Shown here piece by piece: positions 1 through 64,000 of a stretch of DNA of 64,000 nucleotides. The stretch spans positions 310,001 through 374,000 of the forward strand of contig JAJYTD010000001.1 in the NCBI GenBank assembly GCA_021793235.1, given 5' to 3'. The translations under genes were made by a program, and so were the position numbers. The DNA comes from Actinomycetes bacterium. GTDB lineage: Bacteria; Actinomycetota; Actinomycetes; Streptosporangiales; Streptosporangiaceae. Under the pieces are notes generated by a model. That model ran no database searches. It was not told the DNA's origin and saw nothing but the letters and a program-made list of their open reading frames with translations. Numbering within the stretch: the first letter of the stretch is position 1; each line of letters starts with the position of its first letter.

Positions 1-660
1 ACCCCTCCGGCGGTCTGCAGGCGGCCACGTTCTTCGGAGTTCGCAATCTGTGGCACGGAAGAGGGCGCACCCTTTCTGTGGTCTGGGGCTCTCCGGCACC
101 GGTTCGCCCTCCGTGCGTGCCGGGTACTCGTCTTCTTTGCCGCGGATCCAGCGCTGTGGCGGGGCGGCAGCCGCCATGCCCTGTTGTTTCGGATTGTAGA
201 AGTCAGTGTTCACTATGCAGAAGGGGGAGCTCGCGTGTTTCCTCCCGGTCGGCTTGCCTGCCGCTCCGGAGGAGAAGGGACGTCAATGGGTACGCGGGTA
301 TCTGTGGAGGGTGAAACCCGTCTGTCCGGAATCGGCCATGGTTAATTTCAGGTGCCCCGTGGCTTGCGGCGAGCCGGTGCCGGTACCCGGCCGCTGCAGC
401 GGCGCAGGGCATGCTCGGCGCCGAGGCGGCCCTTGGCCGCGGAGCCCTCCTGGTGGACATGTCCGGTGCCGGAGGACTCCGCGGCCGCTCAGATGCCGCG
501 GCGTATCGAGTGCGCGCCCAGGCGATGCGGTATATGCCGGGCAGAGGGGTTCGGGAGGCAAGGGTGCCGCCTTGGGAGTGCTGCTCCCGGGGCGGCACCG
601 GTCGTTGTGGGGCCGGGTGCCGCTAGGGAGTGGTTGACGAAATGATTCGGCGAACACGAC
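1..660. other. No credible gene; non-coding or degraded stretch
   Basis: Several short reading frames overlap here on both strands. None has a recognisable domain, a convincing ribosome binding site or a consistent codon bias, and their products are Arg/Pro-rich, as expected for chance frames in high-GC DNA. I see no RNA gene or clear terminator. The region lies downstream of the M14 peptidase stop codon and could hold the end of a degraded gene. Confidence 0.5.
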
Positions 661-1983
661 CTAACCGCCGCAGTGGTCGGCTTCCTTGCCGATGGCGCGC
701 TGGGGGCAGTCGGCGTGGTCGAGCAGGTCGAGTACGGCCTCCCGGTTGCGCGATGTCTCGGCGGGGATCACCTCGTCAGGCGGGTAGAAGCCGCCGCCGA
801 CGGCGCTTCCCGGATACATCTCGAAGGTGAACGAGAAGATGCCCTGGTCGCCCCACAGCCAGTCGTTGATCGACCCGTCGGTGATGTAGAGGTCGCTCGA
901 CTGCTGCGGCGTGTACCCGTTGGACTCCGCCATCAATTCGCCCAATGCGGCGTGCGTGTCGTACTCGTCCTGCGACATGCCCGGTGCGGTCTCGTCGTAG
1001 GTGTAGCCGTAGGGCCACAGGACCAGTTCGCCGTAAGTGTGGAAGTCGATTCCGACCGTGATCTGCTGCTCGCCGTCGACCACCCGACCGCGGACGAAGT
1101 CGGCCACGGCGCCCACCTCGGGTGCGGACTCCCCGGCGGGTCCGCGGTAGGTGGGGGAGGAGGGGACGCTGGATGAGCCGCCGCAGCATCCCCACTGGTG
1201 GCCCCAGTTGCGGTTGAGGTCGGTTCCCTTCGCCCGGGCTTCCGGGCTGGGCTGGCGGTTCTTGCGCCAGTTCCGGTAGGAGCCGGTGGCGGTGTCGTAC
1301 TCGCTGCCGTCGGGATTCAGGTTGGGCAGGATCCAGATCTCCCGGCTGTCCAGCAGCTCGGTGATCCGCTCGTCGGAGCCGTACTCACCGGTGAATGTCC
1401 GCAGCAGGTAGACCGCCATTTCGACGGTCAGGTGCTCGCGGGCGTGCTGGGCGTGGGTGAGCAGCACCTCCGGCTCGTCCTCGTCGGTGCCGGCGTTGTC
1501 GCTGAGCTTGACCGCCATGAGATCGCGGCCCTCGTAGGAGGAGCCGATGGTGGCCTTCCGCGCGATACCGGGGTGGTCGGCGACCACCGTGTCCACGACC
1601 TCGGTCAGCTCATCGAAGTTGTGGTAGCCGGAATCCTCCGGCGGGAAGTCCTGGGCGCGCTGTGCTTCGGTCTTTGGCGGCGGCAGCGCGGTGACTTCGT
1701 ATCCGAGATCGCCGACGGCCTCCGCCTCGGTGGGCGTTGCGGTGATGAACACCGCTGTCTCCTCGACCCCGTCGATGGCGGCTCCGGTATCGGTCACCTC
1801 GGTGCGCTCCTGAGCGGTGGCCGGGCCGACGACCTCGTACCGCTCGTGGGCCCGGTCTGCTGTAGCGGTGTCCGCGAAGGCGTCGCCGGCCGTGGTGGTG
1901 AACAGCGGTATGAGGAGTGCCGCGGTGAGCAGTCGGCGGGTGGAGCCTCCGGTAAAGAAGGGGGATGAGATGCGGATCGGCAT
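661..1983 (-). CDS. Secreted zinc carboxypeptidase (M14 family)
   Basis: Predicted 440-residue exported metallocarboxypeptidase that would remove C-terminal residues from peptides outside the cell. The N-terminus has a basic stretch followed by a hydrophobic segment (about residues 17-36), fitting a signal peptide, then a roughly 80-residue propeptide-like region. The M14 zinc motif is visible as H180-A-R-E183, with the third ligand at H315 in [10 protein letters not shown] and the catalytic Glu at E388 in FTFEMYP. The substrate-binding NPDG and DLNRNW motifs are also present. The ATG at 1983 was chosen because GAGGA lies five bases upstream; a longer frame exists but would place extra residues before the signal peptide. 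It is divergent from hyi. It resembles carboxypeptidase T/SG; exact specificity is unknown. Confidence 0.93.
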
Positions 1984-2135
1984 ACTGTCCTCACGGAAAT
2001 GAACGCCAAGAGTGACAGAATTATTACAGATTGGCATGCCCGGGGGTGGGAGTTCGCGTCTTTCGGTGCCCCGGGGCGGGTGCGGTGCAGTCCCGCCTGG
2101 CTGGGGCGAGGTGGGGCGGAGGTCTCCATAGATCC

Positions 2136-2150
2136 TGTATGCGGTATACA
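2136..2150. promoter_or_regulatory. Perfect palindrome TGTAT-N5-ATACA upstream of the hyi promoter
   Basis: TGTAT (2136-2140) and ATACA (2146-2150) form a perfect inverted repeat with a five-base spacer. It sits just before a TTGACA -35-like hexamer at 2157-2162, with a weak CACACT -10 candidate at 2181-2186. The form resembles GntR-class half-sites. No regulator for it is encoded nearby, so the assignment is an inference. Confidence 0.4.
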
Positions 2151-2202
2151 AAAGTCTTGACAAGATAAGGAAGGGGGGTGCACACTCAAGTCATTCCTTT
2201 TC

Positions 2203-2220
2203 GTGGAAAAAACTTTCCAC
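2203..2220. promoter_or_regulatory. IclR/AllR-type operator candidate before hyi
   Basis: GTGGAAA (2203-2209) and TTTCCAC (2214-2220) form a perfect inverted repeat around AAAC, about 35 bases before the hyi start. The core TGGAAA-N4-TTTCCA closely resembles the TGGAAA/TTTCCA operators of the IclR family. In E. coli, IclR-family members (IclR, AllR) control glyoxylate genes, including gcl. That family context supports the call. Binding itself is not shown by the sequence. Confidence 0.5.
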
Positions 2221-2255
2221 ATAATGAAATTCGTAATATCCGGAGGACGCGAGCC

Positions 2256-3053
2256 ATGAGCCACTCGCTGCCCTACACGGTGAACTGCTCACTGCTGTTC
2301 ACCGAACTGCCCCTCCACGAGCGCCCGGCCGCCGCACGCAGAGCCGGATTCGACGCCGTCGAGTTCTGGTGGCCTTTCGAAAGCCCGGTCCCCCCAGCCG
2401 CCGAAGTCGACGCCTTCATCTTTGCCATCGACACCGCCGGAGTCAGCCTCACCGGCCTGAACTTCTACGCCGGGGCCCTGCCCGGCCCCGATCGCGGTGT
2501 CCTCTCACAACCCGACCGCGCGCACCACTTCCACGACAGCATCGACGTCGTCGTCGATATCGCCGAGCGCACCGGCGCCCGATCTTTCAACGCCCTCTAC
2601 GGGCTGCGCCAGGACGGCATCGACCCCACGGAACAGGACCGGGTCGCGCTGGAGAGCGTCCTCGCCGCCGCGAAAGCGGTAAAGGCCGTTGGCGGCACGG
2701 TCCTCATCGAGCCGATCAGCGGTGCCGGGGACTACCCGCTCACGACCGCCTCCGAGGGCCTCGCGTTCGTCGCCAAAGCCCAGGCGGCCGGCGCGCCCAA
2801 CGTCGCCCTCCTCGCCGACTTCTTCCACCTCGCGGTCAATGGCGATGACGTTGCGGCCGTCGTAGGCGACCACGCAGCCGAGTTCGGGCACATCCAGATC
2901 GCCGACGTCCCCGGGCGCGGCGAGCCGGGTACCGGAGAGCTGCCGATCGACGATCTGCTGACCGCGGCCCAGGCCGGCGGCTACAGCGGCCATGTCGGCC
3001 TGGAGTACAAGCCGACAGTGCCCAGCGCGGACAGCTTCGGCTGGCGGGGCTGA
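2256..3053 (+). CDS. hyi: Hydroxypyruvate isomerase
   Basis: A 265-residue TIM-barrel sugar-phosphate-isomerase-like protein (AP endonuclease 2 fold), predicted to interconvert hydroxypyruvate and tartronate semialdehyde in cytoplasmic glyoxylate metabolism. The paired metal/catalytic glutamates are visible as E152 in VLIEPISG and E250 in HVGLEYKPT, close to the end as usual for the family. The ATG at 2256 is preceded by GGAGGA; an upstream in-frame start would run through the palindromic leader. It is the first gene of hyi-glxR-gcl, a standard glyoxylate-to-glycerate cassette. No glycerate kinase gene is seen nearby. Regulation is probably through the palindromes at 2136-2150 and 2203-2220. 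Confidence 0.92.
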   Translation: MSHSLPYTVNCSLLFTELPLHERPAAARRAGFDAVEFWWPFESPVPPAAEVDAFIFAIDTAGVSLTGLNFYAGALPGPDRGVLSQPDRAHHFHDSIDVVVDIAERTGARSFNALYGLRQDGIDPTEQDRVALESVLAAAKAVKAVGGTVLIEPISGAGDYPLTTASEGLAFVAKAQAAGAPNVALLADFFHLAVNGDDVAAVVGDHAAEFGHIQIADVPGRGEPGTGELPIDDLLTAAQAGGYSGHVGLEYKPTVPSADSFGWRG

Positions 3054-3137
3054 CCCACCGCGGCCGAGGCGCAACGCCCTTCGGGCGCCATGACCGGCAC
3101 GCCTTTGCAGACGCTCGCTCCCCGAAAGGAAATCCCC

Positions 3138-4028
3138 ATGCCCCAGCCGCGCAGTGTCGCCTTCATCGGCCTCGGCATCATGGGCCTGCCCATGTCGATC
3201 AACCTCGTCAAAGCGGGGTTTCAGGTCACCGGATACGACTACAACACCCAAGCCGTCCAGAAATTGGCAGAGCAGGGCGGCAAAGCGGCTGGTTCCACCG
3301 CCGAGGCTGTCGCCGGAGCCGATGCCGTCATCACCATGGTTCCCGATTCCCCGGATGTCGAAGCCGTTCTTCTCGGTGAGAGCGGCGTGTTCGCCCATGC
3401 GGCACCCGGATCCCTCATCATCGATATGAGCACTATCCGCCCCGATGTCTCCCGTGCGCTCGCGGCGGAAGGCGCCGCACACGGTTTCCGCGTCCTCGAC
3501 GCCCCGGTCAGCGGTGGCGAGGTCGGCGCCATCGAGGCAGCGCTGTCCATCATGGTGGGCGGCGACGAAGCCGACTTCGAGAGCGCCCGGCCGCTGTTCG
3601 ACGTCCTGGGCACCACACCGGTGCTGGTCGGCCCCGCAGGCGCCGGGCAGACGGTCAAGGCCGCCAACCAGCTCATCGTGGCCGGCAACATCCAGCTCGT
3701 CGCCGAGGCCCTGGTCTTCCTGGAGGCCCACGGGGTCGACACCGAGGCCGGGCTGAAGGTGCTCAACGGCGGCCTGGCCGGCAGCACGGTCATGGCACGC
3801 AAGGGCGAGGCCATGCGCGGTCGGCGGTTCCAACCGGGATTCCGCATCGCGCTGCACGACAAGGACATGAAGATCGTGACGGCCGCGGCACGCGAAGCCG
3901 GCGTGGCGATCCCGCTGGGCGCTCTCGTGGCGCAGTTCGTGGGTGCGCTCAAAGCACAGGGGCACGGCGGACTGGACCACTCCGCGCTGCTCATGGTCGT
4001 GGAGCAACTATCGGCGCAGGAGAGCTAG
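3138..4028 (+). CDS. glxR: 2-hydroxy-3-oxopropionate (tartronate semialdehyde) reductase
   Basis: A 296-residue NAD(P)H-dependent reductase of the 3-hydroxyisobutyrate dehydrogenase family, expected to reduce tartronate semialdehyde to D-glycerate. The Rossmann motif GLGIMG is at residues 11-16, the substrate signature DAPVSGG at 121-127, and the catalytic lysine at K174 in QTVKAANQL. The length is typical. The ATG at 3138 follows GAAAGGA at good spacing. It lies 84 bases after hyi and 162 bases before gcl on the same strand, matching the usual pathway clustering. A more general beta-hydroxyacid dehydrogenase role cannot be excluded from sequence alone, but the neighbours make GlxR most likely. 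Confidence 0.92.
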   Translation: MPQPRSVAFIGLGIMGLPMSINLVKAGFQVTGYDYNTQAVQKLAEQGGKAAGSTAEAVAGADAVITMVPDSPDVEAVLLGESGVFAHAAPGSLIIDMSTIRPDVSRALAAEGAAHGFRVLDAPVSGGEVGAIEAALSIMVGGDEADFESARPLFDVLGTTPVLVGPAGAGQTVKAANQLIVAGNIQLVAEALVFLEAHGVDTEAGLKVLNGGLAGSTVMARKGEAMRGRRFQPGFRIALHDKDMKIVTAAAREAGVAIPLGALVAQFVGALKAQGHGGLDHSALLMVVEQLSAQES

Positions 4029-4190
4029 CGCCGAACAGCCACTGAGGGGGCTTCCGCCGGCGGGACTGGCCGACCGGACCCGCGTCTTACGTGTGCTCTG
4101 CGCGAAGCCCCGGCGACCTGGGTGTTGGCCGCACCCGAGGTCCCGCTGGCGGGCCCCTTTGACCCCCTAGCACTGAAGGGTTCACCGAAC

Positions 4191-5912
4191 ATGGTACAGA
4201 TGCCCGCAATGAACGCCGTTGTCGAGGTTCTCCGGTCCGAAGGCGTCGATACCGCCTTCGGCTGCCCCGGAGCCGCGATCCTGCCCCTGTACAAGGCGCT
4301 GGAGACCGTCGGTGGAATCGAGCACCTGACGGTCCGCCACGAAGAGGGCGCGGCCCATATGGCCGATGCCTGGGCACGCACCAGCGGGAAGGTCGGCGTG
4401 GCGATCGGCACCTCCGGCCCGGCCGGGACCAACATGATCACCGGTCTCTACACCGCGCTCGCCGACTCCGTTCCGATCGTCTGCATCACCGGCCAAGCGG
4501 TCTCCACCAAGCTGCACCAGGAGGCGTTCCAAGCGGTCGAGATCGTCGACATCGCCGCGCCCGTCACCAAGTGGGCGGTACAGATCAAGGAGGCCTCGCA
4601 GGCCCCGTGGATCTTCCGCGAGGCTTTCAGGATCGCCCGTGACGGGCGCCCGGGCCCCGTCCTGGTCGACATCCCGCTCGACATCGCGCAGGGAACCATC
4701 GAGTACGATCCGGCGATCGACGCCCCTCTGGCCGTCAACTCGGTGCGGCCGCATCTGCCGCGCGTGGAACGAGCCCTGGACATGCTGCTGGCCGCAGAAC
4801 ACCCGCTGATCCTGGCGGGCGGCGGCGTCATCATCGCCGAGGCGGCCGGCGAACTGGCGGAGCTCGCCGAATACCTGAACATCCCCGTCCAGGTCACCCT
4901 CATGGGCAAGGGCGCCTTCGACGAGGACTCCAGACTGTACTCCGGTATGACCGGCGTACAGACCTCCCAGCGCTACGGCAACGCCTCCTTCCTGGAATCC
5001 GACCTGGTGCTGGCCGTCGGCGCCCGCTTCGGCGACCGGCATACCGGGCAACTCGACGTCTATCGCGGGGACCGCGCGTTCATCCACGTCGACATCGAAC
5101 CGACGCAGATCGGCAGGGTCTTCGAACCCGACCTCGGTATCGTCTCCGACGCCAAGCTGTTCCTGCGGGCCATTCTCGACCTGGCCAAAAAGCGAGGTGC
5201 CGCCCGTGAAGCCGGAGCCTGGGTTTCCCGCGTCAACGAACTCAAGGCGGACCTGGGGCGCCGGGAGGATTTCGATACCGTGCCCATCAAGGCGCCGCGC
5301 GTCTACCGGGAGATCAACGAGGTCTTCGACGAAGACACCTACTTCGTCACCGCGATCGGCCTTTACCAGATCTGGGGCGGCCAGCACCAGAAGGCGTACA
5401 AGCCGCGCCACTACCAGGTCTGCGGTCAGGCAGGGCCGCTCGGCTGGGAGATCCCTGCGGCGATCGGCGTCAAGAAGGCGCTGAAGAAGACCGAACCGGA
5501 CGCCGAGGTGGTGGGTATCGTCGGCGACTACAGCTTCCAGTACATGGTGGAGGAACTGGCGGTCGGCGCCCAGTACGACGTGCCCTTCGTTCTCATCATG
5601 ATCAACAACGAGTATCTGGGACTCATCCGCCAGGCGGAGATCCCATACGGCATGAACTACCAGGTCGACATTCACTACGACGACTACGGCAGCGACAACG
5701 TCAAGATCATGGAGGCCTACGGCTGCTCCGGCCGCAGGGTCTGCGAACCCGGGGAGATCCGCGAGGCGCTGGAATGGGCGCGCAAGGAGGCGCGGGCCAC
5801 CTCCCGGCCGGTGCTCGTCGAGATCATGATCGAACGCGAAGCCAACACCCCCCACGGCCCGGCCATCGACGCCGTGGTGGAGTACGAGCCGGTCCCCGAG
5901 CACACCGCCTGA
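4191..5912 (+). CDS. gcl: Glyoxylate carboligase (tartronate-semialdehyde synthase)
   Basis: A 573-residue thiamine-diphosphate enzyme that would condense two glyoxylates to tartronate semialdehyde with CO2 release. The N-terminal PYR domain, central FAD/DHAP-like domain (DIEPTQIGR) and C-terminal PP domain with a GDYSFQY metal/ThDP motif and NNEYLGLIRQ are all visible. It aligns without gaps with the start of E. coli Gcl as I recall it, which supports the ATG at 4191 (Gcl starts MAKM, here MVQM). Residue 51 is Glu (RHEEGA), where E. coli Gcl has the unusual Val51 (RHVEGA). Other ThDP enzymes carry the canonical Glu here. Acetolactate synthase is the main alternative, but the operon favours Gcl. 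Confidence 0.88.
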   Translation: MVQMPAMNAVVEVLRSEGVDTAFGCPGAAILPLYKALETVGGIEHLTVRHEEGAAHMADAWARTSGKVGVAIGTSGPAGTNMITGLYTALADSVPIVCITGQAVSTKLHQEAFQAVEIVDIAAPVTKWAVQIKEASQAPWIFREAFRIARDGRPGPVLVDIPLDIAQGTIEYDPAIDAPLAVNSVRPHLPRVERALDMLLAAEHPLILAGGGVIIAEAAGELAELAEYLNIPVQVTLMGKGAFDEDSRLYSGMTGVQTSQRYGNASFLESDLVLAVGARFGDRHTGQLDVYRGDRAFIHVDIEPTQIGRVFEPDLGIVSDAKLFLRAILDLAKKRGAAREAGAWVSRVNELKADLGRREDFDTVPIKAPRVYREINEVFDEDTYFVTAIGLYQIWGGQHQKAYKPRHYQVCGQAGPLGWEIPAAIGVKKALKKTEPDAEVVGIVGDYSFQYMVEELAVGAQYDVPFVLIMINNEYLGLIRQAEIPYGMNYQVDIHYDDYGSDNVKIMEAYGCSGRRVCEPGEIREALEWARKEARATSRPVLVEIMIEREANTPHGPAIDAVVEYEPVPEHTA

Positions 5913-5928
5913 GGGGCCCTCGCGTCGC

Positions 5929-5975
5929 CCTCGGGAGGCGGCCCGTCTCCCTCTGAGAAGGGCCGCCTCCCGAGG
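5929..5975 (+). terminator. Strong hairpin after gcl
   Basis: A perfect 16-base-pair inverted repeat (5929-5944 with 5960-5975) around a 15-base loop starts 17 bases after the gcl stop codon. There is no T-tract, as is common for actinobacterial terminators. It would separate the glyoxylate operon from the leuA leader. Confidence 0.75.
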
Positions 5976-6034
5976 CGTCCGCGGAGGTTCACGGGGACAG
6001 GCACGCTCCCATGTCTGCTAACGTGGCTGGCGTT

Positions 6035-6064
6035 ATGCTGCGTGAGCTGCTCCTCCTTAGCGGC

Positions 6065-6082
<18 letters not shown>
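6035..6082 (+). CDS. leuL: leuA leader peptide (attenuation)
   Basis: A 15-codon frame encodes MLRELLLLSGRGGGR and stops at 6082. Five of its 15 residues are Leu, four of them consecutive (codons 6047-6058: CTG CTC CTC CTT). It lies directly upstream of leuA and immediately before two mutually exclusive hairpins. It would act as a ribosome-stalling sensor of charged leucyl-tRNA. An in-frame ATG at 6011 would add eight residues. A TAACGT hexamer at 6019-6024 could be a -10 element, which would make translation from 6035 nearly leaderless. The exact start is therefore uncertain, while the Leu run and its position are clear. Confidence 0.7.
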
Positions 6083-7880
<1,798 letters not shown>

Positions 7881-7984
7881 GGCCCTGTGGGAAGGCGGCC
7901 GCTCCAAAGATCCCAGAGCCGCCGCTCCCTTCGGGGATCGATGACCGGCGGTGCCGGATGGTCTTTGCGCGCCGCGAACGGAGA

Positions 7985-8023
7985 ACGGCCGGTGGCCCGG
8001 GGCCTTCCCGGGCCACCGGCCGT
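7985..8023. terminator. Bidirectional terminator between leuA and the CAP gene
   Basis: A perfect 17-base-pair inverted repeat (7985-8001 with 8007-8023) has a five-base loop. It lies between the convergent leuA and CAP-domain genes and can serve both strands. Confidence 0.8.
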
Positions 8024-8071
8024 CCGCCCGTCCCGGGCACCGGGATCAGGGCCGCGTGCTCGGGCGTCCGC

Positions 8072-8893
8072 TCACTGGGAACCGAAGTTCTGCGCCCATT
8101 TGGTGTTCGACTCACCGACACCGACGACGGAGTTGTCGCAGTTGAGGATGTTGGCGCGGTGGCCGGGGCTGTTCATCCAGCCCTCCATGACGGCCTCGGC
8201 GCTGGTGTAGCCCGCGGCGACGTTCTCGCCGGACCAGGCGGTGTAGCCGGCCTCCTTGGCGCGCTCGGCCGGGCCCTTGCCCTCAGGGGTGTCGTGGTCC
8301 ATGTAGTCGCGGGCGGCCATGTCCTCGGCATGCGCCTGGGACGCTGCGGTGAGCTTGGAGTCGACCCGCAGCTTCCCGCATCCGGCCTCGGCGCGCTCCT
8401 GGTTGGCGAGGTCGACGACTTGCTGGGCCAGAGCCGTTCCGGAGTTTCCGGAGCTTGCGGAGTCTGCTGAGCCGCCGGAGCCCTCGCCGGTTCCCGCTTC
8501 GGAGTCCCCGTCCGGGGAGGGGGACTCCTCGATCGTGCTTTCGGCCTCGGCCTCGGCGTCGGGCTGCCGGTCGGCCGCGTCGCCGTCCTCGTCTTCCGGG
8601 GAACCGGAGGCGGTACCGCTGTCTTCCTGCCCCTCGAAGAAGTCGTCGTCGGCGGGCGGCAGAGCGTCATCGGAGAGGGGGGTCCCGATGTCGTTTCCTG
8701 CCTGGGACGGTGCGAGGTGCTCTGGTGGTGCCGCCAGCACCAGAGCGGTGGCCAGGCCCAGCCCCACAGGGACCGCGACCAGCGCGCCGATGAGCGGCCG
8801 CCGCAGGCGGCCCTTGGATTCGGGGCGTGGTCGGCGCCGGGATCCACGCCTTCCGCCGCGGTGTCTTCGGTGTTCTCGGCGTTCACGTGTCAT
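8072..8893 (-). CDS. Membrane-anchored CAP/SCP-domain protein (YkwD-like)
   Basis: A 273-residue protein with a very basic cytoplasmic N-terminus (residues 1-31), one hydrophobic segment (about 32-57) and a long Asp/Glu/Ser-rich linker. It ends in a C-terminal CAP (cysteine-rich secretory) domain of about 120 residues. CAP-type conserved elements are visible: HDTPEG, GENVAAG and GHRANIL. Bacterial members are extracellular and of unclear function; cell-wall association is likely here because of the anchor and spacer. The ATG at 8893 was chosen because a strongly basic stretch precedes the membrane segment; no strong ribosome binding site is seen. It is convergent with leuA and divergent from recO. 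Confidence 0.82.
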   Translation of the reverse strand: MTRERREHRRHRGGRRGSRRRPRPESKGRLRRPLIGALVAVPVGLGLATALVLAAPPEHLAPSQAGNDIGTPLSDDALPPADDDFFEGQEDSGTASGSPEDEDGDAADRQPDAEAEAESTIEESPSPDGDSEAGTGEGSGGSADSASSGNSGTALAQQVVDLANQERAEAGCGKLRVDSKLTAASQAHAEDMAARDYMDHDTPEGKGPAERAKEAGYTAWSGENVAAGYTSAEAVMEGWMNSPGHRANILNCDNSVVGVGESNTKWAQNFGSQ

Positions 8894-9078
8894 GCCGCGC
8901 TGCCCCCGTTCATCGGAAGAAAATCGGGTCTGTTTTGGCGCTGCGCGAGATCGTAGAGCAAAATGCGGCGGAAGGGGAGATTGGTAAGAGAGGTCCCAGT
9001 TCGCGGTGGACACCCGGGTTTGCGGGATTGCCGAGACGGATGTGCACACCCCCGCGCCGCATCCACGACAATGGGAGG

Positions 9079-9810
9079 GTGAGTCTCTACCGCGACGAGG
9101 GGGTCGTCCTCCGGACCCAGAAGCTGGGGGAGGCCGACCGCATCGTGACGCTGCTGACGCGGCGGACCGGACTGGTGCGAGCCGTCGGCAAGGGGGTACG
9201 CCGCACCAAATCACGATTCGGCGCCCGCCTTGAGCCGTTCAGCCACGTCGACCTGCAGCTCTACACGGGCCGTACGCTGGATGTAATCACCCAGGCCGAG
9301 ACGGTGCGCGCCTATGGCGAGTCCATCGTCTCCGACTACCCGCGCTACACCGCGGCCACCGCGATGCTCGAAACCGCGGAGAAGATCGTGGTGGTCGAGA
9401 AGGACCCGGCGCTGCGCCAGTTCCTCCTGCTCATCGGTGCGCTGCGGACACTGGGGGAGGACGTCCACGACCCTCGGCTGGTCCTCGACGCCTATCTGCT
9501 GCGATCGCTTGCTGTGGCCGGATACGCCCCTGCCCTGCAGGAGTGCGCGCGGTGCGGCTCTCGGGGCGAGCACCGGGCGTTCGCGGTCCATGCCGGGGGC
9601 ATGGTGTGCTCAGTGTGCCGACCGCACGGATCGGTGCACCCCGCGCCCGAATCGGTGCGGCTGATGTCGGCGCTGCTGGGCGGCGACTGGCCCGAGGCCG
9701 ACGCCAGTGAGGACCGGCACCGCAACGAGTGCAGCGGCCTCGTCGCCGCCTACCTCCAGTGGCATCTGGAAAACGGAATCCGATCCCTGCGCCTTGTGGA
9801 GCGTTCTTGA
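9079..9810 (+). CDS. recO: DNA repair protein RecO
   Basis: A 243-residue recombination mediator of the RecFOR pathway, which loads RecA at single-strand gaps. The N-terminal OB-fold segment begins [18 protein letters not shown] four-cysteine zinc site is seen at C156, C159, C177 and C180. The GTG at 9079 gives the conserved N-terminus; GGGAGG directly abuts it, which is tight spacing. The gene overlaps uppS by four bases (TTGA), so the two are translationally coupled. This recO-uppS pairing is common in actinobacteria. Confidence 0.95.
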
Positions 9811-10658
9811 GCCTGTTCAACTCTGCATCATCTGACTCCTCCGCCCGCAAGGGCTATCGGCCGCCCTCGCCTCATCCCAGCGGGGCGCGGCCGCCGCAGC
9901 TGCCCGAGGAGATCATCCCGCGGCATGTGGCCATTGTCATGGACGGCAACGGCCGCTGGGCCAAGCAGCGAGGGCTGCCGCGCACGGAAGGCCACAAGGC
10001 GGGGGAGAGCTCCCTGTTCGACGTCATCGAGGGTGCGCTGGAGCTGGGGATCCGCTATGTGTCCGCCTACGCCTTCTCCACCGAGAACTGGAAGCGCTCG
10101 CCTGACGAGATCCGGTTCCTCATGGGTTTCAACCGCGAAGTGATCCGTCGCCGCCGCGACGAGCTGAACGCCATGGGGGTGCGGGTCCGCTGGGCGGGGC
10201 GGCGCGGGAGGCTGTGGAAGAGCGTCATCTCCGAACTGGAGGAAGCCGAGGAGATGACGCGGGAGAACACTGCTCTGACGCTGCAGTTCTGCGTCAATTA
10301 CGGGGGCCGCGCCGAGATCACCGATGCCGCCGCCGCGATCGCCCGGGCCGCCGTCGAGGGCCGGATCAACCCGGACCGGGTCAATGAGGCCACGCTCGCC
10401 AGGTTCCTCGACGAGCCGGAGGTCCCCGACGTCGACCTGTTCCTCCGGTCATCGGGGGAGCAGCGCTTCTCCAACTTCCTGCTCTGGCAGTCCGCCTACG
10501 CCGAGTTCGTCTTCCTCGACACGCTCTGGCCGGATTTCGACCGGCGCCACCTCTGGCACGCCTGCGAGGTCTATGCCAGCCGGGACCGCAGGTACGGCGG
10601 CGCGGTGCCCAACCCGGTCGAACCGGCACCGTCGAGTGAGGCAGAAGGGACGGCATGA
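9807..10658 (+). CDS. uppS: Isoprenyl (polyprenyl) diphosphate synthase, cis type
   Basis: A 283-residue cis-prenyltransferase that extends allylic diphosphates with isopentenyl diphosphate to make the lipid carrier for cell-wall synthesis. The signature [17 protein letters not shown] contains the catalytic D46, and the C-terminal signature [15 protein letters not shown] is intact. The start is taken as TTG at 9807, overlapping the recO stop, because it has GGAG upstream and avoids a long overlap. The N-terminal roughly 35 residues are Pro/Ser-rich and poorly conserved. Chain length (C50 or C55) cannot be read from sequence. Confidence 0.94.
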
Positions 10659-11449
10659 GCGGTATCGACCTGACACGGCCCTCGTTGTCCTACGTGGCGA
10701 TCGGCGACAGTTTCACTGAAGGGGTCGGCGACCCCTACCCGGACAGCGGGAGCACCCTCCACGGCCACTACCGCGGTTGGGCGGACCGCTTCGCCGAGCA
10801 CCTCGCCGAGAACGTCGACCGGCTCCACTACGCCAACCTCGCGGTGCGCGGCAAACTGCTGCGCCAGGTCATGGCCGACCAGTTGCCCCGCGCGGCGGAG
10901 ATGGGGGCTGATCTGGTGACGTTCAGCGCGGGCGGGAACGACCTGCTGCGGCCGGGAGCCGATCCTGACCGGCTGGCCCGGATACTGGAGCAGGGGGTGC
11001 GCCGCCTGCGGTCGACAGGTGCGGAGGTCGTGCTGTTCACCGGTGTCAACTTCGGCGCAGGGTACATGCGCGCCCGGATCGGCATGTTCGCCCGCTTCTA
11101 CCTGAACATCCGCTCGGTCGCCGACCGGAACGGCTGCTACCTGGTCGACCAATGGCCGATGACGGTGCTCACCGACGCGCGGGCCTGGGATGTTGACCGG
11201 CTGCACATGTCCCCGGAAGGGCACCGCCGACTGGCCCTGAGGGTCTGCGAGACGCTGGGGGTGCCCGCGAAGGGGGACTGGGACGAACCGTGGCCGCCGC
11301 GCCCGGAGCCGGACCGGCGCAGCGCACGGCGTGAGGATCTCCGCTGGGCGCGGCAGTACCTGGTCCCCTGGATCGGCCGCAGGCTGACCGGCCGTTCCTC
11401 TGGTGACCGCGTCACGGCCAAACGCCCGAAGCTGGAGCGGCTGCGCTGA
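10655..11449 (+). CDS. SGNH/GDSL-family hydrolase
   Basis: A 264-residue cytoplasmic-looking esterase/lipase-type hydrolase. Block I GDSFTEG gives the nucleophile S19, block III GGND contains N95, and the late D181-x-x-H184 pair (DRLH) completes the triad. No signal peptide or lipobox is visible. It overlaps the uppS stop by four bases (ATGA), making it the third gene of recO-uppS. The C-terminal 60 residues are basic and Arg/Pro-rich. The natural substrate is unknown; coupling to uppS may hint at envelope lipid or cell-wall ester turnover, but this is a guess. Confidence 0.85.
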
Positions 11450-11462
11450 AGCAGGCCGCCGA

Positions 11463-11861
11463 TCACCCCGCAGGGGTGTCGGCGGCCTGGGCCGTGCAGT
11501 CCGCGCAGGTACCGAACACCTCCACGGTGTGCGTGACGTCGCTGAACCCGTGCTCCGCGCCGATGGCCTCGGCCCACTTCTCCACGACCGGACCCTCGAC
11601 TTCGACGGCCTTCCCGCAGCTGCGGCAGACCAGGTGGTGATGGTGGGCTTCGGTGAGGCAGGCGCGGTAGACGGCCTCGCCGTCGTCGGTGCGCAGCACG
11701 TCGACCTCACCAGAGTCGCTTAGCGCCTGCAGCGCCCGGTAGACGGTGGTGAGCCCGATCTTGGAGCCTTCGGAACGCAGGTCCGCATAGAGGTCCTGTG
11801 CACTGCGGAAGCCGCTGTACTCGTTCAGCGCCTGTCGTACGGTCTCGCGTCGTGAACTCAA
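11463..11861 (-). CDS. zur: Zinc uptake regulator, Fur family
   Basis: A 132-residue Fur-superfamily repressor. A winged helix (residues 1-80, LTTVYRALQAL recognition segment) is followed by a dimer/metal domain with HHHH at 73-76 and two Cys pairs, C79/C82 and C119/C122, typical of the structural zinc site. Zur rather than Fur is favoured because it is the last gene of znuC-znuB-zur and a Zur-box-like palindrome precedes znuC. The TTG start at 11861 overlaps the znuB stop by four bases (TTGA) and has a GGGAG upstream. Autoregulation through the znuC promoter is likely. Confidence 0.88.
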   Translation of the reverse strand: MSSRRETVRQALNEYSGFRSAQDLYADLRSEGSKIGLTTVYRALQALSDSGEVDVLRTDDGEAVYRACLTEAHHHHLVCRSCGKAVEVEGPVVEKWAEAIGAEHGFSDVTHTVEVFGTCADCTAQAADTPAG

Positions 11862-12757
11862 TTTGATACGCTCCCCCGCTCGGTCGGGGGCATCGTACCG
11901 GTTAGCGCACCGTAGCCGCTGACGGGGGTCGAGCGCGTGCGTCCGCGCGCGCCGCGCAGCAGGTACCCGGCGGCCACCGCGGCGCTGAACACTGCGAGGG
12001 CGAGCAGCACGATGGCGGCGCCCGGTGCGACATCGACATAGTAGGTGGCGGACAGTCCGCCGACCGCGGAAGCCGTGCCGATGCCCATGGCCAGTGCCAC
12101 GGTGACCCGGAAACTGCGGGTCAACTGCTGGGCCGCGGCCACCGGGACGACCATCAGCGCACTCACCATCAGCACGCCCACCACCCGCATGGCAAGGACC
12201 ACGGTGAGCGCCGCGGTGACCGCGATGACCAGGCTGAGGAACCGGACCGGCAGGCCGTGGGCGCGGGCGACGTCCTCATCCTGGCAGAGGACGAACAGCT
12301 CGCGGCCGAAATAGCCGATCACGCCCAGTACCAGCACCGCGAGCACGGCGACGGTGTACACGTCCGCGGCGCTGACCGTGCTCACCGAGCCGAACAGGTA
12401 GGACATCAGAGATGCGGTGTTCTCTCCCGGAGCGAGCCCGATGAGCAGGACTCCGCCGGCGATGCCCCCGTAGAACAGCAGGGCCAGGGCGACATCGCCA
12501 CTGGTGCGCGCACGGACTCGGATGAGCTCGATGATGACGGCGCCGACAGCCGAGACGGCCAGCGCGGTGATGACCGGGGAACTGCTGGTGAGCAGGCCCA
12601 GAGCGACACCGGTGAGGGCCACATGCCCGATTCCGTCGCCCAGGAGCGCCAACCTGCGCTGGACCAGGAACGTGCCGATGACCGGTGCGACCAGACCGAC
12701 CAGTAGCGCTGCGATCAGCGCTCGCTGCATGAAGCCGACCTGGAACATCTCGACCAT
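11858..12757 (-). CDS. znuB: Zinc ABC transporter permease
   Basis: A 299-residue ABC-3-family integral membrane protein with about eight or nine hydrophobic segments, including the conserved start AALLVGLVAPVIGTFLVQRRLALLGDGIGH. It would form the zinc channel with ZnuC. It is preceded by znuC with a 15-base gap and overlaps zur. The C-terminal tail is basic and Ser/Thr-rich. A manganese specificity is possible for the family, but the Zur neighbour and Zur box argue for zinc. Confidence 0.9.
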   Translation of the reverse strand: MVEMFQVGFMQRALIAALLVGLVAPVIGTFLVQRRLALLGDGIGHVALTGVALGLLTSSSPVITALAVSAVGAVIIELIRVRARTSGDVALALLFYGGIAGGVLLIGLAPGENTASLMSYLFGSVSTVSAADVYTVAVLAVLVLGVIGYFGRELFVLCQDEDVARAHGLPVRFLSLVIAVTAALTVVLAMRVVGVLMVSALMVVPVAAAQQLTRSFRVTVALAMGIGTASAVGGLSATYYVDVAPGAAIVLLALAVFSAAVAAGYLLRGARGRTRSTPVSGYGALTGTMPPTERGSVSN

Positions 12758-12772
12758 GAACGGGCACCTCGG

Positions 12773-13621
12773 TCACTCGTAGTGGGGTACTTCGATATGG
12801 GGGGCCGCGGGCAGGGCGGGGGCTCCGTCGGCGTGCGGGTGCACGTGGACGTGGCCCGGACGGGCGCAGTCGCCCGTGGGGCGGGGAGCGGGGCCGTCGT
12901 GGGTGAGGATTCCCTCGGACAGCACCAGAGCGCGCTGGATCAGCGGCTCCAGTGGGCCGAGTTCGTGCAGCACCAGGACGACGGTGGCGCCCTGCTCGCC
13001 GAGCCGGGCGATGGTGGCGGCGAGCGCACGCTGGCTTTCGGCGTCGACTCCGGCCATGGGCTCGTCCATGATGAACGTGTCGGGGCCTCCCGCCAGGGCG
13101 CGCGCGATCAGCACGCGCTGCTGCTGGCCGCCGGACAGCTCGTGTACGGAGGCGCCGGCCCGATCGGTGAGGCCTACTGTGTCCAGGGCCTCGGCCACGG
13201 CGGCGCGGTCGGCCGCGGTCGCGCGGCGCAGCCGACGGCGCCGGGCGACCTGCCCGGAGGCCACCACCTCGCGTACGGTGGCGGGAACGCCGCCGCCGAC
13301 GGAGAGGCGCTGCGGGACGTAGCCGATCCGGCTCCAGTCGCGGAACCGCCGCAGCGCGACGCCGTGCACGTCGATCCGTCCGCCCGCCAACGGAGTGATG
13401 CCCAGCATCGCGCGCATCAGAGTGGACTTGCCTGAGCCGTTGGGTCCCAGGATCGCGAGGGTCTCACCCGCGGGGACGTCGAATGTCACTCCGCGCAGGA
13501 CGGGAGTGCGGTCGTAGGCCACAACGGCGTCGGTGACACGGAAAGCGGGGGAAGGGGTCGGAACGTGGTGAATACTGGGCGCGGTATCGGAACGCGCGGT
13601 ACCGATCGTTTCGACTGACAC
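12773..13621 (-). CDS. znuC: Zinc ABC transporter ATP-binding protein with His-rich tail
   Basis: A 282-residue ABC ATPase. Walker A GPNGSGKS is at residues 59-66, the signature is LSGGQQQR, and Walker B lies in TFIMDEP. The final roughly 25 residues are His-rich (HVHVHPH and further His), a feature often linked to zinc binding. It also has a 27-residue N-terminal extension. The GTG at 13621 was used; it lies just downstream of the Zur-box-like palindrome. No substrate-binding protein (ZnuA) is encoded in the operon, so it must be elsewhere in the genome. Confidence 0.9.
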   Translation of the reverse strand: MSVETIGTARSDTAPSIHHVPTPSPAFRVTDAVVAYDRTPVLRGVTFDVPAGETLAILGPNGSGKSTLMRAMLGITPLAGGRIDVHGVALRRFRDWSRIGYVPQRLSVGGGVPATVREVVASGQVARRRRLRRATAADRAAVAEALDTVGLTDRAGASVHELSGGQQQRVLIARALAGGPDTFIMDEPMAGVDAESQRALAATIARLGEQGATVVLVLHELGPLEPLIQRALVLSEGILTHDGPAPRPTGDCARPGHVHVHPHADGAPALPAAPHIEVPHYE

Positions 13622-13640
13622 GTCCCAAGTGTGCCGAAAA

Positions 13641-13655
13641 CGAAAATGATTGTCA
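13641..13655. promoter_or_regulatory. Zur box before znuC
   Basis: The 15-base near-palindrome CGAAAATGATTGTCA reads on the other strand as TGACAATCATTTTCG. It closely matches the AT-rich actinobacterial Zur consensus of the form TGAnAATnATTnTCA. It lies 20-34 bases upstream of the znuC GTG, placing it over the likely promoter. It also abuts the stop codon of the next gene upstream. Confidence 0.75.
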
Positions 13656-14048
13656 AAATACGCCGATGTGGAGAAGGCCCAAGCCGAGCAGGGTGAGAAT
13701 GACGATCACCCGCATGGCCCGCTCTCCGGTACGCAGGCCCGGCCAAGCCAGGAAGGCCAGCCACGCGAAGAACACCGCGAGCAGGCCCAGCAGCAGCGCT
13801 CCCGCGATCCCGGCCAGGACCAGCCCCGCGACGAATACCCCTGCCAGCGTTACCGGCAGAATCCAGCGCGGGGCGTTGTGCAGCCACACCAGGGGCACGG
13901 CGCTGCGCCGCTCGACCTCCCGGCGCAGAGCGCTCGCGTTGGGCGTGTAGAACGCGTCCCCCTGCGGTAGCGGCCGGGCCGCTCCTTGCCGGCCCGTACT
14001 CCCGGAGGTCGGGCCCTTCCTGCGCGGCTGCTTCTTCTTGGCTGACAC
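13653..14048 (-). CDS. Small integral membrane protein, unknown function
   Basis: A 131-residue protein with a Lys/Arg-rich N-terminus (AKKKQPRRK) and a short conserved-looking segment ending FYTPNASALRREVERRSAVPL. It then has three closely packed hydrophobic segments. It resembles small actinobacterial hypothetical membrane proteins; I cannot assign a function. The GTG at 14048 is preceded by GGAGGA at ideal spacing and removes an Arg-rich, unlikely N-terminal extension. It is transcribed in the same direction as znuC, but the Zur box lies between them, so it is probably not part of the zinc operon. Confidence 0.75.
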   Translation of the reverse strand: MSAKKKQPRRKGPTSGSTGRQGAARPLPQGDAFYTPNASALRREVERRSAVPLVWLHNAPRWILPVTLAGVFVAGLVLAGIAGALLLGLLAVFFAWLAFLAWPGLRTGERAMRVIVILTLLGLGLLHIGVF

Positions 14049-14385
14049 GCGGTTCCTCCGCCTGCTGGTACGCGGTTCTCGCCGGGCTCCGCCCCGGCGG
14101 GGCCCGGTCCGCAGCTTATGACGACCGGCCCGCAAGTACTATCAGGGGCGGATGGCCAAGGCTCCCATACCGGGTGCATCGGGGTTTCGGCGCAGTTGTA
14201 CTCGCCATTGGCGCTATTTTTGTTAGGGCGGTCATCGCAAACCGGGGCAGTGCCATGCTGGTATGCGCGTTTACCGGTCGCTTAAGCATGGTGATCTAGG
14301 TTGGCCCCCTGCCGCCGCCGGGCCCGGCCTGGTCCGGCCGACTGTGCTCTGCTCCACAGAAGACGAACCGGGAGACTGTTTTTCC
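14049..14385. other. Divergent intergenic region before the teichoic-acid transferase
   Basis: Roughly 340 bases separate the small membrane protein from the large transferase. I see an AT-richer patch around 14212-14226 (CTATTTTTGTTAGG) that could belong to a promoter, but no pair of hexamers stands out. There is no RNA gene or clear palindrome. Reading frames continuing upstream of the transferase start have no ribosome binding site. Confidence 0.4.
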
Positions 14386-17300
14386 GTGCCGAAGCTCAGC
14401 GTCATCGTCACTTTCGACGCCACAGAGCCCCACCTGCAGAACTGCCTCGACTCACTGGGCAGGCAGGGCCATGAGTGCGGCGGCCTGGAGGTCGTCCTCG
14501 TTCCTGTGGCCACCGCACCCGGCGCCACGGGAACGACCGCCGCGGGCGCCTCCGCTGCCGCGGACACCGGCATCGGCGAGGACGACGCGGGGGAGGACGA
14601 GGCCTCCGACGCCGACACCGCCGAGGAATCGGAGAAGAACGGCGACGACGACAGTGAAGCCGTGGAGCCCCTGCGGGCCGAAGCGGCCGCCATCGCGCGC
14701 GCCTTCGCGGCCGATCCGCCCCCGGGGCTGACCGCCACCCTGGTGGACACCGCCGCCTCCGACCACAGGCAGGCGCGACAGGTCGGCGCCCGTATCTCGG
14801 TCGGCGACTACCTGATGTTCGTCCGCGGTGGCGACGCGGTCACCTCCTATGCTCTGGCCTACCTCGCGGACTCTCTCAAGGCTTCCGGGTCGGACCTGGC
14901 GACCGGCAACGTCTACCGCTTCAACGAGCTCGGCGCCCGCCAGTCCCCGGCCCACCGCAAGATATTCGCCAAGGCGCGCACCGGCATCGACGTGCACGCC
15001 GGCGCATCCCTGCTCGCCGACCGGCTCCCCGGCAACAAGCTCTGGCGGCGCTCCTTCTGGGAAAGCCTTCCCGAGCCCGCGTGGACCGACGCCGACACCG
15101 ACCTGTCCGTCGTGCGGGCCCTGGTCGCCGCCCGCACCATCGACGTGCTCCCAGCCCCCGTCTACCTGCTGCGCGAGCGGGAGGACACGGAGGACCTCAG
15201 CTCCCTCGACACGCTGACCCGGCGCCTCACCGCCGTCGCCGAGCTCTCGGCCTCTCTGAGCGGCGCCGCCCGTGACCTGTGGGACGACCGGGCCCTCCGA
15301 CACGACGTGCGAGCGGTGCTGGTCCGCCTCGACGATGCCGACGCCGCGGCGCGCGAACGCTTCTTCGACCTGGTCAACACATACCTTGAAACGGTCGCCC
15401 GCTCGGTTTTGGACGGCCTTCCGCCACTGCACCGGCTCAACTACTTCCTGGTGCGCAAGCGTCAGGAGGAACGGCTGCTGGAGGCCATCACCTTCCAAAA
15501 GAGCGTGGAGCTGAAGAAGGCCCCAGTGGTCCGGCGCGGCCTGCACTACTTCGTTCGCTACCCGTTCTTCGAGGACGCCGCCGCAGGTGTCCCGCGGGAG
15601 ATCTACCGGCTCAACGCCGAGCTCAAAGTCCGCCAGAAAACCGAAGGCGTCCAGTGGCGCGACGGGAAACTGGTCGTCAGCGGACGTGTCGGAATCCTGA
15701 ACCTGCGGGCCGGGCGTCGCTGGCAGCAGCACCTCGCGGCGTTCGCGGTGAACACCGACACCGGTCGGCGCATCCCTGTCGCGGTCAAGGTGCTCCGGGC
15801 GGCCGAGTACCGGCTGCCGAACGTGCCCGACGCCGCGCGGCACGACTACGGCGGTTTCGAGATCACCCTCGATCCGTCCCGGCTGCGGGTGTCCGGTTCG
15901 TGGCGGGCCACCGAATGGAAACTGGAACTCGTCGTCCTCAACCGGGGCATGGTGCGCCGGCGCATCATCGCCAACCCGGTCGCCGGACCGCCGGAGCGAC
16001 CGCCCTACCGGCAGGTCGAGGATGGAATCTGGATCCGGCCGACCTGGGACCGCGACAATCAGCTCAGCATCGCTGTCGCGCCGGTGCGGGCGCGGGTCGA
16101 CGGCCACCGGATCGACCACGCGGGCAAGCGTTCCGCGCTGGAGATCACGGGTGAGTTCGTCGCGCCGCCGGCGGCCGAGTCCAGGACCCTGAGGCTGACC
16201 CGCATCCCCGGGACGGCGCGGCTGGAGTACCCGTTGCAGGTCGTGGGTGCGCGTTTCAGCGTCCGCATCCCCGTCTTCGACCTGATCTCCCACGCGGTCG
16301 ACGAAGGGGCCGGACTGCTCCGCCAGGAACAGTGGAAAGCAGAACTCACCACCCCTGATGGTGCCGCGGTGCGGTTGGTGCTGCCCGGCGATGTCGAGAC
16401 CGTTCCGCACGGTGCGGGCGACGGCCACCACGAGATCGCCGTCCAGCGCACCAGTACCGGGTACCTGCGGTTGCGCGCGGGGTGGGCGCACCCGGTCGTC
16501 CAAGAGGTGAGCTGGTCTGGCCGCGAGCTGGTACTGACCGGCCGCTATGCCGCCGAGTCGCGGGCCGACCTGGTGTTCAAAGCGCGCGGGCGCGACGAAG
16601 AGCACTGTGTCGACCTGCACCGCGACGGTGCGCGGTTCCGGGCGACGTTCACCCCGGCCGGTATCCCGACGCTGTCAGGCACGCTTCCGTTGTCGGCCGG
16701 CACCTACCAGCTGTGGGCCCGCGCCCACCTGCCCGACGGGTCCACCAGCGATGTGAGCGCCGAGCTCAGTGCCGAGGCCATTCGCCAACTGCCGGCCACG
16801 ATGGAGACATCCGAGCGGGCCTACACCTTCGAGGATTGCGGATCCGATGTCCCGGTGCTGCGGGTCGGCAGCGACCTGCGCCCCGAGGAGCGCGGTTCCT
16901 TCGCCCAGCGGCGGCTGCGCGAGACCGTCTACCCGGCGCTGCGCGAGGCGGAGGTGCGCGAGGAGATCCTCTTCGACAGCTACACGGGTCGGCAGTTCTC
17001 CGACAGCCCGCACAGCATCTACGCCGAACTTCGGGCACGCGGGGGGCGCTGGTCCGACTATCCGATGTCCTGGCTGGTCAAGGACGGGCAGGTGAACCTG
17101 CCCGATGACCTCGCGCGGGTGCGGCACAACGGCCGCGACTTCTACGAAGCCCTGGCCCGGTCGCGGTACCTGGTCACCAACTCCCGCCAGCCGGCCTGGT
17201 TCACCCGGCGCCCCGACCAGGTCGTAGTCCAGACCTGGCACGGTTCCATGCTCAAGCGGATCGGTTTCGACATCGAGAACATCCGCGGCAAGTCCCGCGA

Positions 17301-18048
17301 CTACCACGAGAAACTGGCGTGGGAGACCCAGCAGTGGGACTACCTCGTCTCGCCGAGCCCATGGGCGACGCCCATCCTGCGCCGCGCGTTCCGCTTCGAC
17401 GGGGAGATCCTGGAGACCGGATACCCGCGCAACGACATCTTCTTCGCGCCCGACCGCGACGCCATCGCCGAGCGCACCCGCGCGCGGCTGGGGCTGCCCG
17501 AGGGGAAAAAGGTCGTGCTCTACGCGCCGACCTGGCGCGACGACAAGTACTACACCCGCGGCAAGCACAAGCTCGATCTCCACCTCGACCTGCGGCGGAT
17601 GTATGAGAAGCTCGGTGACGACCACGTATTGCTGGTGCGGCGGCATCCGCGGGTCGTCGACAGCGTGCCGATCGTCGGCGAAGGCTTTGTCCACGACGTC
17701 TCGCTGTACCCGGAGATCATGGAGCTGTTCCTGGTCACTGACGTGCTGATCACCGACTACTCGTCGATGATGTTCGACTTCGCCAACACCGGGCGCCCGA
17801 TGCTGTTCTTCACCTACGACATCGAGAGCTACCGCGACAACCTGCGCGGGTTCTACTTCGACTTCGAGGAGACCGCGCCCGGACCGCTGCTGCTGGAGTC
17901 TGATGAGGTGATCGCCTCGCTGCAGGACATCGACGAGGTCGCGGCCGCGTACAGGGCCAAGTACACGTCTTTCACCGACCAGTTCTGCCCGCTGGACGAC
18001 GGCCACGCGGCCGCCCGCGTCGTGGACCGCGTGTTCGGCCGGGAGTGA
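14386..18048 (+). CDS. GT2-like / CDP-glycerol glycerophosphotransferase fusion (teichoic acid synthesis)
   Basis: A 1220-residue protein. The N-terminus (KLSVIVTFDATEPHLQNCLDSL) is a GT-A glycosyltransferase-2-like fold, interrupted by a strongly acidic Ala/Asp/Glu insert at about residues 64-92. A long central part with beta-rich repeats follows. The C-terminal roughly 300 residues are a TagF-type CDP-glycerol:polyglycerophosphate transferase, with WHGS near 951, YAPTWRDD, HPR near 1087 and TDYSSMMFDF near 1124. It probably acts at the inner membrane face to build a teichoic-acid-like polymer. The GTG at 14386 has GGGAGA upstream. The DxD motif expected of an active GT2 domain is not obvious, so the N-terminal domain may be structural. 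It appears to be monocistronic. Confidence 0.85.
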   Translation: MPKLSVIVTFDATEPHLQNCLDSLGRQGHECGGLEVVLVPVATAPGATGTTAAGASAAADTGIGEDDAGEDEASDADTAEESEKNGDDDSEAVEPLRAEAAAIARAFAADPPPGLTATLVDTAASDHRQARQVGARISVGDYLMFVRGGDAVTSYALAYLADSLKASGSDLATGNVYRFNELGARQSPAHRKIFAKARTGIDVHAGASLLADRLPGNKLWRRSFWESLPEPAWTDADTDLSVVRALVAARTIDVLPAPVYLLREREDTEDLSSLDTLTRRLTAVAELSASLSGAARDLWDDRALRHDVRAVLVRLDDADAAARERFFDLVNTYLETVARSVLDGLPPLHRLNYFLVRKRQEERLLEAITFQKSVELKKAPVVRRGLHYFVRYPFFEDAAAGVPREIYRLNAELKVRQKTEGVQWRDGKLVVSGRVGILNLRAGRRWQQHLAAFAVNTDTGRRIPVAVKVLRAAEYRLPNVPDAARHDYGGFEITLDPSRLRVSGSWRATEWKLELVVLNRGMVRRRIIANPVAGPPERPPYRQVEDGIWIRPTWDRDNQLSIAVAPVRARVDGHRIDHAGKRSALEITGEFVAPPAAESRTLRLTRIPGTARLEYPLQVVGARFSVRIPVFDLISHAVDEGAGLLRQEQWKAELTTPDGAAVRLVLPGDVETVPHGAGDGHHEIAVQRTSTGYLRLRAGWAHPVVQEVSWSGRELVLTGRYAAESRADLVFKARGRDEEHCVDLHRDGARFRATFTPAGIPTLSGTLPLSAGTYQLWARAHLPDGSTSDVSAELSAEAIRQLPATMETSERAYTFEDCGSDVPVLRVGSDLRPEERGSFAQRRLRETVYPALREAEVREEILFDSYTGRQFSDSPHSIYAELRARGGRWSDYPMSWLVKDGQVNLPDDLARVRHNGRDFYEALARSRYLVTNSRQPAWFTRRPDQVVVQTWHGSMLKRIGFDIENIRGKSRDYHEKLAWETQQWDYLVSPSPWATPILRRAFRFDGEILETGYPRNDIFFAPDRDAIAERTRARLGLPEGKKVVLYAPTWRDDKYYTRGKHKLDLHLDLRRMYEKLGDDHVLLVRRHPRVVDSVPIVGEGFVHDVSLYPEIMELFLVTDVLITDYSSMMFDFANTGRPMLFFTYDIESYRDNLRGFYFDFEETAPGPLLLESDEVIASLQDIDEVAAAYRAKYTSFTDQFCPLDDGHAAARVVDRVFGRE

Positions 18049-18095
18049 ACAGGGCGCCGGACGGCCGCTGCTTCGCCGGGTGAGAGAATGACCGG

Positions 18096-18398
18096 GTGAT
18101 CGTCATTACTCGCCATGCCGTGCCCCCCGAGGACACCGACGGTTTCCTCGACCGCTCCGCGGCAGCCCTGGAGGTGCTCGGCGGCCGCCCCGGGTTCAAG
18201 GGTTCCTGGGTCGGCCGCGCCGCGGACGAGCCGACACTGTGGACCGTGGTCACCGAATGGGAAGGGCCCGGGTACTACCGGCGGGCGCTGTCCGACTTCG
18301 AGGTGCGCATGGCGGCCGTACCCCTGCTGTCGCAAGCCCAAGACGAGCCCACCGCCTTCGAGGTGGTCTCCAGGCACCGTCCCGGTGGGGACCGGTAA
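18096..18398 (+). CDS. ABM-domain (antibiotic biosynthesis monooxygenase fold) protein
   Basis: A 100-residue protein covering a single dimeric alpha/beta-barrel ABM domain. It starts [20 protein letters not shown] and has the typical [12 protein letters not shown] segment and Trp-containing strand WTVVTEWEG. Members include small monooxygenases and heme-degrading enzymes, but many have no known activity. The GTG at 18096 is used. It lies 47 bases after the transferase gene and 149 bases before glyS. I see no specific link to either neighbour. Confidence 0.75.
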
Positions 18399-18547
18399 AG
18401 CGCCCGGATCAAGGACCGGCGGCTCTCTGCCCCCGTTGCGGCACGTCGGTACCTGCGGGTCGCCTAGGCTGGACTACCCACCGTCAATTCACGAGCATCG
18501 CGTTGAGCGATCCACCGACCGCCAGCCGGATGGAGAGTCGAAGAGTT

Positions 18548-19936
18548 ATGGCCGTCAAGTCAGAGGCTATGGACACCCTGGTCAACCTGGCCAAGCGCAG
18601 AGGTCTGGTCTATCCCTCCAGCGAGATTTACGGGGGTCTGCGCGCCTCTTGGGACTACGGCCCCTTGGGTGTGGAGCTGAAGAACAACATCAAGCGCCAG
18701 TGGTGGCGCGCCATGGTCCAGGAGCGGGAAGACATCGTGGGCCTCGACTCCAGCGTGATCCTGGCACGCGAGGTCTGGGAGGCGTCCGGCCACGTCGAGG
18801 CGTTCGTCGACCCGCTCACCGAGTGCCAGTCCTGCCACAAGCGCTTCCGCGCCGACCACCTCATCGAGGCCTACGAGGCCAAGCACGGCAAGGAGCCGGA
18901 GGGCGGCCTGGCCGACCTCGCCTGTCCGAACTGCGGCGCGAAGTCGTCGTTCACCGAGCCCCGTATGTTCAACGGCCTGCTGCGCACCTACCTCGGCCCG
19001 GTGCAGGACGAGACGGGCCTGGCGTTCCTGCGGCCGGAGACCGCCCAGGGCATCTTCATCAACTACATGAACGTCCAGCAGAGTGCGCGCAGGAAGATCC
19101 CGTTCGGCATCGGTCAGATCGGCAAGTCGTTCCGCAACGAGATCACTCCGGGCAACTTCATCTTCCGCACCCGCGAGTTCGAGCAGATGGAGCTGGAGTT
19201 CTTCGTCAAGCCGGGCGACGACGAGCAGTGGCACCAGTACTGGATCGACGCGCGCATGCAGTGGTATGCCGACCTGGGCATCGCAAAGGACAACCTGCGG
19301 CTCTACGAGCACCCGCAGGAGAAGCTCTCGCACTATTCCAAGCGGACCGTGGACATCGAGTACCGGTTCAACTTCTCCGGCGCTGAATGGGGCGAGCTGG
19401 AAGGCATCGCCAACCGGACCGACTACGACCTCAGGACGCACTCTGAAGCCTCCGGCACCGACCTGTCCTTCTTCGACCAGGAGAACAACGAGCGCTACAT
19501 TCCCTACGTCATCGAGCCGTCGGCCGGTGTGGACCGCGCGCTGCTGACGTTCATGCTGGACGCCTACAGCGAGGACGAGGCGCCCAACGCCAAGGGGAAG
19601 CTGGAGAAGCGCGCCGTCATGCGGCTCGACCCGCGGCTGGCTCCGGTCAAAGCCGCGGTGCTGCCGCTGTCCCGCAACGCCGACCTGTCGCCGAAGGCCC
19701 GCGACCTGGCGGCCCGGCTGCGCAAGCGGTGGAACGTGGAGTTCGACGACGCCGGCGCGATCGGACGCCGCTACCGCCGCCAGGACGAGATCGGCACGCC
19801 GTTCTGCGTCACCGTCGACTTCGACACTCTAGAGGACAACTCGGTCACCGTGCGCGAGCGCGACACCATGTCCCAGGAGCGTGTCTCGCTCGACCAAGTC
19901 GAGATGTATCTGGTCGAGCGACTGCCCGGCTGCTGA
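18548..19936 (+). CDS. glyS: Glycyl-tRNA synthetase (single-chain type)
   Basis: A 462-residue class II synthetase of the alpha2 type (the eukaryote/archaea-like GlyRS used by actinobacteria). Motif 2 is visible in [25 protein letters not shown]. Motif 3 is seen around [14 protein letters not shown], and the C-terminal anticodon-binding domain is present. Two Cys pairs, C93/C96 and C126/C129, form a zinc-binding insertion. The ATG at 18548 gives the conserved start. A long-loop hairpin follows the stop. No T-box leader is apparent in the 149-base upstream gap. Confidence 0.96.
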
Positions 19937-19982
19937 TCCGGGGCCGCTCCGCAAAGACCGGCCGCGAGGAAGGAAAGCAGGA

Positions 19983-20028
19983 GTGAGGCGACCGGGACCC
20001 GGGGGGATGTGGTTTCCGGTCGCCTCAC
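19983..20028 (+). terminator. Hairpin after glyS
   Basis: A perfect 13-base-pair inverted repeat (19983-19995 with 20016-20028) spans a 20-base loop, 47 bases after the glyS stop. A second small hairpin (20037-20043 with 20048-20054, loop CACA) follows. No T-tract is present. The rest of the gap to 20208 shows nothing else I can name. Confidence 0.6.
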
Positions 20029-20208
20029 CGGTTTCCCCGGACGCACACGTCCGGACGAACCGGTTCCCAAACTATCGAGGTACCGCGCGCCTGGTACGTG
20101 GTTTCGTCCTTGTCGTCCGACCGTGTAAGCGAATCGTGATTGCTTGGGCGGATCGATCAGCGGATCGGGGGCCGACCGGGTGCCGTGCCGCGCTCGGTGC
20201 GCCCGGTC

Positions 20209-20865
20209 TCACGCCGCGGTGTACACGACGAACGACACCGCGATGTACTGGCAGATGTAGGCCGCGATCGTCAGTGAGTGGAAGATCTCGTGGAACCCGA
20301 ACCAGCGGGGTGCGGGGTCGGGCCGTTTCGTGCCGTAGACGAGCGCGCCGAGGCTGTAGAGCACTCCGCCGGCGAGGATCAGGATCCAGGTGGCGGGATG
20401 TGTGCCGCCGATCAACTGCGGGATGAACAGCACCGCTACCCAGCCGATGGCGAGGTAGAGCACGGTCGAGAGCCAGCGGGGCGCGTTCAGCCAGAACATT
20501 TTGAACAGCACCCCCGAGATCGCTCCGCCCCAGATGAGCGACATCATCGCGGTGCGCAGCGCACCGTCGAGGACCAGCGCCACAAAGGGCGTGTAGGTTC
20601 CGGCGATGACCAGGTAGATGTTCGCGTGGTCCAGCCTGCGCAGGACGGCCATGCCCCGCGTCGACCAGCGGCCCACATGGTAGATCGCCGAGGTGCTGAA
20701 GAGCAGCACCGAGCTGAGCGCGTAGACGGCTCCGGCGATCCGGGCGGAGGCGGTGGGCGCGAGGCAGACGAGGACAATGCCCGCGGCCAGAGCCAGCGGC
20801 GCCGTCCCCAGGTGCAGCCAGCCGCGTAGGCGCGGCTTGACCGCGTCCAGCAGCTCGGCGGTCAT
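20209..20865 (-). CDS. Hemolysin III-family membrane protein (PAQR superfamily)
   Basis: A 218-residue protein with seven predicted membrane helices. The family motifs are present: an early S-x3-H pattern (STSAIYHVGRW), a D in RRLDHANIYL, and a C-terminal H-x3-H-type motif (HEIFHSLTI) that forms the zinc site in PAQR proteins. The bacterial function is not settled; the name is historical. The ATG at 20865 has GAGAGG upstream. A GTG at 20946 would add 27 disordered residues and also has GGAG, so the start is uncertain. A perfect palindrome lies upstream at 21034-21053. Confidence 0.85.
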   Translation of the reverse strand: MTAELLDAVKPRLRGWLHLGTAPLALAAGIVLVCLAPTASARIAGAVYALSSVLLFSTSAIYHVGRWSTRGMAVLRRLDHANIYLVIAGTYTPFVALVLDGALRTAMMSLIWGGAISGVLFKMFWLNAPRWLSTVLYLAIGWVAVLFIPQLIGGTHPATWILILAGGVLYSLGALVYGTKRPDPAPRWFGFHEIFHSLTIAAYICQYIAVSFVVYTAA

Positions 20866-21033
20866 GCCTGGCCTCTCATCGGGGGTGGTCGGCGCATGGG
20901 GCTCGCCGTGGTGGCGTGTCGCCGCGTCACCGTGCTGTACGGACACCTTTTCTACTCCGTCGCCTCGGAAGTCGGAAACGACCGGACGGGGTCCCCGTCC
21001 CGGTTCGGGCGGGCCCGGTTCTACGGGGATCCT

Positions 21034-21053
21034 AACCTACGCAAGCGTAGGTT
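21034..21053. promoter_or_regulatory. Perfect 20-base palindrome, TetR-type operator candidate
   Basis: AACCTACGC (21034-21042), AA, and GCGTAGGTT (21045-21053) form a perfect inverted repeat. It extends by one further pair (21033 with 21054). It lies about 90-170 bases upstream of the hemolysin III starts, where a promoter for that gene would be expected. The size and symmetry suit a TetR-family repressor. The cognate regulator is not in this window. Confidence 0.55.
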
Positions 21054-21235
21054 ACTTTTAGGTAATGGTGTGTCGATCGGCACAGCCCCGGATGGCTCCG
21101 GCGGCACATTGGTCCTGCGGTCTGCGCGCGGCTGCGGGTAGTGTCCAGGGAAAAGCCTTTGACCTGGCCTGTTGCTGGAACAGAAGACTTCGTGGTGGCG
21201 TGTGGCCTGGGTCTCTCGGCTATTCATTCCAGACC

Positions 21236-21251
21236 ATTGGTCTATACCGGT
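21236..21251. promoter_or_regulatory. DasR/GntR-type (dre-like) site upstream of ppdK
   Basis: ATTGGTCTATACCGGT matches the imperfect palindrome of Streptomyces dre sites (core TGGTCTAGACCA) with two core differences. DasR is a GntR regulator of PTS and amino-sugar metabolism, which fits a PEP-forming enzyme downstream. It is about 135 bases before the ppdK start. Confidence 0.35.
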
Positions 21252-21383
21252 TATGCTGCATTGAGCTGGGGAAACTCAAATAATAAGGCTGCCTGGCAGG
21301 TTTTTCTGAAGGTGCCGGATAGAGTCGCGCGCATTCGAGGTCGAGTGGCCGCACACGGCCGTTCCAACAGCAGGGAGCCTCCC

Positions 21384-24062
21384 GTGCCCAAGTACGTATA
21401 CGAGTTCACCGAGGGCAACAAGGACCTCAAGGAGCTGCTCGGTGGTAAGGGAGCCAACCTCGCCGAGATGACCAATCTCGGCCTGCCCGTACCGCCGGGG
21501 TTCACCATCACCACCGAAGCCTGCCGCCATTTCCTGGACCATGGCCGGATGCCCGAGGGGCTGGACGAACAGATCGATGAGAAACTGCGTGCTCTCGAGG
21601 CCGCGATGGGCAAGCGGCTCGGCCAGGCCGATAACCCGCTGCTGGTCAGCGTGCGCTCAGGAGCCAAGTTCTCGATGCCCGGCATGATGGAGACCGTCCT
21701 CAACATCGGGCTCAATGACGAATCCGTCCACGGACTGGCGGCCCAGGCCGGAGATGAGCGCTTCGCGTGGGACTCCTACCGTCGCCTCATCCAGATGTTC
21801 GGCAAGACCGTGCAGGACATCGACGGCGAGCTCTTCGAGGAGGCCATCGAGGAGGTGAAGCGGAAGAAGGGCATCAGCAGTGACCTGGACCTGGACGCTA
21901 CCGACTTCCGCGGGCTCGTGGAGGTCTTCAAGGGCATCGTCGCCGAGCAGACCGGGCGTGAGTTCCCCGCCGACCCGCGTGAGCAGATGGCCCTCGCCAT
22001 CAAGGCGGTCTTTGAATCCTGGAACGCACCGCGCGCGATCCTCTACCGCCGCCAGGAGCGCATTCCCACGGATCTGGGTACAGCGGTCAACGTCTGCTCC
22101 ATGGTCTTCGGGAACATGGGAATGGACTCTGGAACCGGTGTCGCCTTCACCCGCGACCCCGCCTCCGGCCAGCAAGGGGTCTACGGCGACTACCTGCAGA
22201 ACGCCCAGGGGGAGGACGTCGTCGCGGGAATTCGCAACACCGTCCCGCTGAACGACCTGGAGCAGATCGACAAACGCAGCTACGACGAGCTCATGTCGAT
22301 CATGGAGAAGCTGGAGAACCACTACCGCGACCTCTGCGACATCGAGTTCACCATTGAGCGCGGCAAGCTGTGGATGCTGCAGACCCGTGTGGGAAAGCGC
22401 ACCGCCGCCGCGGCGTTCCGCATCGCCGATCAGCTCGTCGACCAGGGCATGATCAGCCTGGACGAGGCCGTCAGCCGTGTCACCGGCGACCAGCTCGCCC
22501 AACTCATGTTCCCGCGTTTCGACGAGTCCGCCGATCGGCACCGCCTCGGGCGCGGCATGAACGCCTCGCCGGGCGCGGCCGTCGGCAAGGCGGTCTTCGA
22601 CTCCTACACCGCGATCAAGTGGTCGCGCAGCGGTGAGAACGTCATCCTCTGCCGCCGCGAGACCAACCCCGACGACCTTGAAGGGATGATCGCCGCACAG
22701 GGCATCCTGACCAACCGCGGCGGCAAGACCTCCCATGCCGCAGTCGTCGCCCGCGGTATGGGCAAGACCTGCGTGTGCGGCGCGGAGGAGCTCGACATCG
22801 ACACCAAGAACCGCCGGCTGACCGCACCCGGCGGCGAGGTGGTCGAAGAGGGCGACGTCATCTCCATCGATGGCACCACCGGGGAGGTCTACCTCGGCGA
22901 GGTGCCGGTCGTCTCCTCGCCCGTGGTCCGCTACTTCGAAGGCGAGATCGATCCAGCCTCCGATCAGGCCGACGACCTCGTACGCGCGGTGCACCGCATC
23001 ATGCACTACGTAGACGCGGCCCGCCGCCTCTACGTACGGTCCAACGCGGACAACGCCGAGGATGCCGCGCGTGCTCGCCGAATGGGCGCCCAAGGTATCG
23101 GGCTGTGCCGCACCGAGCACATGTTCCTCGGCGACCGGCGCCAGCTCGTCGAGCGGCTCATTCTCGCCGATACCGAGAAAGAACAGGAGGAGGTACTGGC
23201 GGCGCTGCTGCCGTTGCAGCGCGGCGACTTCGTCGGCATCCTCGACGCGATGGACGGCCTCCCGGTGACCGTGCGGCTGCTCGACCCGCCACTGCACGAG
23301 TTCCTGCCCGACATCACCGAACTGTCCGTGCGGGTCGCGGTGGCAGAGGCGCGCGGTGAGAAGCACGAGAACGACCTGCGCCTGCTCCAGGCCGTGCACA
23401 AATTGCACGAGCAGAATCCCATGCTGGGTCTGCGCGGTGTCCGCCTGGGCCTGGTGGTTCCGGGCCTGTTCACGATGCAGGTGCGCGCCATCGCACAGGC
23501 CGCAGCGGAGCGGATCCGAGCCGGGGGGCGGCCCCGCCCGGAAATCATGATCCCGCTGGTGGGCACCGTCCAGGAACTGGAGATCATCCGCGATGAGTCG
23601 CTGCGGGTAATGCGCGAAGTCGGCGAGGAGTACGGCGTCGAGCTGGACTTTCCGATCGGCACGATGATCGAGCTGCCGCGTGCGGCGCTGACCGCCGGGC
23701 AGATCGCCGAGAACGCGGAGTTCTTCTCCTTCGGCACCAATGACCTCACCCAGACCGTGTGGGGCTTCTCCCGGGACGACGTGGAGGCGTCGTTCTTCTC
23801 CGCCTACCTCGAGAAGGGGGTATTCGGTATCTCGCCGTTCGAGTCCATGGACACCGACGGTGTGGGCCGACTGATCAGAATCGCCGTGGAGGAGGGCCGT
23901 GCCGCCCGCCCCGGGATCAAGCTGGGCATCTGCGGCGAGCACGGGGGCGACCCCGCCTCGGTGCACTTCTTCCACGACGCCGGACTGGACTACGTCTCCT
24001 GCTCGCCGTTTCGAGTACCGGTCGCCCGGCTGGAAGCCGGCCGGGCCGCCGCACGATCCTGA
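21384..24062 (+). CDS. ppdK: Pyruvate, phosphate dikinase
   Basis: An 892-residue enzyme that interconverts pyruvate, ATP and phosphate with PEP, AMP and diphosphate. All three domains are present. These are the N-terminal ATP-grasp (KYVYEFTEGN, GGKGANLAEM), the central swivelling phosphohistidine domain (GGKTSHAAVVARG, phospho-acceptor H451) and the C-terminal TIM barrel with catalytic C850 in GICGEHGGDP and the terminal SCSPFRVP motif. The GTG at 21384 follows GGGAG and gives the family N-terminus. No PPDK regulatory protein gene is adjacent. A DasR-like site upstream suggests a carbon-status input. Confidence 0.96.
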   Translation: MPKYVYEFTEGNKDLKELLGGKGANLAEMTNLGLPVPPGFTITTEACRHFLDHGRMPEGLDEQIDEKLRALEAAMGKRLGQADNPLLVSVRSGAKFSMPGMMETVLNIGLNDESVHGLAAQAGDERFAWDSYRRLIQMFGKTVQDIDGELFEEAIEEVKRKKGISSDLDLDATDFRGLVEVFKGIVAEQTGREFPADPREQMALAIKAVFESWNAPRAILYRRQERIPTDLGTAVNVCSMVFGNMGMDSGTGVAFTRDPASGQQGVYGDYLQNAQGEDVVAGIRNTVPLNDLEQIDKRSYDELMSIMEKLENHYRDLCDIEFTIERGKLWMLQTRVGKRTAAAAFRIADQLVDQGMISLDEAVSRVTGDQLAQLMFPRFDESADRHRLGRGMNASPGAAVGKAVFDSYTAIKWSRSGENVILCRRETNPDDLEGMIAAQGILTNRGGKTSHAAVVARGMGKTCVCGAEELDIDTKNRRLTAPGGEVVEEGDVISIDGTTGEVYLGEVPVVSSPVVRYFEGEIDPASDQADDLVRAVHRIMHYVDAARRLYVRSNADNAEDAARARRMGAQGIGLCRTEHMFLGDRRQLVERLILADTEKEQEEVLAALLPLQRGDFVGILDAMDGLPVTVRLLDPPLHEFLPDITELSVRVAVAEARGEKHENDLRLLQAVHKLHEQNPMLGLRGVRLGLVVPGLFTMQVRAIAQAAAERIRAGGRPRPEIMIPLVGTVQELEIIRDESLRVMREVGEEYGVELDFPIGTMIELPRAALTAGQIAENAEFFSFGTNDLTQTVWGFSRDDVEASFFSAYLEKGVFGISPFESMDTDGVGRLIRIAVEEGRAARPGIKLGICGEHGGDPASVHFFHDAGLDYVSCSPFRVPVARLEAGRAAARS

Positions 24063-24068
24063 GGCCGG

Positions 24069-24100
24069 CGCTGGGCGTGCGGGCTGCCGCACGCCCAGCG
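24069..24100 (+). terminator. ppdK terminator hairpin
   Basis: A perfect 14-base-pair stem (24069-24082 with 24087-24100) and a four-base loop begin seven bases after the ppdK stop codon. No T-tract follows. Confidence 0.8.
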
Positions 24101-24279
24101 ATGGGAGCACATACTGTCTCCTCCCACAAATACGTGCTCGACCTGCGCACTTGTGGATGTTTCAAGTACGCTGTGCCCACCGGAGCAGTACGGGGGGCAT
24201 ACGGCACGGCGTCCGGACCATCCCATTTCCGGCATCGGTTAACGTCAGGTCCATCCAGATTCGGCGCTGGGGGTGAAAG

Positions 24280-25224
24280 ATGCGGACGACGGGAGATGGG
24301 CGCGGCGATGGGCCGTGTGGCGGCCGTTCACCCGATACCGCTCCGAATACGGACACTACGCGCACGTTCGCGCGCGGCACCAAAGCACCGGGCTCGGCGG
24401 CGGCCGGGACAGAACCGCGGTATGGCGAAGCGACACAGCGCTTCGTCCGGGCACCCGCCGACCCCGTTGACGGTGACCGCACCCGCGTGTTCTCCCGCAC
24501 CTCCTACGACATCGATGAAGCCGGACCGGTGGTCGAGGAACTGCCTCCGGAACCGACCCGGACCTTCTCCCGCCCCGAACCCGCCCCTCGTGAGCGCCGG
24601 CGCCGACGTATCCGGCCGGGCCGGATCATCGCGCTGGTACTGCTGATCGCCATCGCGATCCCCCCGGGCACGTGGGGCTGGGTGTGGTGGACCGCACGCC
24701 AGGACGGCCGGCCGCCTTCCGACGCCATCATCGTCCTGGGGGCCAGCCAGTACAACGGCACGCCATCGCCGATCTTCGAGGCCCGCCTGCGGCACGCCGC
24801 CGAACTGTACAGCGACGGTGTCGCTCCAACAGTCGTCACCGTCGGCGGCAACCAGCCGGGGGACAACTTCACCGAGGGCGTCGCAGGCCGCGACTGGCTC
24901 GTCGACGAAGGCGTACCCGCCGAATCGATCGTCGCCATTGGAGAGGGCAGCGACACGCTGCAGAGTATCGAGGCCATATCGGGCGTGTTCCAGGAGAACG
25001 GCTGGTCGACCGCTGTGATCGTCACCGACCCCTGGCACAGCCTGCGCTCCCGGATCATGGCCGACGACTTCGGTATCGACGCCGCGACCTCCCCCTCCCG
25101 CTCCGGGCCGGCGGTCATCGAACGCGAGATCCAACTCCGGTACATCACACGCGAGACCGCCTCGCTCTGGTACTACTGGATCTTCGGTGACAGCAGTGAT
25201 ATCGAGGTCGATGCGGCCGGTTAG
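24280..25224 (+). CDS. YdcF-like (DUF218) membrane-anchored protein with TRxF repeats
   Basis: A 314-residue protein. The first about 110 residues are disordered and carry three copies of the motif T-R-[TV]-F-[AS]-R at 27-32, 68-73 and 93-98. A basic patch and one membrane segment follow (about 114-137). Residues 149-300 are a DUF218 domain (DAIIVLGASQYNGTPSP, then ATVVTVGG-like and TDPWHSLR elements), placed outside the membrane. DUF218 proteins include factors acting on envelope intermediates, but this function is unproven. The ATG at 24280 has GGTGAAAG upstream. It lies 36 bases before the dGTPase-like gene. Confidence 0.82.
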   Translation: MRTTGDGRGDGPCGGRSPDTAPNTDTTRTFARGTKAPGSAAAGTEPRYGEATQRFVRAPADPVDGDRTRVFSRTSYDIDEAGPVVEELPPEPTRTFSRPEPAPRERRRRRIRPGRIIALVLLIAIAIPPGTWGWVWWTARQDGRPPSDAIIVLGASQYNGTPSPIFEARLRHAAELYSDGVAPTVVTVGGNQPGDNFTEGVAGRDWLVDEGVPAESIVAIGEGSDTLQSIEAISGVFQENGWSTAVIVTDPWHSLRSRIMADDFGIDAATSPSRSGPAVIEREIQLRYITRETASLWYYWIFGDSSDIEVDAAG

Positions 25225-25260
25225 GCGTTGAGCGGCGCGCCGACCCAGCCGGATACGACC

Positions 25261-26517
25261 ATGGCAGCGACCTCGGAAACACCACCTCCCGGGTACAGCG
25301 GACACGACCGGGAGCGCTGGGTCGCGGAACCGGACAAAAGCCGGTCCCGAGGCCCGTTCGAGCGCGACCGCGCCCGCGTGCTGCACAGTTTCGCGCTGCG
25401 CCGCCTCGCGGCCAAGACGCAGGTCGTGCAGCCCGGCGCGAGCGACTTTCCGCGCACGCGGCTCACCCACTCCCTGGAGTGCGCGCAGATCGGCCGCGAG
25501 CTGGGCGGGGCCTTGGGCTGCGACCCCGACCTGGTGGAAGCCGCCTGTCTGGCGCACGACCTCGGGCACCCGCCCTTCGGGCACAACGGTGAGACGGCCC
25601 TGGATGCCGCGGCTGCGGGGTGCGGCGGATTCGAAGGCAACGCGCAGAGCCTCCGACTGCTCACCCGCCTCGAAGGCAAAGTCATCGACCCGCGTGGGAA
25701 CGGAAGGCGCAGCGCCGGACTGAACCTGACGCGGGCCACGCTGGATGCCACGCTCAAGTATCCGTGGCAGCGCGGACAGGGCGGCGGTACCCGCAAGTTC
25801 AACTGCTATCCCGACGACGCCGCGGTCTTCGGGTGGGTCCGCGACGGTGTCGAAGACGGCCGTACCTGCTTCGAAACCCAGGTCATGGACTGGGCCGACG
25901 ATGTCGCCTATTCGGTGCACGACCTGGAGGACGGGCTCTACTCCGGGATGATCCGCGTGGCGGCGCTGCACAGTAGAATCGAACGCGCCGAGGTCTGCGC
26001 AACCGCCGCCCGACACTACACCGATGCGGACACAGGCGAGCTGGAGGAGGTCTTCGCCGACCTCATGGCCGAACCCTTCTGGCCGCACCGCTTCGACGGG
26101 GACCTGGCTTCACTCGCCGCGCTGAAGAACGTGACCAGCGAGCTGATCGGGCGCTTCTGCCGGGCGGCCGAGAACGCGACCCGCGCGGCCTACGGTGCGG
26201 CCCCGCTCACCCGCTACGCCGCGGACCTGGTGGTCCCGCGCCGTCTGCTGCTCGAATGCGCGCTGCTCAAGGCGCTCGCGGCGCATTACGTGATGGCGCG
26301 TTCGGAAGCATTGGAGTACCAGGCGCGCGAACGGGAGATGATCGCTGAACTCGTGGCGGCCGTGCGGCTGGGGGCACCGGGGAGTCTCGACACTCCGTTC
26401 CGCGCCGATTATGAGCAGGCGCGTGACGACGCCGCCGCGCTGCGAGTGGTCATCGACCAGGTGGCCTCGCTGACCGATACCTCGGCCACGGCCTGGCATG
26501 CCCGATACGCATGTTGA
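25261..26517 (+). CDS. dgt: Deoxyguanosinetriphosphate triphosphohydrolase-like protein
   Basis: A 418-residue HD-domain hydrolase that would cleave dNTPs to deoxynucleosides and triphosphate. The metal site is clear: H70 in RLTHSLE, then H99-D100 in [15 protein letters not shown], with H103 and H108. Later, a D in [12 protein letters not shown] completes the metal ligands. In many actinobacteria this gene is the neighbour of dnaG; here the two are about 10 kb apart. An ATG at 25261 is preferred; an in-frame TTG at 25228 would add 11 residues. The stop codon falls inside a sequence resembling an IS200/IS605 element end (see 26514). Confidence 0.9.
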
Positions 26518-26640
26518 CATCCTCATGGGTCCAAAAGACGAGGCCCTGGCGATACGGGGATGGGCAGAACCTCCTGGAACACCCGCGGGGACGGAAGCCC
26601 CGGGCCTGCAGTGGGCTTCTGCTATCGCGCAGCGATAGCG
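26514..26640 (+). mobile_element. Possible remnant of an IS200/IS605-type element (omega-RNA-like end)
   Basis: Starting exactly at the dgt stop is TTGACATCCTC, the kind of target-plus-end sequence seen at IS200/IS605 insertions. Further on, GAAGCCC (26594-26600) pairs with GGGCTTC (26613-26619), preceded by GGGGACG. This resembles the 3' scaffold of TnpB-associated RNA. A perfect subterminal-type hairpin follows (GCTATCGC 26621-26628 with GCGATAGC 26632-26639). No transposase or TnpB frame remains. The call rests on pattern memory, not alignment, and is tentative. Confidence 0.35.
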
Positions 26641-26855
26641 ACCCGGGCAGGGGGGCGCGCTGCGCGGGGCCCCGCCCCGGCCACGACATCGGCGGCGCTG
26701 CTGCCGTGCACGATCGGCGCTACGCCGTGAAGCGATTGCGGGACAGAGCGACAACCGTGGTTCCACCTCTTGACGGTTTCTTATGTTAGCGCTAACAATG
26801 TAGCCCACATCACCAGGCGCGTTAACCCGCGGTTTTCAGTGAGGTCGTAGAGCAC
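26518..26855. other. Gap between dgt and the arabinose regulator
   Basis: No protein-coding gene is supported; a 92-codon frame across it is Arg-rich with no domain. The first 120 bases carry the IS-like remnant. The last 90 bases hold the promoter and operator of the LacI gene. The middle stretch (26641-26760) is GC-rich with nothing I can name. Confidence 0.5.
26770..26798 (+). promoter_or_regulatory. Promoter with overlapping LacI operator (araR)
   Basis: TTGACG (26770-26775), a 17-base spacer and TAACAA (26793-26798) form a good promoter. The perfect 14-base palindrome TGTTAGCGCTAACA (26784-26797) overlaps the spacer and -10. It has the central CG symmetry of LacI-family operators. The same 14-mer recurs at the start of araB, so the adjacent LacI protein most likely binds both and represses itself. 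Confidence 0.75.
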
Positions 26856-27887
26856 ATGCCGGTTCCGAATGGCCGCAGCCCCGTCATGGCAGATGTCGCG
26901 CGGCTCGCAGGGGTATCGCACCAGACGGTGTCCCGTGTGCTCAACGGCCACCCCAATGTCAGGACCGAGACGCAGGCCCGCGTCCAGGCCGCCATCGAGG
27001 AGTTGGGATACCGCCGCAACTCCTCGGCGCGGGCCCTGGTCACCCGGCGCACCGGCGTCATCGGTGTCGTCTCCTTCGATACCACCCACTACGGGCCGGC
27101 GCAGACACTGGCCGGTATTGGGCGCGCCGCTCGCGCCAGCGGCTACTTCCTCAGCGTCGTCACCCTGCAGACCGTCACCCGCAAAGCAGTCCGGGAGGCG
27201 ATGGACTACCTTGCCCAGCAGTCGGTCGAGGGCTACATCGTGATCGCCCCGAAGCGGGCGGTCGTCGAAGGCCTGGCCGATCAGTCCGTGGACCGCCCGA
27301 TAGTCGCGGTCGAAGGTGGTGAGGCTCCCGACCTGCCCATGGTCTGCGTCGACCAGGTCGGCGGTGCCTATCTCGCAACGCGCCACCTCCTCGATCTCGG
27401 CCATCGCACCGTGCACCACATCGCGGGTCCGCGGGACTGGCTGGAGGCCGAGGGGCGGGTCGAGGGCTGGCGCCAGGCGCTGGCGGACGCCGGGGCGCCC
27501 GTGCCCGAGCCGCTCTGCGGGGACTGGAAGCCGCGGTCAGGCTACGACCTCGGCGGACGCCTTGCCCGCGATCCCGATGTCACCGCGATATTCGTCGCCA
27601 ACGACCAGATGGCGCTGGGAACCCTGCGGTCCCTGGGAGAGTCGGGCGTGCGGGTGCCGGAGGACGTCAGTGTCGTCGGCTTCGACGACATCCCGGAGGC
27701 TGAATTCTTCACTCCGCCGCTGACCACGGTGTCGCAGGACTTCAGCGAGGTGGGACAGCGCAGTATCCGGTTACTGGTCGAACTGCTGGAGGCGGCCGAC
27801 GGCGACGGATCGGCCGCGCCCGCTCAGCACGTGATCCCCGCACGGCTGGTCACCCGTAAGAGCACCGCGATGTATCGCCGAGCTTAG
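26856..27887 (+). CDS. araR: LacI-family regulator of the arabinose cluster
   Basis: A 343-residue repressor with an N-terminal LacI helix-turn-helix (VMADVARLAGVSHQTVSRVLNG, residues 10-31) and hinge helix (NSSARALVTRRTGVIGVV). A periplasmic-binding-protein-like effector domain follows. The YRRNSSARALV hinge and GFDDIPEAEFFTPPLTTV motif are typical. L-arabinose or a phosphorylated derivative is the likely inducer, from the araB-araD-araA neighbours. The ATG at 26856 is used. Two identical operators (26784-26797 and 27922-27935) flank the gene. The symbol is by role; it is not related to the GntR-type AraR of Bacillus. Confidence 0.85.
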   Translation: MPVPNGRSPVMADVARLAGVSHQTVSRVLNGHPNVRTETQARVQAAIEELGYRRNSSARALVTRRTGVIGVVSFDTTHYGPAQTLAGIGRAARASGYFLSVVTLQTVTRKAVREAMDYLAQQSVEGYIVIAPKRAVVEGLADQSVDRPIVAVEGGEAPDLPMVCVDQVGGAYLATRHLLDLGHRTVHHIAGPRDWLEAEGRVEGWRQALADAGAPVPEPLCGDWKPRSGYDLGGRLARDPDVTAIFVANDQMALGTLRSLGESGVRVPEDVSVVGFDDIPEAEFFTPPLTTVSQDFSEVGQRSIRLLVELLEAADGDGSAAPAQHVIPARLVTRKSTAMYRRA

Positions 27888-27910
27888 CCCGCCCCACCCG
27901 AGGAGGCCCC

Positions 27911-29593
27911 TTGAACGTGAATGTTAGCGCTAACAGGGATGACGATGTCGTCATCGGCGTCGATTTCGGAACGCTTTCCGGCCGTGCCGTAGTGGTCAGG
28001 GCCGGTGATGGGGCCGAGCTCGCCAGCGCTGTGCACACCTACGAGCACGGTGTCGTCTCCACTGCGCTGCCGGACTCCGGTACCCCTCTCGCCCCCGACA
28101 CCGCGCTGCAGGTCCCTGCGGACTACCGGGCGGTGCTGCGCCAAGCCGTGCCCAAGGCGCTGGCCGCCTCGGGTGTCCCCGCGGAGCGCGTCATCGGCAT
28201 CGGCACCGACTTCACCGCCTGCACAGTCCTGCCTACCACCACCGACGGCACCCCGCTGTGCGAACTCCCCGAGTTCACCGACCGTCCGCACGCCTACCCC
28301 AAGCTGTGGAAGCACCACGCGGCCCAGCCCGAGGCCGACGACATCAACGCGCTGGCCGAGCGGCGCGGCGAAAGCTGGCTGGCCCGCTACGGCGGAAAGA
28401 TCTCCGCCGAATGGGAGTTCGCCAAGGGGCTCCAGGTGCTGCGCGAGGACCAGGAGGTCTACGACCGCACCGAGCGCTGGATCGAGGCCGCCGACTGGAT
28501 CGTCTGGCAATTGTGCGGCAAAGAGACCCGGAACGTATGCACCGCCGGGTACAAGGGCATCCATCAGGATGGTGCCTGGCCGACGCGCGAATACCTGGCC
28601 GCACTCGACCCCCGGTTCGCCGGATTCGCCGAGGAGAAGATCGCACACCCCCTGTCCCAGCTGGGAGAGTGCGCGGGCCGGCTCACCGCCCAGGCCGCCG
28701 CCTGGACCGGCCTTCCCGAGGGCATCGCTGTCGCGGTCGGCAACGTCGACGCCCACGTCACCGCCGCAGCGGCGCAGACCGTGGCCCCCGGGCGGATGCT
28801 CGCGGTCATGGGCACCAGCACCTGCCATGTGCTGAACGCCGAGACGTTCGCCGAGGTCCCCGGCATGTGCGGTGCGGTGCGCGACGGCATCGCGCCCGGG
28901 CTGTGGGGCTATGAAGCCGGGCAGAGCGGGGTCGGCGACATATTCGGCTGGTTCGCCGAAGGCTTCGCCCCGCCCGAGTACGTCCGCGAGGCTGACGGCC
29001 TGGGAATCTCCGTTCACGAACTACTCTCCCGCAAAGCCGCCGACCAGCCGGTCGGCGGGCACGGCCTGATCGCGCTGGACTGGCACAGCGGCAACCGATC
29101 GGTACTGGTCGACCACGACCTCTCGGGGATCATCGCCGGCATGACACTGGCCACTCGGCCCGAGGAGATCTACCGCGCACTGGTCGAGGCGACCGCGTTC
29201 GGCACCCGCACCATCCTGGACGCTTTCTCCGACTCAGGGGTGCCCGTCGAAGATTTCACCGTCGCGGGCGGCCTCAAACGCAACACGTTCGTCCTGCAGA
29301 TCTATGCCGACGTACTGAACCGCCCCCTGCACATCGCGAACTCCGACCAGGGGCCCGCGCTCGGATCGGCGATCCACGCCGCCGTCGCCGCCGGTGCCCA
29401 CCCCGACATCCACACCGCGGCCGCGGCCATGGGCGGTGCCACCCGCGGCGCCGTACTGCCCGACCCCCAACGGGCCGCCGCCTACGACGAGCTCTACACG
29501 ATCTACACCGAACTCCACGACCACTTCGGCCGCGGCGGCAGCGACGCGCTGCACCGCCTGCGCGGCATCCGCAACCAGAGCCTCACCCGCTGA
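27911..29593 (+). CDS. araB: Ribulokinase
   Basis: A 560-residue FGGY-family kinase that would phosphorylate L-ribulose to L-ribulose 5-phosphate. The N-terminal phosphate-binding segment VIGVDFGTLSGRAVVV and the GIGTDFTACTVLP region are typical of ribulokinase. A C-terminal GGLKRNTFVLQIYADVL and GPALGSAIHAAVAAG complete the fold. The TTG at 27911 follows AGGAGG. The second LacI operator (27922-27935) covers codons 4 to 9, so the N-terminal residues NVSANRD are partly dictated by the operator. araD follows after 12 bases. Confidence 0.93.
   Translation: MNVNVSANRDDDVVIGVDFGTLSGRAVVVRAGDGAELASAVHTYEHGVVSTALPDSGTPLAPDTALQVPADYRAVLRQAVPKALAASGVPAERVIGIGTDFTACTVLPTTTDGTPLCELPEFTDRPHAYPKLWKHHAAQPEADDINALAERRGESWLARYGGKISAEWEFAKGLQVLREDQEVYDRTERWIEAADWIVWQLCGKETRNVCTAGYKGIHQDGAWPTREYLAALDPRFAGFAEEKIAHPLSQLGECAGRLTAQAAAWTGLPEGIAVAVGNVDAHVTAAAAQTVAPGRMLAVMGTSTCHVLNAETFAEVPGMCGAVRDGIAPGLWGYEAGQSGVGDIFGWFAEGFAPPEYVREADGLGISVHELLSRKAADQPVGGHGLIALDWHSGNRSVLVDHDLSGIIAGMTLATRPEEIYRALVEATAFGTRTILDAFSDSGVPVEDFTVAGGLKRNTFVLQIYADVLNRPLHIANSDQGPALGSAIHAAVAAGAHPDIHTAAAAMGGATRGAVLPDPQRAAAYDELYTIYTELHDHFGRGGSDALHRLRGIRNQSLTR
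27922..27935. promoter_or_regulatory. LacI operator inside the araB coding start
   Basis: TGTTAGCGCTAACA, identical to the operator at 26784-26797, lies 11 bases into araB. A repressor bound here could block elongation, loop with the upstream copy about 1.1 kb away, or repress a promoter within the end of the regulator gene. Confidence 0.8.
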
Positions 29594-29605
29594 AGGACGC
29601 CAGCC

Positions 29606-30298
29606 ATGACCCTCCCCCCAGAAGCCGCCGCCGCCATCGAGCGGGTCCGGCGCGACGTCTGCACCCTCCACGCCGAACTGCTGCGCTGGAACCTGGTGAC
29701 CTGGACCAGCGGCAACATCTCAGCACGCGTGCCCGGCACCGACCTGATCGTGATCAAGCCCAGCGGTGTCGCCTACGACGACCTGACACCCCGATCCATG
29801 GTCGTCTGCGACCTGTACGGCGAGGTCGTCGACGGAGAGCACGCGCCATCCAGCGACACCGGCGCCCACGCCTACGTCTACCGGGACATGCCCGAGGTCG
29901 GCGGAGTCGTGCACACCCACAGCCCCTACGCCACCGCGTGGGCGGCCCGCAACGAACCCATCCCCTGCGCCATCACCGCGATGGCCGACGAGTTCGGCGC
30001 CGACATCCCGGTCGGCCCGTTCGCGCTCATCGGCGGGGACGACATCGGCAAGGGCATCGTCGCGACGCTGACCGGCCACCGCTCACCGGCGGTGCTGATG
30101 CGCAGCCACGGCGTCTTCACCATCGGCAAGGACGCCAAGGCCGCCGTCAAAGCCGCCGTGATGTGCGAGGACGTGGCTCGTACGGTGCACCTGGCCCGGC
30201 AGCACGGCCCGGTCGAGCGCCTGCCGCAGGAGCACATCGACGCACTCTACGACCGCTACCAGAACGTCTACGGCCAGAGAAAAGGAACGGACTCGTGA
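29606..30298 (+). CDS. araD: L-ribulose-5-phosphate 4-epimerase
   Basis: A 230-residue class II aldolase/epimerase converting L-ribulose 5-phosphate to D-xylulose 5-phosphate. The zinc-ligand motif VHTHS (HxH) and the later SHGVFTIG His are visible, together with SGNIS and KPSGV substrate motifs. The length is standard for AraD. The ATG at 29606 has AAGGA upstream. It overlaps the AraA-like gene by four bases (GTGA). It differs from fuculose aldolase mainly by context, which strongly supports AraD. Confidence 0.93.
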   Translation: MTLPPEAAAAIERVRRDVCTLHAELLRWNLVTWTSGNISARVPGTDLIVIKPSGVAYDDLTPRSMVVCDLYGEVVDGEHAPSSDTGAHAYVYRDMPEVGGVVHTHSPYATAWAARNEPIPCAITAMADEFGADIPVGPFALIGGDDIGKGIVATLTGHRSPAVLMRSHGVFTIGKDAKAAVKAAVMCEDVARTVHLARQHGPVERLPQEHIDALYDRYQNVYGQRKGTDS

Positions 30299-31692
30299 CG
30301 GAACGCCTCCCCCGCATCGGGATCTTGGGCATCATGCAGCCCCTGTACGACCAGATGATCCCGGGCATCACCGAACGCCAGGCCGGCTACGCGCGCCAGG
30401 TCGCCGACAGCCTCGCCGAAGTCGCCGACTGCGTGGTGAGTGAACCGGTACGCGGCCGCGCCGACGCCGAACGCGCCATGCGCGAGTTCGAGAACGGCGA
30501 CCTCGACGGTGTCCTGGTCGTCATGCTCACCTACGGGCCCTCGCTGCGCGTCACCCGGATGTTCAGCCAGATGCGGTTGCCGGTCTGCCTGGCCAACATC
30601 CAGCCCGACCCGTCCGTGACACCCGAGTGGGACATGGCCGACATGACCTACAACCAGGGCATCCACGGTGCGCAGGACACCGCCAACGCCATGGTCCGGT
30701 CCGGGCTCCCCTTCGACGTGATCACAGAAGAGTGGCACAGCGCCGCGTTCCAGGAGCGCGTCGGCCGCTGGGCGCGCGCCGCCCGCGCCGTCACCGCGTG
30801 GAAGCGGCTCAAGGTCGGTGTGTTCGGCTATGCCATGAACGGCATGGGCGACGCCCGGGTGGACGAGAGCGCGCTGATGCGCAAGCTCGGCCCGGAGATC
30901 GAGGTGATCGCCCCCGGGGCGCTGTACAGGGCCATGAGCGGGCTTTCCGATTCGGCGGTCGCCGCCCTCATCGACTGGGAGAACGAGCGCTTCGAGATCG
31001 ACGAGCGGCTCGCCAAGGAGGAGCGCGAGGACCACGCGCGGATGCAGCTCGGTATTGAGAAACTGCTCACCGAGCACGGCTGCGGCGCCTACTCGACCCA
31101 CTTCGACGCCATCGGCGAGGACGGCCGGTTCGCCCGGCTGCCCATGGCCGCGGCCTCCAGCCTGATGGCGGAAGGCTACGGGTTCGCGGGCGAGGGCGAC
31201 GTGCTCGCCGCCTCGATCGTCTACGCCGGGCACCAGCTCGCCGGCGACGGTCACTTCACCGAAATGTATGCGATGGACTTCCCGTCGGACTCCATCCTCA
31301 TGAGCCATATGGGGGAGGGCAACTGGAAGGTCGCACGCGATGACGAGCCGGTGCGGCTGATCAAGCGGCCGCTGGGCATCGGCGGCCTCGACGATCCGCC
31401 CACCCTGCTGTTCCGCATCAAACCGGGCCCCGCCACCCTGGCCTCTCTCGTCGCGCTCGGTGGTGAGGAGTTCCGGCTGGTGGTAGCCGAGGGCGAGGTA
31501 CTGGACTCGCAGCGGCTTCCGGCCCTGGAGATGCCCTACGGCCAGTTCCGCCCGGACTCGGGGATCCGGGAATGCATGGACAGGTGGCTGCGCAATGGCG
31601 GCACCCACCACATGGTCATGAACCTCGGTCGAACCGCCGCGGATTGGAAGGTCTTCTGTGAACTGACCGGTATCGAATACGCGCAGGTCTGA
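30295..31692 (+). CDS. araA: L-arabinose isomerase-like protein
   Basis: A 465-residue protein of the L-arabinose/L-fucose isomerase fold, divergent from the classical 500-residue AraA; the usual LWFVVGSQ start is replaced by [15 protein letters not shown]. Candidates for the four metal ligands keep their order: a Glu in GFAGEGD, a Glu in FTEMYAMDF, a His in MSHMGEGN and a His in [11 protein letters not shown]. The GTG at 30295 overlaps the araD stop and has AAAGGA upstream. No other isomerase is present, so it should supply L-ribulose for AraB. Function is inferred from these residues and the operon. Confidence 0.82.
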
Positions 31693-31877
31693 CCCTGTCC
31701 GATGACGTTTACGCCACCAACCCCGCTGAGGCACCCGAACGCGTGGTGCCCCGGCCCGACAAGGACACCCGATTGGACAGCGGCCGCCTCAGCGCGGTGC
31801 TGCCCCCAGTGTCCTGGACCCTCGTCCGGCTCGCGGTCCCGCGGGCCGAAATCCCCCATTACACCGAGGTGATCGAC

Positions 31878-32960
31878 GTGAACAAGAAGCTCCTGGCCGC
31901 GGCGCTGCTGAGCGCTTCCCTCCTGCTGTCCTCGTGCGGCGGTGTCGGCGATGCCGCACGCGACGAGGGCGAGAACGGGACGGTCGGTATCGCGATGCCG
32001 ACCAAGTCATCCGAACGTTGGGTCAACGACGGGCAGAACATGGTGAAGCAGTTCGAGGAGGCCGGCTACGGCACCGATCTGCAGTACGCCGAGGACGTGG
32101 TGGAGAACCAGGTCTCCCAGATCGAGAACATGATCACCAAGGACGTCGACGCCCTGGTCATCGCGGCGATCGACGGCGAGGCGCTGACCGATGTGCTGCA
32201 GATGGCCGCCGACAGCGATATCCCCGTCATCTCCTACGACCGGCTCATCCGCGGCACCGAGAACGTCGACTACTACGCCACGTTCGACAACTTCGAGGTG
32301 GGCGTCCTCCAGGCCACCTACATCGAGGAAGCCCTGGATCTGGAGAACGAGGAAGGCCCCTTCACCATCGAGCTCTTCGGCGGCTCACCCGACGACAACA
32401 ACGCCTACTTCTTCTACGACGGCGCGATGTCGATCCTGGAGCCCTACATCGACGAGGGCGTGCTGGAGGTGAAGAGCGGGCAGACCGAGATGGACCAGAT
32501 CGCCACGCTGCGCTGGGACGGCGCCACCGCGCAGGCCCGGATGGACAACCTGCTCAGCGCCAACTACTCCGATGAGGACCTCGACGCCGTCCTGTCCCCC
32601 TACGACGGCATCAGCATCGGCGTGATCTCCTCCCTCAAGGGCGTGGGCTACGGCAGCGAGGACCAGCCCCTGCCGGTCATCACCGGGCAGGACGCCGAAG
32701 CCGCATCGGTGAAGTCGATCATCGCCGGCGAGCAGACCCAGACCGTCTTCAAGGACACCCGCGAGCTCGCCGAGGTCGCCGTGGGAATGACCGAGGCCGT
32801 CATCAGCGGCGAAGAACCCGAGGTCAACGACACCGAGAGCTACGACAACGGCAAGAAGGTGGTTCCCTCCTACCTGCTCGAACCGGTCTCGGTCGACAAG
32901 GACAACTACGAGGAGCAGCTCATCGAGAGCGGCTACTACGAGGAGTCCGATCTCAAGTGA
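31878..32960 (+). CDS. chvE: Sugar-binding lipoprotein, ChvE type
   Basis: A 360-residue substrate-binding lipoprotein of the CUT2 class. The lipobox LLSSC is within the first 20 residues ([20 protein letters not shown]). Two Rossmann-like lobes follow, with the ChvE-type segments [19 protein letters not shown] and [15 protein letters not shown]. The GTG at 31878 was chosen because GAGGTGATC lies just upstream and gives a compact signal peptide. It heads the importer chvE-gguA-gguB, 185 bases after araA; the gap shows no clear hairpin. L-arabinose is the expected ligand. Confidence 0.9.
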
Positions 32961-33000
32961 GCAAGCCGGAGGGGACACCCGTGATCCAAAGGTGCCTGGT

Positions 33001-34533
33001 ATGAGCGACCTCATCCTGCAGATGCGCGGGATCGGCAAGGAGTTCCCCGGTGTCAAAGCGTTGGAGGACGTCGACCTGAGGGTGGCGCGCGGCGAGATCC
33101 GCGCCCTGATGGGCGAGAACGGAGCCGGAAAGTCGACCCTGATGAAGGTGCTCAGCGGGGTCTACCCCCGCGGCGACTACACCGGGGACATCCTGGTGGA
33201 CGGCGAGGTCTGCGCGTTCTCCAGCATCCGCGACAGCGAACGCGCGGGCATCGTCATCATCCACCAGGAGCTCGCGCTCATCCCGCAGCTCTCCATCGCC
33301 GAGAACATCTTTCTGGGCAACGAGCAGACCGGACCCGGCGGCGTGATCGACTGGGGCCGCACCATCGGGGCGGCGCGCACCCTGCTGCGGCGTGTCGGGC
33401 TGGAGGAGGACCCCACTATCCCGGTGTCCTCGCTCAGCGTCGGCAAGCAGCAACTGGTCGAGATCGCCAAGGCCCTGTCGAAGGAGGTGCGGCTGCTCAT
33501 TCTGGACGAGCCCACCTCCGCCCTCAATGAGGCCGAGAGCGACAACCTCCTTGAACTGCTGCTCGACCTCAAGGCCCAGGGGATCACCGCCATCCTCATC
33601 TCGCACAAGCTCGGCGAGGTGACCCGGGTCGCCGACACGATCACCGTGCTGCGCGACGGCCGGTGCATCGAGACCATGGCCATGGCCGCGGGAGCGGTCG
33701 ACGAGGACCGCATCATCCGCGGCATGGTCGGCCGGGATCTGGACCACCGCTACCCCGAGCACACCGCCGACATAGGGGAGGTGCGGTTCGAGGTGCGCGA
33801 CTGGACGGTGGACCACCCCACCCAGGCGGGGCGGCGCGTGGTCGACCAGGCCGGGCTGCAGATCCGGCGCGGCGAGATCGTCGGCTTGGCGGGCCTCATG
33901 GGCGCCGGGCGCACCGAGTTCGCGATGAGCGTGTTCGGCCGGAGCTACGGGCGCTACGTAGGCGGAAGGGTGCTCAAGGACGGCAAGGAGATCCACCTGC
34001 GCAACGTTGGGGACGCCATCGCCAACGGCATCGCCTACGTACCCGAGGACCGCAAGGAACTCGGGCTCATCCTGGACGAGGACATCCGCCGCAACCTGAC
34101 CCTGGCCGGGTTGCGGCGCCTCTCCCGCCGGTCCGTCATCGACCCGGCGCGCGAGGCCGTGGCCGCCGAGGAGATGCGCGGCCGGATGGGAGTGAAGAGC
34201 CGCGACATCTTCCAGGCCACCGGCGACCTCAGCGGCGGCAACCAGCAGAAAGTCGTACTCGGCAAGTGGCTGTTCGCAGAACCCGACCTGCTCATCCTCG
34301 ACGAACCCACACGCGGGATCGACGTCGGCGCCAAGTACGAGATCTATGTGATCGTGCAGCGCCTCGCCGCCCAGGGGGCCAGCGTGCTGCTGATCTCCTC
34401 GGAACTTCCCGAACTACTGGGGATATGCGACCGCGTCTACGCGATGTGCGAAGGCCGCATCACCGGTGAGGTGCCGCGCGCCGAGGCCACCCAGGAGTCC
34501 CTGATGAAACTTATGACCATGACGAAGGCGTGA
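33001..34533 (+). CDS. gguA: Sugar ABC importer ATPase (two ABC domains)
   Basis: A 510-residue CUT2-type ATPase with two nucleotide-binding domains in tandem. The first has Walker [10 protein letters not shown] and a degenerate signature ([17 protein letters not shown]) with Walker [12 protein letters not shown]. The second lacks a canonical Walker A (GLMGAGRTE) but has LSGGNQQKV and [14 protein letters not shown]. This asymmetry is normal for CUT2. The ATG at 33001 was chosen over an in-frame GTG nine bases upstream. It overlaps gguB by four bases (GTGA). Confidence 0.93.
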
Positions 34534-35801
34534 CAGCGATGAATGCCATCCGCGATGTGCTGCGGAACAACGCCAGACAGTACGGGATGGTGATCGCGCT
34601 CGCGGTCATCATGATCCTGTTCCAGATCCTCACCGGCGGGCTGCTGCTGCGCCCGCTGAACATCACCAACCTGATCATGCAGAACTCCTACGTGGTGATT
34701 CTGGCGATCGGGATGATGCTGGTCATCATCACCGGCCACATCGACCTGTCCGTGGGGTCGGTCGTGGCCTTCGTGGGAGCGGTGTCGGCGATCCTGCTGA
34801 CCGGTTGGGGGCTGCCCATGCCGGTGGTGGTGCCCCTCGCCCTGGTGCTCGGTGCGCTGATCGGCGCCTGGCAGGGGTTCTGGATCGCCTATGTGCGCAT
34901 CCCCGCCTTCATCGTCACCCTCGCCGGGATGCTGGTGTTTCGCGGAGCCACCATGATCGTGCTGGGCGGGGAGTCCGTGGGCCCGCTTCCGCGGTCCCTG
35001 CGGGGGCTGGCCAGCGGGTTCGTGCCCGATGTCGCCGACATCGGGCTGCATGTCCTCACCTTGGCCATCGGCGTGCTGGCGGCGGCGGCGCTGGTGTGGG
35101 TCCAGTGGCGGACCCGCGCCCGTAACGCCCACTACGGGCTGCCGGTGGCCTCCCTACAGCTCACCATGGCGAAGTCGGTGGCGACCGCGCTCGTTGTCAT
35201 GGTCTTCTCCTACACGTTGGCGGTCTACAGCGGGATCCCGGTCGTCGGCCTGCTGCTGGCCGTGCTGATCGTCGGCTATTCCTTCGTGATGAACTCGACC
35301 ACCACGGGACGCCACGTCTACGCGGTGGGCGGCAGCGAGAAGGCGGCCATGCTCTCCGGTGTGCGGACGCAGCGCACCACATTCTGGGTGTTCGTGAACA
35401 TGGGGGTGCTCTCGGCACTGGCCGGCCTGGTGTTCACCGCGCGGCTGAACGCGGCCACCCCGCGCGCCGGCACCATGTTCGAGCTCGACGCGATCGCCGC
35501 GGCCTTCATCGGCGGAGCATCGGCCACCGGTGGTGTGGGTACCGTGATCGGAGCCGTTGTCGGGGCGCTGGTCATGGGTGTGATGAACAACGGTATGTCG
35601 CTCATCGGCCTGGGCGTGGACTGGCAGCAGACCATCAAGGGCCTGGTGCTGCTCGTGGCGGTGGCATTCGACATCTACAGCAAGAAGCGCATCGGCTTCG
35701 GCCGGTCACGGGCTGCTGTGCGCAGCACCTCCGATTCGCCGCCCAGCGAGCAGACCCAGGAGCATCCGACGGAGCCGGCCCGGTCCCCGAGCGGTATATG
35801 A
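34530..35801 (+). CDS. gguB: Sugar ABC importer permease
   Basis: A 423-residue CUT2 permease with about ten membrane helices. The family motif [10 protein letters not shown] is near residue 70 and the cytoplasmic coupling region is [19 protein letters not shown]. The C-terminal 40 residues are hydrophilic and Ser/Glu-rich, an extension not needed for transport. The GTG at 34530 overlaps the ATPase stop codon. With the lipoprotein and ATPase it completes the importer. Confidence 0.93.
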
Positions 35802-35896
35802 GGTGTCGCGGAGATCTTTGGGGAAACCAGAGCACGCGAGCGGGTTCGCGGGATAGTGTCGGTTCGTAACGTTGTGTGGTGGTGAGAGGGCGATCG

Positions 35897-36256
35897 ATGC
35901 AGCCGAACGATCAAAACCAGTTGCTCGCGGCCATCCGGGGGGTCATCCGCGAAGAGGTGGCCCCCCTGGAGGGCCGGTTCGACACCCTGGAGGGCCGGTT
36001 CGATCGGCTGGAGGCCGAGGTACAGGGAGTGAAATCCGATGTCGGTACTTTGAAGTCCGACGTTCACTACCTGAAGGTCGAGGTGCAGGAAGTGAAATCC
36101 GATGTCGGTACTTTGAAGTCCGACGTTCACTACCTGAAGGCCGAAGTGTCCGCCACCCGCGGTGACCTGTGCGACTTTCGGCAGGCCAACAACCGTGTCC
36201 TCAACGCTTTGAGCCAGGACGTCCGCGAACTCAAGGAGCGCGCGGCCGGAGACTGA
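35897..36256 (+). CDS. Short coiled-coil protein with a recent 63-base tandem duplication
   Basis: A 119-residue, fully soluble protein that is almost entirely predicted coiled coil. A seven-residue repeat (LEGRFDT then LEGRFDR) is followed by two copies of a 21-residue unit beginning VKSDVGTLKSDVHYLK. The two DNA copies (36029-36091 and 36092 onward) are identical over about 50 bases, showing a recent duplication. They are AT-richer than the neighbouring genes. The ATG at 35897 has GAGAGG upstream. It lies between the sugar permease and dnaG. I cannot assign a function; oligomer scaffolding is a guess. Confidence 0.75.
   Translation: MQPNDQNQLLAAIRGVIREEVAPLEGRFDTLEGRFDRLEAEVQGVKSDVGTLKSDVHYLKVEVQEVKSDVGTLKSDVHYLKAEVSATRGDLCDFRQANNRVLNALSQDVRELKERAAGD
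36029..36151 (+). repeat. Tandem 63-base repeat, two copies
   Basis: Period 63 bases: 36029-36091 and 36092-36151 are identical for the first roughly 50 bases and diverge after CTGAAGG. It encodes 21 residues, three heptads, so changes in copy number keep the coiled-coil register. Confidence 0.85.
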
Positions 36257-36313
36257 CCACAGAGCCGCCCCTTCCGTCGCGGGCGGCCGCCGGGCGAACT
36301 ACGCTGAACCACT

Positions 36314-38194
36314 GTGGCCGGCCGGATCAGAGACGAAGACGTGGCGCTCGTCCGCGAGCGCTCACCCATCGCAGACATCGTGGGGGAGTACCTCCAACTC
36401 CGCAACGCTGGTGGCGGTTCCCTCAAAGGGCTGTGCCCCTTCCACGACGAGAAGTCCCCCTCGTTCAACGTCACCCCGGCCCGCGGCCTCTACTACTGCT
36501 TCGGCTGCGGGGAGGGCGGTGACGTCATCTCCTTCGTGCAGGAGATGGAATCGCTGAGCTTCACCGAGGCGGTCGAGGCCCTGGCCCGGCAGGCGGGAAT
36601 CCGGCTGCGTTACGAGCAGGGCGGCTATACCGCGCGGGCGGACCAGGGGCAGCGGCAGCGGCTGCTGGACGCGCACAGGGCCGCCCAGGAGTTCTACGCG
36701 GAGCAGCTGCTGTCGCCGGGAGCGCGGGAGGGGCGGCGCTTCCTGAGCGAACGGGGGTTCACGCGAGCCGACGCAGAGCGGTTCGGGGTGGGCTATGCCC
36801 CGGGCGGGTGGGAGGCCCTCACCACGCACCTGCGCAAGAAGGGCTTCAGCGATCGGGAGATCATCACGGCCGGCCTGGCGAGCCAGGGGCGGCGGGGTGC
36901 CTACGACAGGTTCCGCGATCGGCTGGTGTGGCCCGTGCGTGAGGTCACCGGCGAGGTCGTCGGGTTCGGCGCCCGCAAGCTCGGCCCCGGGGACGAGGGG
37001 CCGAAGTACCTCAATACCCCCGAGACCCCGATCTTCAAGAAGGGGCACCTGCTTTACGGGCTCGACCTCGCCAAACGGGAGATCTCCAAAAGCCGCCGCG
37101 CGGTCATCGTGGAGGGCTACACCGATGTCATGGCCTGTCACCTGGCCGGTGTCGGCACCGCCGTGGCCACCTGCGGCACCTCGTTCGGCGAGGAGCATCT
37201 GAAGGTGCTGCGCCGGATGCTGCTGGGCCGGTCCAACCAGGGCGGCGAGGTCGTGTTCACCTTCGACGGCGACGCCGCCGGGCAGAAAGCCGCGGTCCGC
37301 GCCTTCGCTGAGGAGCACGGGTTCGCGTCGGAGACGTTCGTCGCCGTGCAACCGGATGGGCTCGACCCCTGCGATCTGCGCCTGCGGCACGGCGACAACG
37401 CGGTCCGGGATCTGGTCGAGGCCCGCAAGCCCCTCTACGAGTTCATGATCCGCAACGTGATCGAGCAGTACGACCTGACCACCCCCGAAGGCCGGATGGC
37501 GGGACTGGACGCGGCGGCAGAGATCGTGGCGAGCATCCGAAACGAGGGCGTGCGCAAACTGTATGGGGTGAACCTGGACCACTGGCTGGGCATCATGGAC
37601 GAGGCCTTCGTGCAGCGCCGCGTGGCCCAGCACATGCGCGGGCGGCGCGGGGGTGCTGCGGTGCGGCGCGCGCCCGTACCGCAGGCGCCTTCCGGCGCGG
37701 CCGAGTCCGCACCCTATGACTTGCGGGATCCGTCGCTGCAGCGTGAGCGCCAGGCGCTGAAGATAGCCGTGCAGTATCCGGCGCTGGCACGGGAGTTCGA
37801 TGAACTCGACCCGGAGATGTTCACGGTGCCCCAGCACCGCGCCATGTACGAACTCATCCGCGCGCAGGGGGGCGTGGCCGCCGCGGGGGAGGCCGGGCAG
37901 TGGGCGGCACGGCTGCGCGATGGCGCGCCCAATGACGCCCAACGCACGTTCATCACCCGGCTGGCGGTAGAGCCGATGGAGATCTATGGAGAACTCGACG
38001 AGCATTACGCCCGGGAAATCCTCGGCACAATCAGAATTCATTCCATCAATCGCCAGGTGGCAAACCTGAAGTCTCGTCTGGGCCGACTGGACCCAACGGC
38101 CGAAGCCGAGGAATACCAGCGGGTATTCACCGAACTCATGGCTGTTGAACAGCAGAAACGAATGATGCGCGAGCGGTCCGGGGGGACCCCCTAG
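36314..38194 (+). CDS. dnaG: DNA primase
   Basis: A 626-residue replicative primase. The N-terminal CHC2 zinc finger uses C41, H44, C62 and C65. The catalytic core has a Toprim motif VIVEGYTDVMA and the FTFDGDAAG metal site. A DnaB-interacting C-terminal region ends the protein. The GTG at 36314 gives the conserved start AGRIRDEDVALVRERSPI. A sigma factor gene follows after 59 bases, recalling the classical macromolecular-synthesis arrangement. Confidence 0.96.
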   Translation: MAGRIRDEDVALVRERSPIADIVGEYLQLRNAGGGSLKGLCPFHDEKSPSFNVTPARGLYYCFGCGEGGDVISFVQEMESLSFTEAVEALARQAGIRLRYEQGGYTARADQGQRQRLLDAHRAAQEFYAEQLLSPGAREGRRFLSERGFTRADAERFGVGYAPGGWEALTTHLRKKGFSDREIITAGLASQGRRGAYDRFRDRLVWPVREVTGEVVGFGARKLGPGDEGPKYLNTPETPIFKKGHLLYGLDLAKREISKSRRAVIVEGYTDVMACHLAGVGTAVATCGTSFGEEHLKVLRRMLLGRSNQGGEVVFTFDGDAAGQKAAVRAFAEEHGFASETFVAVQPDGLDPCDLRLRHGDNAVRDLVEARKPLYEFMIRNVIEQYDLTTPEGRMAGLDAAAEIVASIRNEGVRKLYGVNLDHWLGIMDEAFVQRRVAQHMRGRRGGAAVRRAPVPQAPSGAAESAPYDLRDPSLQRERQALKIAVQYPALAREFDELDPEMFTVPQHRAMYELIRAQGGVAAAGEAGQWAARLRDGAPNDAQRTFITRLAVEPMEIYGELDEHYAREILGTIRIHSINRQVANLKSRLGRLDPTAEAEEYQRVFTELMAVEQQKRMMRERSGGTP

Positions 38195-38253
38195 CACCAG
38201 GGTGACAAAAATAGCCCTCTCTGTTCTGCTGCGGGAACGGGCACACTGTAAGG

Positions 38254-39414
38254 GTGGCTCTATCGGTGTTGTCCAGCGAAATACCGCCGATCCGACAGGT
38301 GGTGCAACTGGTCGCGGGCGCAAGACCCGGGGGTACGGTGACCCTTTCGGATGTCACCTCCGCCTTGGAGCGTCTGGACGCCCCGCTCGAGTCTTTGGAC
38401 CAGGTGGTCCACGGCCTCGCCCAAGAAGGGGTCGATGTCGTCGACCCGACAGCGGACGAGCCGTCGACCGCCCCCGAGTCCGGCCAAAGAGCATCAAGCG
38501 ACCTGGTACGTATCTACCTGCGCGAGATCGGCCGCGTGCCGCTCCTCACGGCAGCAGAAGAAGTGGACCTCGCCAAATCGATCGAGGCCGGCCTGTTCGC
38601 CGCGCAGAAGCTGTCCGGCGCGCGGCACCGGATGGTTCCGGAGCAGATGGCCCCCGAGCGTATCGGCGACCTTCAGACCCTCGTTTCCGAAGGCGAGCGC
38701 GCCAAGCGCTGCCTGATCGAGTCGAACCTGCGGCTGGTCGTGTCCATCGCCAAGCGCTACATCGGGCGCGGCCTGCTCTTTTTAGACCTGATCCAGGAGG
38801 GCAACCTGGGGTTGATCCGGGCGGTGGAGAAGTTCGACTACACCAAGGGCTTCAAGTTCTCCACCTATGCCACCTGGTGGATCCGGCAGGCCATCACCCG
38901 GGCCATTGCCGACCAGGCGCGCACCATCCGCATCCCGGTGCACATGGTCGAGACGATCAACAAGCTGATGCGGGTACAGCGCCGGCTCCACCAGGAGCTG
39001 GGCCGCGAACCGACCCCGCAGGAGATCTCCGCGGAAACCGGATTCGGGGATGACCGGGTCCAGGAGATCCAGCGCATTGCCCAGGAACCGGTGTCCCTCC
39101 ACACCCCGATAGGGGAGGAGGACTCCGACTTCGGCGACTTCATCGAGGATACGGATGCTGTCGCGCCGGCGGATGCTGCGGCGTTCCTCATGCTCCAGGA
39201 CCAGTTGCTGGACATGCTCAGCGATCTCACCGAGCGCGAGCAACGCATCATCCGGCTGCGGTTCGGCATGGCAGACGGGCATCCGCATACCTTGGAGGAG
39301 GTGGGACGGGAATTCGGTGTCACGCGGGAGCGCATCCGCCAGATCGAGTCCAAGACGCTGGCGAAACTGCGCCATCCGTCACGGGCGCACATGCTCCGCG
39401 ACTTCCTGGGGTGA
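38254..39414 (+). CDS. Primary-type RNA polymerase sigma factor (sigma-70 family)
   Basis: A 386-residue group 1/2 sigma factor. Region 1.2 is seen in [21 protein letters not shown]. Region 2 includes the -10 recognition helix and RPAM motif ([16 protein letters not shown]). Region 3 and region 4 with its helix-turn-helix ([20 protein letters not shown]) are complete. The N-terminal part before region 1.2 is short (about 85 residues), without the long acidic extension of Streptomyces HrdB. It may therefore be a principal factor of a compact type or a closely related group 2 paralogue. The GTG at 38254 is used. Confidence 0.92.
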
Positions 39415-39525
39415 CGCAGAGGGGCCGCAGCGCACCGGAGGGCATGCGGAATTCCCGGGTGGCCGAAGGCGGCCGTTGGCGTGATCGATTGCTCCACCGA
39501 CGCGTTCGGCACTACGTTCAGTTAC

Positions 39526-40857
39526 ATGTCAGGTCAGCAGCGGCAGTCGGGCGCCCGTAAGCGGAGGGGCGTGGTCCTGGCCATCGCCGTGGCCCTCGGT
39601 GCGCTGTTGTTCGGTGCCTTCACCGTGGTCACCGGCTCTGGCGGTGCCGAGGGCAGGCAGCGCATCGCCTACTTCGCCGACTGGAACACGGCGAACCGCG
39701 GATACACGATCAAGGACGTGGACGACAGCGGGGCGGCGGCGCGACTGGACCGGCTGATGTGGGCGTTCGGTCATGTCAACGAAGAAGGACGGTGCGACAT
39801 CCCCGCGGACGCCGGCCAGGCGTGGGAGATCTACCAGCGGCGCTACGAAGCCGACGAGAGCGTCGACGGCGAACCCGACGACTATGACCAGCCGCTGGCC
39901 GGCAGCCTCAACCAACTGCGCAAGCTCCAAGCGGAACACCCGGGTCTGCACGCGAGTATTTCGCTGGGCGGCTGGAACTGGTCGACCCACTTCTCCACGG
40001 CCGTGCGGACCAAGGAGTCCCGGGAGGAGTTCGTGTCCTCCTGCATCGACCTGTGGCTGCGCGGGAACCTGCCCGAACTCGGCGAGGAACCGCAGGGCGG
40101 CAAGGGCGCCGCAGAGGGGATCTTCGACGGGATCGACCTCGACTGGGAGTGGCCGGGCGGAGGCGGGCATCCCGACAACATCGAACACCCTGCCGACAAG
40201 CGCAACTTCACCCTGGTGGTGCGGGAGTTCCGCCGCCAACTGGACAGGCTGGAGCAGGAGACCGGGCGGGAGTACACGCTCTCGGCCTCCCTGGCCAACA
40301 GCGAAGAGCTCATGTCGGCCAGCTACGACCCGGAAGCCTTCGACTCCCTGGACTTCGCCACTGTGCAGGGGTACGACTTCACCGGGGCCTGGAGCGACAC
40401 CACCAGCCACCACTCCCAGCTGCACGTTCCTGAGGGCGCGCCCCACGACGCCAGTGTCGACCGGGTGGTGCACCAGTACCTGGACCACGGGCTTGCGGAC
40501 GAGAAGCTGGTGGTCGGCTTCCCCGGGTTCGGCCGCGGCTGGGAGGGCGTGGAGGGTGCGGGTTTCGGCAGGTTCGCGACGGCGGAAGGGGAGGCCGAAG
40601 GTGAGTACGGTAAAGGCACCGACGCCTACGCCGACCTTGAGGCACGCGAGGGCCGCCGTTTCCTCGACCCGCTGAACGGTGCCTACTGGCTCGTCGACGG
40701 CGACGAATGGTGGACCTACGACACACCGGAGACCGTGGCCCTCAAGGGTGCTTACGTGCGCGAGAACAACCTCGGCGGGCTGATGCTGTGGAACCTCGAC
40801 ATGGACCCCGAAGCCGAACTCGTCGAGGCGATGGACGAATCGCTGGAGGACCCGTAG
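39526..40857 (+). CDS. Glycoside hydrolase family 18 chitinase
   Basis: A 443-residue GH18 enzyme with a basic N-terminus and a hydrophobic segment (about 14-36), acting as a signal peptide or an anchor. The catalytic DxxDxDxE motif is intact: D201, D204, D206 and E208 in DGIDLDWEW. Other barrel strands (ASISLGGWNWS and VQGYDFTGAW) match chitinase A-like members. No chitin-binding module is present. The ATG at 39526 is preferred to upstream starts. It would hydrolyse chitin or related beta-1,4-GlcNAc polymers outside the cell. Confidence 0.88.
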   Translation: MSGQQRQSGARKRRGVVLAIAVALGALLFGAFTVVTGSGGAEGRQRIAYFADWNTANRGYTIKDVDDSGAAARLDRLMWAFGHVNEEGRCDIPADAGQAWEIYQRRYEADESVDGEPDDYDQPLAGSLNQLRKLQAEHPGLHASISLGGWNWSTHFSTAVRTKESREEFVSSCIDLWLRGNLPELGEEPQGGKGAAEGIFDGIDLDWEWPGGGGHPDNIEHPADKRNFTLVVREFRRQLDRLEQETGREYTLSASLANSEELMSASYDPEAFDSLDFATVQGYDFTGAWSDTTSHHSQLHVPEGAPHDASVDRVVHQYLDHGLADEKLVVGFPGFGRGWEGVEGAGFGRFATAEGEAEGEYGKGTDAYADLEAREGRRFLDPLNGAYWLVDGDEWWTYDTPETVALKGAYVRENNLGGLMLWNLDMDPEAELVEAMDESLEDP

Positions 40858-40879
40858 CGCCGACGCTTCTCTGTCGGCG
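40858..40879 (+). terminator. Hairpin after the chitinase gene
   Basis: CGCCGAC (40858-40864) pairs with GTCGGCG (40873-40879) over an eight-base loop, beginning right after the stop codon. The stem is short but perfectly paired. Confidence 0.6.
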
Positions 40880-40974
40880 GGAGCGGTCGTGGCGGACCCG
40901 GGCACGGTAGCGGCCCCGCCCGGTTTCCCCGCACAGCCACTCCCGCCGAACCACCTCCGGCACCCCCACCAATA

Positions 40975-41042
40975 GATCTTGGCGTTGACCTTGACGCTGT
41001 GCACCTCTCGCGCGCGGTTCAGGGGTGCACAGCGCCAAGATC
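40975..41042. repeat. Long inverted repeat with a 12-base insertion in one arm
   Basis: The right arm (41024-41042) is perfectly complementary to two left segments, GATCTTGGCG (40975-40984) and CTGTGCACC (40997-41005). It is broken by 12 extra bases (40985-40996) made of TTGACC and TTGACG. All 19 pairs are otherwise perfect. It lies between convergent genes. It may be a bidirectional terminator altered by a small insertion, or one copy of a dispersed palindromic repeat. Confidence 0.7.
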
Positions 41043-41061
41043 AGCGCGGGAAAAGGCCGGT

Positions 41062-41283
41062 TCATTCGTCGAAGCAGCCCTGGTCGCGGGCGCGCTCCAC
41101 CGACTCGGGGTCGTCCCAATCGATGTGGCAGCTTGCGGCGTCCAGGAACATGTAGGCGCCGACCAGCACCACGGCTCCCACGATGAGGGCGACCGCCAGG
41201 CAGCCGAGGCCGCAGCCGAGCCAGAACCGCTTGTTGCTCCGCGGGCGGCCGCCGCGGGGGTTGGGTGCGTGGTGGGGGGGCAT
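41062..41283 (-). CDS. Small single-pass membrane protein, unknown function
   Basis: A 73-residue protein with a Pro/Arg-rich cytoplasmic N-terminus, one strong membrane helix (about residues 21-48) and a short acidic outer tail. The tail carries two cysteines (ASCHIDWDDPESVERARDQGCFDE) that could pair outside the cell. The ATG at 41283 is used; upstream the RBS is only a weak purine stretch. I do not recognise a family. It sits downstream of the PPOX-type gene on the same strand, separated by a terminator. Confidence 0.65.
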   Translation of the reverse strand: MPPHHAPNPRGGRPRSNKRFWLGCGLGCLAVALIVGAVVLVGAYMFLDAASCHIDWDDPESVERARDQGCFDE

Positions 41284-41339
41284 GGAGACTCTTTCGTCTT
41301 TCTACGGGGATCCTCTTAACAGACGCCCATCACTTCGCT

Positions 41340-41368
41340 TCGGTTCCGTCCGCGCCGGACGGAACCGA
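41340..41368 (-). terminator. Terminator of the PPOX-type gene
   Basis: A perfect 12-base-pair stem (41340-41351 with 41357-41368) has a five-base loop, lying about 50 bases beyond the stop of the minus-strand gene at 41418. Confidence 0.75.
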
Positions 41369-41417
41369 TCCAGCCTGGCAAAGCGCTACCGGTGAGCGCC
41401 GCCCGAACGTTCTCGGA

Positions 41418-41882
41418 TCAGCGGCGGAACTCCACCACCCCGGTCCCCGGGCGCCACAGGCGGACGCGCAGCGTGTCCTCCTCGACCGAGGTGAGCACGA
41501 CATCGCTGAGCAGCAGCCGGAACAGGTGGAAGGGCCCCGGCGGGGTTCCCGGCTGGCGGAACTCCGCCACCTTTAGCGGATCCGTCACCTCGACCGCGGT
41601 CCCCGACACCTTGGCGTCGCCGCCCTCCATCGAACCGTCGCCGGGGTTGGCGTGGACCGCGAACCGGCCGTCGCGCTGCAGGTCCCGGGCCTTGCGTGCG
41701 TCCGGCATCGAGCCGAGGACGAGGTCGGGACCGTGGAAGCCCACCTCGGTCCCGCTGACCCGCGGCGCGCCGTCCCGGCGCAGCGTGGCCACGACGTGGT
41801 GCGGGGTGGCCTCGAACCGGGCGCGGACGGCGGCCGCGAGCTCCGGGGCCGCCTCGGTGAATTCCTGCCATGTCACTGTCAT
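41418..41882 (-). CDS. Pyridoxamine 5'-phosphate oxidase-fold protein (FMN/F420-type)
   Basis: A 154-residue split-barrel flavin/deazaflavin-binding protein. The pattern PELAAAVRARFEATPHHVVATLRRDGAPRVSGTEVGF and later ARDLQRDGRFAVHANP are typical of the family that includes F420-dependent reductases and PNPOx-like proteins. The cofactor and substrate cannot be assigned. The ATG at 41882 gives a compact domain start; a GTG at 41912 would add ten residues. It is divergent from the large oxidoreductase gene, sharing a roughly 90-base promoter region. Confidence 0.75.
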   Translation of the reverse strand: MTVTWQEFTEAAPELAAAVRARFEATPHHVVATLRRDGAPRVSGTEVGFHGPDLVLGSMPDARKARDLQRDGRFAVHANPGDGSMEGGDAKVSGTAVEVTDPLKVAEFRQPGTPPGPFHLFRLLLSDVVLTSVEEDTLRVRLWRPGTGVVEFRR

Positions 41883-41969
41883 GGCCGCCAGTATCGTTTC
41901 GGCGGCTGCCACGTAGTGTCAGGAATCGCCCTCGGAACTATTGTCACGCGTGCGGTCGGCCGTCACGCT

Positions 41970-44876
41970 ATGAGCATGGATGATCTTGCTCCCCCTTCAG
42001 CACCGGGCGACATCGACGTCGACGGCTTCCAGCGCGCGCTGCGAGCGGAGGTCGCGGGGCCGGTGTCCTTCGGTTCGGGCGCCCGCGCCCTCTACACCGC
42101 CGACGCCTCCAACCACCGGCATGTCCCGATGGGGGTGGTCGTGCCCCGCACAGTCGACGACGTCATCGCGGCCGTGGCCGCCTGCGACACCTACGGGGTG
42201 GCGCTGACGCCGCGCGGCGGCGGCACCAGCATCGCCGGAAACGCCATCGGTGCGGGACTGGTCATCGACACCTCCCGGTATCTCACCGCCATCGAGGAGA
42301 TCGACCCGCAGGCCCGAACAGCGCGTGTCCAGCCGGGGACCATCCTGGACGACCTGCGCGCGGCGGCCGCGCCGCACGGCCTCACGTTCGGCCCCGACCC
42401 TTCCACGCACAGCAGGTGCACGATCGGCGGGATGATCGGCAACAACTCCTGCGGCTCCCATTCCGTTGCCTGGGGCACCACGGCCGACAACGTCGAGTCC
42501 CTGGACGTGCTGCTGCACAACGGCACCCGCATGACCGTGGGCGCGACCTCGCGCGAGGAGATGGAGCGCCGCGCGGCACTGCCCACCCGGGAGGGGCGGG
42601 TCTATGCGGCGCTGCTCGGCCTGACCACCACCTACATGGGTGACCTGCGCACCGGGATGCCGGAATTCTCCCGCCGGGTCTCCGGCTACTCCCTGGACCG
42701 GCTGCTGCCGGAGAAAGGCGGGCACATCGCGCGCGCCCTCACCGGAACCGAAGGCAGCTGCGTCACCGTGCTGGGCGCGACCGTGCGGCTGGTCGAGGCT
42801 CCCGCCGCCCGTGCGCTGGTGGTGCTGGGCTATCCCGACACCCCGGCAGCCGCCGACGCGGTACCGGAGCTGCTCGGCCACAACCCGCTGACCGTCGAGA
42901 GCCTCAACGAGCAGCTCGTCCGGGGCCTGGACCGCCCCGGCGCGCGCTCCGGGGTCGCGCTGCCCGACGGCCGCGCCTGGCTGCTGGTGGAGATCGGCGG
43001 TGCGGACATGGCCGATGCGGCCGCCGCAGGCGAGGCGATGCTGCGCGGGCTGAAGGGGTCGGCGAGGCCGTCCGGGTCGGTCATCGTCACCGACCCCGCG
43101 CACGCGCGGGCGCTCTGGCGTATCCGAGAAGAGGGGTCGGGCCTGGCCACCCGCGCACCGGACGGGACGGAGGCCTGGCCGGGCTGGGAGGACGCGGCCG
43201 TTCCCCCCGAACGGCTGGGCTCCTACCTGCGCGAGTTCGACAAGCTCATGGAGCGCCACGGCCGCAGAGGCGTGGCCTACGGGCACTTCGGCGAGGGCTG
43301 CATCCACGTCCGCATCGACTTCGACCTGGCGGCCAAGGCCGGACAGGCCGACTTCCGCGCGTTCATGGAGGACGCCGCCGACCTCGTCTCCGCTCACGGC
43401 GGGTCGATCTCCGGCGAGCACGGCGACGGCCAGGCCCGCTCGGAACTGCTGCCCCGGATGTACGACGCGAACGTGATGCGCGCCTTCCGCGAGTTCAAGT
43501 CCATCTGGGACCCGCGCAACCTGATGAACCCGGGCATCATCGTCGACCCGCTGCCGCTCGACGGCGATCTGCGTGTCGCCACCGTCACCAGCGCGCCGCT
43601 GACCGTGCTCTCCTACCCGGAGGACCAGGGGGACTTCGCGCGCGCCATGCGCCGCTGCGTCGGCGTTGGCAAGTGCCGCCGCCACGAAGGCCCCGGGGTG
43701 ATGTGCCCCAGCTACATGGTGACCCGGGAGGAGAAGGACTCCACGCGGGGCCGGGCGCGGATGCTGTTCGAAATGGTCAACGGCGAGGTGATCACCGACG
43801 GTTGGCGCTCGGAGGAGGTCCGCGAAAGCCTCGACCTGTGCCTCTCCTGCAAGGGATGCCGCAGCGACTGCCCGGTCAACGTGGACATGGCCGCCTACAA
43901 GGCCGAGTTCCTGCACCACCACTACCGGGGGCGGGTGCGGCCCGCCTCGCACTACTCCATGGGGTGGCTGCCGGTGTGGTCGCGGCTGGCGGCGCTGGCG
44001 CCGGCCGAGGTGAACCGGATGGGCGGCGCCCGGGTGCTGGGCGACGCGCTCAAACGCCTGGGGGGGATCGCGCCGCAGCGCAGCATCCCCGAGTTCGCCC
44101 GGACCACCTTCACCCGCTGGTTCCGCAGGCACCGCCCCGCACCGGGGGAGAAGGGCAGCGTGGTGCTGTGGCCCGACACCTTCGGCAACCATCTGACGCC
44201 GCAGGTGCCGATGGCGGCCGTGCGGGTGCTGGAGGACGCCGGATTCCGCGTGGTGCTGCCCAAGGGGCCCGTGTGCTGCGGGCTGACCTGGGTTTCGACC
44301 GGGCAGTTGAGCGTCGCCCGCACGGTGATGCGCCGCGCGCTGCGCGCACTCGCCCCGCACGTCGCCGCGGGCGTGCCCATCGTCGGGCTGGAACCGAGCT
44401 GTGCGGCGGCACTGCGCAGCGACCTGCTGGAGCTGGTGCCGGGCGAGCAGAGTGAGCGTGTCGCGTCGTCGGTGTACACCCTCGCGGGCTTCCTCAAGGA
44501 GTACGCGCCGGACTGGCAGCCGCCGCGCGTCGACGCGGAGGCGATCAGCCAGGTGCACTGCCACCAGCACGCGGTGATCGGCTTCGACGCCGACCGGGAG
44601 CTGATGGAGCGCGCCGGGATCGGTAGTGATGTCCTCGACTCCGGCTGCTGCGGGCTGGCCGGCAACTTCGGGTTCGAGAAGGACCACTACGACGTCTCGA
44701 AGGCGGTGGGCGAACGCGTCCTGCTGCCGGCGGTCCGCGAGGCCGCCCCGGAGACACTGGTGCTCGCGGACGGGTTCAGCTGCCGCACCCAGATCACGCA
44801 GGAGACCGGTCGCCCGGCCCTGCACCTCGCCGAGGTGCTGGCGCGCGGGCTGGGGGCAGACCACGAGGGCCGGTAG
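41970..44876 (+). CDS. FAD-linked oxidase / Fe-S (CCG-domain) oxidoreductase fusion, D-2-hydroxyacid dehydrogenase type
   Basis: A 968-residue protein joining a GlcD/Dld-like FAD part and a GlpC/GlcF-like Fe-S part. The FAD-binding domain has PRGGGTSIAGNAIG and GGMIGNNSCGSHS, and the FAD-oxidase C domain ends GSISGEHGDGQARSELLPRMY. Two 4Fe-4S clusters are indicated by CVGVGKC and CLSCKGCRSDCP. Two CCG motifs are in PVCCGLTW and SGCCGLAGNFGF. The architecture matches E. coli YdiJ-type D-2-hydroxyglutarate/D-lactate dehydrogenases. Substrate is uncertain. A TTGTCA-N17-CACGCT promoter ends just before the start codons, so a leaderless start at 41976 is possible. Confidence 0.85.
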   Translation: MSMDDLAPPSAPGDIDVDGFQRALRAEVAGPVSFGSGARALYTADASNHRHVPMGVVVPRTVDDVIAAVAACDTYGVALTPRGGGTSIAGNAIGAGLVIDTSRYLTAIEEIDPQARTARVQPGTILDDLRAAAAPHGLTFGPDPSTHSRCTIGGMIGNNSCGSHSVAWGTTADNVESLDVLLHNGTRMTVGATSREEMERRAALPTREGRVYAALLGLTTTYMGDLRTGMPEFSRRVSGYSLDRLLPEKGGHIARALTGTEGSCVTVLGATVRLVEAPAARALVVLGYPDTPAAADAVPELLGHNPLTVESLNEQLVRGLDRPGARSGVALPDGRAWLLVEIGGADMADAAAAGEAMLRGLKGSARPSGSVIVTDPAHARALWRIREEGSGLATRAPDGTEAWPGWEDAAVPPERLGSYLREFDKLMERHGRRGVAYGHFGEGCIHVRIDFDLAAKAGQADFRAFMEDAADLVSAHGGSISGEHGDGQARSELLPRMYDANVMRAFREFKSIWDPRNLMNPGIIVDPLPLDGDLRVATVTSAPLTVLSYPEDQGDFARAMRRCVGVGKCRRHEGPGVMCPSYMVTREEKDSTRGRARMLFEMVNGEVITDGWRSEEVRESLDLCLSCKGCRSDCPVNVDMAAYKAEFLHHHYRGRVRPASHYSMGWLPVWSRLAALAPAEVNRMGGARVLGDALKRLGGIAPQRSIPEFARTTFTRWFRRHRPAPGEKGSVVLWPDTFGNHLTPQVPMAAVRVLEDAGFRVVLPKGPVCCGLTWVSTGQLSVARTVMRRALRALAPHVAAGVPIVGLEPSCAAALRSDLLELVPGEQSERVASSVYTLAGFLKEYAPDWQPPRVDAEAISQVHCHQHAVIGFDADRELMERAGIGSDVLDSGCCGLAGNFGFEKDHYDVSKAVGERVLLPAVREAAPETLVLADGFSCRTQITQETGRPALHLAEVLARGLGADHEGR

Positions 44877-44914
44877 CGCCGTAGTCTGCTGGACAGGCGG
44901 TCCGCTCTGCGCGG

Positions 44915-45397
44915 TCAGATCCCCATCTGCTCGCGCAGAGCGGCAAGAGCACGGGCGGCGTGGTCGGCCAGGCGCGGGTCGTGGGGGTCCACACCGTCGT
45001 CGACGTGCACCTGCCAGGTGATGTCCGATCCCCCGGGTGGTCGGCGGGCGACCAGGCGGTAGCCGGTACCGCTGTCTTCCAGGGGCAGGTGCCGGCTCAC
45101 GACGATGGTCGCGGTCACGCGCTCATAGATGGTTTCGGCCAGCCGTCCCGGTTCGGAAACGGCGAACGTCCGCTCTCCCGCGCCCTCCTCGGTGAACCGG
45201 AGGCCGGAGTCGGACCAGCGGGCACGGTCGATGTGCTGCCACGGTACGGCGTGGCCGTCGGGCAGGTGCAGGGCGTGCGTGGTCGCGACGAGCGTGCCCT
45301 CGGCCGCGGGCGCGTGGGAGAGGACACGCTCCCCGCGCCGCAGTCGCAACCGGTCGCGGACCCCGCTGGGCAGGGTGGTGCGGTGCGGTAGGCGCAT
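44915..45397 (-). CDS. Hypothetical protein, PH-like N-terminal segment
   Basis: A 160-residue soluble protein. Its first half (RLRLRRGERVLSHAPAAEGTLVATTHALHLPDG) looks like a small PH/GRAM-type beta barrel common in actinobacterial hypothetical proteins. The second half is of mixed alpha/beta character and ends DHAARALAALREQMGI. Function is unknown. The ATG at 45397 lies four bases after the stop of the upstream minus-strand gene, so the two are probably co-transcribed and coupled. Confidence 0.7.
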   Translation of the reverse strand: MRLPHRTTLPSGVRDRLRLRRGERVLSHAPAAEGTLVATTHALHLPDGHAVPWQHIDRARWSDSGLRFTEEGAGERTFAVSEPGRLAETIYERVTATIVVSRHLPLEDSGTGYRLVARRPPGGSDITWQVHVDDGVDPHDPRLADHAARALAALREQMGI

Positions 45398-45401
45398 GCC
45401 G

Positions 45402-45713
45402 TCAGTGACCGCCGTCGCCTGGTGCGGCCCCGTTCGGACCGGCGTTGTGCAGCTCGGCGCTCTCCTCCTCAGTGGGACGGGACAGGAAGTCCTTGACTGA
45501 CGCCACCGGCAGTTTTTCGCTGACCTTGGAGTAGACGGTCCTGCCCGCGGTGCTGACCTGGGCACCGACGAGCCCGGCGGTCTCCTGGATCGCGGGACTG
45601 TCCGCGATCCGGCGGGCGGTGCGGGCGATCTGCTCGTAGCGGGCTTTGCCCGCCCTGGCCCCGAACACATACCCCACGGCGAGACCGGCGACGAACGTGA
45701 TGCGGTAGCGCAT
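45402..45713 (-). CDS. Small YtxH-like membrane protein
   Basis: A 103-residue protein beginning with a hydrophobic glycine-rich segment (ITFVAGLAVGYVFGARAG, residues 5-22), followed by the K-A-R-Y-E-Q-I pattern. This start is widespread in actinobacterial YtxH-like proteins. The rest is amphipathic helix with a disordered Pro/Gly-rich end. The ATG at 45713 follows GAGAGGG. Function is unknown; membrane-attached stress or envelope roles have been suggested for the family. Confidence 0.75.
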   Translation of the reverse strand: MRYRITFVAGLAVGYVFGARAGKARYEQIARTARRIADSPAIQETAGLVGAQVSTAGRTVYSKVSEKLPVASVKDFLSRPTEEESAELHNAGPNGAAPGDGGH

Positions 45714-45843
45714 GGGTCCCTCTCAACGTCGGCGCTGCTGACGTATCCGACGTTACCCCGTGGCGCGGGAAAACCCGTCACGAGCACGCCCGCGAATGCG
45801 CTAGTCTATTCCTGTCGCCAGGGGATGCCCCGGGCAGACGCGG

Positions 45844-45916
45844 TCCCGCGTAGCTCAATCGGCAGAGCAGCCGGCTGTTAACCGGCAGGTTACTGGTTCG
45901 AGTCCAGTCGCGGGAG
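45844..45916 (+). tRNA. tRNA-Asn (GTT)
   Basis: A complete cloverleaf is readable. The acceptor TCCCGCG (45844-45850) pairs with CGCGGGA (45909-45915) and the discriminator is G. The D stem is GCTC/GAGC. The anticodon stem GCCGG/CCGGC encloses CTGTTAA, with GTT at 45877-45879. The T arm is ACTGG-TTCGAGT-CCAGT. CCA is not encoded. Confidence 0.96.
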
Positions 45917-45923
45917 CTTCCTT

Positions 45924-45953
45924 ACGGCCCGTCGGAGATCTCCGGCGGGCCGT
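45924..45953 (+). terminator. Terminator after tRNA-Asn
   Basis: A 14-base-pair stem (45924-45937 with 45940-45953, one G-U) begins eight bases after the tRNA. It is preceded by TTCCTT rather than followed by a T-tract. Confidence 0.75.
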
Positions 45954-45957
45954 TGGC

Positions 45958-46260
45958 GTTGGGGCCGGGTGGAGCGGGCGGCCCTCACCGAGCGGGCGTG
46001 GAGGCGGGGCGGTGTGGGCGGCCCTCGCCGAGCGACCGTGCACGTATTTCCAGGATTGCGCCCGCGAACCGGTTAAAAGCGCACGGTGATGCGGGAGGGC
46101 GGGGAAACCGGGGAAACCGGGGGAGGGGCGCTCGGGCGTCGGGAGCGCCGAAGGCCGGGGGAGGAAGGCCGCAGTCGGGGAGCTGTCGACGGGCCCGGGG
46201 CAGGGGGCGCACGGTCGATGCGGGAGGCCGGGAGAACCGGGGAAACCGGGGGCGGCCGCG
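45958..46260. repeat. Low-complexity gap with two families of direct repeats
   Basis: A 19-base unit GGGCGGCCCTCaCCGAGCG occurs at 45976-45994 and, with one change, at 46016-46034. A G-rich unit of about 38 bases, containing runs of GGGGAAACC, occurs at 46088-46126 and again, imperfectly, at 46217-46253, 129 bases later. Frames across the region only encode Gly/Arg/Glu/Thr repeats. I support no gene here. Confidence 0.65.
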
Positions 46261-46265
46261 TCCGC

Positions 46266-47147
46266 TCACGGTTTGCGGGCGATCCCGCCGGCGATGAGCT
46301 TGCAGTTGCGCTGCGGCATTCGGTAGGAGCCCGGGACCCTGGTGCTGAGAGGAAGCGGGCGCCATTCGTTGAGCGGCACCATTCCCGGTTCGACGAGCGT
46401 CCAGTCGCCGAAGTAGGAAGCGATTTCCTCGTGGGTGCGCCAGCGCCCGGTACCCAGCTTTTGCAGGAACGCCTTTTCCAGGTGCTCCGCGCGGAGGGCG
46501 TCACTGGGGAATTGAGTGGAATCGGGCCGGTGGAAGTGGCTGATGGCCAGATGGCTGCCGGGTGCGAGCGCGTCGCACAGCTCCCGGGTCAGGCGCCTCG
46601 GCTCCTCGCGGTCGTGCAGGTGGTGCAGAATACCGCCGAGTATCAGGCCCACCGGGCGGCCGAAGTCGATCAGGCCGCTCTTCTCGGCTTCGTGTAGGAC
46701 CTCCTGTGGCCGGAGGAGGTCAGCGGTGATGACCACGGTGGAGGAGTCGCCGGTGAGCAGCGCTCGGGCGTGTGCGAGCACGATCGGGTCGTTGTCCACA
46801 TACACCACATGGGCATGGGGGGCGTCCTCGTGGGCGATCTCATGCACGTTGCCGTCGCTGGGCAGCCCGGAGCCGATGTCCAGAAACTGGTCGATCCCGC
46901 GTTCCGCGGAGAGGTAGCGGACCGCGCGCTGAACGAAGGCCCGGTTGCCCAGCGCGAGTTCGGTGGTTCCGGGAACGACCTCTTCGGCGTGGTCGGCCAT
47001 GGTCCGGTCGACCTCGAAGTGATCTTTTCCGCCCAGGTAATAGGAGTAGACGCGGGCGATACTCGGTTTGGTCATGTCGATGTTCGGGGGAGGGTTGTAC
47101 CTTTTGCCCGCATTTTTGAGGAATTTCGGGGAATCGAAGCGAGTCAT
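46266..47147 (-). CDS. SAM-dependent methyltransferase, PF04672 type
   Basis: A 293-residue protein of the actinobacterial S-adenosyl methyltransferase family. It has the family start NPPPNIDMTKPSIARVYSYYLGGKDHFEVDR and a SAM-binding FLDIGSGLPSDGNVHE. Strand motifs VVYVDNDPIVLAHARALL and ILHHLHD follow. These are expanded in actinomycetes and mostly uncharacterised. The ATG at 47147 has GAGGA at ideal spacing; an upstream ATG at 47162 lacks one. The upstream region is AT-richer than average. No operon partner is evident. Confidence 0.85.
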   Translation of the reverse strand: MTRFDSPKFLKNAGKRYNPPPNIDMTKPSIARVYSYYLGGKDHFEVDRTMADHAEEVVPGTTELALGNRAFVQRAVRYLSAERGIDQFLDIGSGLPSDGNVHEIAHEDAPHAHVVYVDNDPIVLAHARALLTGDSSTVVITADLLRPQEVLHEAEKSGLIDFGRPVGLILGGILHHLHDREEPRRLTRELCDALAPGSHLAISHFHRPDSTQFPSDALRAEHLEKAFLQKLGTGRWRTHEEIASYFGDWTLVEPGMVPLNEWRPLPLSTRVPGSYRMPQRNCKLIAGGIARKP

Positions 47148-47263
47148 CGCCGTCCTCTTCATGAGGTGGGGAAGCCGGCCGATACGCTCCGGATTGTATT
47201 ATTCCCGGCCCGTTATCGTCACCCTTTTCAGAAAGCACATAGGAAATAGCCGGACCGGATCCC

Positions 47264-47704
47264 CTAGCCGATCGCGCGGCCGGTATAGGAGGGGGCCTCC
47301 TCGACCGAGGCCGCGAGCCGTTCGGCCACGTCCGGGGGGAAGGGGACGGCGCCGCCGGCCGCCTGGTCGACGTGCAGCGCCATCAGTTCCTCGGTAGCCC
47401 GCAGGTCGCCGTCGAGCCGCATCTCGTGGCAGAACCGCACCTTCTTGGCGCCCACTCCCAGCACCCGGGTGGTGATCTCGACTTCCCTGCCCTGGCCCAC
47501 CTCGCGCAGGTAGCGGATGTGGGCTTCGACCGTGTAAAGGGAGCAGCCCGTGCGCTGCCGGTACGCCGCGTCCAGACCGATCCGGTCCATCATGGCGTCG
47601 GTGGCAAAGCCGAACACCAGCACGTAGTAGGCCTCACTGAGGTGGCCGTTGTAGTCGATCCACTCCGGACGGATCCGCTGCCGGAGCACGGAAGTATCGC
47701 TCAT
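47264..47704 (-). CDS. Acyl-CoA thioesterase (hot-dog fold), betainyl-CoA thioesterase candidate
   Basis: A 146-residue 4HBT-type thioesterase (start RIRPEWIDYNGHLSEAYYVLVF, with the D-x-N-G-H active-site pattern near residue 17). In this operon it would hydrolyse betainyl-CoA to glycine betaine. The ATG at 47704 overlaps the stop of the carnitine dehydrogenase gene (ATGA) and has GGGAGGGG upstream. It is the last gene of regulator-BKACE-dehydrogenase-thioesterase. In other species the thioesterase is sometimes fused to the dehydrogenase, supporting the shared role. Confidence 0.82.
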   Translation of the reverse strand: MSDTSVLRQRIRPEWIDYNGHLSEAYYVLVFGFATDAMMDRIGLDAAYRQRTGCSLYTVEAHIRYLREVGQGREVEITTRVLGVGAKKVRFCHEMRLDGDLRATEELMALHVDQAAGGAVPFPPDVAERLAASVEEAPSYTGRAIG

Positions 47705-48693
47705 CGCCCCTCCCGCATGTGCTGCGCTGCCTCTTCGGCCTCGACCTCGGCCAACGCGCGCATGATGGCGATCAGGCGGCGGTCCCGCTGGGCGATGAGT
47801 TCGTCGGTGGAGCGCTCGGCCACGACCTTGTCGGTTCCGCTGACCATGGCATCGCGCAGCTCCCCGGTCAGCTCCGGAGATTCCAGGCGCGTCCACGGGG
47901 CCTTCAGTGACGGACCGAAATGGTCGAGCATGTGCGCCATTCCGCCCTCGCCGCCGGCCAGGTGGAAGGTGAGGCAGGGGCCGGCGAACGCCCACCGCAG
48001 GCCGGGGCCGGCCGTCATGGCCAGGTCGATCTGCTCGACGGTGGCCTCGTCGTTGGCGACCATGTGCAGTGCCTCGCGCCAGGCGGCCTCCTGGATCCGG
48101 TTGCCGATGAAGCCGGGGAGCTCCCGGTCCATGGTGATCACCGACTTGCCCGCGGCCCGGTAGAAAGCCGAGGCCCATTCCACCGCCCAGGTGTCGGTGG
48201 AGGTTCCGCCGACGACCTCCACCAGCGGAATCAGGTAGGGCGGGTTGAACGGGTGGCCCACCACCAGCCGCTCCGGCCGCGCCGCCCCGGTCTGCATCTG
48301 CGTCATCGAGTACCCCGATGTGGAGGAGCCGATGACCACGTGGGCGGGTGCGGCGGCGTCGATCTCGGCCAGGAGGGAGGTCTTCACGTCCAACCGCTCC
48401 GGCGCGCTCTCCTGCACGAAGTCGGCTTCGGCGACGGCCGCGGCGAGCGTCGGCGCGAATACGAGGTTGTCGATCGAGGCGCCCTCGGCCAGGCCGAGCC
48501 GGATGAGCGCGGGCCAGGCGGCCTCCACCAGGCCGCGCAACCGGCGCTCGGCGTCGGGAGCGGGGTCCCAGGCCGCGACCCGGTAGCCGCGCGCCAGAAA
48601 GTGCGCGGCCCAGCCGCCGCCGATGACGCCTGATCCCACGCACGCGACCGTGCGCACCTCTTCGGGGGCGACCGTCGCTTGCTGCTGTGTCAC
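47701..48693 (-). CDS. lcdH: L-carnitine dehydrogenase (3-hydroxyacyl-CoA dehydrogenase family)
   Basis: A 330-residue NAD-dependent dehydrogenase that would oxidise L-carnitine to 3-dehydrocarnitine. The Rossmann motif GSGVIGGGW is at residues 20-28, with the catalytic segment GHPFNPPYLIPLVEVVGG and a C-terminal helical domain. The GTG at 48693 has GGAG upstream and matches the family N-terminus. A hydroxyacyl-CoA substrate is possible from family membership. The flanking beta-keto-acid cleavage enzyme and thioesterase make carnitine much more likely. Confidence 0.85.
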   Translation of the reverse strand: MTQQQATVAPEEVRTVACVGSGVIGGGWAAHFLARGYRVAAWDPAPDAERRLRGLVEAAWPALIRLGLAEGASIDNLVFAPTLAAAVAEADFVQESAPERLDVKTSLLAEIDAAAPAHVVIGSSTSGYSMTQMQTGAARPERLVVGHPFNPPYLIPLVEVVGGTSTDTWAVEWASAFYRAAGKSVITMDRELPGFIGNRIQEAAWREALHMVANDEATVEQIDLAMTAGPGLRWAFAGPCLTFHLAGGEGGMAHMLDHFGPSLKAPWTRLESPELTGELRDAMVSGTDKVVAERSTDELIAQRDRRLIAIMRALAEVEAEEAAQHMREGR

Positions 48694-48731
48694 CTGCTCG
48701 GCTCCTCGATTCGGGCCAGACGGCACGGCGG

Positions 48732-49631
48732 TCACTTCGCGCTGCGCAGGTTGAGCGCGGCGCGCGCCTCGTCGGGGGTGGCGACGCGGGCACCGAGCAG
48801 TTCGATGATCTGCACAGCCTTCTCGACCAGTTGCCCGTTGGTCGCCTTGACGCCGCGGCTCAGGTAGAGATTGTCCTCCAGGCCGACCCGGGCGTGCCCG
48901 CCCAGCAGCACCGACTGCGCGACCCACGGCATCTGCATGCGGCCGATCGCGAAACTCGCCCACTGCGCACCCTCGGGGAGCAGGCGCACCATCGACTGCA
49001 GCACCCCCGGATCGGCCGGGGCGCCGTAGGGGATGCCGGTGCACAACTGGAACATGGACGGGTCGTCGATGAGTCCTTCGGCATACATCTGCTTGGCGAA
49101 CCAGAGCTGCCCGGTGTCGAAGATCTCCAACTCGGGGCGGACACCGAGCTCCTGGATGCGTTTGGCGCCGGCGCGCAGCATGTCGGGTGTGGAGACGTAG
49201 ACGAGGCTGCCGTCACCGAAGTTGAGGCTGCCGCAGTCGAGTGTGCAGATGTCGGGAAGCAGCTCTTCGACGTGGGGCAGCCGATCGAGCCCGTTGACGA
49301 GGTCGGTGCCCGCGCCGAACGCCAACGGGTCGTCCTGGCCGATCACCAGGTCGCCGCCCATGCCGGCGGTGAGATTGATGACGATGTCGGTCCCGGTCTC
49401 CTTGATCCGCTCCACGACCTCGCGGTAGAGGGCGTTGTCCCGGGAGGGGGCGCCGGTTCGGGGATCGCGTACGTGGATGTGCACGGCGCTGGCACCGGCC
49501 TCGGCCGCTTCGACGGCGGAGGCCGCGATCTGCTCGGGCGTCACCGGCACGTGCTCGCTCTTGCCCACGGTGTCGCCGGCGCCGGTGAGTGCGGCGGTCA
49601 GGATGACCTCGGTGTTCATGGTCTCGCTCAT
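48732..49631 (-). CDS. Beta-keto acid cleavage enzyme (BKACE, DUF849), dehydrocarnitine type
   Basis: A 299-residue zinc-dependent TIM-barrel enzyme that transfers an acetyl-like unit from a beta-keto acid to acetyl-CoA. With dehydrocarnitine it yields betainyl-CoA and acetoacetate. The zinc motif HIHVRDP has H51 and H53, and a late Glu lies in VGLEDNLYL. The ATG at 49631 overlaps the regulator stop (ATGA) and has AAGGAG upstream. The substrate is inferred from the adjacent carnitine dehydrogenase; BKACE enzymes vary widely in substrate. Confidence 0.87.
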
Positions 49632-50518
49632 GGGGCGGATACTCCTTCGAGCCGGGTTCTGACGAAGTCGCGGAGCGTATCGCGCATGCGTTCGACGGTG
49701 CGGCCGGGACGTCCGGTGAGGACCTGGATGCCCAGGCCGTCGATGAGCGCGGTGAGGTGGACGGTCGTCTCTTCGGGATCGACGTCGCGGAACACGCCGT
49801 CCTCGATGCCTTGGCGCAGGGTCTGCGCGATGGTGTCGTGCCAGCGCTGGTAGAAGGCGGCGTGCAGGTTCCGCAGGTGCGGGTGCAGGGTGGACTCGGT
49901 CCACACCTGCATCCAGATGGACCACTCCCGGCGCAGGTGCCCCGGGGTGGGCAGCTGCAGCTCGATCAGCCGCTCCAACCGCTCACGGGCGTCGGTGATC
50001 TCGTGCAGCACCGCGACCTGCCGGTCGAAGGCCTGTTTGACCGAGGAGCGCAGGGTCTCGTCGAGGAGGTCCTGCAGGGTGGGGAAGTGGTAGTGGATGG
50101 TCGCGCTGGAGGTGCCGCAGGCGCGGGCGATATCGGAGGTGCGCACCGAGTGGTAGCCGCGTTCGGCGATGAGGTTCCAGGCGGCCTCGATGATCTGCCG
50201 GCGCCGGCCGTGCGGCGCCGCGACCTCGCGCGGGGCGGGTACGACGGGCCCCGAGCTCCGGGGATGGTGCGCTGCGGGCGGGACGGCGACCACGGTGGCG
50301 GCGTCGTCGTGTCCGTTGAGGAGCCAGTTGACGGTGACGTCGGCGACGTCGGCGATCCGGATCAGTTCCTCGGCGGTGAAGCGGCGGGTGCCCTTCAGCG
50401 ATTTGGACAGCTTGGAGGGCTCCAGGTCCATGGCGCCCGCGAATTCGCGCTGGGACCGCCCGGAGCGCCGGATCGCCTCGCGGACCCGCTGGCGCAGGCC
50501 CTCCATGGGGTCGCTCAC
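49628..50518 (-). CDS. Two-headed regulator: XRE helix-turn-helix fused to TetR/BetI-type repressor
   Basis: A 296-residue protein. Residues 9-69 form a Cro/CI (XRE) helix-turn-helix ([20 protein letters not shown]). Residues 70-103 are a Pro/Ala linker. Residues 104-152 are a TetR DNA-binding domain ([20 protein letters not shown] and [12 protein letters not shown]) with a BetI-like ligand domain after it. It is the first gene of the carnitine operon and overlaps the BKACE gene. The GTG at 50518 is preferred. Upstream, TTGCGA-N18-TACGGT would place transcription near the start codon. Nested palindromes at 50532-50572 are the probable binding sites. Two DNA-binding heads in one chain are unusual. 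Confidence 0.85.
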
Positions 50519-50531
50519 GATTGGCGACCGT

Positions 50532-50572
50532 ACCAGGGGCGTAGCGATAATCGCAACGCTTTCGCCCCTGGT
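50532..50572. promoter_or_regulatory. Nested palindromes at the carnitine regulator promoter
   Basis: An outer inverted repeat pairs ACCAGGGGCG (50532-50541) with CGCCCCTGGT (50563-50572). An inner perfect palindrome GCGATAATCGC lies at 50544-50554. They overlap a candidate promoter reading leftward (TTGCGA then TACGGT). Two different symmetric sites fit the two DNA-binding domains of the adjacent regulator. Confidence 0.6.
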
Positions 50573-50607
50573 GTAAGGGTTCTGCTGGGGTCTTGCTGAC
50601 TCTTTGG

Positions 50608-51786
50608 TCAGATCTGGGGGATGCCGGTGTAGTTCTCCGCGAGCTGTGCGGCGGCGGCCTGGGAGGCCGCGATGTGCTCCAGATAGGACAACTGCAGCCG
50701 GTAGTCGAACCCGGTGCCGTCGGGGTCGGTGTGCAGCAGCGATGTCATCCAGTAGGAGAAGTGCTCGGCCCGCCAGACCCGGCGCAGCGCCGTGGCCGAG
50801 TAGTCGTCGAGCAGCTTCGTATCGCCTGTGGCCCGCCATGCCGCCAACGCCTCGGCGAGCAGCATGACATCGTGCATGGCCAGGTTGAGTCCCTTGGCGC
50901 CGGTCGGCGGCACGATGTGGGCCGCGTCGCCGGCCAGGAACAGCCGTCCGTGCCGCATCGGCTCGGTGACGAAGCTGCGCATGGGGGTCACGCTCGTGTC
51001 GGTGATGGGACCCTGCTGGAGCTCCCAATCGCCGCCGCGCAGGCGGAAACGGGCCGAAAGCTCCGCCCAGATGCGCGCATCGGACCAGTCCTTCGGGTCG
51101 GTGCCGGTCGGTACCTGCAGGTAGAGCCGGCTGACCGATTCCGAGCGCATGCTGTGCAGCGCGAAGCCGCGCTCAGAGTGGGCATAGATCAGCTCGTCGC
51201 ACGAGGGGGCGACATCGGCGAGGATACCCAGCCAGGAGAACGGATAGACCTTCTCGAACGTCTGGATGACATCGGCGGGAAGGGAGGACCGGCCGACGCC
51301 GTGGAAGCCGTCGCAGGCCACCACGTACGCGCATTCGAGGATGTCTTCCCTGCCCGCGTGGGTGAACCGCACTCGGGGATGATCGGTCTCGATGTCCTCG
51401 ATCGCGGTGGCCTCAGCCTCGAACAGGATCTGCCCGCCGTCGGCGATCCGCTGGGCGATCAGGTCCTTCACGATTTCGGTCTGGGCATAGATCATGACGT
51501 TGCGGCCGGTGAGGTCGGGGAAGTCGATCCGGTGGGCCTGCCCGTCGAAACGCAGCTCGATCCCGTTGTGCACGAAGCCCTCGCGGTCCATCCGCGCGCC
51601 GACGCCCGAGGCGCGCAGCGCCTCGGCGACCCCGTGCTCCACCACACCGGCGCGCTGCCGACGCTCGCAATAGGAGCGGTCGCGGCGCTCCAGGATCACG
51701 GAGTCGATTCCCTGCCGGTGCAGCAGGTGGGAGAGGAACAGGCCCGCGGGCCCGGCACCGATGATGCCGATGGGGGTGCGCATCAT
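50608..51786 (-). CDS. pobA: 4-hydroxybenzoate 3-monooxygenase
   Basis: A 392-residue class A flavoprotein monooxygenase converting 4-hydroxybenzoate to protocatechuate with NAD(P)H and O2. The FAD motif GAGPAG is near residue 10, the DG motif CDGFHGVGRSS is central, and the second FAD motif GDAAHIVPPTGAKGLNLA is near residue 290. The ATG at 51786 overlaps the pcaL stop. It is the final gene of the pca operon, so the entry substrate and ring-cleavage genes are co-transcribed. Confidence 0.95.
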   Translation of the reverse strand: MMRTPIGIIGAGPAGLFLSHLLHRQGIDSVILERRDRSYCERRQRAGVVEHGVAEALRASGVGARMDREGFVHNGIELRFDGQAHRIDFPDLTGRNVMIYAQTEIVKDLIAQRIADGGQILFEAEATAIEDIETDHPRVRFTHAGREDILECAYVVACDGFHGVGRSSLPADVIQTFEKVYPFSWLGILADVAPSCDELIYAHSERGFALHSMRSESVSRLYLQVPTGTDPKDWSDARIWAELSARFRLRGGDWELQQGPITDTSVTPMRSFVTEPMRHGRLFLAGDAAHIVPPTGAKGLNLAMHDVMLLAEALAAWRATGDTKLLDDYSATALRRVWRAEHFSYWMTSLLHTDPDGTGFDYRLQLSYLEHIAASQAAAAQLAENYTGIPQI

Positions 51787-52919
51787 GCCTCCAATTCGCT
51801 CAGCACCTGCTGAGCGATGCCGAATGCTCTGTTCGCGGCGGGAACGCCGCAGTAGATGGCCGCCTGGAGGAATACCTCCCGGATCTCCTGGGGGGTCAGG
51901 CCGTTGCGCACGGCGGCCCGTACGTGCATGGCCAGCTCCTCCCAGTGGCCGTGGGCGGTCAACGCGGTCAGCACCATGCAGCTACGCGTCTTGCGGTCCA
52001 GCCCCGGTCGGGTCCAGATCTCGCCCCAGGCGTAGCGGGTGATGAGGTCCTGGAAGGGTTCGGTGAACGCGGTCGTGCGCGCCTGGGCGCGGTCGACATG
52101 CGCGTCACCGAGGACCTCGCGGCGCACCTTCATGCCGGCCGCGTGGCGTGTGGCCATGTGTCCGAAATGCGCGCGCAGCAGGTCGTTGACAGTGTCGGCC
52201 TGCTGCCAACTGGCCAGGTGGGCGGCGTCGTCCAGCACGCGCAGCCGCGCATCGGGGATCTCCCGGGCGATCCGCTCGCCGTGCTCGGGCGGTGTGGCCA
52301 GGTCCTGGGCACCGGCGAGCACCAGCGTGGGCGCCGAGATCGCCGCCAGATCAGCGCGCAGGTCCATGCGCTCGATGGCCTCGCAGCAGGACGCGTACCC
52401 TTCGGCGTCGTTGCTCGCGAGCATCGCGCGCATCGCCTCGACGGCATCGGGCTCGCGTTCGGCATAGGCCGGGGTGAACCAGCGCTCGACGATACCGGGC
52501 GCGATCGGCGCCACCCCCTTCTCCCGCACCGCCGCGGCGCGTTGCGCCCACTGCTCTGCCGGGCCCAGCAGCGCCGACGTGCAGATCAGTGCCAGCCGGT
52601 CGATCCGTTCGGGTGCGTGGGCGGCCAGCCACATGCCCACCATCCCGCCCAGGGACACTCCGGCGACGTGGGCGCGCTCGGCACCGATGCGATCCAGCAG
52701 GCGCAGCAGGTCACCGCCGAGGTCGGCGATCGAGTAGGGGCCTTCGGGTGCCGGCGACCCGCCGTGGCCGCGGTGGTCGTAGCGGACCACCCGGAACTCC
52801 GCGGCCAGCGCGGCGACCTGCGGCCGCCACATGTCCAGCGTGCTGCCGAGCGACCCCGACAGCACCACCACGGGCGCGTCCTCAGGGCCGTCCACGACAT
52901 AGCGCACATCGATGCTCAC
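51783..52919 (-). CDS. pcaL: 3-oxoadipate enol-lactonase / 4-carboxymuconolactone decarboxylase fusion
   Basis: A 378-residue fusion of PcaD and PcaC. Residues 1 to about 250 are an alpha/beta hydrolase (nucleophile Ser in GVSLGGM) acting as enol-lactone hydrolase. The last about 115 residues are a carboxymuconolactone decarboxylase domain (DLITRYAWGEIWTRPGLDRK and AAIYCGVPAANRAFG). The combined enzyme catalyses two consecutive steps to 3-oxoadipate. This fusion is common in actinobacteria. It overlaps pobA and follows pcaB after three bases. Confidence 0.94.
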   Translation of the reverse strand: MSIDVRYVVDGPEDAPVVVLSGSLGSTLDMWRPQVAALAAEFRVVRYDHRGHGGSPAPEGPYSIADLGGDLLRLLDRIGAERAHVAGVSLGGMVGMWLAAHAPERIDRLALICTSALLGPAEQWAQRAAAVREKGVAPIAPGIVERWFTPAYAEREPDAVEAMRAMLASNDAEGYASCCEAIERMDLRADLAAISAPTLVLAGAQDLATPPEHGERIAREIPDARLRVLDDAAHLASWQQADTVNDLLRAHFGHMATRHAAGMKVRREVLGDAHVDRAQARTTAFTEPFQDLITRYAWGEIWTRPGLDRKTRSCMVLTALTAHGHWEELAMHVRAAVRNGLTPQEIREVFLQAAIYCGVPAANRAFGIAQQVLSELEA

Positions 52920-52922
52920 GTA

Positions 52923-54269
52923 TCACTCCTCATTCTCGCGCTTGCCGCCACGGTGGGCCGCGAGGACGCGGTCCACGAAAAGGGGGGTGCTGCCCAGGTA
53001 CCCGGCGGGGTCGAGCAGGGCGGCGATCTCGGATGCGGTGCGCCGCCCGGAGAGGCGCTCGGTCAGCACCTCGGCCAGATCGCGCCCGGTGTCAGCGGCC
53101 GCGGCGCAGGCCCCCTGTACCAGTTCGTGGGCAGGCAGGCGGCCGAGTTCGCCCGCGAGGTCGGTGGTGACCCGCTCAGCGAGCGGGAAGCCCCCGGTCA
53201 GGTCGAGATTGGCGCGCATGCGCCGGGGGTGCACCCGCAGCCGTTCCACGGAGGTGCGCAGCCAGGCCGCGGCCGATCCGGTCGCGCGCAACAGATGGGT
53301 CATCGGCAGCCACTCGGCCTGCCAGGGCCCTGCCGCTCGCTGGTGCTGCTGGATCTGGGCGGCGAACAGTCCCGAAGCCAGGCCCGGTGCCTGTTCCGCG
53401 CAGGCCAGTGCCGACACGGCCGCCACTGGATTGCGCTTGTGCGGCAGCGTGGAGGACCCGCCGACACCGGCACCGCCCTCCTCGGTGACTTCACCGACCT
53501 CGGTCTGGGCCAGCAGGACGATGTCGCCCGCAGCCTTGCCCGCGGCGCCGCACACCTGCGCCAGCGCGCCGGCCAGTTCGGCGATGCGGCCCCGGTCGGT
53601 GTGCCAGGGCAGCTCGGGTTCGGCCAGCCCGAGTTCGGCGGCGAAGGCCGCCACCACCCGCGGGCCGTCCCCTCCGAGGGAGGCCAGTGTTCCCGCCGCC
53701 CCGCCGAGCTGGACGGCGGCCCGCCGGCCCAGGAGGTCGCCCAACCGCTGCGAAGCCGTGTCGAGACCGTGCAGCCATCCGGCCGCGACCGCCCCGAACG
53801 TGGTCGGCAGCGCCTGCTGCAGCAGGGTCCGCCCGGCCATGATGGTGCCGCGGTGGCCGTCCGCGAGCCCGGCCAGGACGTCGGCGGCAGCGGAGGTGTC
53901 GCCCCCGATCACCGCGCCCGCGCGGCGGGCGACCAACATCGCGGCGGTGTCCATGATGTCCTGGCTGGTGGCGCCCTTGTGGACGTGGCGGGCCGCGGAC
54001 CCGCCCACAACCCGGGTGAGCCGGGCGACCAGGGGGACCACCGGGTTCCCCGACTTCGCCGCGTCGCGCCCGATCGCGGCCGCGTCCACGTTCTTTGGGA
54101 CGCACGCCGCGGTGATCGCCTCGGCGTGTGCCTCCTCGATCAGCCCGACGCGTGCCTGGGCGCGGGCCAGCGCGGCCTCGGCGTCGAGCAGTGCCCGCAG
54201 CCAGGCACTGTCGTCGACTTCGGCTTCGACCGCGCCGCGGGCGAAGATCCCGGAGAAAAGCCCCGACAC
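52923..54269 (-). CDS. pcaB: 3-carboxy-cis,cis-muconate cycloisomerase
   Basis: A 448-residue fumarase/aspartase superfamily enzyme that lactonises 3-carboxymuconate to 4-carboxymuconolactone. The superfamily signature GGSSTLPHKRNPVA is intact, and three helical domains are expected. The GTG at 54269 has AAGGAG upstream. It lies 32 bases after pcaG. Adenylosuccinate lyase is the main look-alike, but the operon position and PcaB-like end rule for PcaB. Confidence 0.92.
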   Translation of the reverse strand: MSGLFSGIFARGAVEAEVDDSAWLRALLDAEAALARAQARVGLIEEAHAEAITAACVPKNVDAAAIGRDAAKSGNPVVPLVARLTRVVGGSAARHVHKGATSQDIMDTAAMLVARRAGAVIGGDTSAAADVLAGLADGHRGTIMAGRTLLQQALPTTFGAVAAGWLHGLDTASQRLGDLLGRRAAVQLGGAAGTLASLGGDGPRVVAAFAAELGLAEPELPWHTDRGRIAELAGALAQVCGAAGKAAGDIVLLAQTEVGEVTEEGGAGVGGSSTLPHKRNPVAAVSALACAEQAPGLASGLFAAQIQQHQRAAGPWQAEWLPMTHLLRATGSAAAWLRTSVERLRVHPRRMRANLDLTGGFPLAERVTTDLAGELGRLPAHELVQGACAAAADTGRDLAEVLTERLSGRRTASEIAALLDPAGYLGSTPLFVDRVLAAHRGGKRENEE

Positions 54270-54301
54270 CTCGGTTCTCCTTGCCTAGTCCCTGACCTTG
54301 C

Positions 54302-54862
54302 CTAGATATCGAAGAAGACGGTTTCGTTCTCCCCCTGCAACCGGATATCGAAGCGGTAGCCGTCCGCGGTGGCGCCGGCGATCAGGGTGGCGCGCTCGGC
54401 GGCGTCGGCGATGCTCGACAGGACCGGATCGGCCTCGTTGGCCCGGAGCTCGTCGGGGAAGTAGATACGGGTGACGGTCCGGTTCAGCATGCCGCGAGCG
54501 AACACCGAGACGTCGATGTGCGGCGCCTGCGGTGTGTCGCCTGCCCCGGGGACCGGGCCGGGTTTGAGGGTGTAGATGGCGTATTCGCCGTTCTGGTCGG
54601 TGGGGCAGCGGCCGAACCCGCGGAATCCGGGGCGCGCGACCGCGCCGCGGGGGTCGTTGTCGTGGGCGAACCGGCCGTCGGGGTCGGCCTGCCAGGTCTC
54701 GATGAGCCCGTCGGGGACCGGGGCGCCGGCGCCGTCATAGAGGGCGCCGCGGATCCAGATTCCGCCCGGGCTCCCTTCGGCCACCGCGAACGGTCCGTCG
54801 GGCCAGGGCAGTCCGATGTGCAGGTACGGGCCGACGGTCTGGGAGGGGGTGGTACCTGCCAT
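54302..54862 (-). CDS. pcaG: Protocatechuate 3,4-dioxygenase alpha subunit
   Basis: A 186-residue intradiol dioxygenase subunit (start TPSQTVGPYLHIGLPWPDG, with PHIDVSVFARG near the end). The alpha subunit lacks the full iron-ligand set; the iron is held by PcaH. The two form the ring-opening enzyme that yields 3-carboxy-cis,cis-muconate. Its ATG at 54862 overlaps the pcaH stop (TGATG), typical of subunit coupling. Confidence 0.95.
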   Translation of the reverse strand: MAGTTPSQTVGPYLHIGLPWPDGPFAVAEGSPGGIWIRGALYDGAGAPVPDGLIETWQADPDGRFAHDNDPRGAVARPGFRGFGRCPTDQNGEYAIYTLKPGPVPGAGDTPQAPHIDVSVFARGMLNRTVTRIYFPDELRANEADPVLSSIADAAERATLIAGATADGYRFDIRLQGENETVFFDI

Positions 54863-55605
54863 CAGTCGTCATCCTCGTCTGACTCGAAGGGGGTGGGTTC
54901 CTGTCCGCGCAGGACGATGTCCCACTCATAGGCCAGTGCCCATTCGGGCAGGGTGTTGGCGTAGTCGAAGCGGGCCACCAGCCGTTCGCGGGCCTTCTCG
55001 TCGGGGATCGAGTTCCATATCGGGTCCTGGAAGAACAGCGGGTCGCCCGGGAAGTACATCTGGGTGACCAGTCGCTGGGTGAACGCCTGGCCGAACAGCG
55101 AGAAGTGGATGTGGGCGGGGCGCCAGGCGTTGTCGTGGTTGCGCCACGGGTAGGCGCCGGGCTGGATCGTGGTGAACCGGTACCGGCCCTCGGCGTCGGT
55201 GAGGGTCCGGCCCACCCCGGTGAAGTTGGGGTCCAGTGGACATGGCCAGTTGTCCCCGGTGTGCCGGTACCGGCCGCCGGCGTTGGCCTGCCAGATCTCG
55301 ATCAGGCTGTGCGGGACGGGGCGGCCGTCGCCGTCACGGACCTGCCCGTGCACGATGATGCGCTGCCCCTGCGGCTCGCCGTCGTGCTGGCGGGTGAGGT
55401 CGTTGTCGGTGTCGCCGATGCGGTCCTCGCCGAAGAGGGGCGAGGTGACCTCGGTGAGCAGGTGCGGCAGCAGCTTCAGTTCCCGCTTGGGGTGGCGCAG
55501 CGCGGTGCTGCGGTACTCCGGGGAGTCCAAGGGGGGGTGAACCTCGTGGTCCCGGACATAGCGGGGGAGCCGAATCGCGGATCGGAGGGGTTCGGAGGTG
55601 GCCAT
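54862..55605 (-). CDS. pcaH: Protocatechuate 3,4-dioxygenase beta subunit
   Basis: A 247-residue subunit carrying the non-heme Fe(III). The ligand region shows Tyr in GGRYRH and in the GAYPWRNHDNAWRPAHIHFS stretch, with two His in HIH. The N-terminal PcaH-specific domain (PLDSPEYRSTALRHPKREL) is present, as is the acidic tail. The ATG at 55605 lies 11 bases after the pcaF stop. Confidence 0.96.
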   Translation of the reverse strand: MATSEPLRSAIRLPRYVRDHEVHPPLDSPEYRSTALRHPKRELKLLPHLLTEVTSPLFGEDRIGDTDNDLTRQHDGEPQGQRIIVHGQVRDGDGRPVPHSLIEIWQANAGGRYRHTGDNWPCPLDPNFTGVGRTLTDAEGRYRFTTIQPGAYPWRNHDNAWRPAHIHFSLFGQAFTQRLVTQMYFPGDPLFFQDPIWNSIPDEKARERLVARFDYANTLPEWALAYEWDIVLRGQEPTPFESDEDDD

Positions 55606-55616
55606 GGCGTTTCCTC

Positions 55617-56792
55617 TCAGGCGTGCAGAACGACGGCCAGACCCTGGCCGACGCCGATGCAGATCGCGGCGAGTCCCCAGCCGCCGCCGCGTCGGCGCAG
55701 CTCGTGGGCGAGCGATCCGAGGATGCGCGCGCCTGAAGCGCCGAGCGGATGGCCGATGGCGATCGCGCCGCCGTTAGGGTTGACGATCGCGGGATCCAGT
55801 TCGGGCCAGAGCCGCAGGCATGCCAGCGACTGTGCGGCGAAGGCCTCGTTGAGTTCCACGACGGACAGGTCGCCCCAGCCGATGCCGGCGCGGCGCAGCG
55901 CCGTTTCCGCGGCCTCGACCGGGCCGATGCCGAACCGGTGCGGCTCGACAGCGGCCACGCCCCGGCTGACGATGCGGGCCAGAGGGGTGTGCCCGGTCGC
56001 GCGGGCGGCCGCCTCGTCGCCGATCAGCAGCGCGGCGGCGCCGTCGTTGAGCGGGGACGCGTTGCCGGCGGTGATCGTGCCATCGGGCCGGAACGCGGGT
56101 TTGAGCCCGCCCAGCTTCTCCAGCGACGACTCGCGGATGCTCTCGTCGCGCTCGATTTCAACGCCGGGAACGGCAACGATCTCGTCGTCGAAGGCGCCCG
56201 TGGCCCATGCGGCCGCGGCGTTGGTGTGGCTGCGCAGCGCGAACGCGTCCTGCTCGGCGCGCCCGATGCCGTGCATCTGCGCGACCTGCTCGGTGGACTC
56301 GCCCAGCGACACGGTCCATTCTTCGGGCATCCGCGGGTTGACCATACGCCAGCCCAGGGTGGTGGAGTGCAGTGTCTCGTGGCCCGCGGGGAAGCCCTTG
56401 GCCGGTTTCTGCAGCACCCACGGCGCACGGCTCATGGACTCCACGCCGCCGGCCAGGACCAGGGAGGCGTCGCCGACGGCCACCGCGCGGTTGGCGGCGA
56501 TGGCGGCCTCCAACCCTGATCCGCACAGCCGGTTCAGCGTCGCCCCGGGCACCGATGTGGGCAGGCCGGCGAGCAGTCCCGCCATGCGCGCCACGTTCCG
56601 GTTGTCCTCGCCGGCGCCGTTGGCGTCGCCGAAGTAGATGTCGTCGATCGCCGCGGGGTCAAGGCCGGGGGCGCGCTCCACGAGGCCGCGCACGGCGTAT
56701 GCGGCGAGGTCGTCGGGGCGGGTTCCGGCGAGCGCGCCGCCGTATTTGCCGAAGGGGGTGCGGACCGCGTCCAGGACGAATACGTCAGTCAT
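55617..56792 (-). CDS. pcaF: 3-oxoadipyl-CoA thiolase
   Basis: A 391-residue thiolase that cleaves 3-oxoadipyl-CoA to succinyl-CoA and acetyl-CoA, the last step of the pathway. The acyl-accepting C90 is in LNRLCGSGLEA, the GHPLGASGAR histidine motif is near residue 350, and the terminal CIGVGQG cysteine is present. The ATG at 56792 was chosen over an upstream start, with GGAAG preceding it. The length is typical. Confidence 0.94.
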   Translation of the reverse strand: MTDVFVLDAVRTPFGKYGGALAGTRPDDLAAYAVRGLVERAPGLDPAAIDDIYFGDANGAGEDNRNVARMAGLLAGLPTSVPGATLNRLCGSGLEAAIAANRAVAVGDASLVLAGGVESMSRAPWVLQKPAKGFPAGHETLHSTTLGWRMVNPRMPEEWTVSLGESTEQVAQMHGIGRAEQDAFALRSHTNAAAAWATGAFDDEIVAVPGVEIERDESIRESSLEKLGGLKPAFRPDGTITAGNASPLNDGAAALLIGDEAAARATGHTPLARIVSRGVAAVEPHRFGIGPVEAAETALRRAGIGWGDLSVVELNEAFAAQSLACLRLWPELDPAIVNPNGGAIAIGHPLGASGARILGSLAHELRRRGGGWGLAAICIGVGQGLAVVLHA

Positions 56793-56826
56793 GGTGGGCT
56801 TCCATCCGTCGAATCGGGTATGGGGG

Positions 56827-57579
56827 CTAGGCACCCGTGAGTGAACGTAGTACCGACAATTCCGACGCCGTCGGCGCTTCTGTGGCCGCCAGGTCCGGCG
56901 CGACCGCGAGATCCCAGCCGGTGGCGGCGCGCACGTCCGCCACTGTGGTGCCCGGGTGCACGCTCACCAGGGTGAGTTCGCGGGTGTTCGGGTCGGGTTC
57001 CAGGATGCCCAGATCGGTGATGACGCGTGTGGGGCCCTTGCCGAGCAGGCCGAGGCGTTCGCGGTCGCCGGGGCCGCCGCCGTGGCCCACCGAGGTCACG
57101 AAGTCGACCTTGTCCACGAAGGCACGCCGGCTCTGCCGCACGATGACGATGACCTCACGGCAGGAGGCGGCGATCTCAGGAGCGCCGCCGGCGCCGGGAA
57201 GCCGGACCTTGGGGTCGGCGTAGTCGCCGATGACCGTGGTGTTGATGTTGGCGTACCGGTCGATCTGTGCGGCCCCGAGGAATCCGACGTCGATCCGGCC
57301 GGGTTGCAGCCAGTAGTTGAAGATCTCCGGTACCGAGACGACGGTGTCGGCGGTGTCGGCGAGTACGCCGTCGCCGATGGACAGGGGCAGCGTATCCGGC
57401 TCGGTGCCCAGCGTCCCCGACTCATAGATCATCCACAGGTCGGGCGCGTGCGTGCGGCGGGCGAGGTTGGCGGCGGTGCTCGGGAGGCCGATGCCGACGA
57501 AGCAGGCCATATCGGAGGTGAGGGAGCGCGCCGCGGCGACCGTCATGATCTCGTCCGCGGTGTATGCGGTCGCGGTCAA
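56827..57579 (-). CDS. pcaJ: 3-oxoadipate CoA-transferase subunit B
   Basis: A 250-residue class I CoA-transferase beta subunit. It has the glycine-rich FVGIGLPSTAANLA and the active-site Glu in MIYESGTLGTEP, a variant of the usual SENG motif. It ends with LGRLLG-like and PGTTVADVRAATGW elements. The TTG at 57579 overlaps the pcaI stop (TTGA), and AGGAT precedes it. With PcaI it activates 3-oxoadipate using succinyl-CoA. Confidence 0.9.
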   Translation of the reverse strand: MTATAYTADEIMTVAAARSLTSDMACFVGIGLPSTAANLARRTHAPDLWMIYESGTLGTEPDTLPLSIGDGVLADTADTVVSVPEIFNYWLQPGRIDVGFLGAAQIDRYANINTTVIGDYADPKVRLPGAGGAPEIAASCREVIVIVRQSRRAFVDKVDFVTSVGHGGGPGDRERLGLLGKGPTRVITDLGILEPDPNTRELTLVSVHPGTTVADVRAATGWDLAVAPDLAATEAPTASELSVLRSLTGA

Positions 57580-58406
57580 GGTATCCTGCCTTCCCTAGCG
57601 GGCCGTGCACCGCCGTAGACGTCGCTCTCCAGCCAGCGTTCGAATGCGTCGCGGTCGCGGCTGATGGCGTCCCACTCCTGGTACGCGCTGTTGTCGCGGA
57701 TGTAATAACCGTGTGCGTAGGAGGGGCGGGCGCCGCCGGGGGCCTCGGCCACCGCGGTGACCACCCGGCTGGGCAGCAGCACCTGGCCGGGGACGGGTTC
57801 GAGTTCGTCCACGACCTCCTCGACGGTGACGAGCGTTCTCCGGGCGGCGAGTGCGGCTTCTTTCTGCACGCCGGTGATCCCCCACAGCTGGACGTTTCCC
57901 GCGCGGTCGGCGCGCTGGGCGTGCACGATGGTGACATCGGGGTTGAGGGCGGGCACGGCGGTCAGGCGCTCACCGGTGAACGGGCAGTCGATGGTCTTGA
58001 TGCTGGCCGTCTGCCCCATGAGGTCGGTGCCGACGTAGCCGCGGAGCACCGCGAACGGTACCCCTGAGGCGCCGGCGGCATAGCGGTTGGCCATGCCCGC
58101 GTGGCTGTGCTCTTCGATCTCCAAGGGGACGGGCCAGCCGTTCTGGATGGCGTCGCGGAAGCGGTGCAGGGAGCCCACGCCGGGATTGCCGCCCCAGGAG
58201 AACACCAGCTTGCGGGCGCAGCCCGCACCGATCATCTGGTCATAGACCACGTCGGGCGTCATCCGCGCGAGGGTCAGATCATGTCGGCCCTGCCTGATGA
58301 TCTCGTGGCCGGCGGCCACCGGAATCAAGTGGGTGAAGCCTTCCAGCGCGACCGTGTCCCCGTCGTGAACGAGCTCGCGGATCCCCTCGTCCAACGGCAC
58401 GATCAT
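57576..58406 (-). CDS. pcaI: 3-oxoadipate CoA-transferase subunit A
   Basis: A 276-residue class I CoA-transferase alpha subunit (DGDTVALEGFTHLIPVAAGHEIIRQ, then KLVFSWGGNPGVGS). It is the first gene of the pca operon and follows a promoter region with a TGTTC-N7-GAACA palindrome at 58441-58457. The ATG at 58406 has AAGGATGGG upstream. It is longer than Pseudomonas PcaI and closer to the actinobacterial and GctA-like group. Its identity relies partly on the operon. Confidence 0.9.
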   Translation of the reverse strand: MIVPLDEGIRELVHDGDTVALEGFTHLIPVAAGHEIIRQGRHDLTLARMTPDVVYDQMIGAGCARKLVFSWGGNPGVGSLHRFRDAIQNGWPVPLEIEEHSHAGMANRYAAGASGVPFAVLRGYVGTDLMGQTASIKTIDCPFTGERLTAVPALNPDVTIVHAQRADRAGNVQLWGITGVQKEAALAARRTLVTVEEVVDELEPVPGQVLLPSRVVTAVAEAPGGARPSYAHGYYIRDNSAYQEWDAISRDRDAFERWLESDVYGGARPAREGRIP

Positions 58407-58440
58407 GAGAATCCCATCCTTTGTTCGGATGCCGAATGCT

Positions 58441-58457
58441 TGTTCTCAAAGCGAACA
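58441..58457. promoter_or_regulatory. PcaR-like operator before pcaI
   Basis: TGTTCTCAAAGCGAACA is a TGTTC-N7-GAACA palindrome. An accessory TGTTCG half-site lies at 58422-58427. A candidate leftward -10 (TATTGT, complement of 58455-58460) overlaps it, with a TTCGGC -35 16 bases away. IclR-family PcaR/PcaU/PobR sites have similar half-sites. Confidence 0.65.
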
Positions 58458-58519
58458 ATATTGGTCTGAAGGTAGCGCCGAAGGGGAGAGGGGTCAAGGC
58501 CGGACGGAGGCGGGAGTGG

Positions 58520-59353
58520 TCAGACGAGCCGCGTGCTGGCGCGTGAGGCGATCTCCAGGTCCGCCTCGATCCGGGCGGTCGTGGCCAGCAGTTCGGGCAG
58601 CAGGTCGCGTCGGATGTCTGCCACGGAAGTGCGGTTGGCGTGCACCGAGACATTGGCCGCGGCGATCACCCGGCCCTCGCTGTCGCGGATCGGTGCGGCC
58701 ACCGACCGCAGCCCTTCCTCCAGCTCCTGGTCCACCATCGCCCAGCCCTGGCCGCGGACGCGGTCGATCTCGGCGCGCAGGCGCGCGACCGAGGTGATGG
58801 TGCGGGAGGTCAGCGGCTCGAGTTCGACGCGGGACAGGTACTCGTCGAGGGCGCGGGGCGGCTTGCCGGACAGCAGTACCCGCCCCATGGAGGTGACGCA
58901 GGCGGGGAAGCGGGTTCCGACGCTGATCGTCACGGTCATGATCCGAGACGTGGCCGCGCGCGCGACGTAGACGACATCGTCGCCGTCGAGTACGGACACC
59001 GATGACGATTCCCGGACCTCAGCGGTGAGCTGCTGCAGGTGCGGCTGGGCGACCTCGGGCAGTCCGGCGGAGGAGAGGTAGGCATAGCCCAACTCCAGAA
59101 CCCGCGGGGTGAGCGTGAACATCCGGCCATCGGTGCGGACATAACCCAGGTCGGCCAGCGTGAGCAGGAAGCGCCGAGCGGCGGCCCGGGTCAGCCCGGT
59201 GGACCGGGCGACCTCGCTCAGGGTCATCGACGGCCTCCGGGCGGAGAACGCCCGGATGACCGCGATACCGCGCTCCAGAGATTGGACGAAGTGGTCGCCG
59301 CGGTGGGCCTCCGGCTGCGGTCCGCCCGTGGGCCCGGGCTCGTTCTCGGTCAT
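58520..59353 (-). CDS. pcaR: IclR-family regulator of the pca genes
   Basis: A 277-residue IclR protein with an N-terminal winged helix (QSLERGIAVIRAFS and TLSEVARSTGLTRAAARRFLLTL) and an effector GAF-like domain (HRDLLPELLATTARI end). The PcaR/PcaU/PobR subgroup is suggested by the FVQSLERG start and the pca operon lying directly downstream. A protocatechuate or beta-ketoadipate type effector is expected. The ATG at 59353 has AAAGGAG upstream at close spacing; an ATG at 59371 would add six residues. Three copies of a matching palindrome flank the gene. Confidence 0.87.
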   Translation of the reverse strand: MTENEPGPTGGPQPEAHRGDHFVQSLERGIAVIRAFSARRPSMTLSEVARSTGLTRAAARRFLLTLADLGYVRTDGRMFTLTPRVLELGYAYLSSAGLPEVAQPHLQQLTAEVRESSSVSVLDGDDVVYVARAATSRIMTVTISVGTRFPACVTSMGRVLLSGKPPRALDEYLSRVELEPLTSRTITSVARLRAEIDRVRGQGWAMVDQELEEGLRSVAAPIRDSEGRVIAAANVSVHANRTSVADIRRDLLPELLATTARIEADLEIASRASTRLV

Positions 59354-59375
59354 GTGCTCCTTTCCACTCATGGGA

Positions 59376-59392
59376 TGTTCTCACGCCGAACA
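59376..59392. promoter_or_regulatory. PcaR-like operator before the iclR gene
   Basis: TGTTCTCACGCCGAACA, a TGTTC-N7-GAACA palindrome, lies 22 bases upstream of the regulator start codon. It supports autoregulation and matches the pcaI site in 14 of 17 bases. Confidence 0.65.
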
Positions 59393-59408
59393 CAATGCTC
59401 CTGCCGGG

Positions 59409-59450
59409 TTGACTGGCTAGAGCCGATCCTCTACGTTCGCTTTCAGAACA
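59409..59450 (+). promoter_or_regulatory. Importer promoter with overlapping PcaR-like operator
   Basis: TTGACT (59409-59414), a 17-base spacer and TACGTT (59432-59437) form a good promoter for the importer genes. The operator CGTTCGCTTTCAGAACA (59434-59450) overlaps the -10. Read on the minus strand it matches the pcaI site at 15 of 17 positions. A further partial copy follows at 59453-59469. Confidence 0.6.
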
Positions 59451-59646
59451 TTCGTTCGCAAAACGCACAGAGTAAAGGTGCGTTACGCCGCGGTGACCCC
59501 AGAGGGGATCCAGGCCGGTGCTGAGCCCCGCGAGCGCCCCCGCAAGCGCCCCCTCGGGGTGCCGGCCGCCGTTCCCGGCGCGCACACCTGACCCTCCCCT
59601 CCCACCCCGACCCCGTCCCCTATCCCCCGAAAACAGGAGGCCTCCG

Positions 59647-60606
59647 ATGCGCCGTCGTAAGATCCTTGCTCTGGCCGGAGCCACACTGCTGATCACGGCA
59701 TCCGCCTGCGGCGGAGGTGAGTCGGAAAAGAGCGGCGGACTCCAGAAGATCACCGTCAGCTCCATGCCGATCGTCGATGTCGCCCCGCTGCACCTCGGTG
59801 TGGACCAGGGGTACTTCGAGGACCACGGCCTCGAAGTCGAGATCAAGAACAACACCGGCGGTGCCCAGGCGATCCCCGGTGTGGTCAGCGGAGACTACGA
59901 TTTCGCCTTCGGCAACATCACCTCTGTGATCGTCGCCCGCGGCGAAGACCTGCCGATGAAGGTCGTTTCCAACGGCGTGACGACGACCGGTGAGCAAGGC
60001 AACGACTTCGGGGGCGTCGTGGTGCCCGAAGGCAGCGACATCACCGAGCCGGCGCAGCTCGCCGGCAAGAAGATCGCGGTGAACAACCTCAAGAACATCG
60101 GGGACACCACCGTGCGCAACTCCGTCCGCAAGGACGGCGGCGACCCCAAGGACATCGAGTTCGTCGAAATGCCCTTCCCCGACATGCCGGCGGCGGTGGA
60201 GAACGGCGAGGTCGACGCGGCCTGGGTGGTGGAGCCCTTCCTCACCACCGCGCTCAGCAACGGAGCCACCGAGGTCGCCTCCAACTTCGTGGACGCCCAC
60301 CCGTCGCTCTCCATCGCCTCCTACTTCACCACCGAGAAGGTCATCGCCGAGGACCCCGAACTCGTGGAGGCCTTCACCGCCGCCATGCACGAGTCGCTCA
60401 CCTACGCCGACGCCAACCCCGAAGAGGTGCGCCGGATCCTCACCACCTACACCGAGATGGACGAAGAGCTCATCGAGGAGATCCGGCTCCCGGCGTTCCC
60501 GCCCGAGGCCGACCCCGAGTCCGCTCAGGCGATCGCGGACCTGATGGTCGAGGACGGCCTCGTCGACTCCGAGCCGGACATCGACGCGCTCTTCCACCAG
60601 AAGTGA
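59647..60606 (+). CDS. ABC substrate-binding lipoprotein (NMT1/SsuA type)
   Basis: A 319-residue binding lipoprotein. The signal peptide has a lipobox-like TASAC within the first 25 residues. The body is NMT1/THI5-like (MPIVDVAPLHLGVDQGYFEDHGLEVEI and FPDMPAAVENGEVDAAWVVEPFLTTAL). Family members bind aliphatic sulfonates, nitrate, thiamine precursors, taurine or aromatic acids. The adjacent aromatic genes and shared operator favour an aromatic ligand, which is inferred. The ATG at 59647 has AGGAGG upstream, with a roughly 200-base leader after the predicted promoter. Confidence 0.85.
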   Translation: MRRRKILALAGATLLITASACGGGESEKSGGLQKITVSSMPIVDVAPLHLGVDQGYFEDHGLEVEIKNNTGGAQAIPGVVSGDYDFAFGNITSVIVARGEDLPMKVVSNGVTTTGEQGNDFGGVVVPEGSDITEPAQLAGKKIAVNNLKNIGDTTVRNSVRKDGGDPKDIEFVEMPFPDMPAAVENGEVDAAWVVEPFLTTALSNGATEVASNFVDAHPSLSIASYFTTEKVIAEDPELVEAFTAAMHESLTYADANPEEVRRILTTYTEMDEELIEEIRLPAFPPEADPESAQAIADLMVEDGLVDSEPDIDALFHQK

Positions 60607-61469
60607 ACATGATGACCGCAGACTCCGTGCGACCCGCGCGCACCCCCACCGACCAGCGACGGTTGGCGGGGGCGCGCCGCCCTGTTCGGGCGCGCGTCCC
60701 CGGGGCCGGCGCGCTTTTGGGCGCCGGCGGCGCGGCCGCGTCCCTGCTGATCTGGGAGATCGTCCCCAGATCCGGAGTGGTCTCGCCCAAATACCTGCCG
60801 CCGGCCTCGGAAGTGCTGGCGGCCTTCGTGGAGCGCCTCGCCCTGCAGTCGTTTTGGACCGCGGTCGGCGACACCCTCATCACCTGGGCACTGGGACTGG
60901 CGATCGCGTTCGCCGCGGCCGTCGTCCTCGGATTCCTCGTGGGCTCGGTCCCGCTCCTGCGCACCTTCACCTCCTCCACAGTGGAGTTCCTGCGGCCGAT
61001 CCCGTCCGTAGCGCTCATCCCACTGGCGGTCCTGATCTATGGCACCGGCATGCAGGCCACCCTGCTGCTGGTGGTCTACGCCGCGTTCTGGCAGATCTAC
61101 ATCCAGGTGCTCTACGGGGTGGTCGACGTCGACCCGGTCGCCGAGCAGACCGCCCGCTCCTACGGACTGGGGCGCTGGTCCCGGGCGCGCCACGTCACTT
61201 GGCCTTCGGCGCTGCCCTACCTGATCACCGGGGTGCGTCTGGGCGCGGCCGTCGCACTCATCCTGACCATCACCGGCCAGCTCACCATCGGCAGCCCCGG
61301 CCTGGGACAGTCGATCGACGTCGCCCGCAGCAGCGGTGCCGTCGCCTCCGTCTACGCGCTGATCCTGGCGACCGGGATCCTCGGCGTCACCGTCAACGTC
61401 GGCGTCCGCGCAGTGGAACGCCGGGTACTGCGCTGGCACACGTCGGTCCGTGGGGAGAACACAGCATGA
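60603..61469 (+). CDS. ABC permease (SsuC type), first copy
   Basis: A 288-residue binding-protein-dependent permease with about six membrane helices. The EAA-like loop is seen around EQTARSYGLGRWSRARHVTWPSALPYLITGVRLG. The N-terminal 45 residues are basic and hydrophilic. The GTG at 60603 overlaps the lipoprotein stop (GTGA). It forms a heterodimer with the next permease, since two different permease genes are present where SsuC systems usually have one. Confidence 0.88.
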   Translation: MNMMTADSVRPARTPTDQRRLAGARRPVRARVPGAGALLGAGGAAASLLIWEIVPRSGVVSPKYLPPASEVLAAFVERLALQSFWTAVGDTLITWALGLAIAFAAAVVLGFLVGSVPLLRTFTSSTVEFLRPIPSVALIPLAVLIYGTGMQATLLLVVYAAFWQIYIQVLYGVVDVDPVAEQTARSYGLGRWSRARHVTWPSALPYLITGVRLGAAVALILTITGQLTIGSPGLGQSIDVARSSGAVASVYALILATGILGVTVNVGVRAVERRVLRWHTSVRGENTA

Positions 61470-62275
61470 CCGCGTACACGACCCGGTCGGCCGGGTTCGC
61501 CCGCAAGGCGGTCGGCCGCATCGCCGCCTGGTTCCTGCTTCCGCTGCTGCTCGTCCTGCTGTGGTGGGCGAGCAGCCTGTCCAGCGGCAACTACTACATG
61601 ACCCCCCCGAACGAGATCGCCACGACGTTCGGTGAGGTCTGGACCGCCGAGGCCGTCTCCACCGATGTGCTGCCCAGCGTCGCCCGGCTGCTGTCGGGCT
61701 TTGCCATCGCGGCGGTCCTGGGCACCGTACTCGGCATGGCGCTAGGGCTGTCACCGCGGCTCCGGGCGCTCACCGAGCCCGTCCTGGAGTTCTTCCGGGC
61801 GATCCCGCCACCGGTCCTGGTGCCGCTGCTGATGCTCCTCATCGGAGTGAACACATCGATGAAGCTGGCGGTCATCATCTCCGGCTGCGTGTGGCCGATC
61901 CTGCTCAACACCATCGAAGGGGTGCGCGCCGTCGACCCGGTGCTCACCGACACCTGCCGCTGCTACGGAATCCGCGGCCGCCGCTGGCTCACGACCCTGG
62001 TGCTGCGTTCGGCGAGCCCGCAGATCATGGCCGGGCTCCGGCAGGGACTGTCCATCGCCATCATCTTGATGGTCATCAGCGAGATGTTCGCCAGCAACAG
62101 CGGACTGGGCTATGCCATCCAGGAGTTCCAGCGCAGCTTCGCCATCCCCGAAATGTGGACCGGCATCGTGCTGCTCGGCCTGCTCGGCGTCGTCCTATCG
62201 GTGCTGTTCGGACTGGTGGAACGGCGCGTACTCGCCTGGTACCACGGCATGCGCGCCGCGCACCGGGCGGGCTGA
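61466..62275 (+). CDS. ABC permease (SsuC type), second copy
   Basis: A 269-residue permease with about six membrane helices and an EAA-like loop (TDTCRCYGIRGRRWLTTLVLRSASPQIMAGLRQG). The ATG at 61466 overlaps the first permease stop (ATGA). It is a diverged paralogue of the first, with a similar C-terminus (LVERRVLAWYHG). The pairing suggests a heterodimeric channel. Confidence 0.88.
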   Translation: MTAYTTRSAGFARKAVGRIAAWFLLPLLLVLLWWASSLSSGNYYMTPPNEIATTFGEVWTAEAVSTDVLPSVARLLSGFAIAAVLGTVLGMALGLSPRLRALTEPVLEFFRAIPPPVLVPLLMLLIGVNTSMKLAVIISGCVWPILLNTIEGVRAVDPVLTDTCRCYGIRGRRWLTTLVLRSASPQIMAGLRQGLSIAIILMVISEMFASNSGLGYAIQEFQRSFAIPEMWTGIVLLGLLGVVLSVLFGLVERRVLAWYHGMRAAHRAG

Positions 62276-62326
62276 GCACGATGCCGCACCATCTCCCCGC
62301 CCACCGCCCCACACGAGAAGGTCACC

Positions 62327-63109
62327 ATGCTTGAGGTCACCGGACTGCAGAAGATCTACCGGGACAGGGAACGCGAGGTCGAGGCCGTGCGCGACCTGAC
62401 CTTCCAGCTCACCGAAGGCGAGCTGGCCTGCCTTGTCGGCCCCTCGGGCTGCGGCAAGACCACCCTGCTGAAGTGCATCGCGGGGCTGATGGAGCCGACC
62501 TCGGGCACCGTCGAGCTCGCCGGGCGTTCAGTCACCGGGCCGCCGCCGGACATGGCCGTGGTCTTCCAGGAGTACGGGCGCAGCCTGTTCCCCTGGCTGA
62601 CCGTGCAGGGCAACATCGAGCTGCCGCTCAAGGAGAAGAAGCTGCCCAAGAAGCGCCGTGGTGAGCTGGTCGCCGAGTCGCTGGAGGCGGTCGGCCTCTC
62701 CGGCTCCGCGAGGGCCTACCCCTGGCAGCTCTCCGGCGGGATGCAGCAGCGCGTGGCGATCGCCCGCGCCATCGCCTACGAGCCGCGCGTGCTGCTGATG
62801 GACGAACCCTTCGCCGCTGTGGACGCCCAGACCCGCGCGGACCTCGAGGACCTGATCCGCGACCTCTGGAACCGCTTCGACATGACCGTCCTGTTCGTCA
62901 CGCACGACATCGACGAAGCGGTCTACCTCGGCCAGCGGGTGCTCGTTCTGTCCTCCTCGCCCACGGTGGTCCAGGACGACGTCTCCATCAACCTGCCGTC
63001 TGTGCGCGACCAGCTCACTACGCGCTCTGACGCCCGCTTCACCGAACTGCGCACGCGGATCTATTCCGAGATCCAAAACGCCAAACACACCTCTGCGGCC
63101 GCGAAGTAG
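62327..63109 (+). CDS. ABC importer ATPase (SsuB/TauB type)
   Basis: A 260-residue single-domain ATPase. Walker A is GPSGCGKTT, the Q-loop VVFQEYGRSLFPWLTV is typical of the nitrate/sulfonate/taurine class, the signature is LSGGMQQR and Walker B is VLLMDEPFAAVD. The ATG at 62327 lies 51 bases after the permease, with AGAAGG upstream. It completes the four-gene importer. Confidence 0.92.
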   Translation: MLEVTGLQKIYRDREREVEAVRDLTFQLTEGELACLVGPSGCGKTTLLKCIAGLMEPTSGTVELAGRSVTGPPPDMAVVFQEYGRSLFPWLTVQGNIELPLKEKKLPKKRRGELVAESLEAVGLSGSARAYPWQLSGGMQQRVAIARAIAYEPRVLLMDEPFAAVDAQTRADLEDLIRDLWNRFDMTVLFVTHDIDEAVYLGQRVLVLSSSPTVVQDDVSINLPSVRDQLTTRSDARFTELRTRIYSEIQNAKHTSAAAK

Positions 63110-63218
63110 AAGAACCGGAGGCGCACAGCATGACGCATGTCCGCGAGGACAGGCAGCGCGCACGGTCCGCGCCGCCCCTTTGACCCGCTGTTCGCCATTC
63201 CGGCCTTAGGAGTGCATG

Positions 63219-64000
63219 ATGAGCCTGCTCAACGACAACGAGTGGAACGGCAACGTCTTCACCGGGACGTGGACCAGAGCACAGGGCGGCGACGCCCCCG
63301 TCACCGCCCCGGCCACCGGTGCAGAGATCGGGAGGATCGGCTCGGCCAACGCCGATGACGTGTCAGCGGCAGCGCGGCGCGCCGCAGACGCACAGCGCGG
63401 CTGGGCGGCCGCCTCCTTCGAGGAGCGGGCGGCCGTGCTGCGCCGCGCCGGTGCGCTGTTCGAGGAACACGCCGAGGAAGTCTCCGGCTGGCTGCTGCGC
63501 GAAGCCGGATCAGCACAGGGCAAAGCCGCCTTCGAAACCCACCTCGCCACCACCGAGGCCTACGAGTGCGCGGCGCTGGCCTCCCAGCCGGTGGGTGAGG
63601 TGCTGCGCAGCGCCAAGCCACGGCTGAGCCTGGCCCGGCACGTCCCGGTCGGCGTCGTCGGCGTCATCGCCCCGTTCAACTTCCCGCTGATCCTGGGCAT
63701 GCGCTCGGTGGCTCCGGCTCTTGCGCTGGGCAACGCCGTGGTGCTCAAACCCGACCCGCGCACCGCCGTCAGCGGCGGCGCGGTCATCGCCGAGATCTTC
63801 CGCCGGGCCGGGCTGCCCGACGGAGTGCTGCAGATGCTGCCCGGCGGCGCCCAAGCCGGTGAGCGGCTGGTCGCCGACCCGCTCGTACGGGTCATCTCCT
63901 TCACCGGCTCCACCGCGGCCGGCCGCAAGGTCGGGGAGGCCGCCGGCCGCCACCTCAAGCGCGCCCACCTCGAACTCGGCGGGAACTCCCCCCTGATCGT
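63219..64000 (+). CDS. Aldehyde dehydrogenase, benzaldehyde type (3' end outside the window)
   Basis: The window contains the first 260 codons. The start NDNEWNGNVFTGTW is seen in benzaldehyde/vanillin dehydrogenases, and APFNFPLILGMRSVAPALALGNAVVLKPDP is the NAD-binding motif. The ISFTGSTAAGRKV segment and HLELGGNSP catalytic-Glu motif are also present. The catalytic Cys would lie beyond position 64000. The ATG at 63219 has AGGAG upstream (a second ATG is three bases earlier). It would oxidise an aromatic aldehyde to an acid feeding PobA, consistent with its place beside the importer and pca genes. Confidence 0.88.
   Translation, partial: MSLLNDNEWNGNVFTGTWTRAQGGDAPVTAPATGAEIGRIGSANADDVSAAARRAADAQRGWAAASFEERAAVLRRAGALFEEHAEEVSGWLLREAGSAQGKAAFETHLATTEAYECAALASQPVGEVLRSAKPRLSLARHVPVGVVGVIAPFNFPLILGMRSVAPALALGNAVVLKPDPRTAVSGGAVIAEIFRRAGLPDGVLQMLPGGAQAGERLVADPLVRVISFTGSTAAGRKVGEAAGRHLKRAHLELGGNSPLI

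Follow-up and report, generated by a model that had tools for sequence, protein, structure and literature searches.

E. coli glyoxylate carboligase (Gcl), with its Val51, is the standard exception to the catalytic-glutamate rule of thiamine diphosphate (ThDP) enzymes. Among ThDP decarboxylases Glu51 is found in 94% and Val in 3%, and Val51 has been described as a feature that marks the glyoxylate carboligase family as a whole (PMC3534367). The stretch of DNA analysed here (the window, 64,000 nucleotides from a member of the Streptosporangiaceae) carries a gcl gene for which the original prediction placed a glutamate at this very site, and it raises the question of whether such a protein is a Gcl that has kept the Glu of its ancestors or a relative among the carboligases, with another specificity, that now occupies the slot in the operon. 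The features concerned are collected in Table 1.

Table 1. Features of the window that bear on the identity of the carboligase
Feature	Predicted identity	Position	Strand	Basis
hyi	Hydroxypyruvate isomerase-like, 265 aa	2256..3053	+	TIGR03234 E 3.3e-68; AP_endonuc_2 TIM barrel
glxR	Tartronate semialdehyde (2-hydroxy-3-oxopropionate) reductase, 296 aa	3138..4028	+	TIGR01505 370.9 bits, above the cut-off of 340.75
gcl	Glu51-type glyoxylate carboligase, 573 aa	4191..5912	+	NF008431 match; trees
Glu51 codon (GAA)	Val51 site of E. coli Gcl	4341..4343	+	Codon 51 from the ATG at 4191, direct reading
Glu420 codon	E. coli position 424	5448..5450	+	Column comparison; codon 420 counted from 4191

Residue 51 and its distribution

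The gcl frame is intact, with E51 lying within VRHEEGAAHMADAW. HMMER pairs residues 1-62 of its product without gaps with E. coli Gcl 2PAN and with 7CT6, in both of which the stretch around residue 51 reads RHVEGASHMA as against RHEEGAAHMA in the window Gcl, and MAFFT with an E. coli gcl gene again sets E51 of the window protein (P0001) on E. coli V51. The predicted glutamate is therefore borne out by two alignments that hold at residue 51, and the Val51 of E. coli Gcl on which the prediction was based proved correct. Full-length HMMER matches were found to 7CT6, 8I05 and 2PAN (E 1e-181 to 1e-172), with acetolactate synthases far behind (E 9e-86). In an AlphaFold model of middling confidence (mean pLDDT 69), used for the fold only, a strand at 44-47 is followed by a helix at 51-65, and the top PDB matches are Gcl structures, all of them. 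By alignment and model alike, Glu51 begins the helix that follows the PYR-domain strand, as the canonical Glu of ThDP enzymes does.

For the wider survey, 80 loci were sampled from genome contigs, further relatives came from searches of the class, the genus Streptomyces, the phylum and the class of one distant actinobacterial relative, and non-actinobacterial Gcls were sampled from plasmid records. Among 174 distinct Gcl-type proteins, residue 51 is Glu in 132 and Val in 42, and nothing else. All 132 distinct proteins sampled from the window Gcl's own lineage (Actinomycetota) have Glu and all 42 of the E. coli-type clade have Val; because of this invariance, Glu51 in the window protein is neither a sequencing error nor a chance substitution, and the published extension of Val51 to the whole Gcl family fails. 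Owners of Glu51 include Nocardiopsis, Planomonospora, Nonomuraea, Actinomadura, Amycolatopsis, Nocardia and some Streptomyces, together with deeper actinobacterial lineages at 54-71% identity, while Val51 occurs in E. coli, Pseudomonas, Deinococcus, Phyllobacterium and Variovorax, and in those Streptomyces proteins of the 52-55% band whose residue 51 was read. In two Streptomyces Glu51 Gcls (L032, which reads RHEAGA, and L168) Ala replaces the otherwise conserved Glu52.

The two types exclude each other within genomes. Of 393 Streptomyces genomes, 335 hold exactly one Gcl and none holds both types. In 14 of them the single Gcl is of the Glu type, at 71-80% identity, and in 321 it matches at the level of the Val type; residue 51 itself was read only in the fetched loci of both kinds. 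The chance of zero overlap is 1.6e-11 if genomes are taken as independent, which they are not, and this figure overstates the exclusion because the 14 Glu-type genomes descend from few ancestors. In the class sample the Glu type occurs in 29 genomes, the Val type in 47 and both in none; likewise, we searched the window's own genome for a second, Val51 Gcl and found none; besides its single Gcl, this genome holds a distinct acetolactate synthase and further ThDP enzymes. Two genomes (G055 and G260) each hold two Glu51 Gcl genes (L013 with L133, and L015 with L132), which are about 85% and about 67% identical to the window protein, and in which the second copy has its own hyi and glxR.

A remote homologue with Glu51 (43%) lies on plasmid pCR1A of Enterococcus gilvus (L146:5007-6677), where it is annotated merely as a thiamine pyrophosphate-dependent enzyme. 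Genes for a TIM-barrel protein, a D-2-hydroxyacid dehydrogenase and a glycerate kinase adjoin it, and an allantoinase gene lies a few genes upstream. It is possible that this protein represents a further Glu51 carboligase lineage in Bacillota.

Family models and phylogeny

The window protein passes the glyoxylate carboligase equivalog NF008431 (PRK11269; 894 bits, cut-off 791), but misses both the Gcl model TIGR01504 (677.5 bits, cut-off 711.2) and the acetolactate synthase model TIGR00118 (498.2 bits, cut-off 538.35). By score, tree and operon and pathway it is thus a Gcl in the broad sense (EC 4.1.1.47, NF008431 equivalog), but its Glu51 and its TIGR01504 score set it apart from the E. coli-type (Val51) Gcl, and its TIGR00118 score and its place outside that clade from the acetolactate synthase large subunit. 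On sequence, then, we assign it to the Gcl clade but outside the Val51 subfamily as published. This has a direct consequence for annotation, as TIGR01504 applied at its cut-off misses the Glu51 enzymes and Val51 is unfit for defining Gcl.

Gcl trees were built with residue 51 masked. The Glu51 and Val51 types form a single clade apart from the acetolactate synthases (100/100), which gives the window protein the placement that the original prediction had proposed as its check. The notion of a misannotated acetolactate synthase, which would account for the overall fold and for a Glu51 held in common, is rejected on the trees at 100/100; with TIGR00118 missed and a separate acetolactate synthase in the same genome (L002, 34% identical), we give it a negligible probability.

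Within Gcl the Val51 set is monophyletic (100/99 in one tree and 100/100 in another), and its sister is a pair of Glu51 proteins (L210 and L211; 100/96) that combine Glu51 with several states of the Val51 clade (M150, W241 and A399). The window's Glu51 lineage is the next branch, as one clade at 88/78, and its unity is for that reason only moderately supported. Residue 51 requires one change on this tree, and because the outgroup has Glu too, the trees indicate that Glu51 is ancestral in Gcl and that Val51 is derived, having arisen once. L146 of Enterococcus forms a long branch that joins the outgroup; when the rooting was redone without it the outcome was unchanged. The gcl genes of L210 (1500-3231) and L211 (1497-3228) adjoin glxR and a gene for a sugar-kinase-like product, which we take to be PfkB-like.

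On these trees the Glu-free catalysis of E. coli-type Gcl accordingly appears as a later change that happened once and was fixed along with roughly twelve further substitutions. Apart from residue 51, at least 12 columns hold states that never overlap between the Glu51 and Val51 proteins; they include 48, 82, 283, 396, 404, 412, 424 and 444. At position 424 (E420 in the window Gcl) Glu is invariant alongside Glu51 and is Thr in the Val51 clade, making it a candidate partner of Glu51. At several other columns the Glu51 lineage keeps states like those of acetolactate synthases, for instance N82 and D283. A reversion, in which a Val51 Gcl regained its Glu, would need few base changes, but the Val51 proteins form one nested clade whose sister lineage has Glu51, and the Glu lineage has retained these acetolactate-synthase-like states elsewhere in the protein; reversion is rejected on the trees, and we regard it as very improbable.

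The same fixed differences from Val51 Gcl (at 48, 82, 283, 396, 424 and 444), together with the missed TIGR01504 cut-off, are what speaks for the alternative in the original prediction, namely that the gcl slot holds a related carboligase with another specificity, such as one joining glyoxylate to another aldehyde or 2-oxo acid. Taken as a whole, the dozen or so fixed differences, Y396/S, E424/T and D283/N included, could mean an altered specificity in the Glu51 type. Against this, 41 positions are near-invariant and common to both Gcl types and absent from the sampled acetolactate synthases (I393, L421, L478, I479 and H285 among them, in E. coli numbering), and at position 482 of E. coli Gcl the window protein has Ala, where the sampled acetolactate synthases have Trp.

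Operon context and exchange of the two types

The gene order hyi-glxR-gcl was found in 77/80 Glu51 loci, and of the three exceptions two have no match for either neighbour (one of them being truncated by a contig end) and one has no hyi match. In the window itself Hyi scores 229.7 bits against TIGR03234, under the cut-off of 353.45. For the neighbourhood survey, frames were clustered with a codon-position GC filter against the shadow frames of high-GC DNA, and representatives were identified by NCBIfam. By best matches, at least one purine or ureide gene lies within 4.5 kb of gcl in 68 of the 80 loci (OHCU decarboxylase in 45, HIU hydrolase in 43, uricase in 42, allantoicase in 33 and allantoinase in 29), and a glycerate kinase gene lies within the same distance in 28, always co-directional. 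Glyoxylate is a product of ureide breakdown. Moreover, Val51 loci of other actinobacteria have the identical order hyi-glxR-gcl-glycerate kinase-allantoinase. In P. aeruginosa the gcl-hyi-glxR-glxK cluster is allantoin-inducible, and Gcl and GlxR have been shown by assay to make and reduce tartronate semialdehyde (PMC12694930).

In the window genome we found no uricase, and its allantoinase-like matches all fall under the cut-off, so that the source of glyoxylate in this strain must lie elsewhere than in ureides; isocitrate lyase is present, and the glycerate kinase gene is on another contig. It thus seems that the ureide branch has been lost in this strain and that the branch from glyoxylate to glycerate was retained. 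At the downstream end of gcl (region 5912-6165) the next gene is leuA, and in a relative (L037) an allantoicase gene stands between the two.

The GlxR tree calls for 4 changes of gcl type, of which well-supported branches force at least 3, and the window GlxR itself clusters with GlxRs of Val51 operons (96/97). The simplest cause is repeated swapping of the gcl type inside standing operons, and if gcl has been replaced repeatedly in this way, both types must supply the substrate of GlxR. This exchange beside GlxR is in our view the strongest evidence short of an assay that the two types would carry out the same reaction. A carboligase of different specificity is disfavoured by the company that the Glu51 gene keeps: it is linked to tartronate semialdehyde reductase and to glycerate kinase, lies in ureide clusters that produce glyoxylate, shares none of the sampled genomes with Val51 Gcl, and is exchanged with the Val51 type beside one glxR lineage. 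We consider this alternative unlikely, and the original prediction's preferred reading, a Gcl that retains its ancestral Glu, is supported by the tree, the Gcl-specific active-site residues, the operon and ureide context, the mutual exclusion with Val51 and the exchange beside GlxR.

Proposed reaction and significance

Taken together, the computed position and invariance of Glu51, the phylogeny, the operon, the ureide context and the interchange with the Val51 type suggest that the product of the window gene is very probably a glyoxylate carboligase (tartronate-semialdehyde synthase) whose lineage keeps the ancestral catalytic Glu51. For the reaction, for what Glu51 does in it and for the flux we infer the following. 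Glu51 would bond N1' of ThDP and help the 4'-imino tautomer and the C2 ylide to form, as in acetolactate synthase; a first glyoxylate would add to ThDP and lose CO2, and the resulting carbanion would attack a second molecule of glyoxylate, yielding tartronate semialdehyde. Reduction by GlxR would then give glycerate, which glycerate kinase would pass to glycolysis, with the hydroxypyruvate tautomer handled by Hyi. More generally, we think it likely that nature uses two interchangeable chemistries of glyoxylate carboligation, an ancestral one assisted by Glu51 and another, of single origin and with a set of co-fixed substitutions, that does without the Glu, and that their enzymes have been swapped several times in otherwise unchanged operons.

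A large natural Glu51 lineage thus fills the operon slot of the Val51 enzyme, and its place on the tree makes the loss of Glu a single event, of which a transitional lineage survives. Our literature search turned up no description of a naturally occurring Glu51 lineage among Gcls, although most subscription journals lay outside its scope and priority is unproven. The V51E mutant of E. coli Gcl is reportedly faster in the early steps and slower in overall turnover. A theoretical study of V51E is cited in PMC11204981. Until now the question of why Gcl lost its Glu has been addressed with single mutants of this kind; with matched natural pairs it becomes testable, and what the loss costs and what it gains can be measured.

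Comparison with known systems

The window Gcl is homologous over its full length to E. coli Gcl (PDB 2PAN, 8I01; 48% identity), with the same partners hyi and glxR and with the Gcl-specific residues I393, L421, L478, I479 and H285 in common. The two differ at Val51/Glu51, S396/Y, T424/E, N283/D and W412/Y, and the window protein is shorter by about 8 residues around position 500 and is missing some of the C-terminal tail. Its best PDB match by both sequence and model is the Gcl of Deinococcus metallilatus (PDB 7CT6; 52% identity), which has Val51. With the catalytic subunit of acetolactate (acetohydroxyacid) synthase it shares the fold, ThDP and Glu51 and, at columns that changed in the Val51 clade, N82 and D283, whereas that enzyme belongs to a separate clade, has other residues at the 41 Gcl-specific positions as well as Trp482, and is encoded in a different operon.
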